Shown here one piece after another: positions 1 to 39,411 of a stretch of 39,411 nt of DNA; position 1 is the stretch's first letter, and each line of letters opens with the position of its first letter. Under the pieces are notes generated by a model. It was not told where the DNA came from and searched no databases. It was given only the letters and a program-made list of their open reading frames with translations. The stretch covers positions 1 to 39,411 of IMG/VR virus record IMGVR_UViG_3300042332_000401; one strand, 5' to 3'. This stretch comes from a virus. The position numbers and the translations under genes are program-made.

Positions 1-127
1 AGGAACGCCGCGCCTTCGGCCTTCGCGAACTGCTCGGTGGCCTCGGCGCGAACCTCGGCCTCCATGTTGAAGGCGGCGTCTTCGAGCATCTGATTGGTGA
101 TGTCCACGAGCGCATACATCTCGTGCG
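1..127. repeat. Left copy of 127-bp terminal direct repeat (contig circularisation overlap)
   Basis: Bases 1–127 match 39285–39411 exactly, in the same orientation. The reading frame of the major capsid gene passes from one end to the other without a break when the two copies are merged. The repeat lies inside a coding gene, and 127 is a k-mer length commonly used by assemblers, so this is most simply the overlap left when a circular or circularly permuted genome is assembled. It is probably not a physical terminal repeat. Confidence 0.97.
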
Positions 128-776
128 TCGGGATCTCATCCATGCCGTAGGTCAGGCCGGTGGTCTCGGAGCGCGTGCCCTGCTCCTGCACCCACTGCGC
201 CGAGAACGTGCCGGTGCGCTTCGGCAGCTGGATCGCCTTCTGCGTGGTCTGGCGCGTGCGCGCGACAGCGCGGAACGGCGTGACTTCGACCACACCCTTG
301 ATGATCTCGCGGACGTACTCGGTCGGCGCGAGATACCCGCCGAGCGTGTCGGGCGACAGCGAGAGCGACTTCATCTCGGCGGCGACGCCGTCGAGGCTCT
401 TGCGCTCGCTCTCCGACAGAGCGCCATCGCCGCGCGCGATCGAGCGCACGACAGCACGCATCCAGTCGTTCGCACGCGCCTTGACCTCGTCGGCCTCGGG
501 CGCGGACTTGCCCGAACCCAGGCGATTGAGCTTCGCGGCCAGATCGGCGGCGGTCTCGCTGGCGTTCTTCGCCGCGAGCTCGGCCTGGACAAGCTTCTGG
601 TTGAGGCTCTCGTACTTCGACAGCGAGGACTCGATCCGGTCGAGCTTGTCGCGCGTCACGACGTCGGCGCTGCCCTTCTTCTCGATCTCGGCCAGGCGCG
701 CGTCGTTGGTGGCCTTGAAGGCCTCGAAAGCGGAGCCGACAGCATCGACCGCGCCCTTCAGTTCGTTGAGTTCCAT
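1..776 (-). CDS. Major capsid protein, HK97 fold (N-terminal part; continues at 38795–39411)
   Basis: This is the first part of the shell-forming capsid protein. The start is ATG at 776–774, preceded by AAGGG, four bases after the protease stop. The N-terminal hundred or so residues are charged and helical (a coiled-coil delta/scaffold domain that the prohead protease normally removes). After them comes the typical HK97-fold entry, with LSPDTLGGYLAPTEYVREII, a proline-arginine rich strand region, then QLPKRTGTFSAQWVQEQ and DEIPTHEMYALVDITN. The reading frame runs off base 1 and is completed at the other end of the window. Merging the 127-bp overlap gives 421 residues, normal for HK97 capsid proteins that carry a delta domain. 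It directly follows the protease and portal genes, the standard HK97 order. Confidence 0.95.
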   Translation of the reverse strand, partial: MELNELKGAVDAVGSAFEAFKATNDARLAEIEKKGSADVVTRDKLDRIESSLSKYESLNQKLVQAELAAKNASETAADLAAKLNRLGSGKSAPEADEVKARANDWMRAVVRSIARGDGALSESERKSLDGVAAEMKSLSLSPDTLGGYLAPTEYVREIIKGVVEVTPFRAVARTRQTTQKAIQLPKRTGTFSAQWVQEQGTRSETTGLTYGMDEIPTHEMYALVDITNQMLEDAAFNMEAEVRAEATEQFAKAEGAAF

Positions 777-780
777 TGGA

Positions 781-1494
781 TTAGCCCTTCGTGGAGGAGA
801 GGATGGAAGCCGCGCGCTTGAGCGACGCGACCAAAGCCTCGACCTCGTCATCACGAGAGGCGTCGGCGTGATCATCACCTGCATCGCGCAGGTGACGACG
901 GACCATCGCGACGAGACTCTTGGCCTCCGCGATGGACATCTTGTGCTCGTCGCGCAGAGCGGCCTCCAGGCCGCGCGCGTCGAGAATGAGCGCGGGCGCG
1001 CTCTTGAGGTAGGCGAGCTTCGCGAGCGGATTCATCGGGTCATCGACCACCGAGACCTCGCGCAGATCGATTGCCTTGAGCCACCGCCTCGGTTCTCCGG
1101 TGCGGCCCGTGCCCATCTTCGACCCGCCGGCGGGGACGCGATAGCCGATCGACATGCCCTTGATGGCACCCTCGCGCAGCCGCGCGTAGGTCATCTTCCC
1201 TTCGTCGGTGTCGAGGCCGATGATGCGACCCTCGACATGCAGACCGTTCTGGTCCTCCGACATCTTCTCCCAGACGCCGACAGCGCCCTTGGAGCGGTCG
1301 TGGTTGTAATACATGGCGGGAAGCATTCCCTTCGCGCCCCACGACGCGAGGCTACGCGCCATCGCGCCAGGCGTGATCATGTCGCCGCCCTCGTCGATGT
1401 TGCCGTATACCGCGCCGTAGCCCGAGAACGAGCCCATCGGCTTGTCGGACGCGAACTTGAGTTCGAGCGCGATGCTCGCGACGCCGTTGCTCAT
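781..1494 (-). CDS. Prohead protease, HK97 family (peptidase U35)
   Basis: This is the maturation serine protease that is packaged in the prohead and trims the scaffold domain from the capsid protein before DNA entry. The 237 residues show the family landmarks: GYGAVYGNIDEGGDMITPGA near residues 25–44, YNHD with the likely catalytic His65, GMSIGY with Ser115 as nucleophile, and LREVSVVDDPMNP with Glu146 as the probable third residue. Residues after about 165 form a variable helical, charged tail. The start ATG at 1494 overlaps the portal stop as ATGA, indicating translational coupling. The gene sits between portal and capsid, as in HK97. Annotation is secure; only the catalytic residue assignment is by analogy. 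Confidence 0.95.
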   Translation of the reverse strand: MSNGVASIALELKFASDKPMGSFSGYGAVYGNIDEGGDMITPGAMARSLASWGAKGMLPAMYYNHDRSKGAVGVWEKMSEDQNGLHVEGRIIGLDTDEGKMTYARLREGAIKGMSIGYRVPAGGSKMGTGRTGEPRRWLKAIDLREVSVVDDPMNPLAKLAYLKSAPALILDARGLEAALRDEHKMSIAEAKSLVAMVRRHLRDAGDDHADASRDDEVEALVASLKRAASILSSTKG

Positions 1495-3083
1495 TCTCCG
1501 AGTTCCTCAATCCTGTCGGCGATCCTGTTCGCCCATGCGCGGCCAGCGTCGCCGCCCCAGAGATCCCATGCGATGCGTCCGTTCGACGGGAAGCCCGGTT
1601 CGCCCGGGCGGAAGCCCTCGGCTTCCTTGTCGATTTCGTGCCGCGCGAAGAAGCTCACCATCCGCATGATGGTGTCGCGCGGCAGACGGCGACCGTTCAC
1701 GATGTCACGCGCGCGAGCGATGCCGACAGCGGTGCCGCCGCGCCCGAACTCGTCGCGCCACGCAAGCGCTCTCCGCGCGTTCGCCGCCATCTCATCGGTC
1801 GGCTTCCACGGGTTCTTCTGCGCCGCGTCGTCCTCGACATCGACAGGCTGCGCGACATCCGCGTCAGAGCCCTGGCCGACCACCTCGCCCATGTTCAACG
1901 GGAACAGCGGCTTGTCGAGGCCATCGATCGGGTTCCAGCCGTCGTCCTCACGCGCCTCGTTGCGGGTCATCCAGCCGCCGCGAATCGCGCGGTCGTAGTA
2001 TTCGGCGCGGTCCTTGAGCGACCCGCGCAGAAGCTCCGACGTATCCATCGTAAAGCGATAGCCCGCGCTCCACTCCTCATCTGTGAGCAGCTGCGCGTTC
2101 AGCGCGCTGGTCATCGCCTTAATCTCGGGCTGGAGGGTGTAGCGGACATGCGCCGCGAAGAACGCCTCGGCGGATGCGAACGTCGGGGAGTTGTTGCCCG
2201 CGTGTCCGAGCATGATGCTGAAAACGCCCATCAGCCGCGCGATCTCTTCGATCTGGTGCTTGCGCGTCTCCAGGTGCTGCGCGTCAACGCCGGTCATCTG
2301 CGTGGGCGTGAACTTGAGCGCGCCGCTCGCGAGCACCGGCTTTCCAGTGTTCGCCGCCGAGCCATACATCGAGGCGATTGCCTCGCGCACTCGATCGCGC
2401 TGCTCCTGCGACGGATTGCCGTCGAGGGTGAAAAGGCCGGTCGTGCGGACGCCGTTTTTGTGCAGCGCCGCCTGGCTTCGCTCGCTCGCTTGCGCCAGCC
2501 CGAGCGCCTGGCGTCCGAGCAGCACCGGATCGAGCCCGCGTGCGCTGTCCCATGATGGCGAGCGAAGGTGGAAGACCTCGGAGCGCGAGAGCGTCAGTGT
2601 GCGATTGTTCTCAAACGAGATCGTATATTCCAGTTCCAGATCCTGCCGAACGGTGATCTGGACATTGTCGGGCTTGATCGGGATCAACTCGCGGATCTGC
2701 CCGTTGACCACGTTGCGCCACGACACCGCGCACCCGGTCGATGCCTTGTGCATCATCGTGGTGCGAACCCACTCGCTCGCGTCCTGCCACGCATTCGGCG
2801 AGCGCGCAAAGAGGTCGAACAGCGGATGGTCCGTCGCCGGTTCCATCCCACCATCGGTCGGGCGCATCAGCACGATGGGCAGCTGCGCGAGGCCGTCCGC
2901 AATGACCATGACGGCGCGGTAGAACGCGGGAACCTGTAGCGCCGTCGAGACGGTGACCGGCTCTCCGGTCCAGGATTGACTGTAGCCGAAGGCAGCATCG
3001 AGCCAGCCCTCGGTGAACTCGACCGCTTTCTTTTCGTCCCGGCCACGCAGCCGGTCGAGCCAATTCAACACGGCATCGCCCAC
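1491..3083 (-). CDS. Portal protein, HK97 family, with extra C-terminal RHEIDK/GGDAGRAW domain
   Basis: This would form the dodecameric DNA gate at the capsid vertex. Residues 1–430 match the HK97/SPP1 portal pattern: STALQVPAFYRAVMVIADGL, the LPIVLMR strand, the FHLRSPSWD region, and the HAGNNSPTFASAEAFFAAHV segment before the C-terminal helices. After an acidic, proline-containing linker comes a separate domain of about 100 residues (431–530) with LPRDTIMRMVSFFARHEIDK and GRIAWDLWGGDAGRAWANRI. I have seen this type of sequence in other phage head-module proteins, but its function is not known to me. The annotated start is GTG at 3083, overlapping the TerL end by 19 bases; another GTG at 3071 is possible. 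Portals of this family are usually about 400–430 residues, so the extension is clear. Confidence 0.94.
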   Translation of the reverse strand: MGDAVLNWLDRLRGRDEKKAVEFTEGWLDAAFGYSQSWTGEPVTVSTALQVPAFYRAVMVIADGLAQLPIVLMRPTDGGMEPATDHPLFDLFARSPNAWQDASEWVRTTMMHKASTGCAVSWRNVVNGQIRELIPIKPDNVQITVRQDLELEYTISFENNRTLTLSRSEVFHLRSPSWDSARGLDPVLLGRQALGLAQASERSQAALHKNGVRTTGLFTLDGNPSQEQRDRVREAIASMYGSAANTGKPVLASGALKFTPTQMTGVDAQHLETRKHQIEEIARLMGVFSIMLGHAGNNSPTFASAEAFFAAHVRYTLQPEIKAMTSALNAQLLTDEEWSAGYRFTMDTSELLRGSLKDRAEYYDRAIRGGWMTRNEAREDDGWNPIDGLDKPLFPLNMGEVVGQGSDADVAQPVDVEDDAAQKNPWKPTDEMAANARRALAWRDEFGRGGTAVGIARARDIVNGRRLPRDTIMRMVSFFARHEIDKEAEGFRPGEPGFPSNGRIAWDLWGGDAGRAWANRIADRIEELGE

Positions 3084-4714
3084 GCCGCCGCCGGTCCGGC
3101 GACGGTCGGATTGAGCGTCATCAAGTGAGCCGCGTTGAAGGATGCCATCAAAGGGTCGATCTTTCCGTATCCGCTAGCGGCGCGCTCGATCATCATCGCC
3201 GTCGAGGTCGCGCGGACTTTTGCGTTGCCGGCGCACCACGCCAGAAGGCGCGAGCCCGAGTGCTTCAGCGAGCCGTCCACCAGCTTTCGCTCGACGGTCT
3301 TCGCGGCGTTCATCAGCCGGATGCCCTGCGGAACACCGACCAAGAGTTTCGTATCTTCCGAGACGCCAATTTCGGCCAGCGCGTCCACCGCGCCGCCGAT
3401 GCCCGCAGGGTCCGCGCCGACCATCGCCAGGCATCCGGCGTCGAGAACCAAGCCGACATGCGCCTTGATCCATTCAAGGTCGCCAGGAAGACCATCGACC
3501 ACCGTCAGATCGCCGTCGCGCGCGAAGTCGCTATAGAGCGCCGCATTCGCCTTGCGCCGGTCCAGCCCCTCGGGGCTGATCAGCGCGTGCGCCCAGAGTA
3601 GCCAGCGGCGCGTGTCTCGTTCCCTCGCGATGACGGCGAATCCGAACAGATCGTCCAACCCGCCGCCGTCTATGCCGACCGTCGCCACCTCGGCGCGGTC
3701 GAGTAGCTCGTCCAGCGAGCGCGGCCCGCCGTTGCCTCGGCTCCAGAACTGCGCCCCGGCCCAACCATCGGACCGCAGCGCAACGCCGATCTGGACGTTG
3801 AGGTGCTGCGAGGCCCAGCGCCGTAGCTCGGCCTCGCTCGCTTCGCGCGCGGCCTCGTAGTCGGGGATCAGTCGCTCGACCGTGATCGATCGGCCGTTGT
3901 TGGGCGTGACGATGTGCCAGTTCGCCGGATCCTGCCAGTCCACCCCCTCGGGGAACTCGTAGAGCACCGGCAGCAGCGGCGCGCTCAGCGTGCCGTCGCG
4001 AACCTTGCGCGCCTTGCTCAATTCCGCCGCGAACACTCCAGCTGGCGGTCGTTCGGACTGGGTCGTGATCTGGACCAGGAAGCCCTCGGGCTGCGAGATC
4101 AGACCACCGCGAAGCTGGCCGATCACGCGATCTGCGTCGGGCGCTTCGGCGATGACGTGCGTCTCGTCCAGCAGGATGCCCGCCGGCTTCGTTCCGGTGA
4201 CGACCTTCGGGTCGAAGGACTTCACCTTCAGGAACGCCTTGGTTTGCCTATAAGAAATGCGCTTCAGGTGGCTCTGAACGTGAAACTTGGACGCCAGCAC
4301 CGGGTCCGCTTCGATCATGCCGACAGCCTGATTGAAGGCCAGATCGGCAATCTCCTGCGTCGGCGCGATGAGCAGAAACTCGGCGCGCGGTCGCTGGTTG
4401 ACGAGCAGCGCCGTGAGCATGATCGCGGAGCCGCAAGTCGTTTTGCTGTTCTTCTTCGGCACGAGGACGAAGGCTTCGCGGATCTGCCGCTGGCCGTTCA
4501 CCACCGACCCGAACAGCGCGCGAACGATGTCGCGTTGCCAGTCGCCCGCTGCCTCGCGCATCCTCGGCTGACCGGGAACGTCCGGCAGACGCAGCGCGTC
4601 GAATATGCCTGCCGCTCTTCTCGCGGCGTCCTGGTCGAGCGGGAGGTCTGGAACCAGGGACCGGCCCGACCGGAGCCGATCAGCCCAGTCGCGGCAGGAG
4701 GTATCCCAGGCCAT
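3065..4714 (-). CDS. terL: Terminase large subunit
   Basis: This is the packaging motor ATPase and genome-cutting nuclease that docks on the portal. With the start at ATG 4714, one base after the TerS stop, the protein has 549 residues; an upstream in-frame extension is open but would overlap TerS. The ATPase domain has a Walker A-like VPKKNSKT at 85–92, Walker B GILLDE at 179–184 and a coupling motif TTQS at 217–220. The RNase H-like nuclease domain has GIDGGGLDDL with Asp349, GADPAGIG with Asp435 and a likely third acidic residue in DPLMASFNAAH near the C-terminus. The sequence fits the Terminase_1 (HK97/phiC31-like) family. The neighbours (HNH, TerS, portal) agree with cos-type packaging. 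Confidence 0.96.
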   Translation of the reverse strand: MAWDTSCRDWADRLRSGRSLVPDLPLDQDAARRAAGIFDALRLPDVPGQPRMREAAGDWQRDIVRALFGSVVNGQRQIREAFVLVPKKNSKTTCGSAIMLTALLVNQRPRAEFLLIAPTQEIADLAFNQAVGMIEADPVLASKFHVQSHLKRISYRQTKAFLKVKSFDPKVVTGTKPAGILLDETHVIAEAPDADRVIGQLRGGLISQPEGFLVQITTQSERPPAGVFAAELSKARKVRDGTLSAPLLPVLYEFPEGVDWQDPANWHIVTPNNGRSITVERLIPDYEAAREASEAELRRWASQHLNVQIGVALRSDGWAGAQFWSRGNGGPRSLDELLDRAEVATVGIDGGGLDDLFGFAVIARERDTRRWLLWAHALISPEGLDRRKANAALYSDFARDGDLTVVDGLPGDLEWIKAHVGLVLDAGCLAMVGADPAGIGGAVDALAEIGVSEDTKLLVGVPQGIRLMNAAKTVERKLVDGSLKHSGSRLLAWCAGNAKVRATSTAMMIERAASGYGKIDPLMASFNAAHLMTLNPTVAGPAAAWAMPC

Positions 4715-4715
4715 G

Positions 4716-5006
4716 CTAGTTCGCGAGCAGCTGCTCCCAATCGGTGCCGCGCTCGGCGGTCGCCGCCATCTCTTCGGCTTGAGCCTTCTTCCCGGTCGCC
4801 TCGGCCCGAGCGTGGACGTAGGGCGCGGCGCATTGTGCCATCCGGTCGCGACGCGCCGCATCGGCGGTCGGATCGCGCATGACGGAGAGCATGTATTCGA
4901 GCGGCGACATGCCGACGAGCATGGCCTCGGTCAAAACGAGCTTCGCCGGGATCGCATCAACCTTGCGGGGACGGCCAGCGCCAGGACGGGGACCGCCCTT
5001 CGGCAT
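4716..5006 (-). CDS. terS: Terminase small subunit
   Basis: This is the probable DNA-recognition subunit of the terminase, which would choose the packaging site and recruit TerL. The 96 residues open with GGPRPGAGRPRKVD, a basic AT-hook-like start common in phage small terminases. A helical core follows (GMSPLEYMLSVMRDPTADAA and then RRDRMAQCAAPYVHARAE), and the C-terminus is charged. ATG at 5006 is preceded by GGAG at a good distance. The gene lies immediately upstream of terL with one base between them, and directly downstream of a non-coding segment that is the best candidate for its binding site. The family is recognised from sequence pattern and position; DNA binding is not shown. Confidence 0.88.
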   Translation of the reverse strand: MPKGGPRPGAGRPRKVDAIPAKLVLTEAMLVGMSPLEYMLSVMRDPTADAARRDRMAQCAAPYVHARAEATGKKAQAEEMAATAERGTDWEQLLAN

Positions 5007-5169
5007 GTTTTCTGCTCCAAAATGGCGTTTAAACGGGTGTTTCGGCCTGTTTGGGCCAGGAGTTAACTATTCAGAGGGGGCGGAAAAGTCTCTGGGTGGG
5101 CCCCTGTGCATTGCGCGTCCCCAAGCCCCTAACATTAACACCCCCTACCCCATAGGCAGGAAGGGCCCG
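5007..5169. promoter_or_regulatory. Candidate packaging (cos/TerS-binding) region with TTAAC motifs
   Basis: This is the only sizeable gap in the packaging operon, lying between the HNH nuclease and TerS. In otherwise GC-rich DNA it holds AT-rich TTAAC or TTAAAC motifs at 5029, 5063 and 5135, with two more just outside at 5170 and 5204. A 17-base imperfect direct repeat of the form TTAAACG-NNN-GTTTCGG occurs at 5029–5045 and 5170–5186. Between them are strings of G and C. Position beside terS and an HNH gene fits a cos or pac site, since HNH proteins of HK97-like phages take part in cos cutting. A promoter for terS may also lie here, but no convincing −35/−10 pair was found. Confidence 0.4.
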
Positions 5170-5505
5170 TTAAACGCCAGTTTCGGGTCGCTTTTCGCCG
5201 ATGTTAACGCTTGAGTGCCGCTTTGTTCTCGCCGACGCCGTCTTTCGGGCGTGGCACGGCGAGCACAGGGCTTGACCGTTCGCCGGGTCCGTCCTGGATC
5301 CGCCGTCTCGGATCTCGACGCGGTGGTCCGCGATCAGCCGCCGATCGAGCGCGCCGCATGACGAGCACATCCCGGCTGCACGACGCAGCACCTCTCGACT
5401 CCACGCCCGATGCTCGGCGCTGTCGTAGTAGGTATCTCGACCCTCGACCACCGTCGCCAGGGTCCGTCGCGCTTGGCCTCGTAAGGGCTGGCCCACCGTC
5501 TTCAT
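5170..5505 (-). CDS. HNH endonuclease, packaging-associated
   Basis: This is a small single-domain HNH (ββα-metal) nuclease of 111 residues. Visible motifs are the first zinc knuckle CSSC at 47–50, the catalytic DH pair at 60–61 followed by VEIRDGG, the Asn at 76, and the second knuckle CSPCH at 81–85 followed by ARKT. ATG at 5505 overlaps the stop of the preceding 25-codon ORF as ATGA. In HK97 and related phages an HNH protein encoded next to the terminase stimulates cos cleavage and is needed for packaging, and the position here suggests the same role. A homing-type endonuclease is the alternative, but it is neither free-standing nor inserted in another gene, which makes that less likely. 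Confidence 0.9.
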   Translation of the reverse strand: MKTVGQPLRGQARRTLATVVEGRDTYYDSAEHRAWSREVLRRAAGMCSSCGALDRRLIADHRVEIRDGGSRTDPANGQALCSPCHARKTASARTKRHSSVNIGEKRPETGV

Positions 5506-5579
5506 CGGCGCGGCTCGCGCATCATAGCCATTAGGCTAGGGTGTCGCCGCCGCAGGGTCAAGCCTACCGTCCTAGTCAT
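5502..5579 (-). CDS. 25-residue basic peptide ORF coupled on both sides by ATGA
   Basis: This very short ORF starts at ATG 5579 inside the stop of the DUF6456-like gene (ATGA) and ends at TGA 5502 inside the start of the HNH gene (ATGA). The predicted peptide begins MTRTVGLTLRRRHPS, ends MAMMREPRR, and is strongly basic. It fills the space between two genes exactly, in a phage that joins many genes this way. I recognise no family. It may be a real micropeptide, or only a translational bridge that carries ribosomes into the HNH start. Chance is possible because the ORF is so short. Confidence 0.45.
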   Translation of the reverse strand: MTRTVGLTLRRRHPSLMAMMREPRR

Positions 5580-6148
5580 CTCCACTCCGCCGCCAGGATG
5601 CCGAGCGCCTGGGCCAGCATGGCCGATGCCCTGCCCTCCCTGCACCGATGCGCCCGATCCCAGGCCGCGCAGGACATGCCGAGCCCGACGATCTCCACGA
5701 CGATCCCGTGGAGCGCCCCCGGCCCGCCGAGCAGCTGCGCCGCCTCGGCCAGCGCCCGTCCAGCCGCCACCCGTCGCTCGATGGCCGATGCTTGATCGCC
5801 GCCGCCCGACCGTGGCTCGATGCGCGTCGCTGAGGCCCCGGCCCGCCCGCTGATCTCGAACAGAGCCCGGAACCTCTCGCCCGCCGCCCGTTGCTCGCCG
5901 TCTATCGTGCCCGCCCGCTCCATGGCTGCCAGCGTGTCCACAACCCTCCATGGCCGGGACGGCCGGCCCTCGGCGTCGGTATACGCCCGACCCCCGCCCC
6001 GCTCGGTCCGCTCGGGCTCGGCCACCTCGATCCCGTGCTCGGCGTGCTGGGCACGCTCGCGCGTCGGCGGGATGACGGGATCGGCAGGATCGACGCCAGG
6101 GCGTTTTTTCCGACCGCTGGGGCGGAGTGTGCGGGCTTGGCTTGGCAT
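5576..6148 (-). CDS. DUF6456-like protein, probable DNA-binding regulator
   Basis: The product has 190 residues with start ATG 6148, chosen because AGGAAA lies eight bases upstream; a TTG start at 6172 would add eight residues. The N-terminal third is basic and disordered (PSGRKKRPG and arginine-rich stretches). The C-terminal half has the pattern AGERFRALFEIS, then ALAEAAQLLGGPGALHGIVVE, a V-GLGMSCAAWDRA helix and a final MLAQALGILAAEW helix. This resembles DUF6456 proteins of Alphaproteobacteria and their phages, whose C-terminal part looks like a helix-turn-helix region. It is the first gene of the packaging/late operon, which would fit a role in late transcription, but that is inference. 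The first ATG follows the GTTAC-repeat region. Confidence 0.6.
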   Translation of the reverse strand: MPSQARTLRPSGRKKRPGVDPADPVIPPTRERAQHAEHGIEVAEPERTERGGGRAYTDAEGRPSRPWRVVDTLAAMERAGTIDGEQRAAGERFRALFEISGRAGASATRIEPRSGGGDQASAIERRVAAGRALAEAAQLLGGPGALHGIVVEIVGLGMSCAAWDRAHRCREGRASAMLAQALGILAAEWR

Positions 6149-6319
6149 ATCCACGATTTCCTCGGATCTCAACTTATAAGTGCATTGGATTTTAGCGTTT
6201 CGTCGCGCATCAGCCGGTAACGGGTAACGGGTTCTAAAGAACCCCGTTACGTTACGTTACCGAACTGCTGCCTTTGCCCCCGGTAACAGGTTACCGGCCG
6301 TTACGTTACCGTTACCCTG
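6149..6319. other. Non-coding control region between primase-helicase and late operon
   Basis: This 171-base gap carries no plausible gene. Its left part holds the ribosome binding site of the DUF6456-like gene and the 8-base palindrome CTTATAAG (6173–6180). On the minus strand the latter contains TATAAG, a possible −10 element, although no good −35 lies 17 bases upstream. Its right part is filled by the GTTAC/GTAAC repeats described separately. A late promoter that needs an activator, a replication origin, or both, would fit the position between an early and a late gene block. Confidence 0.5.
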
Positions 6320-6324
6320 TTACC
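6216..6324. repeat. Cluster of eleven GTTAC/GTAAC pentamers (iteron-like; candidate origin or operator array)
   Basis: Within 109 bases the pentamer GTTAC occurs eight times on the plus strand (6246, 6251, 6256, 6290, 6300, 6305, 6311, 6319) and its complement GTAAC three times (6217, 6224, 6283). Several copies are in direct tandem. Two inverted repeats are built from them: 6218–6250, where GTAACGGGTTC pairs with GAACCCCGTTAC around TAAA with one bulged base, and 6280–6297, where CCGGTAAC and GTTACCGG flank AG. The last copy overlaps the stop codon of the primase-helicase. Arrays like this are typical of initiator-binding iterons at replication origins, or of multi-site operators. The binding protein is unknown. 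Confidence 0.75.
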
Positions 6325-8347
6325 GGTTGGATTTGTCCTGTCTTTTAATCATCATCGCTGTCGCATGGACCGGATCTATGACTGCCCATCCATGCTCCTC
6401 CGCCCTGATGACCGAGGCCGTTATCAACTCGCAGATGAGTCGTCCAGACGCAGTCGGCTTGGCGACCTGTTTGGCGCTGGCCTCTGACATCCCTGCGTCA
6501 GCCACCAGATATTCGATGAGCGCAGACCGCGATAGATATGGCGCTCCGTCGCGATCCTCGGCCCCGCTCGCCCACCAAGCACTCTCGAACATCTTACGAT
6601 GTCCGGCCAGCTTCGTGTCGATCTTCGGCCTCTCGACTGGCGCATCCGCCTCGACGGCCACCGCGCTGCCGACCGGCTGGCCGTCCTCATCAGTCCACCC
6701 GGCGATCGGCACCTGTTCCAACCGCGCGAAGGCAGGAGCGGTCAACTCGGCGTCCTTGCTCTTGCGCTGGACGATCTGGATCGGATCCTGCCCCTTGGCG
6801 GGCACCACCGAGATCTCGATGTCCAGCGCCCCGCGCCAGGCGCTCGACCCGCGCGCCCGGTGCTGAGCCTCTTCCATGACACCGGTGTGATGGACGAGGA
6901 GCACCGAGCATCCGAACTCCGTCATAAGCCGCGCACATGCGTCGAGCATCGACTTGGCGTCCTGGGCGCTGTTCTCGTCGCCAGCCAGGAACCGATGCAG
7001 CGTGTCCACCACGATCAGGACCGGCCGACGGTCCAGCGCCCGGATGGCTTCGGCCGTTCGGCGATATCCATCCGGCGTGTTGAGGTCCAGGCCATCTCGG
7101 GACAGCCACATGTCCAGACGCTCGACGCCGTGATGCTGCTTCCAGGCCGCGATCCTGGCCCGTAGGCCAGCGTGGCCCTCGCCAGCCAGATAGACGACCG
7201 GACCCGGCTTCACCTTCGCCTGTCGCCAGATTTCCCGCCCTGCCGCGAGCGTCAAGGACCAGTCCAAGACGACGAACGTCTTGCCGCCGCCGGACGGCCC
7301 GTGAACCATGAGGAGGCTCTCGGCCTGGAGCCACCCGCGCACCAGCCACCGGATCGGGGACGGCTGCGCGCTGAACTCGTCCGCCGGGACGAGCCATCCG
7401 TCTGCCGGCGGGTTGAGGAGCGCCGCGAGGTCGTGACCAGCTGCGCGGTAATCGTTGGCGTCGCCGGGTGTCGGCGGAACCACCACCCGAGCGCCGTGCT
7501 TTGCCGCCGCTTGCTCAGCGTACCGTTGCCCTACGCCGCTGGCGTCGTGGTCCGCCACGATGACCATCTCGCGAGCGGGAAAGCGCTCCCGAAGGCTCCC
7601 GGCGACCGGGACCAGGTTCGACGCGCTGTAGGCCACCACGACCGGCCTATCCGCCACCTCGTAGATCGTGGCAGCGGTGGCGAAGCCCTCGGCCAGATAG
7701 ATGGGCCCGCTATCGGCCTCCAGATCGCCAATCCACCAGAACGAGCCGCCGGCCTGACCGCCGGGATGGTAGAGCTTCTGGCCGTCCGCCGCGATGTACT
7801 GAAGCGAGACCAGATCTCCGTCCGGCTGATAGAGCGGGACCACCAGACGCCCGTCGCCCGTGACCCGAGCCCCGTGGGCCTGAATGCCCTTCCGCGCGAG
7901 GTAGGGATGCGCTGGCGCGGCTGGCCCGCATCCTCCCCAGATCGCCGCGACAGTGTCGGCGGCTGTCTCGCGCGTCCGCTGCCGCTCTGCATCCCGAGCC
8001 GCGATGGCCTCGGCCATCCGGCGCGCGTGCGCCATCTCCTCGACCGCCGTCACCGTGCGTCCGACATCGGCCCGCCAAAAATGCTCGATGCCCGCGCGCC
8101 AGCATCCGAACCGACCGGCGGGGATGCCATCGCCGAAGGCGATGTACCAGCCGGACTTGTCGCCCGCACCCGGTCGCCCCTTCGCCCCGCTGACAAACCG
8201 ATGAAGCGTCCCGTCGAGGTGAATTGCTGCCGGTGGCGCTATGCCCGCTGCCTCCATCGCGTCGCGCAGCTGCTGCTCCGGCGGCTCCGGCGAACGCTCT
8301 TTGGGCGGCGACCATGAGCCGCCTAGAATTGATCTGAGATCTGCCAT
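6320..8347 (-). CDS. Primase–helicase (TOPRIM plus RecA-fold RepA-type helicase)
   Basis: This bifunctional replication protein has 675 residues. Start ATG 8347 is chosen for its ACAGGAGAACTAC leader; the frame is open much further upstream but that part overlaps the divergent Sak4 gene. An N-terminal primase-like region leads into a TOPRIM domain with LAEGFAT (Glu220) and VADHDASG (Asp266, Asp268). A RecA/AAA_25 helicase domain follows, with Walker A HGPSGGGKT at 349–357, Walker B LIVVDT at 444–449 and LLVHHTG at 483–489. The C-terminal 100 residues look like a winged-helix region. No CHC2 zinc finger is obvious at the N-terminus. The phage has no DNA polymerase, so this protein probably opens and primes the origin for the host replisome. 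It lies beside the GTTAC repeats. Confidence 0.92.
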   Translation of the reverse strand: MADLRSILGGSWSPPKERSPEPPEQQLRDAMEAAGIAPPAAIHLDGTLHRFVSGAKGRPGAGDKSGWYIAFGDGIPAGRFGCWRAGIEHFWRADVGRTVTAVEEMAHARRMAEAIAARDAERQRTRETAADTVAAIWGGCGPAAPAHPYLARKGIQAHGARVTGDGRLVVPLYQPDGDLVSLQYIAADGQKLYHPGGQAGGSFWWIGDLEADSGPIYLAEGFATAATIYEVADRPVVVAYSASNLVPVAGSLRERFPAREMVIVADHDASGVGQRYAEQAAAKHGARVVVPPTPGDANDYRAAGHDLAALLNPPADGWLVPADEFSAQPSPIRWLVRGWLQAESLLMVHGPSGGGKTFVVLDWSLTLAAGREIWRQAKVKPGPVVYLAGEGHAGLRARIAAWKQHHGVERLDMWLSRDGLDLNTPDGYRRTAEAIRALDRRPVLIVVDTLHRFLAGDENSAQDAKSMLDACARLMTEFGCSVLLVHHTGVMEEAQHRARGSSAWRGALDIEISVVPAKGQDPIQIVQRKSKDAELTAPAFARLEQVPIAGWTDEDGQPVGSAVAVEADAPVERPKIDTKLAGHRKMFESAWWASGAEDRDGAPYLSRSALIEYLVADAGMSEASAKQVAKPTASGRLICELITASVIRAEEHGWAVIDPVHATAMMIKRQDKSNR

Positions 8348-8497
8348 GTAGTTCTCCTGTGTAGAGCGCCATCGTGGACCAGACGCCGCCGATTTGCAAC
8401 GCGCGCGAAAACCGACGTTGACATCGTCGCGCAATGTGGCGCAGATTGTCGGAACGCCGACCGGGATCGTCCGACTGGCGGGAAAAGGAAAACGATC
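8348..8497. promoter_or_regulatory. Divergent intergenic region between primase-helicase and recombination operon
   Basis: These 150 bases separate two divergently transcribed replication operons. They must hold promoters for both directions and their ribosome binding sites (AGGAGA leftward, AAGGA rightward). The rightward promoter candidate is listed separately. A short inverted repeat, CGACG-TTGACAT-CGTCG (8413–8429), covers its −35 box and could be an operator. No clear leftward −35/−10 pair was found. Confidence 0.55.
8418..8447 (+). promoter_or_regulatory. Rightward early promoter candidate for the Sak4 operon
   Basis: A perfect −35 hexamer TTGACA lies at 8418–8423. With 18 bases of spacing the −10 would be CAGATT at 8442–8447, which keeps three of six consensus positions, as is common for alphaproteobacterial promoters. 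The start codon of the first gene is 50 bases further on. The pentamers CGACG and CGTCG flank the −35 box symmetrically and may be a regulator site. Confidence 0.45.
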
Positions 8498-9178
8498 ATG
8501 GCAATCAGGATCAGCCGCACCAGCGGTCTGTCCGCCAATGGCGTCAAGCTGTTGGTGTATGGACAGGCTGGCTCGGGCAAAACGACGCTCATCAAGACGC
8601 TGCCAGCACCTATCGTGCTGTCGGCCGAGGGCGGTCTGCTGTCCATTCAGGACGCCGACCTCCCGTATATCGAGGTATCCGACATGACCACGCTGCGCGA
8701 GGCATGGTCGTGGCTTGCGACCAGCGCCGAGGCGAGCGAGTTCAAATCCGTGGCCTTGGACTCGATCAGCGAGATCGCTGAGGTATGCCTGAACGCCGAG
8801 AAGAAGGCGACCAAAGACCCGCGCCAAGCGTACGGCGCGATGCAGGAGCAGATGACCGACATCATCCGGTCGTTTCGCGATCTGCCTGGGCGGAATGTGT
8901 ACATGTCGGCCAAGGTCGAGAAGACGCAGGACGAGATGGGGCGCGTCTTGTATGCCCCATCGATGCCGGGGAACAAGACCGGCCAGGCGCTGCCTTATTT
9001 CTTCGACGAGGTTCTCGCGTTGCGCGTCGAGCGCGATGCCGAGGGCGCATCGCAACGCGCACTCATGTGCGACAGCGATGGCCTGTGGCAGGCGAAAGAC
9101 CGCAGCGGCAAGCTGGCCGCATGGGAAGCCCCGGATCTCGGGGCGATCATCCGCAAGATCCAAGGAGACAACGCATGA
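8498..9178 (+). CDS. Sak4-like RecA-fold ATPase (single-strand annealing/recombination)
   Basis: This P-loop ATPase of 226 residues is of the phage AAA_24/Sak4 kind, a minimal RecA-like core that supports homologous recombination together with a phage ssDNA-binding protein. Walker A is YGQAGSGKT at 21–29. LSAEGGLLS at 41–49 is the strand that follows it, and SVALDS at 84–89 is the Walker B strand. The segment AYGAMQEQMTDIIRSFRDLP, followed by the NVYMSAKVE strand, is typical of the family. The gene has an AAGGA ribosome site and starts the plus-strand recombination operon. The ssDNA-binding protein two genes downstream strengthens the assignment. Other RecA-fold phage ATPases cannot be fully excluded. 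Confidence 0.88.
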   Translation: MAIRISRTSGLSANGVKLLVYGQAGSGKTTLIKTLPAPIVLSAEGGLLSIQDADLPYIEVSDMTTLREAWSWLATSAEASEFKSVALDSISEIAEVCLNAEKKATKDPRQAYGAMQEQMTDIIRSFRDLPGRNVYMSAKVEKTQDEMGRVLYAPSMPGNKTGQALPYFFDEVLALRVERDAEGASQRALMCDSDGLWQAKDRSGKLAAWEAPDLGAIIRKIQGDNA

Positions 9179-9561
9179 CGGAAATGCAAACACTGAGCCA
9201 GCGATGGCTCGCCGCGAAAGAAGCCGAGCGCCTGGCGGTCGAAGAACGCCGCCAGATCGAGGACCGGCTGTCGAGCCTGATTGGCATTGCCGAGACGCTC
9301 GAAGGCACCGAGACGGCGACGCCGGACGGTTTCGTCATCAAGGTCGTCGGCCGCATGAACCGGAAGGTCGATGCCGACAAGGCCCAGGAGATCGCGGCCG
9401 AGCATGGCATCGAAGCGCACCTCTCCACGATCTTCAGGTGGAAGCCCGAGATCGATGCGAAGGCCTGGAAGGCCGCGCCCGACAGCGTGACCACGCCACT
9501 GCTCGCAGCGATCACCACGACACCGTCCCGCCCCAGCTACACCATCACCAGGAAGGAGTGA
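9175..9561 (+). CDS. Conserved-looking hypothetical protein in recombination operon
   Basis: The product has 128 residues. ATG at 9175 overlaps the Sak4 stop as ATGA, and AAGGAG lies seven bases upstream. Residues 1–45 form a charged helix (SQRWLAAKEAERLAVEERRQ) likely to make a coiled coil. A compact α/β part follows, with TPDGFVIKVVGRMNRKVD, HLSTIFRWKPEIDAKAWK, and a C-terminus TRPS-like segment ending in TITRKE. Proteins of this layout are frequent next to Sak4 genes in alphaproteobacterial phages. I do not recognise a characterised family and assign no function beyond co-expression with the recombination proteins. Confidence 0.8.
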   Translation: MTEMQTLSQRWLAAKEAERLAVEERRQIEDRLSSLIGIAETLEGTETATPDGFVIKVVGRMNRKVDADKAQEIAAEHGIEAHLSTIFRWKPEIDAKAWKAAPDSVTTPLLAAITTTPSRPSYTITRKE

Positions 9562-9567
9562 TCTATA

Positions 9568-10065
9568 ATGGCTCTGCTCAATCAATCGTTCCGCGCCGAC
9601 GACCTCCCGCCTTCGGGCAATTACGATCCTATCCCGGCGGGCAAGTATCAGGCGAAGATTACCGAGGCCAGCGTCGGGATCACGAAGTCCGGCACCGGGG
9701 AATACATCAAGGTCCGGTGGGACATCCTCGGCCCCGCGCACCAAGGGCGCGTCGTGTTTCAGAACCTGAACATCCGCAATCAGTCGTCAGCGGCTGAGGA
9801 GATCGGTCGTCGCCAACTCGGCGAGATCATGCGCGCGATCGGGCTCGCAGCGGTGCAGGACACGGACCAGCTGGTCGGCGGCGAGGCGGAGATCAAGGTC
9901 GCGGTGAAGCAATCCGACGAGTACGGGCCGCGCAACGAGGTGGCGGCGACGATGCCGCTTGCGAAGGGTCAGCTTCCGCAGCCGGTGGCGACGAGCAAGC
10001 CAGCCATGTCTGCGCCCGCTGCTGCGCCGTCCCGCGCTGCCCCGCCCTGGGCTCGTAAGGCCTGA
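9568..10065 (+). CDS. DUF669-type single-stranded DNA-binding protein
   Basis: The product has 165 residues and fits the DUF669 family of phage OB-fold ssDNA-binding proteins that partner with Sak/Erf/RecT-type annealing systems. The N-terminus FRADDLPPSGNYDPIPAGKY and the strand series KITEASVGITKSGTGEYIKV, WDILGPAHQGRVVFQNLNI and the helix GRRQLGEIMRAIGL match the family. After a core of about 125 residues there is a flexible alanine/proline tail ending PPWARKA. AAGGAG precedes the ATG by nine bases. It would coat ssDNA and load or stimulate the Sak4-like ATPase encoded two genes upstream. The tail may be a protein-interaction tip, but it is not acidic as in bacterial SSB. Confidence 0.85.
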   Translation: MALLNQSFRADDLPPSGNYDPIPAGKYQAKITEASVGITKSGTGEYIKVRWDILGPAHQGRVVFQNLNIRNQSSAAEEIGRRQLGEIMRAIGLAAVQDTDQLVGGEAEIKVAVKQSDEYGPRNEVAATMPLAKGQLPQPVATSKPAMSAPAAAPSRAAPPWARKA

Positions 10066-10073
10066 ACGAAAAT

Positions 10074-10103
10074 GGGGCGGCAGCGGTGGATTGCTGCCGC
10101 CCC
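10074..10103 (+). terminator. Perfect 11-bp intergenic hairpin after the ssDNA-binding gene
   Basis: GGGGCGGCAGC (10074–10084) pairs exactly with GCTGCCGCCCC (10093–10103) around the 8-base loop GGTGGATT. The hairpin begins nine bases after the stop codon of the ssDNA-binding protein gene and ends about 25 bases before the next start. No T-run follows it, so full intrinsic termination is doubtful. A partial terminator, or a 3′ cap that protects the abundant upstream mRNA, would fit. Confidence 0.6.
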
Positions 10104-10128
10104 AAGTCTACAGGGAGGAGGAAACCGC

Positions 10129-11109
10129 ATGGCGACAGTTCCCGAGGCCAATCATAGCACCGCAGCGCTCATTGACAAGCATCACGAGGCGACTGCGGAC
10201 GATCCGCATCGCGACCATCTCGGCGCATCGATGCTTGGTCACAAGTGCGAGCGATATCTGTGGCTCAGCTTTCGCTGGGCATTCCGCGAGCAGATCCCCG
10301 GTCGCATCCGGCGGCTGTTTCGGCGCGGCCACAATGAGGAGGCGTCGATCATTACGGATCTGCGCGCCATCGGATGCGTGGTGCATGATCGCATGGCAGA
10401 TGGACGCCAGTATCGCGTCGAGCTAGCCCCGCATGTCGCGGGATCGCTCGACGCCATCATCGATAACGGCGTTCCCGAAGCTCCAAAGACGCGGCATGTG
10501 GCCGAGTTCAAGACGCACTCGCGCAAGTCGTTCGATGACCTCGTCGCGAACGGCGTGGCGAAATCCAAGCCGCTGCACCATGTCCAGATGCAAGCCTACA
10601 TGCACGGCATGGACATAGACCGCGCGCTCTATGTCGCCGTGTGCAAGGATGATGACCGGCTGCACGTCGAGCGCGTTGAGCGTGACCGAGCCATAGCGGA
10701 GAAATACATCGAGCGCGGCGCAAGGATCGCGCTGGCCGAGCGGATGCCGCCCGGTATCAGCGATGATCCGTCCTGGTACGAGTGCAAGTTCTGCCCCGCC
10801 CGCGACATGTGCCATGGCTCACGCAAGACGAGGGAGATCAATTGCCGGACATGCGCGCACTCGACGCCAGGCGGTGACGGGCAATGGCGCTGCGCACGAT
10901 GGGACGACGAGGTGATCCCGTCAGACGCGCAGCGCATCGGCTGTGGCTCGCATGTGTTCCACCCTGATCTGGTGCCGTGGCAGCTCCACGACAGCGGCAT
11001 CGAATGGGTGGCGCTATGGGAGATCGACGGCGCGATGGTCGCCAACGGCGAGGCCGATGCGAACGTGTATTCAAGCCGCGAGATCCTCGGAGAGACCGAT
11101 GCTGCGTGA
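10129..11109 (+). CDS. Cas4/RecB-like PD-(D/E)XK nuclease with Fe-S cysteines
   Basis: This predicted exonuclease has 326 residues with ATG 10129, behind a strong AGGAGGA. PD-(D/E)XK signatures are GSLDAIID (Asp108), VAEFKTH (Glu126, Lys128) and the HVQMQAYMHG helix with the QxxxY motif (Gln153, Tyr157). A cysteine in GHKCERYLW (Cys40) and three in CKFCPARDMC (219, 222, 228) make the set that holds a 4Fe-4S cluster in Cas4 and AddB. An additional C-terminal segment, CRTCAH...QWRCARWDD, could bind zinc. In a phage recombination operon it probably resects DNA ends to make substrates for the Sak4/ssDNA-binding pair. There is no CRISPR array or Cas1 nearby, so an adaptation role is unsupported. 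Confidence 0.85.
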   Translation: MATVPEANHSTAALIDKHHEATADDPHRDHLGASMLGHKCERYLWLSFRWAFREQIPGRIRRLFRRGHNEEASIITDLRAIGCVVHDRMADGRQYRVELAPHVAGSLDAIIDNGVPEAPKTRHVAEFKTHSRKSFDDLVANGVAKSKPLHHVQMQAYMHGMDIDRALYVAVCKDDDRLHVERVERDRAIAEKYIERGARIALAERMPPGISDDPSWYECKFCPARDMCHGSRKTREINCRTCAHSTPGGDGQWRCARWDDEVIPSDAQRIGCGSHVFHPDLVPWQLHDSGIEWVALWEIDGAMVANGEADANVYSSREILGETDAA

Positions 11110-12709
11110 ATACCAGCGCCGCGCCATCGACATGCTGTATGCATGGCTCGAAAAGAACGCCGGTCACCCGTGCCTCGTCTTGCCGACAGGCTCGGGCAAG
11201 AGCCACATCGTCGCCGCGCTATGCAAGGACGCGGTTCAGAACTGGCCCGAGACGCGCATCCTCATGCTCACGCATGTGAAGGAGTTGATCCAGCAGAACG
11301 CCGAGAAGATGCGCCAGCACTGGCCTGGCGCGCCGCTCGGGATCTACTCGGCCAGCCTACGTCGCCGCCAGCTTGACGAGCCGATCACGTTCGCCGGCAT
11401 TCAATCGATCATCAGCCAAATCGATAGGATAGGCCATGTCGATCTGGTCATCATCGATGAATGCCACCTCGTCAACCACAAGGAACAGGGCAGCTATCGC
11501 GTGCTGATCGATCATCTGGCGAAGGTCAATCCGGCCTTGCGCGTGATCGGTCTCACGGCGACGCCGTATCGCCTCGGGCACGGCATGATCACCGACGCGC
11601 CCGCGCTGTTCTGGGATCTGATCGAGCCCGTCAGTGTCGAGGAACTGATCTACAAGGGCTTCCTTTCGCCGCTGCGATCAAAGGCGACGGCGGCGAAGAT
11701 CGATGTCGGTGGCGTTCACAAGCGAGGCGGCGAATACATCGAGGCTGAGCTACAGGCCGCAGCCGATACCGACGCGCTGAACACCTCGACTGTTGACGAG
11801 GTCATCGCGCGATCCGAAGGACGTAAGGCGTGGCTGTTCTTCTGCACTGGCGTCCGTCATGCCGAGCGCGTGCGCGACGAATTGCGGAAGCGAGGTATCA
11901 CGGCTGAATGCGTGCTTGGCGATACGCCGCCAGCCGAGCGCGATCGGATCATCTCTGACTTCCGCGCTGGCCGGGTTCGCGCGCTGACCAACGCCAACGT
12001 CCTGACCACCGGCTTCGACTATCCAGACATCGACCTAATTGCCCTGCTGCGGCCTACATGCTCACCCGGCCTCTACGTCCAGATGGTCGGTCGCGGAATG
12101 CGGCTGAAGAGCGAGGCCAAGGACTGCCTTGTCCTCGACTTCGCCGGATGCGTGGCGACACACGGTCCGATCATCGCGGTTCAGCCGCCGCGCAAGCCTG
12201 GAAAAGGACCGGAGGAGAAGAAGGCACCGACCAAGACCTGTCCGAACTGCGACGAGGTGGTGGCGTTGTCCGTGCGAAAGTGCCCGGTCTGCGGGCACGA
12301 ATGGCAGATGCAGCCGGTCAAGCTAGAGCTGCGTGACGACGACATCATGGGGCAGGACGGCAAGACGATGGCCGTCAAGAATTGGTCGTGGCGCAAGCAT
12401 GTAAGCCGGACTAGTGGAAAAGAGATGCTGGCAGTCTCCTATTACCCGGCCGATTACGCTGCGCCCGTGGTGGTTGAGTATTTGCCAATCATGCACGACG
12501 GATATGCGGGCCAGAAAAGTCGAAAGCAGCTCATGAAGATGGCTGCGAGCGCTGGCGTCGATTGGAACGAGGAGGTGCCGTTCGATTTCGAGCAGACGGC
12601 ATCCATGCTGTCGAATGCAACGCCGCCGCGCGAGATCGAGTATCGACAGGACGGCAAGTTCTTTCGCGTGATCAAAAGGAGATGGGAACGTGACGAAGCG
12701 ACTGCCTGA
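11099..12709 (+). CDS. Superfamily II DEAD/DEAH-type helicase with zinc ribbon
   Basis: This ATP-dependent helicase has 536 residues starting at ATG 11099, overlapping the nuclease gene by 11 bases with GGAGA upstream. An open upstream extension is only a reading-frame continuation. Motif I is PTGSGKS (29–35), motif II DECH (120–123), motif III TATP (153–156) and motif VI QMVGRGMR (328–335), the RAD25/SSL2-like arrangement. After the helicase core comes a four-cysteine zinc ribbon, CPNC (381–384) and CPVC (395–398). A C-terminal module of about 130 residues follows, with SWRKHVSRTSGKEML and DGKFFRVIKRRW. It would unwind DNA for recombination-dependent replication next to the Cas4-like nuclease. 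The exact substrate cannot be seen. Confidence 0.92.
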   Translation: MLREYQRRAIDMLYAWLEKNAGHPCLVLPTGSGKSHIVAALCKDAVQNWPETRILMLTHVKELIQQNAEKMRQHWPGAPLGIYSASLRRRQLDEPITFAGIQSIISQIDRIGHVDLVIIDECHLVNHKEQGSYRVLIDHLAKVNPALRVIGLTATPYRLGHGMITDAPALFWDLIEPVSVEELIYKGFLSPLRSKATAAKIDVGGVHKRGGEYIEAELQAAADTDALNTSTVDEVIARSEGRKAWLFFCTGVRHAERVRDELRKRGITAECVLGDTPPAERDRIISDFRAGRVRALTNANVLTTGFDYPDIDLIALLRPTCSPGLYVQMVGRGMRLKSEAKDCLVLDFAGCVATHGPIIAVQPPRKPGKGPEEKKAPTKTCPNCDEVVALSVRKCPVCGHEWQMQPVKLELRDDDIMGQDGKTMAVKNWSWRKHVSRTSGKEMLAVSYYPADYAAPVVVEYLPIMHDGYAGQKSRKQLMKMAASAGVDWNEEVPFDFEQTASMLSNATPPREIEYRQDGKFFRVIKRRWERDEATA

Positions 12710-12887
12710 GCCGGAAGTTCTGAAAGCATGGCGCAAGCGTGTTCAGGAGCCGCAGCCTAAAATCTGCTGGACATGCGCGAAATACAGCCTCGATGGCATC
12801 TGCCGATTCTACGAGGCCGCACCTCCTGCTGATTTCGCAGAGCAGCCAGGAGCGTGCTCGCAGCACGAAGACGACATTCCGTTTTAA
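12690..12887 (+). CDS. Small cysteine-rich protein, putative zinc binder
   Basis: The product has 65 residues. The start is GTG at 12690, because the ATG at 12682 in the same leader reads into a stop after three codons; AAGGAG is well spaced for the GTG. It overlaps the helicase end by 20 bases. Four cysteines, CWTC, GICRFY and PGACSQ, resemble a small zinc-finger arrangement, and the protein ends DDIPF. Similar short cysteine modules occur at the ends of phage replication operons. No function is assigned. It is the last gene of the plus-strand recombination operon. Confidence 0.7.
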   Translation: MTKRLPEPEVLKAWRKRVQEPQPKICWTCAKYSLDGICRFYEAAPPADFAEQPGACSQHEDDIPF

Positions 12888-13008
12888 GTGGCGGGAGCAG
12901 CCATCGCCCTTGCATGGTGACCGAGGGAGGCGTTGACGCGCCAAAGCACGCTGGACTGCTTGGGAGGCGCAGCCCGCCGGCCGCGCGCAGGGAGGAGCCT
13001 CGGTCGTC

Positions 13009-13260
13009 TCAGATATCGAGCTTCAGCTGCACGCCGAGGCGGTCCGCGTACAAGCGGACCAGCGCAAGGCGTGCTTCTTCCTTCTGTCGGCGTTTCTCGG
13101 AGTGCCGCATCTCCACGACCTTGACCAGAGCGCCGCCATCATAGCCAGCGCTCGTCACCTCCGCCTTAAGCGCCGAAAGGTCATCGCGCGCGTCCTCGAT
13201 GCCTTGGATCGCCCTTTCGATGCGGTCGGCAAAGCGTGACAGATCGTCATTCGTGGTCAT
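13009..13260 (-). CDS. GapR/DUF2312-like nucleoid-associated protein
   Basis: The product has 83 residues with ATG 13260, preceded by GAGGAG at eight bases; a TTG five codons earlier is less likely. The pattern is a long N-terminal helix, SRFADRIERAIQGIEDARDD, then SAGYDGGALVKVVEMRH, then a charged segment and a final helix LALVRLYADRLG. This is the architecture of DUF2312, whose member GapR in Caulobacter binds overtwisted AT-rich DNA ahead of polymerases and is nearly confined to Alphaproteobacteria. Phage copies could manage topology of phage DNA or compete with the host protein. The gene overlaps the resolvase gene by 14 bases and closes the minus-strand regulatory operon. Confidence 0.82.
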   Translation of the reverse strand: MTTNDDLSRFADRIERAIQGIEDARDDLSALKAEVTSAGYDGGALVKVVEMRHSEKRRQKEEARLALVRLYADRLGVQLKLDI

Positions 13261-13615
13261 TGTGCATCTCCTCAAGCGTGATCTCGGCGCGCGGATTTGC
13301 GCGATCGAGGTGGTGATACAGGTGCATCTCTTTCACCTGCCTGTCGTTACGGTAGACGATATCCTGGAGGGCGTCCAGTATGAGCGAAACGTCAAGATCG
13401 GGACGCCGTGAGGCGTAGTAGACGTCGGCGGTCATCCGAAGATCGCCCTCAAGCAGCGGCACCAGCGGCGGATATGTGCGCCTGACCGCCGCGACGTAGT
13501 CGAGCGCTTTCTGCGACTTGATGAGCCGCGCCTGTCCACGGATCGTGACCAAGCGCCGGCTGTTCGCCTTCGACGCCGGCTCGCCGTGGAGGATCAGGCG
13601 GACGGATCGCATCAT
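13247..13615 (-). CDS. RusA-family Holliday junction resolvase
   Basis: The product has 122 residues. The start ATG 13615 overlaps the upstream stop as ATGA; a second ATG follows directly. RusA features are VRLILHGEPASKANSRR near the N-terminus, the active-site segment SRRPDLDVSLILDALQDIVY with Asp73, Asp75 and Asp81, and the following NDRQV strand with Asp91. These acidic residues correspond to the metal-binding set of RusA. It would cut four-way junctions made by recombination and replication, which tidies branched DNA before packaging. It works naturally with the Sak4, Cas4-like and helicase genes on the other strand. Confidence 0.9.
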   Translation of the reverse strand: MMRSVRLILHGEPASKANSRRLVTIRGQARLIKSQKALDYVAAVRRTYPPLVPLLEGDLRMTADVYYASRRPDLDVSLILDALQDIVYRNDRQVKEMHLYHHLDRANPRAEITLEEMHNDHE

Positions 13616-13899
13616 TCCTCGTTGCCCGCCGCCGCAAGACGATGCGCGAGCGCGATGTAGCCCGCCGCATCGACATAGTCGTCGCGATTGTAGACGCCGG
13701 TCTGCGTTCTGGCGATCTTCAGCAGCGCCATCATGATCGCCACGTCGTGCGGCGTCATCTGCGCGTCGCGTGAAACGCGACACCATGCATCCCACATGGT
13801 CGCGATGTTGGCGAGGTTCTCCTCGGCCTTGCCATGCGTGCGCTCGCGATCCGCAGAGATGATCTCTTCGGCTTCGCGCAGGATGCTGATCGGCTTCAT
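13612..13899 (-). CDS. DUF6378 family protein
   Basis: The product has 95 residues with ATG 13899 and GAGGAG six bases upstream; its start overlaps the preceding stop as ATGA. The pattern ILREAEEIISADRERTHGKA, ENLANIATMWDAW, MTPHDVAIMMALLKIARTQTG and DDYVDAAGYIALAHRL matches DUF6378, a common small phage family. The all-helical E-E..D pattern somewhat resembles MazG-type NTP pyrophosphatases, which is a guess and not a finding. The function is unknown to me. Confidence 0.82.
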   Translation of the reverse strand: MKPISILREAEEIISADRERTHGKAEENLANIATMWDAWCRVSRDAQMTPHDVAIMMALLKIARTQTGVYNRDDYVDAAGYIALAHRLAAAGNEE

Positions 13900-14069
13900 T
13901 CGGCTCTCCTCAGTGGCTGCACCTGATACCCGCCCCATCCGAGGGCGACGCGACGAAACGAAGAAACGGCGACGGCGTCGAGATCGAGCGATGACTGGAG
14001 CGACGGCGGCTCGATGCGCTCTCGACCGAACCACTTTCGCCCCGGCTCGTCGCGCTCGTCGTCACTCAT
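13896..14069 (-). CDS. Small hypothetical protein (57 residues)
   Basis: ATG 14069 overlaps the stop of the HTH gene by eight bases, and the TGA at 13896 overlaps the next ATG as ATGA, so it sits in a fully coupled chain. The product begins MSDDERDEPGRKWFGRERIE and ends ALGWGGYQVQPLRRAE. A variable linker joins an acidic/basic start to a short hydrophobic segment. I recognise no family. Its neighbours are regulatory and recombination genes. Confidence 0.6.
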   Translation of the reverse strand: MSDDERDEPGRKWFGRERIEPPSLQSSLDLDAVAVSSFRRVALGWGGYQVQPLRRAE

Positions 14070-14679
14070 ATTTCGAGGTCTTGCTGCCGGTGTGGTGGCT
14101 AAAGCTGGTCCCATGCGCCTGTTTGATCCGGCGGCGCGCCGAGCAGACCTGGGCGCGGCTGACCCCGAGAGCGGCGGCGATCTTGTGCTGGCTCTCGCCA
14201 CGCAGGGTCCGACGCTTGACCTCGGCGTCGTCCACCTGACGGACAAACCGCGTCGGTGTCGCAGAGTAGATGCCCGGTGACGACGCCACCATCAGCGCCG
14301 CACTCGACCCGCACGACGAGCGCGCAGGAGGCGGCGAGCCGCGCCAGAGGATGCGAGGGGCGGCGAGGCTGCGCGGGTGATCTTCGTACTCGATCTCGCC
14401 CGCTTGAGAGCGCCAGCGATCGTCCATCGTGGCCCAGCTGATCGCCACCTCTTCGGCACAAGCCGGACCGCGAAGCGAGGTCTCGGTTGAGGCGCGATAG
14501 ACGACGGTCGGGATCAGGGCGCGCGATTTCGGGCCGATTATCCAACCGTTATACGCGGCGTTCGACACCGCGTAGGCTAGGCGCTGTTCGTCCTCATGCC
14601 GGAACGCCGCGAGGATCTCCGACACCGTCATCTGACCGGCGCGGCGGACGGCGTCTGCGATATCTCTCGACAGGCTCAT
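14062..14679 (-). CDS. Helix-turn-helix protein, putative regulator
   Basis: The product has 205 residues; ATG 14679 overlaps the Cro-like stop as ATGA. The first 50 residues resemble a winged-helix domain (SRDIADAVRRAGQMTVSEIL, then a basic helix and NAAYNGWI). The C-terminal part (about 155–190) has a clear sigma-70-region-4-like HTH: DDAEVKRRTLRGESQHKIAA followed by ALGVSRAQVCSARRRIKQ. The middle is low in recognisable features. Two DNA-binding ends suggest a transcription regulator, possibly acting with the Cro-like protein encoded just upstream. Target sites are not known. Confidence 0.72.
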   Translation of the reverse strand: MSLSRDIADAVRRAGQMTVSEILAAFRHEDEQRLAYAVSNAAYNGWIIGPKSRALIPTVVYRASTETSLRGPACAEEVAISWATMDDRWRSQAGEIEYEDHPRSLAAPRILWRGSPPPARSSCGSSAALMVASSPGIYSATPTRFVRQVDDAEVKRRTLRGESQHKIAAALGVSRAQVCSARRRIKQAHGTSFSHHTGSKTSKYE

Positions 14680-14861
14680 CGTAGCGCCTCGGGATCGATG
14701 TGGAGGCCAAGCGCCCTTGCGAGGCGCGCGACCTGGTAATGCCGCCGCGCGGGGATCGCGCCACGACGAGACCAGTTTGAGATGGCCTGTGGCGACAGAT
14801 CAAGCGCGCGGGCAAGGGCAGCAGTACCGCCGAGGGCGAAGATCAGATCGCGAATGGTCAT
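14676..14861 (-). CDS. Cro-like HTH repressor
   Basis: The product has 61 residues. ATG 14861 is used; a GTG five codons upstream is also possible, and neither has a Shine-Dalgarno sequence, so translation may be leaderless. The sequence TIRDLIFALGGTAALARAL, then LSPQAISNWSRRGAIPARR and YQVARLARALGLH, is a canonical Cro/YdaS-type HTH in which GTAALARAL-LSPQAISNWSRR is the helix-turn-helix. It is read divergently from the plus-strand small-gene operon. The 23-bp palindrome between them (14911–14933) is the obvious operator. It likely represses one or both directions. Confidence 0.88.
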   Translation of the reverse strand: MTIRDLIFALGGTAALARALDLSPQAISNWSRRGAIPARRHYQVARLARALGLHIDPEALR

Positions 14862-14910
14862 GGGGCGAGGATACACGCGCCGTTTAGGTCGTCAAGCGCG
14901 AAACGCATAG

Positions 14911-14933
14911 CGCCATGCGGGGATTGCATGGCG
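14911..14933. promoter_or_regulatory. Palindromic operator candidate CGCCATGC-N7-GCATGGCG
   Basis: CGCCATGC (14911–14918) and its exact complement GCATGGCG (14926–14933) are separated by GGGGATT. Two half-sites centred 15 bases apart suit a dimeric Cro-like HTH protein. The site lies eight bases before the −35 box of the rightward promoter and about 50 bases from the repressor start, so binding could control both genes. Confidence 0.6.
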
Positions 14934-14940
14934 GATTGTG

Positions 14941-14968
14941 TTGCGTACCTACACGGCAGGTTTATATT
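14941..14968 (+). promoter_or_regulatory. Rightward promoter candidate for the small-gene operon
   Basis: A −35 box TTGCGT (14941–14946) is followed after 16 bases by a −10 box TATATT (14963–14968), which sits in the only AT-rich patch of the region. The predicted transcript would start about 40 bases before ATG 15015. The palindrome just upstream suggests repression or activation by the Cro-like protein. Confidence 0.5.
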
Positions 14969-15014
14969 TCCCCCATCACAACCGGCCGACCCGGCCACAA
15001 CGGAGGACCAGCAA

Positions 15015-15623
15015 ATGATCTCGATCCAGATCCACGGCAGCGCCGCCGACACCACCGACGACCGCTATCGCGCAGAAGAGGCCGCGCTCGCGGTGTTCGC
15101 CAAGGCCGGCTGCACGCCGCGCCAGGCGGAAGCCGAGTACCACCGGCAATTCGATCTGCTCGACTGCGAGGTCGGCATGACCGGGCTTGCGAAAACGTGG
15201 CTGGAGGCGCGCGAGGCGGCGGAGCGTGCGGCACACGTCGCGGCTGGCACAATCCTCTTGGCTGCCATGTCTCGATGCACGCCTGACCCTCCCGGCTGCC
15301 GCTCGATCTCGGGCGGCAGCAGGGAGCGCCAGGGTGGCGCGCCGAGATCAACAGGAGGACGACACATGCCCGGAACCGGGATACATCTCAACCGAGGCGA
15401 GACGCTCAGCGTCCGCTGGATCTGGCCCGCCGAGGAGGCGGTCGAGGATGGCGCGCGGGAATACCTCGCGACAGCCATGATCATCCGCTGCACCGAGACG
15501 CAGGTCAGTCTGCATCTCGACGCCCCAGATGCCGAGCGCCTGGCGGCGCTGATCACCGCCGAGGTGGCGCAGCGCCGCGCCGATCTCGCCCGCGCGCGGG
15601 AGGCTCTCAATGTCGAGCGATGA
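15015..15623 (+). CDS. Hypothetical protein, first gene of small-gene operon (possible internal second start)
   Basis: The product has 202 residues with ATG 15015 and CGGAGGA upstream. The N-terminal part (about 1–90) is helical, with DDRYRAEEAALAVFAKAG, TPRQAEAEYHRQFDLLD and a long alanine/glutamate helix. The middle is low-complexity and glycine/arginine rich (SISGGSRERQGGAPRSTGG). The C-terminal part from Met118 (base 15366) has its own strong ribosome site AGGAGG and reads as an independent small domain, with IHLNRGETLSVRWIWPAEEA and LDAPDAERLAALITAEVAQR. The sequence may therefore encode one long and one short product, or two former genes fused in frame. No family is recognised. Confidence 0.6.
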   Translation: MISIQIHGSAADTTDDRYRAEEAALAVFAKAGCTPRQAEAEYHRQFDLLDCEVGMTGLAKTWLEAREAAERAAHVAAGTILLAAMSRCTPDPPGCRSISGGSRERQGGAPRSTGGRHMPGTGIHLNRGETLSVRWIWPAEEAVEDGAREYLATAMIIRCTETQVSLHLDAPDAERLAALITAEVAQRRADLARAREALNVER

Positions 15624-15852
15624 GTTCGACATTCGCGTGGCCGAGGCCGAGGCGATCACCGAATGCGGCGTGGCGGTCCTGCTGCTCTGCCGCCGGATCG
15701 TGCGGCTGGCAGACGAGACGCCTGGCGCGCCGCTCATCGACGCCGAGGCGTTGATGCGGCGCATCATGTCGGACGTCTCGGAGATCATCACCGAAGAGGT
15801 CGGCGCGCAGCTGGCCCGCATCGAGGAGGTCCGCGATGGCTCGCGTGGTTGA
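15610..15852 (+). CDS. Hypothetical small protein (80 residues)
   Basis: ATG 15610 overlaps the preceding gene by 14 bases. The predicted protein is mainly helical, with an alanine/leucine-rich first helix around AVLLLCRRIVRLADE and a second around AEALMRRIMSDVSEII, ending in a glutamate-rich stretch. It may associate with the membrane weakly or form a helical bundle. No family is recognised. Confidence 0.6.
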   Translation: MSSDEFDIRVAEAEAITECGVAVLLLCRRIVRLADETPGAPLIDAEALMRRIMSDVSEIITEEVGAQLARIEEVRDGSRG

Positions 15853-15919
15853 GTTCGCTGCCGCGTTCTGCGGCATCTGGGCGGCGATCGGCACGGTGGC
15901 GCTATGGCTGCTGGGTTGA
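15836..15919 (+). CDS. 27-residue transmembrane micropeptide
   Basis: ATG 15836 has an excellent ribosome site, GAGGAGGT, five bases upstream. It overlaps the previous gene by 17 bases and the next by 16. Nearly the whole peptide is one hydrophobic helix, VVEFAAAFCGIWAAIGTVAL, with a basic residue at the start, as in small single-span membrane peptides. It may be a toxin-like or lysis-accessory peptide, or a translational link. The family cannot be judged at this length. Confidence 0.5.
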   Translation: MARVVEFAAAFCGIWAAIGTVALWLLG

Positions 15920-16143
15920 GCCCGTGGCTGATGCTCGGTGTCATCTGCACCGGCCAGCACGGCGTCGACCGCCACTGCGGCGGCGTCGAGATCCCGGCGG
16001 AGACGAGAGCCGAGTGTCTTCAGCACGCGGCGACCATCCGGCAGATGCTGCCGGCGCACATCAGGCTCATCTGGCAGGAGTGCCAGAGCGAGAGCCAACA
16101 GGCCGCGCGGCGCGCGGCGCAACAGAAGGGAGAAGCGAAGTGA
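15904..16143 (+). CDS. Small exported-looking cysteine protein
   Basis: The product has 79 residues; ATG 15904 lies inside the end of the micropeptide gene. The start, LSPWLMLGVICTGQHG, is hydrophobic and followed by a cysteine, and could be a short signal or anchor. Three more cysteines follow (DRHCGG, AECLQ, WQECQ), enough for two disulfides outside the cytoplasm. Short four-cysteine proteins with a hydrophobic start are common in alphaproteobacterial phages and remain uncharacterised. The C-terminus is glutamine and alanine rich. Confidence 0.6.
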   Translation: MAAGLSPWLMLGVICTGQHGVDRHCGGVEIPAETRAECLQHAATIRQMLPAHIRLIWQECQSESQQAARRAAQQKGEAK

Positions 16144-16295
16144 AGGACAACGACGACATCGCCCGCTCCGGCCTGGCGTTTGGCTGGATCGAGGAGACCA
16201 GGCCGCGCTCGACGGCGCGGCGGTATTGGATTGCTATCGCCCTGCTGCTGGCGGGCGTTGTGGCGACCGTGGTCCTGGTGGGAGGGTTCCGATGA
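16140..16295 (+). CDS. Small single-span membrane protein
   Basis: The product has 51 residues. GTG 16140 overlaps the previous stop as GTGA. An acidic, soluble N-terminus (KDNDDIARSGLAFGWIEE) is followed by basic residues and a strong membrane helix WIAIALLLAGVVATVVLVGG at the C-terminal end. The positive residues before the helix predict a cytoplasmic N-terminus. No family is recognised. It is one of two membrane peptides in this operon. Confidence 0.6.
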   Translation: MKDNDDIARSGLAFGWIEETRPRSTARRYWIAIALLLAGVVATVVLVGGFR

Positions 16296-16471
16296 GCACC
16301 ACCGACACACACACCCTCGCCGCCCGCCTCGCGCGGGCGGATGTAGGCGAGGAGTTCTGGGCGCGGGTGACCCCGCATTTTCGGCGCCACGCCATCGAGC
16401 GATGGAAGGACAGCCTCGAGACCGTGCGGCGCGCTGGGCTGGCGGTCGTTGAGGCGGAGGATGGGCGATGA
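16292..16471 (+). CDS. Hypothetical small protein (59 residues)
   Basis: ATG 16292 overlaps the preceding stop as ATGA. The sequence (TLAARLARADVGEEFWARVT, then HFRRHAIERWKDSLETVRRA) predicts two amphipathic helices. No family, signal or membrane segment is seen. Its stop again overlaps the next start as ATGA. Confidence 0.6.
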   Translation: MSTTDTHTLAARLARADVGEEFWARVTPHFRRHAIERWKDSLETVRRAGLAVVEAEDGR

Positions 16472-16821
16472 GCGACGACGTCGTCGCGCGCATCGACGCG
16501 CTGATACCGGCGGACGAAGTCCATTCGCATCCGCTGGTCTGGCGCGCGCGGAACATCGATCTCGCGCTCCTGATCGACGCCAGGAATGAGATCAAGCGTT
16601 TGCGCGCCGGTGGCTGCGTTCGAAACCAGGGGCTGACGCAGCATTGCTCCGAGACAGCGGCGGCGCACGCCGAGATCGAGCGCCTCCGCGCCCGCGTCGA
16701 GGTACTGGAGCTGATCCGCAGATACATGGGTCAGGGGGTCAGTTGGGATCGGGCTGAGGAAAGGGCTATCGAAGAAATCGAAGAGCGTAAAGCCCGCGCC
16801 GCGCTGGAGGCCAAGCCATGA
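16468..16821 (+). CDS. Small coiled-coil protein, paralogue A
   Basis: The product has 117 residues; ATG 16468 is coupled as ATGA. It starts MSDDVVARIDALIPADEV and carries the heptad-like segment AEIERLRARVEVLELIRRYM before a charged end EAKP. The segment EIERLRARVE and the closing KP are shared with the two following genes, so the three look like descendants of one ancestral gene by tandem duplication. Function unknown; a coiled-coil dimer is likely. Confidence 0.6.
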   Translation: MSDDVVARIDALIPADEVHSHPLVWRARNIDLALLIDARNEIKRLRAGGCVRNQGLTQHCSETAAAHAEIERLRARVEVLELIRRYMGQGVSWDRAEERAIEEIEERKARAALEAKP

Positions 16822-17159
16822 GCGACGAGGTCCAAAAGAACATCCTGACCGAGATCCGTGCGAGGCACGAACAGGATCAGCGATGGCGCAACGGCCCCTC
16901 GATGATCTGCCCGCACGCTCACGACGACCGGGGATGGCTCCTCGCCGAGATCGAGCGCCTACGCAATCTAGACGCGAATCGGACGCGCTCTCGCGTTAAA
17001 TTGGCAGATCGCGACCGCCGCGAGCGCATCGCGACGGCGTGTTTGGCTGGCTTTGTCGCCAACCCAGAATATTCGGGAAAATCCGAGGCCTACGCTGACG
17101 CCGCCGTCCAGCACGCCGATGCTCTCATTGCGCGGCTGGATAGGGAGGCCAAGCCATGA
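16818..17159 (+). CDS. Small coiled-coil protein, paralogue B
   Basis: The product has 113 residues; ATG 16818 is coupled as ATGA. The first half has ILTEIRARHEQDQRWRNGPS and ICPHAHDDRGWLLAEIERLR, the second DRRERIATACLAGFVANPEY and a helix ending EAKP. The 21-base DNA around its start (16806–16826) is repeated exactly around the start of the next gene (17144–17164). The histidine/cysteine cluster PHAHDD could bind metal, but this is a guess. No family is recognised. Confidence 0.6.
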   Translation: MSDEVQKNILTEIRARHEQDQRWRNGPSMICPHAHDDRGWLLAEIERLRNLDANRTRSRVKLADRDRRERIATACLAGFVANPEYSGKSEAYADAAVQHADALIARLDREAKP

Positions 17160-17377
17160 GCGACATTGTGGAGCGCCTGAGATCCTGGAGGCACGACTCC
17201 TGGCCCGACGATCCGTCGCTCGACGCCGTCGAAGAGATCGAGCGGCTGCGCGCCCGCGTTGAACACCTGGAGCGCGAAATGAGATTCATTGGACGTCTCG
17301 ACTATCCACCCACCCGATTGTCGGCGCAAAATCGCGCCCGCGCTGCACTGACGGCGCTGAGAAAGCTCAAGCCATGA
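17156..17377 (+). CDS. Small coiled-coil protein, paralogue C
   Basis: The product has 73 residues; ATG 17156 is coupled as ATGA. After MSDIVERLRSWRHDSW and an acidic stretch comes EEIERLRARVEHLEREMRF, clearly related at protein and DNA level to paralogue A. It ends in TALRKLKP. The shorter length relative to A and B suggests an internal loss. Function unknown. Confidence 0.6.
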   Translation: MSDIVERLRSWRHDSWPDDPSLDAVEEIERLRARVEHLEREMRFIGRLDYPPTRLSAQNRARAALTALRKLKP

Positions 17378-17640
17378 GCCACCGCCCCGCCCCGCCTGTC
17401 ATCCGCTGGTGGCTGCGCGCCACCGGCTACGCGGCGATCACGATGCCCTGGGGCGTCGCGTACTACGTCGCGTGGCCTCCCGACCACGGGCTCGTCGCGC
17501 ATGAGGAGGTCCACCTGGCGCAGATCGAGCGTTACGGTGCGTTGGGCTTCGCGGCGCGGTATCTCTGGTGGCTGATGCGTTACGGATACTGGCGGCATCC
17601 GATGGAGATCGAGGCGCGGGACAAGTCGGGATACAGCTAG
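17374..17640 (+). CDS. Mini-metalloprotein with HExxH (HEEVH) motif
   Basis: The product has 88 residues; ATG 17374 is coupled as ATGA. Residues 10–34 form a hydrophobic, tryptophan-rich helix (VIRWWLRATGYAAITMPWGV). The zinc-binding signature HEEVHLAQ at 43–50 follows. After a turn and an aromatic helix, the segment HPMEIEARDKS supplies Glu78 or Glu80 as a likely third zinc ligand. This is the pattern of minimal gluzincins. The glutamate after the first histidine (HE) could be catalytic. Short proteins of this kind occur in phages but have no role known to me; a membrane-bound protease or a wall-related factor beside the lysis genes is possible. Its stop shares CTAG with the endolysin stop. 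Confidence 0.65.
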   Translation: MSHRPAPPVIRWWLRATGYAAITMPWGVAYYVAWPPDHGLVAHEEVHLAQIERYGALGFAARYLWWLMRYGYWRHPMEIEARDKSGYS

Positions 17641-18017
17641 GCGGGGTAGTGATCCCACGGCAGCTGGAAATGCGGCCCATCAAAGAACGATCGCCAATCC
17701 CCGCCCCACTCGACAGGCACACCCTCCACCACCGCCGCCGCCTTCATTTCGGCGGCGAGCGCGCGATACGCGGGCGCATCCCAGCGCGCTTTTCCGTCGT
17801 CGTCCAGAACCGCGAGATCGACTGCGTGGCCGGTGAGGTGCCGCGAGCGCATGGTCTGCGATCTGCCCTCGCGCGCTAGCTGCGCCTGGCGTTCCATCGT
17901 TCTGAGGCCCTCGACCACGATAAAGCGCACCCTGCCAAGCGCCGCGCGCTCGACCACGCGGACCAGGTCAGGGTGAACACCCTCCAGACGCTTTCGATCG
18001 CGCGGCGTCAGGCTCAT
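17637..18017 (-). CDS. Endolysin: M15 L-alanyl-D-glutamate-type peptidase
   Basis: This peptidoglycan-cutting enzyme has 126 residues. ATG 18017 overlaps the holin stop as ATGA. It matches the small M15 (VanY/T5-endolysin-like) fold: FIVVEGLRTMERQAQLAREG near the start, zinc ligands His60 and Asp67 in SRHLTGHAVDL, and WGGDWRSFFDGPHFQLP with the third ligand His116 and a probable catalytic Asp107. There is no signal peptide, so release depends on the holin encoded directly upstream. The stop codon lies in a CTAG tetramer that also supplies the stop of the convergent gene. Confidence 0.93.
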   Translation of the reverse strand: MSLTPRDRKRLEGVHPDLVRVVERAALGRVRFIVVEGLRTMERQAQLAREGRSQTMRSRHLTGHAVDLAVLDDDGKARWDAPAYRALAAEMKAAAVVEGVPVEWGGDWRSFFDGPHFQLPWDHYPA

Positions 18018-18403
18018 TTCTTCAACGCCGCGACGATCTGCGGCGCGATCTTCTCGGCGCTGCGTCCGATGACATAGCCGCCGAGGCCAAGCTGGACGAT
18101 GTCCCAGAGCTTCAGCACCTCGGCCTCGCTGATGCCCGGTGCCGAGTATCCGAGCCACCGCGCCACGATCAGCCCGCCGAACGTCAGCATCAAGATCGGA
18201 CGCCAGCACGCGGCCAGGAAATGCTCGCTCTTGGCCTCGGCCAGCACAATCTCGCCCGCCGCGCGTTCAAGCTCGGCGCTGGACGCGAGCAGCTGCTTTG
18301 CGATCTCGGCTTCGGCCTGAGCGCGGGCGGATGCGTCGGGGATGAGGTTGCCGAGCGCCTTGCCCAGAATGGGAACGAGCGCGGGGAGAAGAGCAGCGAT
18401 CAT
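18014..18403 (-). CDS. Holin, GTA-type 3TM family
   Basis: The product has 129 residues; ATG 18403 overlaps the preceding stop as ATGA. The N-terminus MIAALLPALVPILGKALG is hydrophobic. A charged helical stretch follows (DASARAQAEAEIAKQLLAS), then the segment HFLAACWRPILMLTFGGLIV and a C-terminal hydrophobic span LWDIVQLGLGGYVIG. The combination of PILGKALGNLIPD and WRPILMLTFGGLI is typical of the GTA_holin_3TM family found in gene transfer agents and phages of Alphaproteobacteria. It would form membrane lesions that let the endolysin out. Confidence 0.88.
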   Translation of the reverse strand: MIAALLPALVPILGKALGNLIPDASARAQAEAEIAKQLLASSAELERAAGEIVLAEAKSEHFLAACWRPILMLTFGGLIVARWLGYSAPGISEAEVLKLWDIVQLGLGGYVIGRSAEKIAPQIVAALKK

Positions 18404-18615
18404 GACTGGACCTGTTCGATGAGGATTGCGTGTCGATGGTGATGCGTCGCGCGTTGCGCGGCGACGCGCCATCCATCAGGTATCGGTTCGCCTACGCGCA
18501 GCCACGCGACGACGGCGACCGCTGGCGCGATACGCCGCCGGGTCGATGCAGAAGCCGAGCGGCCCGCGTTGCGGCTCGTAGGGGCGTCCTGGGGGATCGG
18601 CAGATCGTAGCTCAT
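18400..18615 (-). CDS. Hypothetical protein with WLRVGEPIPDGWRV motif
   Basis: The product has 71 residues; ATG 18615, and the stop overlaps the holin start as ATGA. The C-terminal part, AWLRVGEPIPDGWRVAAQRA and THHHRHAILIEQV, looks like a genuine small domain seen in phage proteins. The N-terminal half, rich in serine, alanine and arginine, overlaps another frame (18476–18703) that looks at least as good in codon third positions. The real protein may start elsewhere or be joined to the other frame by a frameshift. Function unknown. Confidence 0.55.
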   Translation of the reverse strand: MSYDLPIPQDAPTSRNAGRSASASTRRRIAPAVAVVAWLRVGEPIPDGWRVAAQRATHHHRHAILIEQVQS

Positions 18616-18703
18616 GGATGCTACCCTGCATCATCTCGCCCGTGTGGCTCGCGGCTTCGGCCCATTCGGGGTCGTCGTATCCGGCTTTGCGTCGTCGTGG
18701 CAT
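18476..18703 (-). CDS. Overlapping small ORF (75 residues), uncertain
   Basis: ATG 18703, with GGGAGG seven bases upstream, opens a frame inside the 3′ end of the metallophosphoesterase gene. The text MPRRRKAGYDDPEWAEAASH, HTGEMMQGSIHELRSADPP and GPLGFCIDPAAYRASG is varied and mostly uses G or C in the third codon position, as real genes here do. It overlaps the next gene by 140 bases in another frame and ends in an arginine run. It may be an independent gene, or the N-terminal part of the next one. Confidence 0.4.
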   Translation of the reverse strand: MPRRRKAGYDDPEWAEAASHTGEMMQGSIHELRSADPPGRPYEPQRGPLGFCIDPAAYRASGRRRRVAARRRTDT

Positions 18704-19848
18704 GCTGCCGCCTCCCACCGCGCGCGCTTGTATCCGAGGATCTCGACCGCTTCCGCGAGGTCAGCGTAGCACTGGATCGACGCCGGTCCGTCGCGCGACG
18801 GGTCTACGACGACGGCGATGGTCGCGCCGTGCTGCTGCTGCGGATACTGATGCCGATCGGCATGAGGGTCGAGATACTTGTAGCCGCGCGCGCGGATGAG
18901 CCAGTGGGGCTTGCTGCCCTTGTCGGCATCCTCGCCGCTGAAGATTTCCCAGTGGTGCTGGTGGCCCGCCGCCAGGATGTCAGCCTCGCCCGCCGAGAAG
19001 CGGTGGGCGCGCATCGGCCCGTGCAAGGGATTGTAAATCGACTGGCCCTTGAAGTCGTGGCTGGCCCAGATCCGCACGACATGATCGCCCGCCGCGACCT
19101 CAAAGCGCGCCGACCAGTCTTCTAGACCGGCAGCGCCGCGCGCCATCCAATCGAGCGGATCGCCCTGGCCGTGCGACTGGCTCCAGATATCGTGATTGCC
19201 CTTAAGGAGCAGCAGCCACGGCACGGTGGCGAAATACCACTCGGCCAGCTTCCACGCGCGGTCGCGCGTCACGTCCTGATGCGCGTAGAGCCGCTGAAGT
19301 TTGCCCGACCAGTTGTTCGTGACGTCGCCTAGCATGATGCCGTGGCAATGCGGCGTCCGCATCAGGTCTACATCGCGCCGCAGCAGCGGCCAGTTGCATC
19401 CGTTATCGTCCAGATGAGGATCACCGACGAAGGCCAGCAGATACGGACCCGCGTCATGAAGGGCATAACGCATCCACCGTTTCGCCGCCGCGTTCTCGGC
19501 GCGGCGCGCGAACCTATCGGATAGCTGCTCGATCAGCTGCTCGACCGGCACATCGTCTGCCGGTATTTGCGGAGGATCAAAGCGCGGCCTCGGTGCTGCG
19601 TCTGGCGAGATCCTGGCATCCGGCGAGAGCGACCAGTCGATCAAGCGTCCGGCGGCTTGCTCGATCTTCTGGACCGACAGCCGATCCACGCTCTGCCGCA
19701 GACCGAGCCTGTCGAATGCCATGCGAACTGCCGATCGCTCGCCGCGCCTCGACATCACCCCCATCGCGGTGCCGCCCTCGCGCAGCGCTTGTTCGATGGC
19801 GTCGATGCGGCGGTGAGCTTCGGCCCGCGAGATCGGCGGTGTCGGCAT
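18631..19848 (-). CDS. Calcineurin-like metallophosphoesterase
   Basis: The product has 405 residues; ATG 19848 shares one base with the preceding stop (TGATG). The two-metal motifs are all present: VGDPHLDD (141–148), LGDVTNN (173–179), KGNHD (216–220), ASHDF (His264) and AGHQHH (294–299). The first 130 residues are helical and may hold an HTH-like or coiled adaptor (RAEAHRRIDAIEQALREGG). Phages often carry such enzymes among late genes. The substrate could be nucleic acid or a phosphodiester signal and cannot be told from sequence. Its place between tail fibre and lysis genes is usual for alphaproteobacterial siphophages. Confidence 0.9.
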   Translation of the reverse strand: MPTPPISRAEAHRRIDAIEQALREGGTAMGVMSRRGERSAVRMAFDRLGLRQSVDRLSVQKIEQAAGRLIDWSLSPDARISPDAAPRPRFDPPQIPADDVPVEQLIEQLSDRFARRAENAAAKRWMRYALHDAGPYLLAFVGDPHLDDNGCNWPLLRRDVDLMRTPHCHGIMLGDVTNNWSGKLQRLYAHQDVTRDRAWKLAEWYFATVPWLLLLKGNHDIWSQSHGQGDPLDWMARGAAGLEDWSARFEVAAGDHVVRIWASHDFKGQSIYNPLHGPMRAHRFSAGEADILAAGHQHHWEIFSGEDADKGSKPHWLIRARGYKYLDPHADRHQYPQQQHGATIAVVVDPSRDGPASIQCYADLAEAVEILGYKRARWEAAACHDDAKPDTTTPNGPKPRATRAR

Positions 19849-20066
19849 CAGCGGAGCGGCAGGAAGGGAATGAGTTTGACCAGGAGCGCCGTCACCGCGC
19901 CGGATGCCGCGCCGACCGCCACCAGCACCCGCCAGCCGCCGCCCGCTGCGTCGAGCGCCGAACGTACGGCCTTGAGGTCTGCGGCCATCGCCTCGACCGT
20001 CTTGGTCAATGTGGCGACCTCGGCCTCCAGGCGTCCGAAATCGCGCGGGTCAATGTGATCGCTCAT
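19848..20066 (-). CDS. Coiled-coil protein with C-terminal membrane helix
   Basis: The product has 72 residues; ATG 20066 overlaps the fibre stop as ATGA. Residues 8–42 form a heptad-rich helix (DFGRLEAEVATLTKTVEAMA, then DLKAVRSALDA). The segment GWRVLVAVGAASGAVTALLV is a membrane span. The layout resembles XhlA-type lysis-associated proteins and small phage membrane proteins located between fibre and lysis genes. No spanin pair is otherwise visible, so it may take part in lysis, but this is a guess. Confidence 0.7.
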   Translation of the reverse strand: MSDHIDPRDFGRLEAEVATLTKTVEAMAADLKAVRSALDAAGGGWRVLVAVGAASGAVTALLVKLIPFLPLR

Positions 20067-20944
20067 GCTGCGATCTCGGTGACGGTGATCGAGGACGACA
20101 TGACGCCGCCGAACAATCTCGCACCGTTGTCGCCGTTGAACGTGAAGGTGCTGCCAGCGTTGCTCTGCCCGCCGCGTACCTTGAACGTCGTGGCGCTCGT
20201 CGTGCCGGCGGTCATGTAGTGCGAGAACGAGATCTCGATCATCGCGTTGGCACGGTTGATGATGTCGTGACCACCCGCCGCAAGCGCGTTCGCCGTCGAG
20301 TCTTGGAACAGCGCGACTACCATGTCCCCGAAAGATGAGGCGCAGAACACGGTGACGTCGATGCGGAGCTTGTTGCTTGAGTTCGACGGCGTGATCGTCG
20401 CCGTCATCAGTTCCGCGCCTTCGGTATTTTGGGGGATCGTGTCATCGTAGGGCATCGCCGTGGTATTCGTGGCGACTGCCGATGACGTCGTGTTGACGAC
20501 CTGGAGAACCTTGCCCGTCGTCACCGTCGCGCGCTTGAGCTTGTTGCTGTCGCTCGCGTCGAGAATAAGGATCTGGTCGCTGGTGGAATAGGTCACCGAC
20601 GCTGGCGCGATATTCGCCAGCTTCAGCGGCGTCAGCGCGCGCGTGTCATCGGTGCCATTGTTGCTTTCGGTTTGCGTCGCGATCTCGATGCGCCCTGCGG
20701 CGCTTTCGGTAGCGTCCTCGACGCCGAGGTTCGTCCTCGCTGCTGCGGCGGTCGCCGCTCCGGTGCCACCGTTCGCCACCGAGAGCGGGATCGCGGCGGG
20801 TCCGCTGGTGATCGTGGAGAGGTTGAGATGGGTCAACAGGTCGTTGAACTTGTCCACCAGGTCCGCGAGGTCAGGACGCGCGAGCTTCGGGTCGTCCGTC
20901 GCGCTATCAAGGTTGGCCTTGCTGGCGTTCGTGGGGAGCGTCAT
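20063..20944 (-). CDS. Tail fibre / receptor-binding protein
   Basis: The product has 293 residues; ATG 20944 overlaps the J-like stop as ATGA. An N-terminal helical segment (ARPDLADLVDKFNDLLTHLN) probably trimerises or attaches to the tail tip. It is followed by the fibre signature SVANGGTGAATAAAARTNLG, known from many tail fibres, and a β-rich shaft with threonine/serine repeats. The C-terminal 110 residues (TITPSNSSNKLRIDVTVF ... FKVRGGQSNAGSTFTFNGD) look like a β-sandwich tip that would bind the host surface. The function is inferred from motif and position. Confidence 0.82.
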   Translation of the reverse strand: MTLPTNASKANLDSATDDPKLARPDLADLVDKFNDLLTHLNLSTITSGPAAIPLSVANGGTGAATAAAARTNLGVEDATESAAGRIEIATQTESNNGTDDTRALTPLKLANIAPASVTYSTSDQILILDASDSNKLKRATVTTGKVLQVVNTTSSAVATNTTAMPYDDTIPQNTEGAELMTATITPSNSSNKLRIDVTVFCASSFGDMVVALFQDSTANALAAGGHDIINRANAMIEISFSHYMTAGTTSATTFKVRGGQSNAGSTFTFNGDNGARLFGGVMSSSITVTEIAA

Positions 20945-23736
20945 GCCTGTGGCCCTCGCAGCTCTACATCGATCGTTGCATTGGCAAGTGTACCAGAAGA
21001 ATTGTACACTTTGAACTCTGCTGCTGGCTCAGAATTGACGGTCTGCGTCTTGCTGATCAGTTCCCACGACCAGCCCGCACCGACGTTCTGGAGCGCGAGG
21101 ATACGCGCGGTCGAGATCGCCGCCAGCTGGCCCCTCGCACCGATCTTGAAATGCCCCGCCGCCACCGAGGAGAACCACGACGCCGTCTCGGTCGCCGTGT
21201 TCACATCTTCATAGGTATCGGTGTAGCTGCTGGACGATATGATGGTCGTCAGGCCAGACAGGACCGGCGTGGTATCGGCCACCGAGGCGCGGATCTGGAC
21301 GTAGCGCTTGCCCTCGGACAGCGCGAGCGCGACCCAGGAGCCGGTGACGGTGCCATCGGCTTGGGTGCCCGTTTTCATCTCTAGGGTCACCGTGCCATTC
21401 GCCACCGCCGTTACCAGCGGCGTGAACGTCACATCGGCCCCGAGATCGAGCACCGGCGTCTCGTAGCGAAGCGGGCTGTTGTTCGTCAGGATGTTGTCCC
21501 AGGTCGCGGGCAGCGACGACCAGGCGCTCGGGAGGTTCGACCAGTTCTGCGAGGACGTCGCGTGCAGCGCATTGTCGGTATCCAAGAAGCACGACGTCTT
21601 TGTTCCAGGCCACGCCAGCGACTGCTCGATGCGCTGGAGCAGCACATCGCGCAGCGGCGGATCACCGAGCACGGCAGACGAGATGAAGCGTGCGTCGGTG
21701 CTTTCGTTGCCCGACGAGTCAACGGTCTTGATCGCGAACCAGTATGTCCCGCTCGCGAGATCCGCCGTCTCGTAGGGCGAGGAGATGAGCAGCCCTTCAT
21801 GGAGCGCCGTCATCGAGGACCAGTCGGTCGTGCTGCTGGTCTTGTAGCGGATGCGGTAGCCGCCGCCGGATCGCACATCCGCCGGAAGGCTCGCGAGGCT
21901 CCAGGTGAAGCGCCGCGTTCCGTCCGCAATCCTGGCGACCTGGAACGTATCAGGGCGAGGCGGCGGCGCACTCTTGCCCTCGACAACATGGCCGGTGACG
22001 GCGACCCAGCCTGAGACCACGCCGAGGCCACTGATCGATCGGACGCGCACATCGTAGGCCGTGCCGTCCTCGACTGGCGCGACGTAGCCGACAGAGACCG
22101 AGGCGGATGACAGCACGCTATCCCAGTCGGTCTCGGCGGACTTCTTCCAAGCTAGCTCGTAGTTCGCGACCCTGGCGTCGCTCGGCGCGGTCCATGTCGC
22201 TTTGATCCGCGAGATCACCGAGCCCTCGGCCAGCTGAAGGATCTCGGCGTCGCCGCTCGCCAGGACCAGCGACGTCGGCGCGCTGACGCTGAACGGGTTC
22301 GGCAAATCGGTGTCGGGCGCGGGATCGACCTCTTCCTCGTCGGTGCCCGCCGTCCAGTCGTAGACGGTCGAGGCGGTCTCGCGCAGATCGAGATCGACGC
22401 CGAGGCTGCCGTCGCCGTCGATCACGAAGCGCAAGCCGGTGACCTCAAATGGCTTCGCCGTCCAGCCCATGCGCGTGTTCGTCAGGCCGACGACATCGCC
22501 AGGCACCAGCCGATACGCCGTGAGCTTCGCCGCCAGCTGCACGCTGATCTGCTGCCGCGCCTTTCGCAGTTCGATGCGCGCGATACGCTGTGCGGTCGCC
22601 GCAGAGGTAGTGAACGGGAGATCGATATCGCGCCAGAGCTTCTCGCCGCCGTCGTCCGAGACGTAGGTGGCATTCGTGACCGGTGGGAAGTCCGAGGCTT
22701 GCCACTTGTTATCCGGCGACACGAATGTGCCCTTCACGCCGTTGGCAAGATCCCGGCGGCTCAGCCGCGACGAAACGCGGATCGGCCCGCGTAGATCGGC
22801 CTCGGTCAGCGTGATGGTCGGCGCGGTGTATGCGCCAGCGAAGATCGACCATGTCCCACCGACCAGCGACGCGCGGCCCGCCATAGCGCCGGTCATTGAG
22901 GCGATGATGTCGCGCGGGCGCTGCGAGGTGTCGAACGTACCGTTCATGGTGTAGCGGTCTTCAGTGCCGCCCGCCGCCAGCGTGACGTTCTCGTCGCAGA
23001 TGTTCGCGGCGGCGATCAAATCGGCCTCATCGATGCGCGTGGCGTAATCGACGCCCAGGCCGCGTATCGGGTCGGTGAGGTAGTCGGCCAGGCAGAGCGC
23101 CGCATTCGCGCTCCACGCGGTCGTGCTGGTCCGAGGGTCGTAGACCTTCTTGCCCTTGACCACCGCCGTGATGTTCGGGATGCCGGACGCGAACAGGTCG
23201 GAATTGTGCGTCAAGCGAACATAGATGCACGCGCGGCCACGCTGGCGGTGGTCGGCGGTCCATTTGTCGGACGCTTCGGTGATGAGGTCGGCGAAGGCCG
23301 TTTGCCCATCGGTGCCGAGCTTTTTTTGGACGCGCACGAAGCCCGCGTATTTCCCCGTCGCGTTGCCACTTCCGTCGAGCGGGACGATCTCATCGTCAAA
23401 ATAAATGTCCCCGATCTCTTCGACCTCATGACCGGCGAGCGTGATGATCAGGTGCAGCTTGGAATTGCTGTCGGTGGTGTGCAGGAAGGTGATCGCGCCG
23501 CCGGTCCGCACCTGGCCGTAGATCACGCGCCACGGCGTGATCGGCTCGCGCACGGTCTGCGTGCGTTGAGCGCCCGCGAACGGGTCGGAAAGCTTCGGTA
23601 GCTTCGGACGGAAGATCGATCCGGCAATGGCCGACAGCGTGATCGAGGCCACGAGGCCGACCGCTGCGGTAACGAGCGCCGCGCCGACAGAAGCGCCGCC
23701 GACCAGCGCGACGATAGGGGCGACGATAAAGCCCAT
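20941..23736 (-). CDS. Tail tip attachment protein (J/central hub-like) with FN3 domains
   Basis: The product has 931 residues; ATG 23736 shares one base with the upstream stop (TGATG). A longer frame from 23802 is not needed. The N-terminus begins MGFIVAPIVALVGGASVGAA, a hydrophobic glycine-rich stretch often seen in such proteins. After it come the conserved hub elements WRVIYGQVRTGGAITFLHTT, AGHEVEEIGDIYFDDEIV and YDPRTSTTAWSANAALCLAD, as in lambda J and related tip proteins. At least two fibronectin type III-like domains occupy roughly residues 500–720 (SRIKATWTAPSDARVANYEL, GTAYDVRVRSISGLGVVSGW). A β-rich C-terminal part follows. It would cap the tail tube and carry or form the receptor contact. 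Confidence 0.92.
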   Translation of the reverse strand: MGFIVAPIVALVGGASVGAALVTAAVGLVASITLSAIAGSIFRPKLPKLSDPFAGAQRTQTVREPITPWRVIYGQVRTGGAITFLHTTDSNSKLHLIITLAGHEVEEIGDIYFDDEIVPLDGSGNATGKYAGFVRVQKKLGTDGQTAFADLITEASDKWTADHRQRGRACIYVRLTHNSDLFASGIPNITAVVKGKKVYDPRTSTTAWSANAALCLADYLTDPIRGLGVDYATRIDEADLIAAANICDENVTLAAGGTEDRYTMNGTFDTSQRPRDIIASMTGAMAGRASLVGGTWSIFAGAYTAPTITLTEADLRGPIRVSSRLSRRDLANGVKGTFVSPDNKWQASDFPPVTNATYVSDDGGEKLWRDIDLPFTTSAATAQRIARIELRKARQQISVQLAAKLTAYRLVPGDVVGLTNTRMGWTAKPFEVTGLRFVIDGDGSLGVDLDLRETASTVYDWTAGTDEEEVDPAPDTDLPNPFSVSAPTSLVLASGDAEILQLAEGSVISRIKATWTAPSDARVANYELAWKKSAETDWDSVLSSASVSVGYVAPVEDGTAYDVRVRSISGLGVVSGWVAVTGHVVEGKSAPPPRPDTFQVARIADGTRRFTWSLASLPADVRSGGGYRIRYKTSSTTDWSSMTALHEGLLISSPYETADLASGTYWFAIKTVDSSGNESTDARFISSAVLGDPPLRDVLLQRIEQSLAWPGTKTSCFLDTDNALHATSSQNWSNLPSAWSSLPATWDNILTNNSPLRYETPVLDLGADVTFTPLVTAVANGTVTLEMKTGTQADGTVTGSWVALALSEGKRYVQIRASVADTTPVLSGLTTIISSSSYTDTYEDVNTATETASWFSSVAAGHFKIGARGQLAAISTARILALQNVGAGWSWELISKTQTVNSEPAAEFKVYNSSGTLANATIDVELRGPQA

Positions 23737-24155
23737 CAGACGCCCCAGGCAGCGACGATACAGCGCGAAGGCATCATCAGTAGCCCCGACTGCGAAAGGC
23801 ACGCCACGCGCGCTCCCGCGACGATCCCGGTGGCCTCTGTCTCGCCGTAGTCAGTCGTGACCAGCACGACGTCGCCGCGCTTCGCCATGAGGACATTGTT
23901 CATCGCTGGCCCGAGAGCCCTGCTCCACACCGCGCGAAGTCCGCCGCCGGACAGCGCGAGCATCGTGGCGCGCGCGCCTTCCTCGTCGGTGTATTGGCCG
24001 CGATAGAGCGCGACAGGATCGACGTCGGTCATCGCCAGGACGCAATCGCCCGCGAACAGGCCGCAGTCGTGAATGCCCCACTGGAACGGCTTGTCGCGCG
24101 CGTCTTCAAACGCAGCAGCGAGCCTCGATGCCCAGTCCTCACGACGAACTATCAT
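23736..24155 (-). CDS. NlpC/P60-like tail-associated peptidase (DUF6950-type)
   Basis: The product has 139 residues with ATG 24155, sharing one base with the preceding stop; an ATG four codons upstream is the alternative. FQWGIHDCGLFAGDCVLAMT carries the likely catalytic cysteine in HDC. KRGDVVLVTTDYGETEATGI is the typical GD strand, and the following part has the AACLSQSGL-type strand seen in this group. Proteins like this occupy the lambda K position before J and may cut peptidoglycan during genome entry. The family name is from memory of the pattern. Confidence 0.8.
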   Translation of the reverse strand: MIVRREDWASRLAAAFEDARDKPFQWGIHDCGLFAGDCVLAMTDVDPVALYRGQYTDEEGARATMLALSGGGLRAVWSRALGPAMNNVLMAKRGDVVLVTTDYGETEATGIVAGARVACLSQSGLLMMPSRCIVAAWGV

Positions 24156-24709
24156 CAGCGGCCCCATGTGATCTGCGCGTCTTGCAGCGATGCAACATAC
24201 GCGAAACCGAGATCGCCGGGATAATCTATCGCCTGATCCTCGGGCGTGTAGCGGCGCTCGCGGGCGCGCTCCAGGTCGATCAGTTCGCTCTCGTAGGAGA
24301 TCGCGATGGTGGCGGTGTCCTCGCCGTCCTCGATCGCCGGAACGTCGAGGCGGCCCTCGAACTGCAACACCGGATCGGCCACGACCGAGCCGCCGCTGAA
24401 GAACGCGAGATAGACGCGGCCCGTCTTGCCCGATCGCGCGTCACCGAGCGCAGCGGCGAGCAGATCGGATGGCACGCCGGACAGCGACACCGTGAGGCCC
24501 GAGGCGCGGATCTCGTTCGTCTCATCGATGGCCGAGATGCCGAGGAGTGTGCCGACGCCGCTCCAGGTCTTGCTGTCCCAGGACAGGTTGCCGATGCCGG
24601 ACCACAGCCGCACCCAGCCGCTCGCGAACTCGCCCTCGAACAGGATGCCGACCTCGACGGACGCGGCCTGTAGCTGCGTGATGACGGATGCGGTGAGGTC
24701 GCGCGCCAT
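24155..24709 (-). CDS. Minor tail / tail tip protein
   Basis: The product has 184 residues; ATG 24709 shares one base with the preceding stop. The sequence is β-rich, with VEVGILFEGEFASGWVRLWS, GIGNLSWDSKTWSGVGTLLG, RASGLTVSLSGVPSDLLAA and the closing RARERRYTPEDQAIDYPGD. The last stretch is frequent in DUF2163/lambda L-like tip proteins of alphaproteobacterial phages. It likely forms part of the baseplate ring below the tape measure, together with the next gene upstream. Confidence 0.75.
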   Translation of the reverse strand: MARDLTASVITQLQAASVEVGILFEGEFASGWVRLWSGIGNLSWDSKTWSGVGTLLGISAIDETNEIRASGLTVSLSGVPSDLLAAALGDARSGKTGRVYLAFFSGGSVVADPVLQFEGRLDVPAIEDGEDTATIAISYESELIDLERARERRYTPEDQAIDYPGDLGFAYVASLQDAQITWGR

Positions 24710-25311
24710 CAGATCGCCTCGACCGCGCCGAAGGCGAGCGTATAGCGCAAGCCCGAGCCCTGGAGCGCCCAGCCCTGCGTATTCGACGCGAGGCGGAACA
24801 AGCCCTTGGCGGCGCTCGTCGTCACGACGGCGTTGTCGGCGGGGCTCTCACGCAAGCGCGGCCAGATGTCGAGCGTGATCTCGCCGCTGCTTTCGGTGGC
24901 GTCCACAAGCACCTTGTAGAGCCGATCACCGATCTGGAAATAGTCGCCCGCCTTGACTGTCGCGCCCGCCGAGAAGCCATCGACCAGCAGCGTCTCGCCG
25001 GTCTGCGACGCGCCCTTGACCAACGGCGTGCCCGCCCATGTTCCACGCGGCGTTGCGCCACCGGGATCGGCCAGGCGGAACGTGCCCCAGGCCCCGCGCA
25101 GCGAGGCCAGCGCGGCGATCCATTCCTCGGCAGCGGGACGCTCCATCTCCGCGACAGTGACGTCCGCTTCCCACCGCGCGCCCTGGTGACGGACCAGCTG
25201 CTGCTGGAGGGTGAACGGCGAGGTCGAGATACCGACCACGTTGCCCATGCGAAACTCGACGCGCGCGTAGCCGCCGGATGTCGGGAGGGTGATGGGGTAG
25301 GAGATCGTCAT
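24709..25311 (-). CDS. Minor tail protein (distal tail/M-like)
   Basis: The product has 200 residues; ATG 25311, two bases after the tape measure stop. Features are the N-terminal LPTSGGYARVEFRMGNVVGI, ERPAAEEWIAALASLRGAWG, LLVDGFSAGATVKAGDYFQI and the end GLRYTLAFGAVEAI. A β-rich fold with a helix EEWIAALASL is usual for the protein directly after the tape measure in this kind of siphophage. It probably acts as the distal tail ring. Confidence 0.78.
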   Translation of the reverse strand: MTISYPITLPTSGGYARVEFRMGNVVGISTSPFTLQQQLVRHQGARWEADVTVAEMERPAAEEWIAALASLRGAWGTFRLADPGGATPRGTWAGTPLVKGASQTGETLLVDGFSAGATVKAGDYFQIGDRLYKVLVDATESSGEITLDIWPRLRESPADNAVVTTSAAKGLFRLASNTQGWALQGSGLRYTLAFGAVEAI

Positions 25312-25313
25312 GG

Positions 25314-27095
25314 TCAGGTTCCCATCGCGGCGGCGAACGATCCGCCGCGCATCCTGGCGTCCGCCACCGCATCGACGGTCTGGCGCTTGATCGCCGGCAT
25401 AAGCGCGGCGATCTCGGCGCGGACGGTCTGAGCGACGCCGACGCTGATCTGGATCGTCTGGTTCACGACGGTTGAGCCGGTCTGCCCGTTCGGAATGATG
25501 CGGCCCGACTGACCGGGCATGAATAGCTCTGGCCCCTGCTCACCGACCAGATAGGCGCTGCCCGCCTCGACCGGCCCGCCGAGAGCGCGAGGCCCGCCGA
25601 ACGGGATGCTGGTCGAGCCGCCCGGTCCTCTGATGTCACCTGGTCCGCCACCGATCAGACCGCCGAAGGCGCTCGACAGCCCGCCCATGACGAGGTTCGC
25701 GAGCGGCGTCGTCACCGTCTGGCGCAGGATGATGCGCGCGATGTCCTGCGCGATCCCGGCCAGCACGCCGCGCAGCTTCTCGCCGCGCAAGATCGCGTCC
25801 TCGAAAGCGGACTGGAACGACAGGCCGAGATCGCGCGCGAGGTTCTCGTTCTCGCGCGACTGCTTCTCGATGCCGGTCAGGTACTCGGTCTGCTTCTCGG
25901 TGGCCTTGCGGAACGCCTCGTCCGACATCGCGACCAGTTCGTTGTACCGCTCCTGGCTGATGATCGCCGCGTCGAGCGCCTGGGCCAGCAGCGCCTGTTG
26001 ATCGGCCCAGCGCCGCGTCGCGGCGGTCAGCGGGTCGAGGGTGTTTTCGAGGGACATGACATCGGAGAGGAAGCGCTGGCGCGCGCGCTCGGCCTCTTCC
26101 TGCGCGCGAGCGGCGTCGCGAATAGCCTCGGCCTCGCGCTTCTTCTGCTCTTCGAACTCCTCGCCGCGCCGCTTCAGGTTCGCGGCGGTCATGTCTGCTT
26201 GTTCTTGCTCGATGACGAGCCGGTCATATTCGCGGATGAGCTTGTCGATCGCGTCGATCTGCGACTGAATGCCCGCGACGTTCGCCGCCGCCTGGGCCTC
26301 GACAACGCCTTGAAACTCGCCCGATGCCCTGGCGCCGCCGCCTGTCGGCATCATGCCGGTCAGGCGATTGCGCTCGGCCATCAGGCTTTCAAGTCGCACA
26401 TTCGCGCGAATGCCCGTCTGCCCCGCGCCGCGTTTCGCGCTCTCCTCGTTCATGCGCTTGATCTCTTCCGTCAAGGAAGAGATCTCGTCTGTCGCCGCTT
26501 TCGCGTTCTCGGCCATCTTGTCGAACATCATGTAGATGCCGCCACCGATGGCGAGTGCCGCACCAGCGATTGCGCCGAACGCCCCGAAGATGCCGAGGAA
26601 CTGTGAGCCCTGCTGGATGAACGCGACCATCGCAGATTGACCGCTCGCGACTTGGACGGCGAAGTCGCCCAGCTGATAGCCGGACTGCTGCGCGACGAAG
26701 CCGAACTGTCTGCTCGATGTCGCAGCCGCCGCAGTCGCCGCGCCCATCGCCGCCGTCGCAGTCGCGGCGGACATATACCGCTGCTGCGCGAGACTGATGA
26801 TCTGCGCGCCGCGCTCCTGCGAGATGCGACCGCGCTCCATCGCGGAATTGACCCGGTCCACGATCTGCTCGTAGCGCAGTTGAGACGCGAAGCCCTTATC
26901 GAGCGAAGCCTGGAGGCGATCCATGCTGGACGACGACGACACCAGCGAGCGGGTCATCTTCTCCTGCGACTGCTCGACCAGGCCGCTGCTCGCGGAGATC
27001 TCGGTGTTTGCCCGATCGATCTCCTGCGCGCCGCGCGTGTATTCGCTCGCGTCGAGGCCAGCGCGGAGGACCGATTCTTTCGGCGCGTTGATCAT
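25314..27095 (-). CDS. Tape measure protein
   Basis: The product has 593 residues; ATG 27095 overlaps the chaperone stop as ATGA. Long helices dominate. Hydrophobic residues about 166–190 (FLGIFGAFGAIAGAALAIGG) would insert in the host membrane on DNA entry. A coiled, glutamate/arginine-rich middle (EEFEEQKKREAEAIRDAARA) follows. The C-terminal part has the lambda/tape-measure end GPVEAGSAYLVGEQGPELFM. At about 0.15 nm per residue, 593 residues predict a tail near 90 nm. It fixes tail length during assembly with the two chaperone forms encoded just upstream. Confidence 0.93.
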   Translation of the reverse strand: MINAPKESVLRAGLDASEYTRGAQEIDRANTEISASSGLVEQSQEKMTRSLVSSSSSMDRLQASLDKGFASQLRYEQIVDRVNSAMERGRISQERGAQIISLAQQRYMSAATATAAMGAATAAAATSSRQFGFVAQQSGYQLGDFAVQVASGQSAMVAFIQQGSQFLGIFGAFGAIAGAALAIGGGIYMMFDKMAENAKAATDEISSLTEEIKRMNEESAKRGAGQTGIRANVRLESLMAERNRLTGMMPTGGGARASGEFQGVVEAQAAANVAGIQSQIDAIDKLIREYDRLVIEQEQADMTAANLKRRGEEFEEQKKREAEAIRDAARAQEEAERARQRFLSDVMSLENTLDPLTAATRRWADQQALLAQALDAAIISQERYNELVAMSDEAFRKATEKQTEYLTGIEKQSRENENLARDLGLSFQSAFEDAILRGEKLRGVLAGIAQDIARIILRQTVTTPLANLVMGGLSSAFGGLIGGGPGDIRGPGGSTSIPFGGPRALGGPVEAGSAYLVGEQGPELFMPGQSGRIIPNGQTGSTVVNQTIQISVGVAQTVRAEIAALMPAIKRQTVDAVADARMRGGSFAAAMGT

Positions 27096-27454
27096 TTCCG
27101 TCCCTCAATCTCGCCGCGCACGGCGAAGAACTCGCGATCTATCCGCATCAGAAGCGCCACTTCATCAGGCCGCATGTCCGCGCCGGTCAGTCTAGACCAT
27201 GCATCGAGATCGGCCCAGGACAGCGGCTCGGCACCGTTGAAGCCGACGCGACGGCCCTGATGGAGATCGAGCCACGCCGACCAGATGTGCTCGCCCCACG
27301 CGGGCAGCGGTGGCCCGTCGAGGCCCGCAGGGCGGCGTCCTAGCTGCCGCGCGACACTCTCCAGGTGGTCGCGCTTTCGGCCACCCTTGCGCGGCAGATC
27401 CAGGTCGAAACGATGATGCGCGAAGGCGATCAGTTCGCCGTCGCGCTCAGCCAG
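27092..27454 (-). CDS. Tail assembly chaperone T part, read by −1 frameshift from the G part
   Basis: This frame has no convincing start of its own and lies −1 to the G-like gene. If ribosomes slip at GGGAAAC (27454–27460), translation continues with CTG at 27454 and gives 120 more residues: LAERDGELIAFAHHRFDLDL, then a basic linker, AWGEHIWSAWLDLHQGRRVG and a helical end RPDEVALLMRIDREFFAVRG. This is the arrangement of lambda G/GT chaperones. Its stop overlaps the tape measure ATG as ATGA, so it is translated up to the tape measure gene as expected. Confidence 0.88.
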   Translation of the reverse strand: MAERDGELIAFAHHRFDLDLPRKGGRKRDHLESVARQLGRRPAGLDGPPLPAWGEHIWSAWLDLHQGRRVGFNGAEPLSWADLDAWSRLTGADMRPDEVALLMRIDREFFAVRGEIEGRK

Positions 27455-27849
27455 TTTCCCAGATCGCCGATATGCTCCTCGACCTGGCGGCGGACCCACG
27501 CGAAGGTCGGATCGCTCATCAATTCCTGCTTCGCGGCTTCGTCGCACTCGACGTCGAGCGGGTCGCCGGCCAGCGAGTACAGTCGCCAGCCGGTGATGAG
27601 CGCCACCAGCATTCCGACCTGCTCGGCCTCGATGTCGTCAGCGGTGAGTTTCGCCGCGCGGCGGTCGAGGCGCGCGATAGCGGATGCGCGACGCTGCGCG
27701 CCAGCCTCGCGGCTGTCGAGCGACAGGCAGTCGATGTATGCCTGATCGCCATCGCGCGACAGAAGCGGCGGACGACCGGCGACGGGGATCGAGAGATAGC
27801 AGCGCGTCGGCTTGTCCACCGACGCGCCGAGACCGGCAAAACGCGACAT
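27430..27849 (-). CDS. Tail assembly chaperone G part
   Basis: The product has 139 residues; ATG 27849 lies two bases after the tail tube stop. The N-terminal third is loosely conserved; the helical part LDRRAAKLTADDIEAEQVGM, LVALITGWRLYSLAGDPLD and CDEAAKQELMSDPTFAWVRR is typical of the short chaperone. It would coat the tape measure protein and help the tube protein polymerise around it. Codons 131–132 (GGA AAC) sit in the slippery heptamer, so a share of ribosomes makes a 252-residue GT fusion. Confidence 0.85.
   Translation of the reverse strand: MSRFAGLGASVDKPTRCYLSIPVAGRPPLLSRDGDQAYIDCLSLDSREAGAQRRASAIARLDRRAAKLTADDIEAEQVGMLVALITGWRLYSLAGDPLDVECDEAAKQELMSDPTFAWVRRQVEEHIGDLGNWLSATAN
27454..27460 (-). 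promoter_or_regulatory. Programmed −1 ribosomal frameshift site GGGAAAC
   Basis: On the minus strand the heptamer reads G GGA AAC in the frame of the G gene, an exact X-XXY-YYZ slippery sequence. After a one-base slip, both tRNAs still pair and reading continues in the T frame. Fourteen bases downstream GGCGA and TCGCC can form a small stem (27425–27439) with the G stop codon in the loop. The site sits between tail tube and tape measure genes, exactly where lambda-like phages use this device. Confidence 0.9.
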
Positions 27850-27851
27850 GC

Positions 27852-29108
27852 TCAGGCCGCCGTGTCGTGGATGCGGATGGTGGTCGTGTCGCGGCCCGCC
27901 GCGCTGCCGGTGTAGCGGAGCGCCTGGAACGGCAGCGAGATCGTCTGACCATTCGCGCCGGACAGCGGCATGTCCGCGCCGCCGAGCTTCACGCGCGGCA
28001 GATAGATGCAGATGGCATCGGCATTCGACGCCGAACTGCTATCGACGCGCACGATCAGCTGTAGCTCGCTCTCGTTCAAAAATGCATTGAACAGCGCGAA
28101 ATCTTCCACGAACGCCGACACCGTGCCCGTCACATTCGCGCGACCCAGGAAGATCTCGGGCGCGATGTTCTGGTTGATGACCGCCTGCATCTCGGCTTCC
28201 AGATCGAGCGCAATGTCGATGCCGGTCACGATGCCGAGCGGCGACGAGCCAGCATCCGGCGACAGGATCAGGCCGTTGGCCGAAGCGCACGCCGAGGTCG
28301 TCGTCGCAGCGGTCGGCGCGGTGAAGTAGGGCGCGCTGCCCGCCGAGAGCGACACCGCGTTGCGGCCCATGACTGGGATCTCGACAGTCGAGAGGCCGGT
28401 GGCCGGGAGCGACAGCGAGTAGCCGGACACGCGGCATTCGGTGAACAGACGCGAGAGGTCGAGATCCTCGCGGTACTCCTCGACGCCGAACTTGCGCGCG
28501 GTGAAGCCCGAGGCCGGGACGATAGTGGTCTTGCCGGGGCGAGTCACGGTGAAGCTCGTATCGGCCACCGCGTCGGTGGTCGGCGCAGGGCTGACGGTGA
28601 CGGTGCGATTGCTCGTACCGCCGAAGGCCCGGATCACGAAGTTCTTGTCGTTGTTCGCCGCCGTGGCGAGCGTGCCAAAGCGAATGATGTCGCCAACGCG
28701 CAGACCGCTCGTCACCGGGTCGCCCGCAGTGAAGACGAACGTCGAGGTCGAGCTGTCGCTGGTGACGCTGGTGAACTGCGTGTTGCTCAGCGACAGCGCC
28801 GACACCGCCGTGTCGCGGTGCGCGGCGACGAGCAACTCGAAATAGGTGCTGGGCGAAAGCTCGCCCGAGATCGCGCCTTCGACGCGCCTCAGCCCGTGGC
28901 GGAAGTCCGCGATCTGCCGATCGGTCCTGATCTCTTCGGACTGATAGCTATCCTTCACCAGGTTCAGCGACGACGAGACGCGCCGCAGAACCTGACCGCC
29001 GGACGAGCCGGGATCGGTCGCGGTGTTCGGCTCGCTGTTGGCCGTGATCGACCCGCTGCTGTAGGCCTTGTAGACGATGCGTGACTGCACGCCTTCACTG
29101 ATCGGCAT
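27852..29108 (-). CDS. Major tail tube protein
   Basis: The product has 418 residues; ATG 29108 has a strong AAGGAGA leader, fitting an abundant protein. The N-terminus MPISEGVQSRIVYKAYSSGS with SGGQVLRRVSSSLNLVKDSY is characteristic of tail tube proteins of this phage group. Near the end, ALDLEAEMQAVINQNIAPEI and IYLPRVKLGGADMPLSGANG are conserved. The family core is often around 300 residues or less; the extra length here (about residues 105–190, rich in serine and threonine) may be an added surface domain. It follows the terminator gene and precedes the G chaperone. Confidence 0.88.
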   Translation of the reverse strand: MPISEGVQSRIVYKAYSSGSITANSEPNTATDPGSSGGQVLRRVSSSLNLVKDSYQSEEIRTDRQIADFRHGLRRVEGAISGELSPSTYFELLVAAHRDTAVSALSLSNTQFTSVTSDSSTSTFVFTAGDPVTSGLRVGDIIRFGTLATAANNDKNFVIRAFGGTSNRTVTVSPAPTTDAVADTSFTVTRPGKTTIVPASGFTARKFGVEEYREDLDLSRLFTECRVSGYSLSLPATGLSTVEIPVMGRNAVSLSAGSAPYFTAPTAATTTSACASANGLILSPDAGSSPLGIVTGIDIALDLEAEMQAVINQNIAPEIFLGRANVTGTVSAFVEDFALFNAFLNESELQLIVRVDSSSASNADAICIYLPRVKLGGADMPLSGANGQTISLPFQALRYTGSAAGRDTTTIRIHDTAA

Positions 29109-29120
29109 GATCGGGTCTCC

Positions 29121-29555
29121 TTAGCCCTGGAAGCGATATTGAAACGGGATCGACGCGCCGCGACTATACCACGCGCCGTTTGAGCGTGTTGTGTCGGCAA
29201 TGCCGACAATCGGACCTGTGAAGCTGAGATTGCCCGCGCGCCGCGCGCGAAGCGCCACGACGGCGGCGTCGAGGAGATCGAGGGTGACGTCCTCACCGAT
29301 GCCGACCTCAGAGAACACGCGGACCGCGACCGCGCCGAACCAGAGCCGCTCATTGGCGAGCGATCCGCCGCCGAATGCGCGCATCTCCTCGCGGCTGAAC
29401 TCGGTATGCAGATGCAGCCAGTGCTGCACCTCGCCCGGGGTCGGCGTGTCGGGGTGTGCGTTTTCGTGCCAGATCACGCGATAGGTCTCGCCGTGCGGCC
29501 AGCGCGCATCCCAGACGGCCTTGATCTCGGTGCGAATGGTGGTCCTGAGGCTCAT
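29121..29555 (-). CDS. Tail terminator/completion-like protein (DUF4128-type), paralogue 1
   Basis: The product has 144 residues; ATG 29555 overlaps the preceding stop as ATGA. The pattern TEIKAVWDARWPHGETYRVI, REEMRAFGGGSLANERLWFG and VALRARRAGNLSFTGPIVG fits the DUF4128 gpU-like proteins that close the upper end of the tail tube. The C-terminal domain of the next gene upstream is clearly related, and only this copy stands alone. It lies directly before the tail tube gene, the usual terminator position. Confidence 0.8.
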   Translation of the reverse strand: MSLRTTIRTEIKAVWDARWPHGETYRVIWHENAHPDTPTPGEVQHWLHLHTEFSREEMRAFGGGSLANERLWFGAVAVRVFSEVGIGEDVTLDLLDAAVVALRARRAGNLSFTGPIVGIADTTRSNGAWYSRGASIPFQYRFQG

Positions 29556-31165
29556 GCCCGATACTCATACGTCCAGGGCATCATCGTGCCACGGATGAAC
29601 CACGCGCCGTCCTCGGTCGCGCTATCAAAGATCTCGGTCGAGCCCTCGATGAATGACAGCCTCGCCTCGCGGTGCGAGCGGTAGACGCCGACCGCGTCAT
29701 CGAGCAGGTCGAGCGCGGCGTCGTCACCGTAGCCGGTCTCGGCCACGACGCGAATCTCGACCGTTCCGCGCCACTCGCGGTCGGATGCCTCGCGACCGCC
29801 GGCATACGCGCGGACATCCTCGCCGTCGAAGTCGATCATCACATGCACCCACGCGCGCGCCTCGCCGGGCTCTGGGACGCTCTCGTTGTCGTTGACCTGC
29901 CAGAGCACCCGGTAGGTCGTTCCGTGCGGCCAGCGGGCATCCCAGGCGGTCCTGATGGCATCCCTGATCGTCCGCAGCGTGCCAGGAGGCGCGATAAGCT
30001 GGATGCGCGGCGGAATGCCGCCGATGGCGATGGCCGCTGCGGCGACTTCGATCGCCTTGCCCGCTGCGAGCGTCGGAGACGCGGCGGTGAGCGTGACGGT
30101 GGCGGCAGGGACCGTGATGGACTTGCCCGCCGCCAGCTGCGGCGCGAGCGCCGCGAGAACCTGAGCCGAGGCGAGCGGGACGACGATGCTCTTGCCCGCC
30201 GAGATCGACGGCGCTTCGCCGCCGAGGAGGATGGTGGCGGTGGGCACATCCACGCTGATGCCAGAAGCCGCCTGAATGGTCGGTGGCGCGGCAGAGAGCG
30301 TGATGGTGGCTGAGGGGGCGGCGACGCTCTTTCCGCTCGCCACGGACGGCGAAATCGCGGCCAGCGTGATCGTGGCGGCGGGGATGGTAACGACCTTGCC
30401 CGCCGAGGCAGTCGGAGCCGATGCCGACAGCGCGATGGTCGCCGCCGGGACCGCGACGCGCTTGCCCGCGCTGATCGACGGGGCGTTCGCCGCGAGGCTG
30501 ATCGTCGCGGCAGGGACGGTGACGCTATCGCCCGTCCTGATCGCCGGAACCTCGCCGCCCATGAGCAGGGCGGCGGTGGGAACGGTGACGACCTTGCCCG
30601 CGCTGATCGACGGAGGATTGCTCGCGAGATTGATCGTCGCAACGGGAACGGTGATCGTCGCGCCGGTCGATGCTTGGATCGTCGGCGCATTGGCGGCGAT
30701 GGTGATGGTGGCAGCGGGCGCGAGGATGTTGACCGCCGCCGCGCCATACAGATTGGCGAAGAGGAACAGCAGCCCCTGAATGCCGGTGCCAGTTTGGACT
30801 TCTGGCGCAGATGCTGCGATCTGGATTGATGCCGATGGGACAGATACCGATTTCCCCGCGCCTATTGCTGGAGCGGTGGCGGCGATGGAGATCGTAGCGG
30901 CGGGGACGGCGATGCTCTTACCCGCCGAGATGCTCGGGGCGTTGCCTGAAATTGTAATCGCCGCAGCGGGGATGATGACGCTCTTTCCCGCTGAAATGCT
31001 CGGGGCGTTCGTTGAAAGCGTGATGGCGCCAGCGGGAGCGATGGCGCTCTTGCCCGCCACAATTGTGGGTGAGCTAGCCGCAAGGCTGATTGTGGCGGCT
31101 GGAACAGATACTTGCGTCGGCGGCTGAAGTAGCGCCCACAGACCTGGGAACCGAGCGCGCAACAT
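29552..31165 (-). CDS. 22-residue-repeat protein fused to a second tail-terminator-like domain
   Basis: The product has 537 residues with ATG 31165. After 18 residues come about sixteen copies of a 22-residue unit of the type VPAATITLAANAPSISAGKS, with alternating small and branched residues, which suggests a regular β-solenoid. A 17-residue hydrophobic insertion (GLLFLFANLYGAAAV) interrupts it around repeat five. The last 139 residues (from TIRDAIRTAWDARWPHGTTY) are a paralogue of the next gene's product, sharing DARWPHGxTYRVxW and the overall layout. The repeat part might project from the head–tail joint as a fibre or collar, carried by the ring-forming domain. This is inference; no role is known. 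Confidence 0.75.
   Translation of the reverse strand: MLRARFPGLWALLQPPTQVSVPAATISLAASSPTIVAGKSAIAPAGAITLSTNAPSISAGKSVIIPAAAITISGNAPSISAGKSIAVPAATISIAATAPAIGAGKSVSVPSASIQIAASAPEVQTGTGIQGLLFLFANLYGAAAVNILAPAATITIAANAPTIQASTGATITVPVATINLASNPPSISAGKVVTVPTAALLMGGEVPAIRTGDSVTVPAATISLAANAPSISAGKRVAVPAATIALSASAPTASAGKVVTIPAATITLAAISPSVASGKSVAAPSATITLSAAPPTIQAASGISVDVPTATILLGGEAPSISAGKSIVVPLASAQVLAALAPQLAAGKSITVPAATVTLTAASPTLAAGKAIEVAAAAIAIGGIPPRIQLIAPPGTLRTIRDAIRTAWDARWPHGTTYRVLWQVNDNESVPEPGEARAWVHVMIDFDGEDVRAYAGGREASDREWRGTVEIRVVAETGYGDDAALDLLDDAVGVYRSHREARLSFIEGSTEIFDSATEDGAWFIRGTMMPWTYEYRA
30011..31111 (-). repeat. Tandem 66-bp coding repeats (about 16 units of 22 residues)
   Basis: The repeat array codes for residues 19 to about 385 of the fusion protein. 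Units are diverged in DNA but share the codons for a VP-A-ATI-L-A-AP-ISAGKS core. The end coordinates are approximate because the last unit (VAAAAIAIGGIPPRIQL) is degenerate. Slippage or recombination between units could change the number of repeats and so the length of the structure. Confidence 0.8.
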
Positions 31166-31169
31166 CTTC

Positions 31170-31961
31170 TCAGTCCCCGATCAACGGGGGGCGGTTGGCG
31201 AACGGATGGGCAGCGGCGAGAGGGATAGCCCATTTATAAGAGAGGTAGCCCTCTAGGCGCTGCCTGTCTCCAGGCGAGGCGGTCTCGGACAGGATCAAAA
31301 GCTCGCCAATGTAGCCAAAAAGCCTATTGCCAGTGTAATTTGCAATCTGGCCGACCACTAAGGGATTAGAGGCAATGGCTGGCGTGTCTGAGCTATGCCC
31401 AGTAGCCGCTGCATCTGCGCCGTTCCTAAACGCTGTCGAGGTTGTGTTTATTGCTCCAGGTGACTTTGTATAAGACAGGATGTTCCAGCTATTGACGGCA
31501 AGCGGCGTAACCTTGAAATCACGGCTGTTTGCATATGCAATGCTGATGTTTTGCGCGCTGCTTGTGTCGTCAATTCCGCAAGATGTTCCCGTTAGGTTGT
31601 AGTCGCCCCACCCAAAAGCGCATCCTTGGATTGAATCTGTTTTCTGATAAACAATAAAGAATGAAAAGCTTGGGTTTCCAGTCAGCGTAAACGCCGACGC
31701 AGTGGACAGCGTTTTATTGTCGAAATATGCTACAGCCAATCCATTCTTGCCATTCTCTGTAAGCGATGGACCATTCGTCGCGTTGGACAAATGCCAGCCA
31801 TTTCCGCTTTTGTCTCTCCACTCCGTGACCCGTGTGGATACAGTCAAAGTCGAGATGTCGGAGCAATCATGCCACGATTTGACTGACAATAGGCTAGTGC
31901 GCGGCGTCCACAGCCGCCCCTGCACCCGCGCGCTATCGTAGTCGGACAGCCCGCGCGGCAT
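31170..31961 (-). CDS. LamG/concanavalin-like lectin-fold virion protein
   Basis: The product has 263 residues; ATG 31961 shares one base with the preceding stop. The frame is open further upstream but that part is a shadow of other genes. Signs of the laminin-G-like jelly roll are WRDKSGNGWHLSNATNGPSL near the start, FSFFIVYQKTDSIQGCAFGW, then NRLFGYIGELLILSE and the closing RLEGYLSYKW, which is typical of LamG_3 domains. The DNA is clearly less GC-rich than its surroundings (29 G/C in bases 31321–31380), which suggests recent acquisition. It may bind surface sugars of the host or decorate the virion. Confidence 0.82.
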   Translation of the reverse strand: MPRGLSDYDSARVQGRLWTPRTSLLSVKSWHDCSDISTLTVSTRVTEWRDKSGNGWHLSNATNGPSLTENGKNGLAVAYFDNKTLSTASAFTLTGNPSFSFFIVYQKTDSIQGCAFGWGDYNLTGTSCGIDDTSSAQNISIAYANSRDFKVTPLAVNSWNILSYTKSPGAINTTSTAFRNGADAAATGHSSDTPAIASNPLVVGQIANYTGNRLFGYIGELLILSETASPGDRQRLEGYLSYKWAIPLAAAHPFANRPPLIGD

Positions 31962-32371
31962 CAGACCGCTTCTTCGTTCCAGGGGCGGACGTAGAGTTCG
32001 TTTCCAGACGCCGCCAGCGTCACGCCCGCGTTGTTGACCACCGACAAGCGCAGCGAGAACGGCGGGAGCCTGACCTGCACGATGTTGACCTTGGCAGACG
32101 CGCCGCTCGTCAACGGCAGGACGTAGACATCGCCGCCGACCTTGTCGGAGGTGTCGGTGCCGTCGTTGATCGTGACGCGGATGCTGACAGACCCGCCAGT
32201 CGATGGCGTGACGCTGCCGAGCTTGAGCGTCAGCAGCGCGTACAGGTCTTTGTTGCTGCTGTTGTCGTAGGTGACAACGCTGCTCTCCGATCCGTTCGCC
32301 AACGAGTTCGCGACCGTCGAGAGGATGTTGCTCGACCGCGTCGAGGGCGTGGCCCATTTCGCGACTGCCAT
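31961..32371 (-). CDS. Small β-rich virion protein (hypothetical)
   Basis: The product has 136 residues; ATG 32371 shares one base with the preceding stop, and a GTG one codon earlier is less likely. β-strand pattern: SSVVTYDNSSNKDLYALLTL, GGSVSIRVTINDGTDTSDKV, VYVLPLTSGASAKVNIVQVR and LYVRPWNEEAV at the end. It looks like a small structural or decoration domain. It lies in the block of accessory virion genes upstream of the lectin-fold protein. No known family is claimed. Confidence 0.7.
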   Translation of the reverse strand: MAVAKWATPSTRSSNILSTVANSLANGSESSVVTYDNSSNKDLYALLTLKLGSVTPSTGGSVSIRVTINDGTDTSDKVGGDVYVLPLTSGASAKVNIVQVRLPPFSLRLSVVNNAGVTLAASGNELYVRPWNEEAV

Positions 32372-32811
32372 CACCGACCTCCACGCGCCAGGCCGACCGC
32401 CCGCGCATCAACAACGACGCCGTGCGCCTCGGCCCATGACGGATGCCGCTCGACGCGAGACAGCGCCAGCAGAGCGTCCGCCTCAACCTGTTGCACCACG
32501 CCCGCCACGACGAGCCGCGCGAGCTGGTCGCGCGCAGAGGGGCGGGACAGGTCAAAGCGCCCGTCCTCTATCAGCCGCAGACCCCACCGGATGACGGGCT
32601 GAGCGATCGCCAGCGTCGTCAGAGCGTCCAGCAGCGCGGCCCCAGCCTCGGGGCCAAGCGCGTCGAGGACCGCGCCGATGCCGATCTGCGTCTGACGCCA
32701 CTCGACAACGGCCGGGAGCGTCGCGTCGGGCTGGTTCAGCGCCGATGCCGCCGCCCAGTCGGGCAACGACGCGACGTCTGGATGAGCGAGGCGTTCCGCG
32801 AGCGTTTCCAT
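32371..32811 (-). CDS. Hypothetical phage protein (helical, virion block)
   Basis: The product has 146 residues with ATG 32811, one base after the stop of the short gene upstream; the open frame before it is a shadow. The pattern METLAERLAHPDVASLPDWA, then helices around GAALLDALTTLAIAQPVI and the end SWAEAHGVVVDARAVGLARG, recurs in phages of Alphaproteobacteria, where it is uncharacterised. It may be an adaptor or fibre chaperone. No family name is recalled. Confidence 0.68.
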   Translation of the reverse strand: METLAERLAHPDVASLPDWAAASALNQPDATLPAVVEWRQTQIGIGAVLDALGPEAGAALLDALTTLAIAQPVIRWGLRLIEDGRFDLSRPSARDQLARLVVAGVVQQVEADALLALSRVERHPSWAEAHGVVVDARAVGLARGGR

Positions 32812-32812
32812 C

Positions 32813-32974
32813 TCAGATCCCCCGCAGCGCCGCCAGCGTGGCTTCGGTCTCTGCGATCTCGGTTTCGAGTTGGGCGATGCGGGCATCGTCGCCGTCCCGA
32901 TCAGCAGTTGCCCACGCGCTGTTGAGCGTGGCGAGGCGGTTCTGCGCGAGGCGGATCAGATCGGAGATGGACAT
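32813..32974 (-). CDS. 53-residue coiled-coil protein
   Basis: ATG 32974 shares one base with the preceding stop (TGATG) and the TGA at 32815–32813 ends one base before the next ATG, so it fits exactly between its neighbours. The peptide begins MSISDLIRLAQNRLATLNSA and ends with a heptad stretch IAQLETEIAETEATLAAL. It predicts two helices forming a hairpin or coiled coil. Size and place support a real gene, perhaps a clasp or trimer-forming adaptor for nearby virion proteins. Confidence 0.68.
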   Translation of the reverse strand: MSISDLIRLAQNRLATLNSAWATADRDGDDARIAQLETEIAETEATLAALRGI

Positions 32975-34584
32975 CAGACCAGCACCACCAGCTCTTGAGT
33001 GACCGTCGATAGGTGGGATTGTAGCAGGACCACGTCGTATTTGTCGGTGCCGTCAATTGCGGCGAACGCAGCCATGCGTTGACCGATCGCGGCAGTTCCC
33101 GATTGCAAGAAATCGGTCGGCGTGTGCGGCGACAACACGCGGTTCTTCGAGTCGAAGCGGTAGATTTGGTTGACCTGCGAGGCGACGTAGATATTCAAAT
33201 AGGTAAAGCGCCCTTCGCCGCCGTATGGCGAATAAGCCCCGGTCGTTCCAGCGCCCGTTGCGTTCTGCGCGCCGTCATAGGTGATAGCGCCAGTCCATGT
33301 GCCGGTGATGGTGTTTGCGATGTCGAAGAGGTCAAGCGTCGTCGCGCCGCCACGGAAGAAGTAGTTGAAGCTGTGGCGAGCATTGCGTGCGGGATCGGGC
33401 TGAATGCCAAACGAAGGCATCCATAAGCATCCCGCCGCATTCGCAGCAGGACCGGCGGCGAAATACGTCGTAGACCACGCATTCGCCGCGATGCTGTTGG
33501 TGCCATTGTTGATGGTGGCGTCGCTGTAATTGTAGGTGTAGGTCGTCGTGTTTGCGCTGGTCCGCAGGACGATGATGTTCGGAAGCTCAATGACATATTT
33601 CGCCGTGCTGGAGGGCGTCGTGGACCAGTTGGTGCCCAGCGTGTAGACCGGCGATGCGCCAGCCGTGTGCGAGGCGATGATGCGACGCTGGCCGACGGCA
33701 GCGGGCGTGCCGGTATCCTGCACGATGCGGATTTGAAAATTGCGGTATTCGTTCGCCACGACGACCGCATCGCCGCCTGTCGCCTGACCTGTGAGCGTTC
33801 CCGCCGCTGTTGCAGTCGCGACGAGCGCCTTTCGCGAGACCACGTTGTTGTCGTATTCGGTCGCGCCCTTGATCATGCCCTCGCCCGGCTCGCAGTTGTA
33901 GGGCGTATACTGCTCATCAAGGACGAGGATCGCGCTATCCGTCGCGACGGTGGCGACGAGGTTGGTGGTCGAGAGGTTCGCCAGTGTGTTGGTCGCGACC
34001 TCGTAGCTGCGCCAGGATGCCGCTGCGAGAGCGCCGCTCGAAAGCATGATGACGCGGCCCGAAAGCAGTTCGTATCGCGCGCCGGTCGCGGGCGTGAACG
34101 TGAAGGCGTTATCGACGGTGATCGTCGGCGTCGTGCCGGACGTATTCCCGACGATGAAGCGTTCCTCGACTTTGCCCGCCGTGGTGTCGGTGATGCGGAC
34201 CTTGAAGCCGTAGTCACCCGAGCCGCCACGGTTCGCCAGCATGTTCACGCCGACAGCGGTGCCCAAAGCCGTCGAGAGTGTGAACGATGTCGTGGTCGCG
34301 CCCGCAGCGATGGTTCCGACAGCCGCGAAAGACGGGACGAAGCACATCGCCGCGCCCGCTGCGACAGCCGCTGCGCCTGGATTGGTCGATAGCTGCCACG
34401 ACTTCGTGACGATGTTGTAGCGGTTCAGCACGGTCGTGCTGATGAGGTTCTGGACAAACGGGTGTCGAGAGACGTCCGAGCGCATGTCGCAGCACATGAG
34501 CGTCCCGGCTGCGTGCGCGTTTGGCGAGGGCGCGGTCTGCACCCACTCCATCCGGTCGATGACCTTCTTAAAGGTGTTTGCCAT
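32974..34584 (-). CDS. Large virion structural protein (β-rich, unknown role)
   Basis: The product has 536 residues; ATG 34584 with TGAGGT upstream. The N-terminus FKKVIDRMEWVQTAPSPNAH and the recurring aromatic-threonine strands, together with NARHSFNYFFRGGATTLDLF, EGRFTYLNIYVASQVNQIYR and FDSKNRVLSPHTPTDFLQSG, indicate a β-rich exposed protein. The last part reads like repeated blades (IYRFDSKNRVL), so a propeller-like or fibre-like fold is possible. It is one of several accessory virion genes between the head connectors and the tail tube. A role in host contact or head decoration is inference. Confidence 0.75.
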   Translation of the reverse strand: MANTFKKVIDRMEWVQTAPSPNAHAAGTLMCCDMRSDVSRHPFVQNLISTTVLNRYNIVTKSWQLSTNPGAAAVAAGAAMCFVPSFAAVGTIAAGATTTSFTLSTALGTAVGVNMLANRGGSGDYGFKVRITDTTAGKVEERFIVGNTSGTTPTITVDNAFTFTPATGARYELLSGRVIMLSSGALAAASWRSYEVATNTLANLSTTNLVATVATDSAILVLDEQYTPYNCEPGEGMIKGATEYDNNVVSRKALVATATAAGTLTGQATGGDAVVVANEYRNFQIRIVQDTGTPAAVGQRRIIASHTAGASPVYTLGTNWSTTPSSTAKYVIELPNIIVLRTSANTTTYTYNYSDATINNGTNSIAANAWSTTYFAAGPAANAAGCLWMPSFGIQPDPARNARHSFNYFFRGGATTLDLFDIANTITGTWTGAITYDGAQNATGAGTTGAYSPYGGEGRFTYLNIYVASQVNQIYRFDSKNRVLSPHTPTDFLQSGTAAIGQRMAAFAAIDGTDKYDVVLLQSHLSTVTQELVVLV

Positions 34585-34593
34585 CTGGAAACC

Positions 34594-35004
34594 TCAAGAA
34601 ATGCAAGCGCGAACGTTCGCGCGCCAGGAAGCGCGAGCCATCGCGCGGGCCATGATCTGCGGCTGCTCGTTGCCGAAACCGGCGAGGTTGCTGACAGACG
34701 TCACCGTCGAACAGGTCGTAACCGTTGTGACAGTCGTGACCGTGCCGCTTTCCAGCACCACCGTCCCGCGTTGACGCTGGAGCGACTTGTCGTAGCCGCG
34801 CGGAGAGGCCAGCATCTGATAGATGCGTTGCAGCATCCACCAGACGCCCGTATCCTGCGTCGGCAGCGGCGCGGCCTCGCTCGTATCCGTCGCGCTGCCG
34901 TCCGCGCCGTGCGCGACTTTCACGCGCTGATAGAGCACGCCGCCGATGTCGTCGGCGGCGGCTATCGCGCCTGAGCCTGGGGTGATTGCGACGTTATCGG
35001 CCAT
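34594..35004 (-). CDS. Virion-block protein (MADNVAITPGSG type)
   Basis: The product has 136 residues with ATG 35004, two bases after the preceding stop; the long open frame upstream is a shadow. MADNVAITPGSGAIAAADDI, GGVLYQRVKVAHGADGSATD and a middle WMLQRIYQMLASPRGYD-type helix are a common small phage structural protein pattern. Then a valine/threonine stretch (ESGTVTTVTTVTTCSTVTSV) may form a β-fibre and the end is basic. Its function is not established. Confidence 0.72.
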   Translation of the reverse strand: MADNVAITPGSGAIAAADDIGGVLYQRVKVAHGADGSATDTSEAAPLPTQDTGVWWMLQRIYQMLASPRGYDKSLQRQRGTVVLESGTVTTVTTVTTCSTVTSVSNLAGFGNEQPQIMARAMARASWRANVRACIS

Positions 35005-35006
35005 TA

Positions 35007-35438
35007 TCAGGCCACCGTGAAGCTGAAGATGCCGTTCGCGTCCCAGATGATCTTGAAGTCGGTCCCAGCACCGGCGCTCTGTGACCCGTCGAAGTCGATG
35101 AACGCCAGCGGCGGATCGTTCGCGTCGGTATCGTTGTAGAGCACGCCGTAGCTCGCCGTGATCGAGCCGCCGCTCGCCGTCAGCGTCACATCGTCGGCGT
35201 CGAAGCGCGCGTCGTTCGTCGTCACGGTCGTGACTGCGACGTTCGCCAGCGAGGGACCGCCAGCCACGTAGCCGGTGCCAGTCGTGGCCTCGGTGCCACC
35301 GACACCCGCGAGCGTCGTATGCGTCGCGTTGAACGTCGCAGCGGTGAACAGCTTCACCTTGTAGGTGTCGCCGGGGACATTGGAGCCCTCTGCGAAGAGC
35401 TTGGCCGTGTGGTTGTAGAGGGAGATGGTCACTGCCAT
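35007..35438 (-). CDS. Small β-sandwich virion protein
   Basis: The product has 143 residues; ATG 35438 has AGGAG upstream at a good distance. The sequence MAVTISLYNHTAKLFAEGSN, FTAATFNATHTTLAGVGGTE, NDARFDADDVTLTASGGSIT and the end FKIIWDANGIFSFTV is a recurrent phage pattern of a β-rich structural protein. Its site on the virion is not known to me. It is co-transcribed with its neighbours, which suggests stoichiometric virion use. Confidence 0.75.
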   Translation of the reverse strand: MAVTISLYNHTAKLFAEGSNVPGDTYKVKLFTAATFNATHTTLAGVGGTEATTGTGYVAGGPSLANVAVTTVTTNDARFDADDVTLTASGGSITASYGVLYNDTDANDPPLAFIDFDGSQSAGAGTDFKIIWDANGIFSFTVA

Positions 35439-35449
35439 TTGGAAGGCTC

Positions 35450-36112
35450 CTAGAGCTTGGAAACACGGACGCCGGGATAGGAAATCTCCGATCCGGCCTG
35501 ACGGTCGCGGCGCTTGCCCTGCGCGCGTCGTAGACGATAGGCACCCGAGAGGGTGACGAAGGTATGTCGGACCAGCGCGACGTTGCCGAAGCGCGCTTTG
35601 GCCGCCTTGGCGACGCTGTCCACATAGCGATAGCGGCTGTCGTCCACGATGAACGGCGAGCCGGACTTGGTCTTGCCGACCTCAAGCCGCCGCGCGTAGG
35701 GCTTCGTGTTCGCGACGACGAAGGACTGCGTGTCGTGCGTGATCGCCGAGATCTGCGCCTCGACGCCATCGACCAGTAGGATGAACGAGCGCGAATAGTC
35801 GCCTGTCGGCCCGCGCACCGCGCCGCGCTCCAGCGTGTCGAGGAGCCATGCCGCGATCTCGCGAAGGTATTCGTACTCGATGATGATGGTGGACTTGTCA
35901 GTCGCGGCATCGATCGGCGCACCGCGCCGTCCGTCCACGATGGTCTCGGTGGTCGGCGCGATGCCCGCGCGTTGCGTCTGCTCGGCCAGTACGCGCGCCT
36001 TCTCGCGGCGCGCGGCGTCTTCCAGCAGCGCCTCGACCTGAGCCGGGAACAGGTTCTTGCTCGCCACCGTGATCTCGCGCGCGAAGACGCGCGGCGAGCG
36101 GTAGGCCCTCAT
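35450..36112 (-). CDS. Probable neck/connector-type protein
   Basis: The product has 220 residues; ATG 36112 overlaps the upstream stop as ATGA, while TTG 36121 is less likely. The N-terminal basic region (RAYRSPRVFAREITVASKNL) is followed by a helical segment QVEALLEDAARREKARVLAE. Then come the conserved-looking TIIIEYEYLREIAAWLLDTL, GPTGDYSRSFILLVDGVEAQ and ANTKPYARRLEVGKTKSGSP. The last segment is the pattern of HK97 gp10-like and neck proteins, in which an N.KPYA-R-LE loop is common. It sits next to the head-closure gene. Assigned by context and weak motif. Confidence 0.62.
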   Translation of the reverse strand: MRAYRSPRVFAREITVASKNLFPAQVEALLEDAARREKARVLAEQTQRAGIAPTTETIVDGRRGAPIDAATDKSTIIIEYEYLREIAAWLLDTLERGAVRGPTGDYSRSFILLVDGVEAQISAITHDTQSFVVANTKPYARRLEVGKTKSGSPFIVDDSRYRYVDSVAKAAKARFGNVALVRHTFVTLSGAYRLRRAQGKRRDRQAGSEISYPGVRVSKL

Positions 36113-36441
36113 CCCCGGCAAACCATGTTGTAACGCTCCACCATCTCGCCCACACGCACGGTCTCGACCGACTGCACGTTGAGCAGCCGCCCTTCGAGGA
36201 GCAGCTTGTCATCGCGACGCGGAGGAGCCGGCCATTGTGCGGCATCGATCTCGGCATGGTGCGCGATGACCTGGCGGTCGCCTTGCTGTAGCCCTGATCC
36301 CGGCACGATCTCTTGCGCGCGAAACTGGCGCGCGAAGACGCGCAACGTCACTTCGTGCCAGACCTGGTTCGCGCCGACGCCGGTCAGCCGACGCAGCTGC
36401 GCGACCTGGCCGAGCCGATCAAGCGCGCCGCGCGTGTTCAT
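36109..36441 (-). CDS. Head closure / head–tail joining protein
   Basis: The product has 110 residues; ATG 36441 overlaps the preceding stop as ATGA. A β-rich small protein with QVWHEVTLRVFARQFRAQEI, GSGLQQGDRQVIAHHAEIDA and LLNVQSVETVRVGEMVERYN. The closing V-R-G-EMVERY segment is usual in head–tail joining proteins (gp16/FII-like) that seal the portal channel after packaging. Location between the gp6-like connector and neck-like protein supports this. Confidence 0.68.
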   Translation of the reverse strand: MNTRGALDRLGQVAQLRRLTGVGANQVWHEVTLRVFARQFRAQEIVPGSGLQQGDRQVIAHHAEIDAAQWPAPPRRDDKLLLEGRLLNVQSVETVRVGEMVERYNMVCRG

Positions 36442-36836
36442 CGCACGTTGGCGCGGACCGAGACCACCGTCGATCCGGCGTAGGTGCCAGTCGAGACCAC
36501 CGTCGCGCGCAGCCGGTCGCCCAGCGTGCCATCGAGCGCGGTATCGGCAGCGAGGCTCCCAGCGGACGCTGCGGCGATGCGCGGCGTGAGGCCGCTCACC
36601 GTCAGCACCTTCTGCAAGCCGGACGTCGTGAAATCGAAACGCGCGATCTGGACCCAGGTCACGCCCTGATCGAGCGAGGTCTCAACCACCGCATAGCAGG
36701 ATGTGCCGCCCGAGCCATAGGCCAGGCGCGCAGAGAGCGTGACGGCGAGAGCGCCGCTGAGATCATCGACAACATCCCCGACTTGCGTCGCGGCTGCGCC
36801 GATGGAGAAATCGCCCAGGCTGAACGTGCCGCTCAT
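36438..36836 (-). CDS. Small β-rich virion protein
   Basis: The product has 132 residues; ATG 36836 overlaps the preceding stop as ATGA. The strands GTFSLGDFSIGAAATQVGDV, VTLSARLAYGSGGTSCYAVV, ETSLDQGVTWVQIARFDFTT and the end YAGSTVVSVRANV are typical of phage β-sandwich decoration or adaptor proteins, some of which have a bacterial Ig-like fold. It sits among connector genes. No family is claimed. Confidence 0.7.
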   Translation of the reverse strand: MSGTFSLGDFSIGAAATQVGDVVDDLSGALAVTLSARLAYGSGGTSCYAVVETSLDQGVTWVQIARFDFTTSGLQKVLTVSGLTPRIAAASAGSLAADTALDGTLGDRLRATVVSTGTYAGSTVVSVRANVR

Positions 36837-37426
36837 ACGATGACCTCGCGATATGGATTGAGCAGCGCCACGACGCCGTCAGGAAGCGGCCCGCCACCGT
36901 TGCGCGGGTCGAGCCAAGATTGCGCGCCGATGCCCTCGACGCTCTCGGAGCGCAGCGAAGGATCGCGACCGCGAGATGCGTTCATCGCGACCACCAGCTG
37001 CGTCGCCGCGCGCTCGATGGCCGGAGCGACGCCGTCCGGCAGATCGTAGCCCGCGACGTAGGTCAGCACGACCTTGACCGCCGGCCAGCGCGCGCGTTCA
37101 TCATCGAACAGCCGGTACGCGAAGCTGCGGTCGATCTCGTAGTCGGTGGCGGCGAGCGTCGCGCCATCCTCGACCACGCTCGTCACGCTGACCACCGGCC
37201 AGCGCGACAGCATGATGACCTCGGACGAGGCCGAGAGCCGCAGCGTCTCCGCGACGGTCTCGCGCCCGAGCGGACGCCCGAGGTAGTCAGCGATGACGGC
37301 GCTGGCTTGGTCGATGTAGGCCAGCAGCCGCGCATCGTCGCTCGTTCCCGAGATCGACAGTTCACGCTTGACCCCATCGAGCGAGGTCAGGCGCGAGGAC
37401 GTCGCGGGGACGAGGACTGACAGCAT
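36833..37426 (-). CDS. Head–tail connector (gp6-like adaptor)
   Basis: The product has 197 residues; ATG 37426 shares one base with the preceding stop. The helical signature TSLDGVKRELSISGTSDDAR, LAYIDQASAVIADYLGRPLG, LSRWPVVSVTSVVEDGATL, then VKVVLTYVAGYDLPDGVAPA and AIERAATQLVVAMNASRGRD is the HK97 gp6/SPP1 gp15 adaptor family, which forms a ring under the portal. The extended C-terminus ends LNPYREVIV, as usual for this family. A secure call. Confidence 0.87.
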   Translation of the reverse strand: MLSVLVPATSSRLTSLDGVKRELSISGTSDDARLLAYIDQASAVIADYLGRPLGRETVAETLRLSASSEVIMLSRWPVVSVTSVVEDGATLAATDYEIDRSFAYRLFDDERARWPAVKVVLTYVAGYDLPDGVAPAIERAATQLVVAMNASRGRDPSLRSESVEGIGAQSWLDPRNGGGPLPDGVVALLNPYREVIV

Positions 37427-37818
37427 CAGATCACCGTGATGAGGAAGCGGCCCGTCTTCGTGTCGCCGCCCTGTGCCAGCACGATCTTGACGCGATCGTT
37501 CGCGAGGCAGATCAGATCAGGCACGGTGTGCTCGCTGGATGTGCCCTGAAAGAAACGATCCGTCCCGTCCTGCTCATGCGTCGGCTGACGCGGCGCGCGC
37601 GTGCCGCTCGCGCTGATATCGGACTGCGTCCAGAGACCCTGGCCCGTGGCCTCGACGGTGATCGCGAAATCGACCGTCGCGGCGTAGGGATTGGTTCCGT
37701 CCGCGACATACGCGATGGACGAAATCGCGCCGGTGATGGTCGGCGAATAGGCCGTTGCCGACCCGTCCGCCGCCGTCGTCACCGAAACGCTGAAGCGCTC
37801 GACCTTCATCGACGTCAC
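37426..37818 (-). CDS. Small β-rich virion protein
   Basis: The product has 130 residues. GTG 37818 overlaps the preceding stop as GTGA; ATG 37809 is an equal alternative (three residues shorter). The sequence MKVERFSVSVTTAADGSATA, AVIDFAITVEATGQ-like strands, and the end NDRVKIVLAQGGDTKTGRFL look like a small phage β-barrel structural protein, often found next to capsid genes. No certain role; decoration or connector accessory is possible. Confidence 0.7.
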   Translation of the reverse strand: MTSMKVERFSVSVTTAADGSATAYSPTITGAISSIAYVADGTNPYAATVDFAITVEATGQGLWTQSDISASGTRAPRQPTHEQDGTDRFFQGTSSEHTVPDLICLANDRVKIVLAQGGDTKTGRFLITVI

Positions 37819-38285
37819 TCGATGACGTAGTCGAAGATCACATCGATATGCGTCGCCGTCGTCACGCTCGCGCCCGTCTTTCCGACCAGGATCGCCGTGC
37901 CGGCGTCGTTCGCGGTGTAGCTCGCGCCGTCAGCGAGAACCGCCGCGCCCGAGCCGCCATCGACCAGGACGGTGGACTGCGTCAGGCTCGCTTGCGCGAA
38001 CGCGACGAGCTTGCGCGAGGTCGAGACCGTGCCGCTGACATCGACCGTCGTCACTGCACCCGCAGCGCCGCCAACCGAAATCGCCTTGCATCCGATCATC
38101 CGGTAGCTCTTGCCCGAGATCGCGGGCAGGAGCGTCGCGCCCGCGTTGATTTCAGCGATGGTGAAGCGCTGGCGCTTGTTCAGGATCGCGCCGCCGCTGA
38201 TATAGCCGCCCGAGATGCGAAGCTCGCCCCCGATGACGGAGAGCGCGCCGCCCTGCGCGTCGTAGTTCTGCGTGTTGTAGCTCAT
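37815..38285 (-). CDS. Virion structural protein (possible head decoration)
   Basis: The product has 156 residues; ATG 38285 with GAGGTG upstream. MSYNTQNYDAQGGALSVIGG, LRISGGYISGGAILNKRQRF, AGATLLPAISGKSYRMIGCK and the end THIDVIFDYVIE are frequent in small phage head-associated β proteins. It follows a strong UUCG hairpin that separates it from the capsid and decoration genes. Its role is inferred only from its location. Confidence 0.7.
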   Translation of the reverse strand: MSYNTQNYDAQGGALSVIGGELRISGGYISGGAILNKRQRFTIAEINAGATLLPAISGKSYRMIGCKAISVGGAAGAVTTVDVSGTVSTSRKLVAFAQASLTQSTVLVDGGSGAAVLADGASYTANDAGTAILVGKTGASVTTATHIDVIFDYVIE

Positions 38286-38308
38286 CTGAGCACCTCGTTC
38301 GGTAGAGA

Positions 38309-38334
38309 GGGCGGCGAGCCGAAGCCCGCCGCCC
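38309..38334 (-). terminator. UUCG-loop hairpin downstream of the decoration gene
   Basis: On the minus strand GGGCGGCGGGC and GCTCGCCGCCC form an 11-bp stem with one G·U pair and the very stable loop C(UUCG)G. It is followed by TCTCTACC, weakly pyrimidine-rich but without a long T-run. It lies between the capsid/decoration pair and the remaining late genes. It may act as a partial terminator or mRNA end protector, so that the capsid genes are expressed more than those downstream. Confidence 0.65.
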
Positions 38335-38341
38335 AGTCAGA

Positions 38342-38770
38342 TCAGGCCGGCGGATTCGACGTCGGCGCGGTCCTGGCGTTGCCCAGAACCCACACCGCCG
38401 AGAGCAGCGCCGCGCTGGCGTTGCTGGCCGGCGTGATGGTCGCGCGGACGTAGCGCTTGCCGCCGACGTAGCCGATCTTCCGGCACTCGTTGTCGTCATC
38501 GAACTGGAAGCCCGCGAGGGCTTCGGTGCCAAGCAAGAACGTGTCGGACACCGCGACGTTGTCGGCCAGCGTCGGGCTGTCGCCGTCCTCGATGAGGACG
38601 GTGAACGTCGCGTCCGCGTCGGCAATCGAGCCGGTCGCGATGACCAGCTCGACGCTCTCGTAGCCGCGCGTGTCCACGATCTGCGACACCTGGGCGGTGT
38701 TGTCGGCCACCGACACAGGCGAGATTGCCCGCTTGATGTCGATGTTGTTGTGGAGGTCTTTCGAGGCCAT
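38342..38770 (-). CDS. Head decoration-type protein
   Basis: The product has 142 residues; ATG 38770 has AAAGGA eight bases upstream. MASKDLHNNIDIKRAISPVS, NTAQVSQIVDTRGYESVELV, VLIEDGDSPTLADNVAVSDT and GKRYVRATITPASNASAALL is a widespread phage pattern. It is encoded directly after the major capsid gene. Position and β-rich character suggest a decoration or head fibre protein. Direct evidence for its virion site is not known to me. Confidence 0.8.
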   Translation of the reverse strand: MASKDLHNNIDIKRAISPVSVADNTAQVSQIVDTRGYESVELVIATGSIADADATFTVLIEDGDSPTLADNVAVSDTFLLGTEALAGFQFDDDNECRKIGYVGGKRYVRATITPASNASAALLSAVWVLGNARTAPTSNPPA

Positions 38771-38794
38771 TGGGATGGTCCTTTCTCAGTCAGA

Positions 38795-39411
38795 TCAGAG
38801 GGCGACGTTCTGCAACACGATGGCCTCGGGCAGCACGACCTGGCCGCCGACGCGGCGGCGGAAGATCATGCGGACCGCGCCGCTCGTCGCCTGGGTGTAG
38901 GGATCGCGCAGCATCTCCATCGCGATGCGATCCACGATCACATAGCCACGACGGAAGTCGCCGAACGCGACGGGCTTGGCCGACGCGCCGACATCCGGCA
39001 TGTCAGCGGCCTCAACGTAGGGCGCGCCGTTGATGGTGTTCGGCACGCCACCCGCAAGGCCAGGAGCCCACAGATACTCGCCGTCGCCGTCCTTGAGGCG
39101 GCGGATCTGACCGATGGTCGAGCGGTTCATCATCCACACCGCCGCGCGCGCGTAGTCGGTCTTGATGCCGTAGTAGACGCTCAGCAGACCGTCAGCCGTC
39201 AGCGCTGCCGCCGCGCCGCTGTTCACGGTCGCGATGGAGGCGTTGTTCAAGAAGCCGAACGGACGACCGACGCCCGAGCCGCTCAGGAACGCCGCGCCTT
39301 CGGCCTTCGCGAACTGCTCGGTGGCCTCGGCGCGAACCTCGGCCTCCATGTTGAAGGCGGCGTCTTCGAGCATCTGATTGGTGATGTCCACGAGCGCATA
39401 CATCTCGTGCG
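38795..39411 (-). CDS. Major capsid protein, HK97 fold (C-terminal part; begins at 776 across the contig join)
   Basis: This frame enters from the right edge and continues the capsid gene that runs off base 1. Frame check: base 39403 equals base 119 after removing the overlap, and 776−119 is a multiple of three. The part shows MYALVDITNQMLEDAAFNME, FAKAEGAAFLSGSGVGRPFG, AVWMMNRSTIGQIRRLKDGD, YLWAPGL-AGGVPNTINGAPY and FGDFRRGYVIVDRIAMEMLR, all typical P- and A-domain sequence of HK97-fold capsids. It ends at TGA 38797–38795, followed after 24 bases by the decoration gene. Confidence 0.96.
   Translation of the reverse strand, partial: HEMYALVDITNQMLEDAAFNMEAEVRAEATEQFAKAEGAAFLSGSGVGRPFGFLNNASIATVNSGAAAALTADGLLSVYYGIKTDYARAAVWMMNRSTIGQIRRLKDGDGEYLWAPGLAGGVPNTINGAPYVEAADMPDVGASAKPVAFGDFRRGYVIVDRIAMEMLRDPYTQATSGAVRMIFRRRVGGQVVLPEAIVLQNVAL
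39285..39411. repeat. Right copy of 127-bp terminal direct repeat
   Basis: Identical to bases 1–127 and in the same orientation. When it is removed the contig closes into a circle of 39,284 bp, and the major capsid frame is uninterrupted. It is part of the capsid coding sequence and not a separate element. Confidence 0.97.

Follow-up and report, generated by a model that had tools for sequence, protein, structure and literature searches.

A hairpin flanked by iterons at the 3΄ end of a phage primase-helicase gene: a putative replication origin, proposed to be read by the enzyme's own C-terminal domain

The repeat array and the adjoining primase-helicase gene

We analyzed a stretch of viral DNA of 39,411 bases (IMG/VR record IMGVR_UViG_3300042332_000401; hereafter, the window). 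A direct terminal repeat of 127 bases is present at positions 1-127 and 39285-39411 and makes it probable that the genome, of 39,284 bases, is complete. The element of interest occupies positions 6216-6324 and consists, from left to right, of two iterons, a hairpin, three iterons, a box and further iterons. The left pair (6216..6228) is formed by GTAAC at 6217-6221 and GTAAC at 6224-6228, that is, GTTAC on the minus strand; almost all relatives have paired iterons in the same position. The hairpin GGGTTC-TAAA-GAACCC (6229..6244) is lengthened by the flanking GTAAC/GTTAC to 6224-6250, with one extra C. It is followed on the plus strand by a triple tandem iteron, GTTACGTTACGTTAC (6246..6260), and by a conserved box, CTTTGCCCCC (6272..6281), whose form in the family is TT(T)TGCC. 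The right iteron block (6283..6323) contains GTAAC at 6283 and GTTAC at 6290, 6300, 6305, 6311 and 6319.

An earlier note on this DNA had reported a cluster of these pentamers between the stop codon of a primase-helicase gene and the next operon. Indeed, 11 of the 20 GTTAC/GTAAC copies in the whole window lie within 6217-6323, as the note had placed them, and the maximum number of GTTAC in any 109 bases of simulated windows was 2 (third-order Markov model, 60 runs). The expected enrichment was thus confirmed as clustering at the array but not as a genome-wide excess (20 copies versus 15 expected, not significant). Likewise, the array does lie beside the primase-helicase gene, but it is not purely intergenic, because the rightmost GTTAC copy (6319-6323) overlaps the stop codon (6320-6322). 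A turn of the GC skew at the array, which the note had also anticipated, was not observed; the detrended minimum lies instead at 8435, at a divergent transcription start. The GC content of 1-kb windows in this region is 63-66%, and the array stretch, taken as single-stranded DNA, folded better than 200 out of 200 shuffled sequences (z = -3.9).

The gene itself (6320..8347, minus strand) encodes a protein of 675 amino acids, with the start codon chosen by conservation of MADL.., and consists of a Toprim primase, a RepA/KaiC-type (AAA_25) helicase and a C-terminal winged helix; it is the proposed initiator. Pfam matches were obtained for AAA_25 (E = 7e-41) and Toprim_3 (E = 4e-12), and the structural model is T7 gp4-like, with a helicase part resembling RepA of plasmid RSF1010. 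The last ~100 residues (6323..6616, minus strand), the proposed iteron binder, were modeled by AlphaFold2 with a pLDDT of ~90 and the secondary structure of a winged helix. The closest solved folds are mostly winged-helix regulators, e.g. SqrR, HlyU and SmtB, with modest scores (Z of 6.7 or less). Many such regulators, and no named replication initiator, were present among the chains compared with this domain by VIA-align, a lack that argues against nothing; neither a sequence relative of the domain in the PDB nor a convincing Pfam family for it was found. One chain therefore combines primase, helicase and, by predicted fold, a DNA-binding domain, as in self-recognizing primase-helicases of the P4-alpha/PICI type, and the clustered short repeats adjoin the candidate initiator gene, as in iteron-type replication origins. 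A divergent operon at 9568-12709 of the window encodes a DUF669/ssDNA-binding-like protein together with a Cas4-type exonuclease and a DEAD-type helicase, and it resembles the operon of annotated relatives.

Conservation of the element, its hairpin and the DnaA boxes of relatives

Most of the IMG/VR matches listed for GTTACGTTACGTTAC share the layout of two iterons, hairpin, three iterons, TT(T)TGCC box and more iterons, and among the matches listed a related primase-helicase gene almost always ends beside the element. Loss of the array in close relatives, which the earlier note had named as counter-evidence, was not seen, the array being kept in seven of them (L003-L007, L010 and L011). A scan with the protein only matched at least 577 relatives. 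For 139 loci retrieved by protein, we asked whether any 6-mer reaches six or more copies in a span of 180 nt located 3΄ of the gene; this was so in 88%, compared with <1% in shuffled sequences and in upstream coding DNA. This statistic replaced an initial one (a 5-mer present in 6-8 or more copies per 420 nt), which was too weak because shuffled sequences reach 8 in 34% of cases. The TT(T)TGCC box was found no more than 75 nt from the hairpin in 104 out of 129 loci (23% in shuffles), mostly 26-29 nt past it.

The element is retained beside the primase-helicase across very divergent phages. In a second group of relatives, a PrimPol domain replaces Toprim, whereas the helicase, the C-terminal domain and the element are the same; the element is therefore independent of the type of primase. 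In PrimPol-type loci, including L090 and L060, the primase half reads PrimPol plus PriCT_1 in place of Toprim. At the DNA level, no match was obtained in annotated phages, and the element pattern had no matches in bacterial genomes; searching bacterial genomes with the protein gave 20 contigs, 19 of which were from MAGs.

Several loci depart from the usual arrangement. In seven of them (L096, L099, L119, L142, L146, L173 and L314), an inserted gene apparently separates the primase-helicase from the array, and in several of the seven the array itself is still seen downstream of the apparent insertion. In two others (L139 and L075), an array and a hairpin adjoin much more divergent RepA-type helicases, and the system may accordingly reach past the aligned family. 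A 17-kb Klebsiella plasmid with a capsid gene (L362, CP018459) carries a RepA-family helicase gene followed by ~8 copies of AAATGC(CGC), with no obvious CTAAAG hairpin.

The genes on the other side of the element bear on an alternative to an origin, namely a site of packaging (pac) or recombination. Terminase genes do lie ~1.4 kb further left in the window, which would suit such a site, but in annotated relatives the next genes are others (hypothetical proteins, thymidylate synthase, methyltransferase), and the element adjoins the replicative helicase, not the terminase. Given also that the iterons covary with the C-terminal domain of that helicase, as described below, a pac or recombination site is extremely unlikely.

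The hairpin is constant in kind and variable in sequence. Its tip is CTAAAG, CTATAG or CTTAAG among relatives, and the base pairs of the inner stem have been swapped on both sides many times in a set of 44 distinct sequences. The stem covariation score of these 44 sequences, which had been preselected for pairing, was 0.58, compared with 0.21 after shuffling and 0.40 for the best slid alignment. Because of that preselection, a fairer test is one anchored solely on the triple iteron; here, a perfect stem of at least 6 pairs was found in 24 of 39 distinct stretches, with ~0.02 expected. That only complementarity and the tip are kept points to a hairpin acting as a structure of the single strand, or as a cruciform, rather than as a sequence read by a protein. 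A stem-loop directly 3΄ of the replication gene is also a feature of pRN1-type origins, although the small stem and the iterons are unlike pRN1.

A stable, covarying hairpin located 3΄ of a gene could also belong to a structured RNA or a transcription terminator at the end of the primase-helicase mRNA. No GC-rich hairpin followed by a T run, and no other terminator-like tail, was found in 6050-6500, however, and the best Rfam score was 18.9 bits, against a gathering cut-off of 36. Moreover, the iterons stand in both orientations and their word changes in concert with a DNA-binding-like domain, and DnaA boxes flank the element in relatives. We thus consider an RNA or terminator function very unlikely.

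These DnaA boxes were counted as perfect matches to TTATNCACA. Over the 420 nt that follow the gene on its 3΄ side, 140 boxes were found, distributed over 56 of 223 loci, where 1.9 were expected, and their density was 1.40/kb there versus 0.04/kb elsewhere in the same loci (35-fold). Shuffled 9-mers gave 0.3 matches on average, compared with 136 for the DnaA box. The offsets of the boxes from the hairpin are fixed, at about -80, +100 and +120, and the Toprim-group tree shows at least 6 switches between presence and absence of the box. The window and its own lineage contain no DnaA box.

The iterons covary with the C-terminal domain

In other relatives, the iteron word differs from GTTAC, with all copies swapped in concert and the kind of hairpin constant. 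The words GTTCC, GGTAC, GGTCC, GATAC and GCTAC were observed, as were TGTCC, GGGTCA, GGGACA, TGTACC, TGTGACG, GTTTCG, GTTCG, GGTTCA, TTCCAGC and TGTCACG. Changed words are also found in cultured phages, namely Salicola CGphi29, Idiomarinaceae 1N2-2, Alteromonas PB15 and XX1924, Roseobacter CRP-406 and the distant Rhizobium phage 16-3.

We compared iteron similarity with the identity of each protein domain in 81 non-redundant relatives, using a partial Mantel correlation that controlled for the remaining domains. Iterons were compared by pairwise similarity, since an earlier grouping by shared 5-mers had merged most loci into one cluster. The C-terminal domain gave a partial r of 0.40, which was reached in 0 of 500 permutations, whereas the other domains gave r values of 0.00-0.06. 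For protein-retrieved loci only, r was 0.37 for the C-terminal domain (0 of 1000 permutations), with a weak signal also in the neighboring helicase half (r = 0.13). In a sliding-window analysis, the correlation with the iterons was maximal at residues 590-670.

A change confined to this part of the locus was observed in L008 and L009, the iterons of which are GGTAC. Their primase-helicases are mostly 96-100% identical to that of the window as far as residue 575 (84-92% for the initial 50 residues), whereas past this residue the identity falls through a transition of 64-68% to 40-48%. In L008, L009 and L340, which also has GGTAC iterons, the DNA divergence is limited to ~6620-6240, a stretch covering the 3΄-terminal part of the gene along with the right-hand portion of the array, and the next gene is unaffected (~80-94%). 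A donor of the L008/L009 domain was sought and not found, the best match outside that group being 46%, so that the domain may have arisen either by recombination or by rapid divergence. The C-terminal domain is fast-evolving in general, with identities of 60-96% among GTTAC relatives.

Individual residues were compared as well. Between the near-identical domains of L203 (GTTAC) and of L213 and L194 (GTTCC), SAKQ is changed to SAKV and SSP to SAT, with little else. The Q of SAKQ is Gln627, counted from Met1 (codon CAG, 6467..6469, minus strand), and this candidate specificity residue had the top mutual information for GTTAC versus GTTCC. When the C-terminal domain was left out of the tree, the residue at this site matched GTTAC versus GTTCC in all 8 of the informative independent contrasts (P ~ 0.008), and Q matched any GN-TAC iteron in 12 of 12. 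Exceptions to such a code are M in 11 GTTAC loci, V in L202 and K in several GGTAC loci. In the model, the site lies in a helix of the helix-turn-helix, and we infer that Gln627 would contact the DNA.

Judged from these sequence comparisons, the C-terminal domain and the iterons are functionally coupled, although co-variation alone does not show that the function is replication. The earlier note had offered, beside an origin, a multi-site operator for the early-to-late switch. At such an operator, the C-terminal domain or a nearby small HTH protein would control the left operon or, by autoregulation, the primase gene. The array does separate two operons, annotated relatives have a Cro-like HTH gene along with the primase, and plasmid iterons often serve as operators too. 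Nevertheless, the array is 3΄ of the gene and away from its promoter, no sigma-70 promoter-like sequence was found in 6050-6500, and the left-hand genes vary among phages; furthermore, the covarying domain belongs to a replication enzyme, and neither a covarying hairpin nor DnaA boxes characterize an operator. Regulation may be an additional role of the array, but an operator explains less than an origin does, and as the main function we consider it improbable.

A putative replication origin and its relation to known systems

These results suggest that positions 6216-6324 are very probably the replication origin of the phage, with the iterons bound by the C-terminal winged helix of the primase-helicase itself, which would load the helicase and primase. 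An origin is much the best reading because of the DnaA boxes, the adjacent primase-helicase and the precedents of P4, PICI and pRN1. The suggestion of the earlier note that such an origin might be recognized by a phage protein is supported by three comparisons of sequences: the iterons covary with the C-terminal domain, the DnaA boxes of relatives have fixed positions, and the element is conserved beside the primase-helicase.

We infer that replication starts at the element. In the proposed mechanism, the C-terminal winged helix would bind the GTTAC iterons on either side of the hairpin, and oligomerization would load the helicase and open the DNA there, thereby placing the helicase and primase of one polypeptide at the origin. 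The hairpin might be extruded, or it might mark the site of loading or priming, like the ssi hairpins of RSF1010, and host DnaA might assist in some relatives or hosts.

The specificity of this origin might further be re-keyable, the winged helix and the iterons being replaced or mutated as a unit. This would yield more than 12 non-cross-reacting words around a constant hairpin, with a simple residue-to-base code (e.g. Gln for the A of GTTAC and Val for the C of GTTCC); we regard the case for and against this proposal as evenly balanced. If it is true, word switching could spare co-infecting phages or parasites each other's initiators or origin-directed nucleases. The specificity of initiators for origins has usually been studied in a handful of plasmids. 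Here, hundreds of natural matched protein-DNA pairs are available, some of them distinguished by a single iteron base and a small number of residues, and an initiator's change of origin is therefore directly testable.

The system belongs strictly to none of P4, PICI, pRN1 and PLE; its proposed mode of action resembles that of P4 alpha/ori and PICI pri-rep-ori, and it shares a stem-loop with pRN1. The helicase family of P4 alpha differs from the one found here, and no family of switched repeat words sharing a hairpin has been described for P4. P4 alpha is a single protein in which primase and helicase are joined to a C-terminal domain that binds the origin by recognizing short repeats (PMC4234260); the order of parts is similar here, where iteron binding by the C-terminal domain is proposed. 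In the pri-rep-ori of PICI/SaPI, an iteron origin lies directly 3΄ of a primase-initiator gene with sequence-distinct Pri-Rep variants (PMC6092414), and the placement is the same in our system. Unlike the phages considered here, however, PICI/SaPI are satellites, with two iteron sets around an AT-rich region instead of a constant hairpin with a CTAAAG tip, and they differ from the combination of Toprim or PrimPol with a RepA-type helicase.

The primase-helicases of pRN1 (ORF904) and phage BIP-1 have a C-terminal winged helix and an essential stem-loop of variable stem sequence just 3΄ of the gene (PMC4234260). A predicted C-terminal winged helix, a stem-loop in this position and a stem sequence free to vary recur here, whereas pRN1 has a large loop, an SF3 helicase and no iterons. 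In place of the SF3 helicase and archaeo-eukaryotic primase of the pRN1 type, we found AAA_25 (RepA/KaiC-like) together with Toprim in the window and PrimPol in other relatives. The oriV of RSF1010 combines iterons bound by RepC, the RepA helicase and priming by RepB΄ at ssi hairpins (PMC4234260); iterons and hairpins are common to both systems, and the helicase domain here is structurally like RepA, but three proteins act there in place of one polypeptide, and priming at the hairpin, shown for RSF1010, is here only proposed. In the PLE satellite of Vibrio cholerae, the DNA-binding domain of RepA_N and the ori covary and are swapped as a module (PMC8263062). The initiator domain thus covaries with the origin in both cases, with two origin types in PLE compared with more than 12 repeat words here, and selection by an origin-directed nuclease has been shown for PLE (PMC8263062).

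No description of the system was found in the open-access literature, to which our search was confined. The element provides a rule for locating the replication origins of uncultured phages by sequence alone, and it yields candidate origins in the cultured Rhizobium phage 16-3, Alteromonas PB15 and XX1924, Roseobacter CRP-406, Salicola CGphi29 and Idiomarinaceae 1N2-2, for which no published description of such an origin was found in the literature searched. Rhizobium phage 16-3 is a tractable model among them. In this relative (L361; 27% identical), GTGACA/TGTCACG occurs 15 times 3΄ of p101, together with a hairpin whose tip is CTAAAG.
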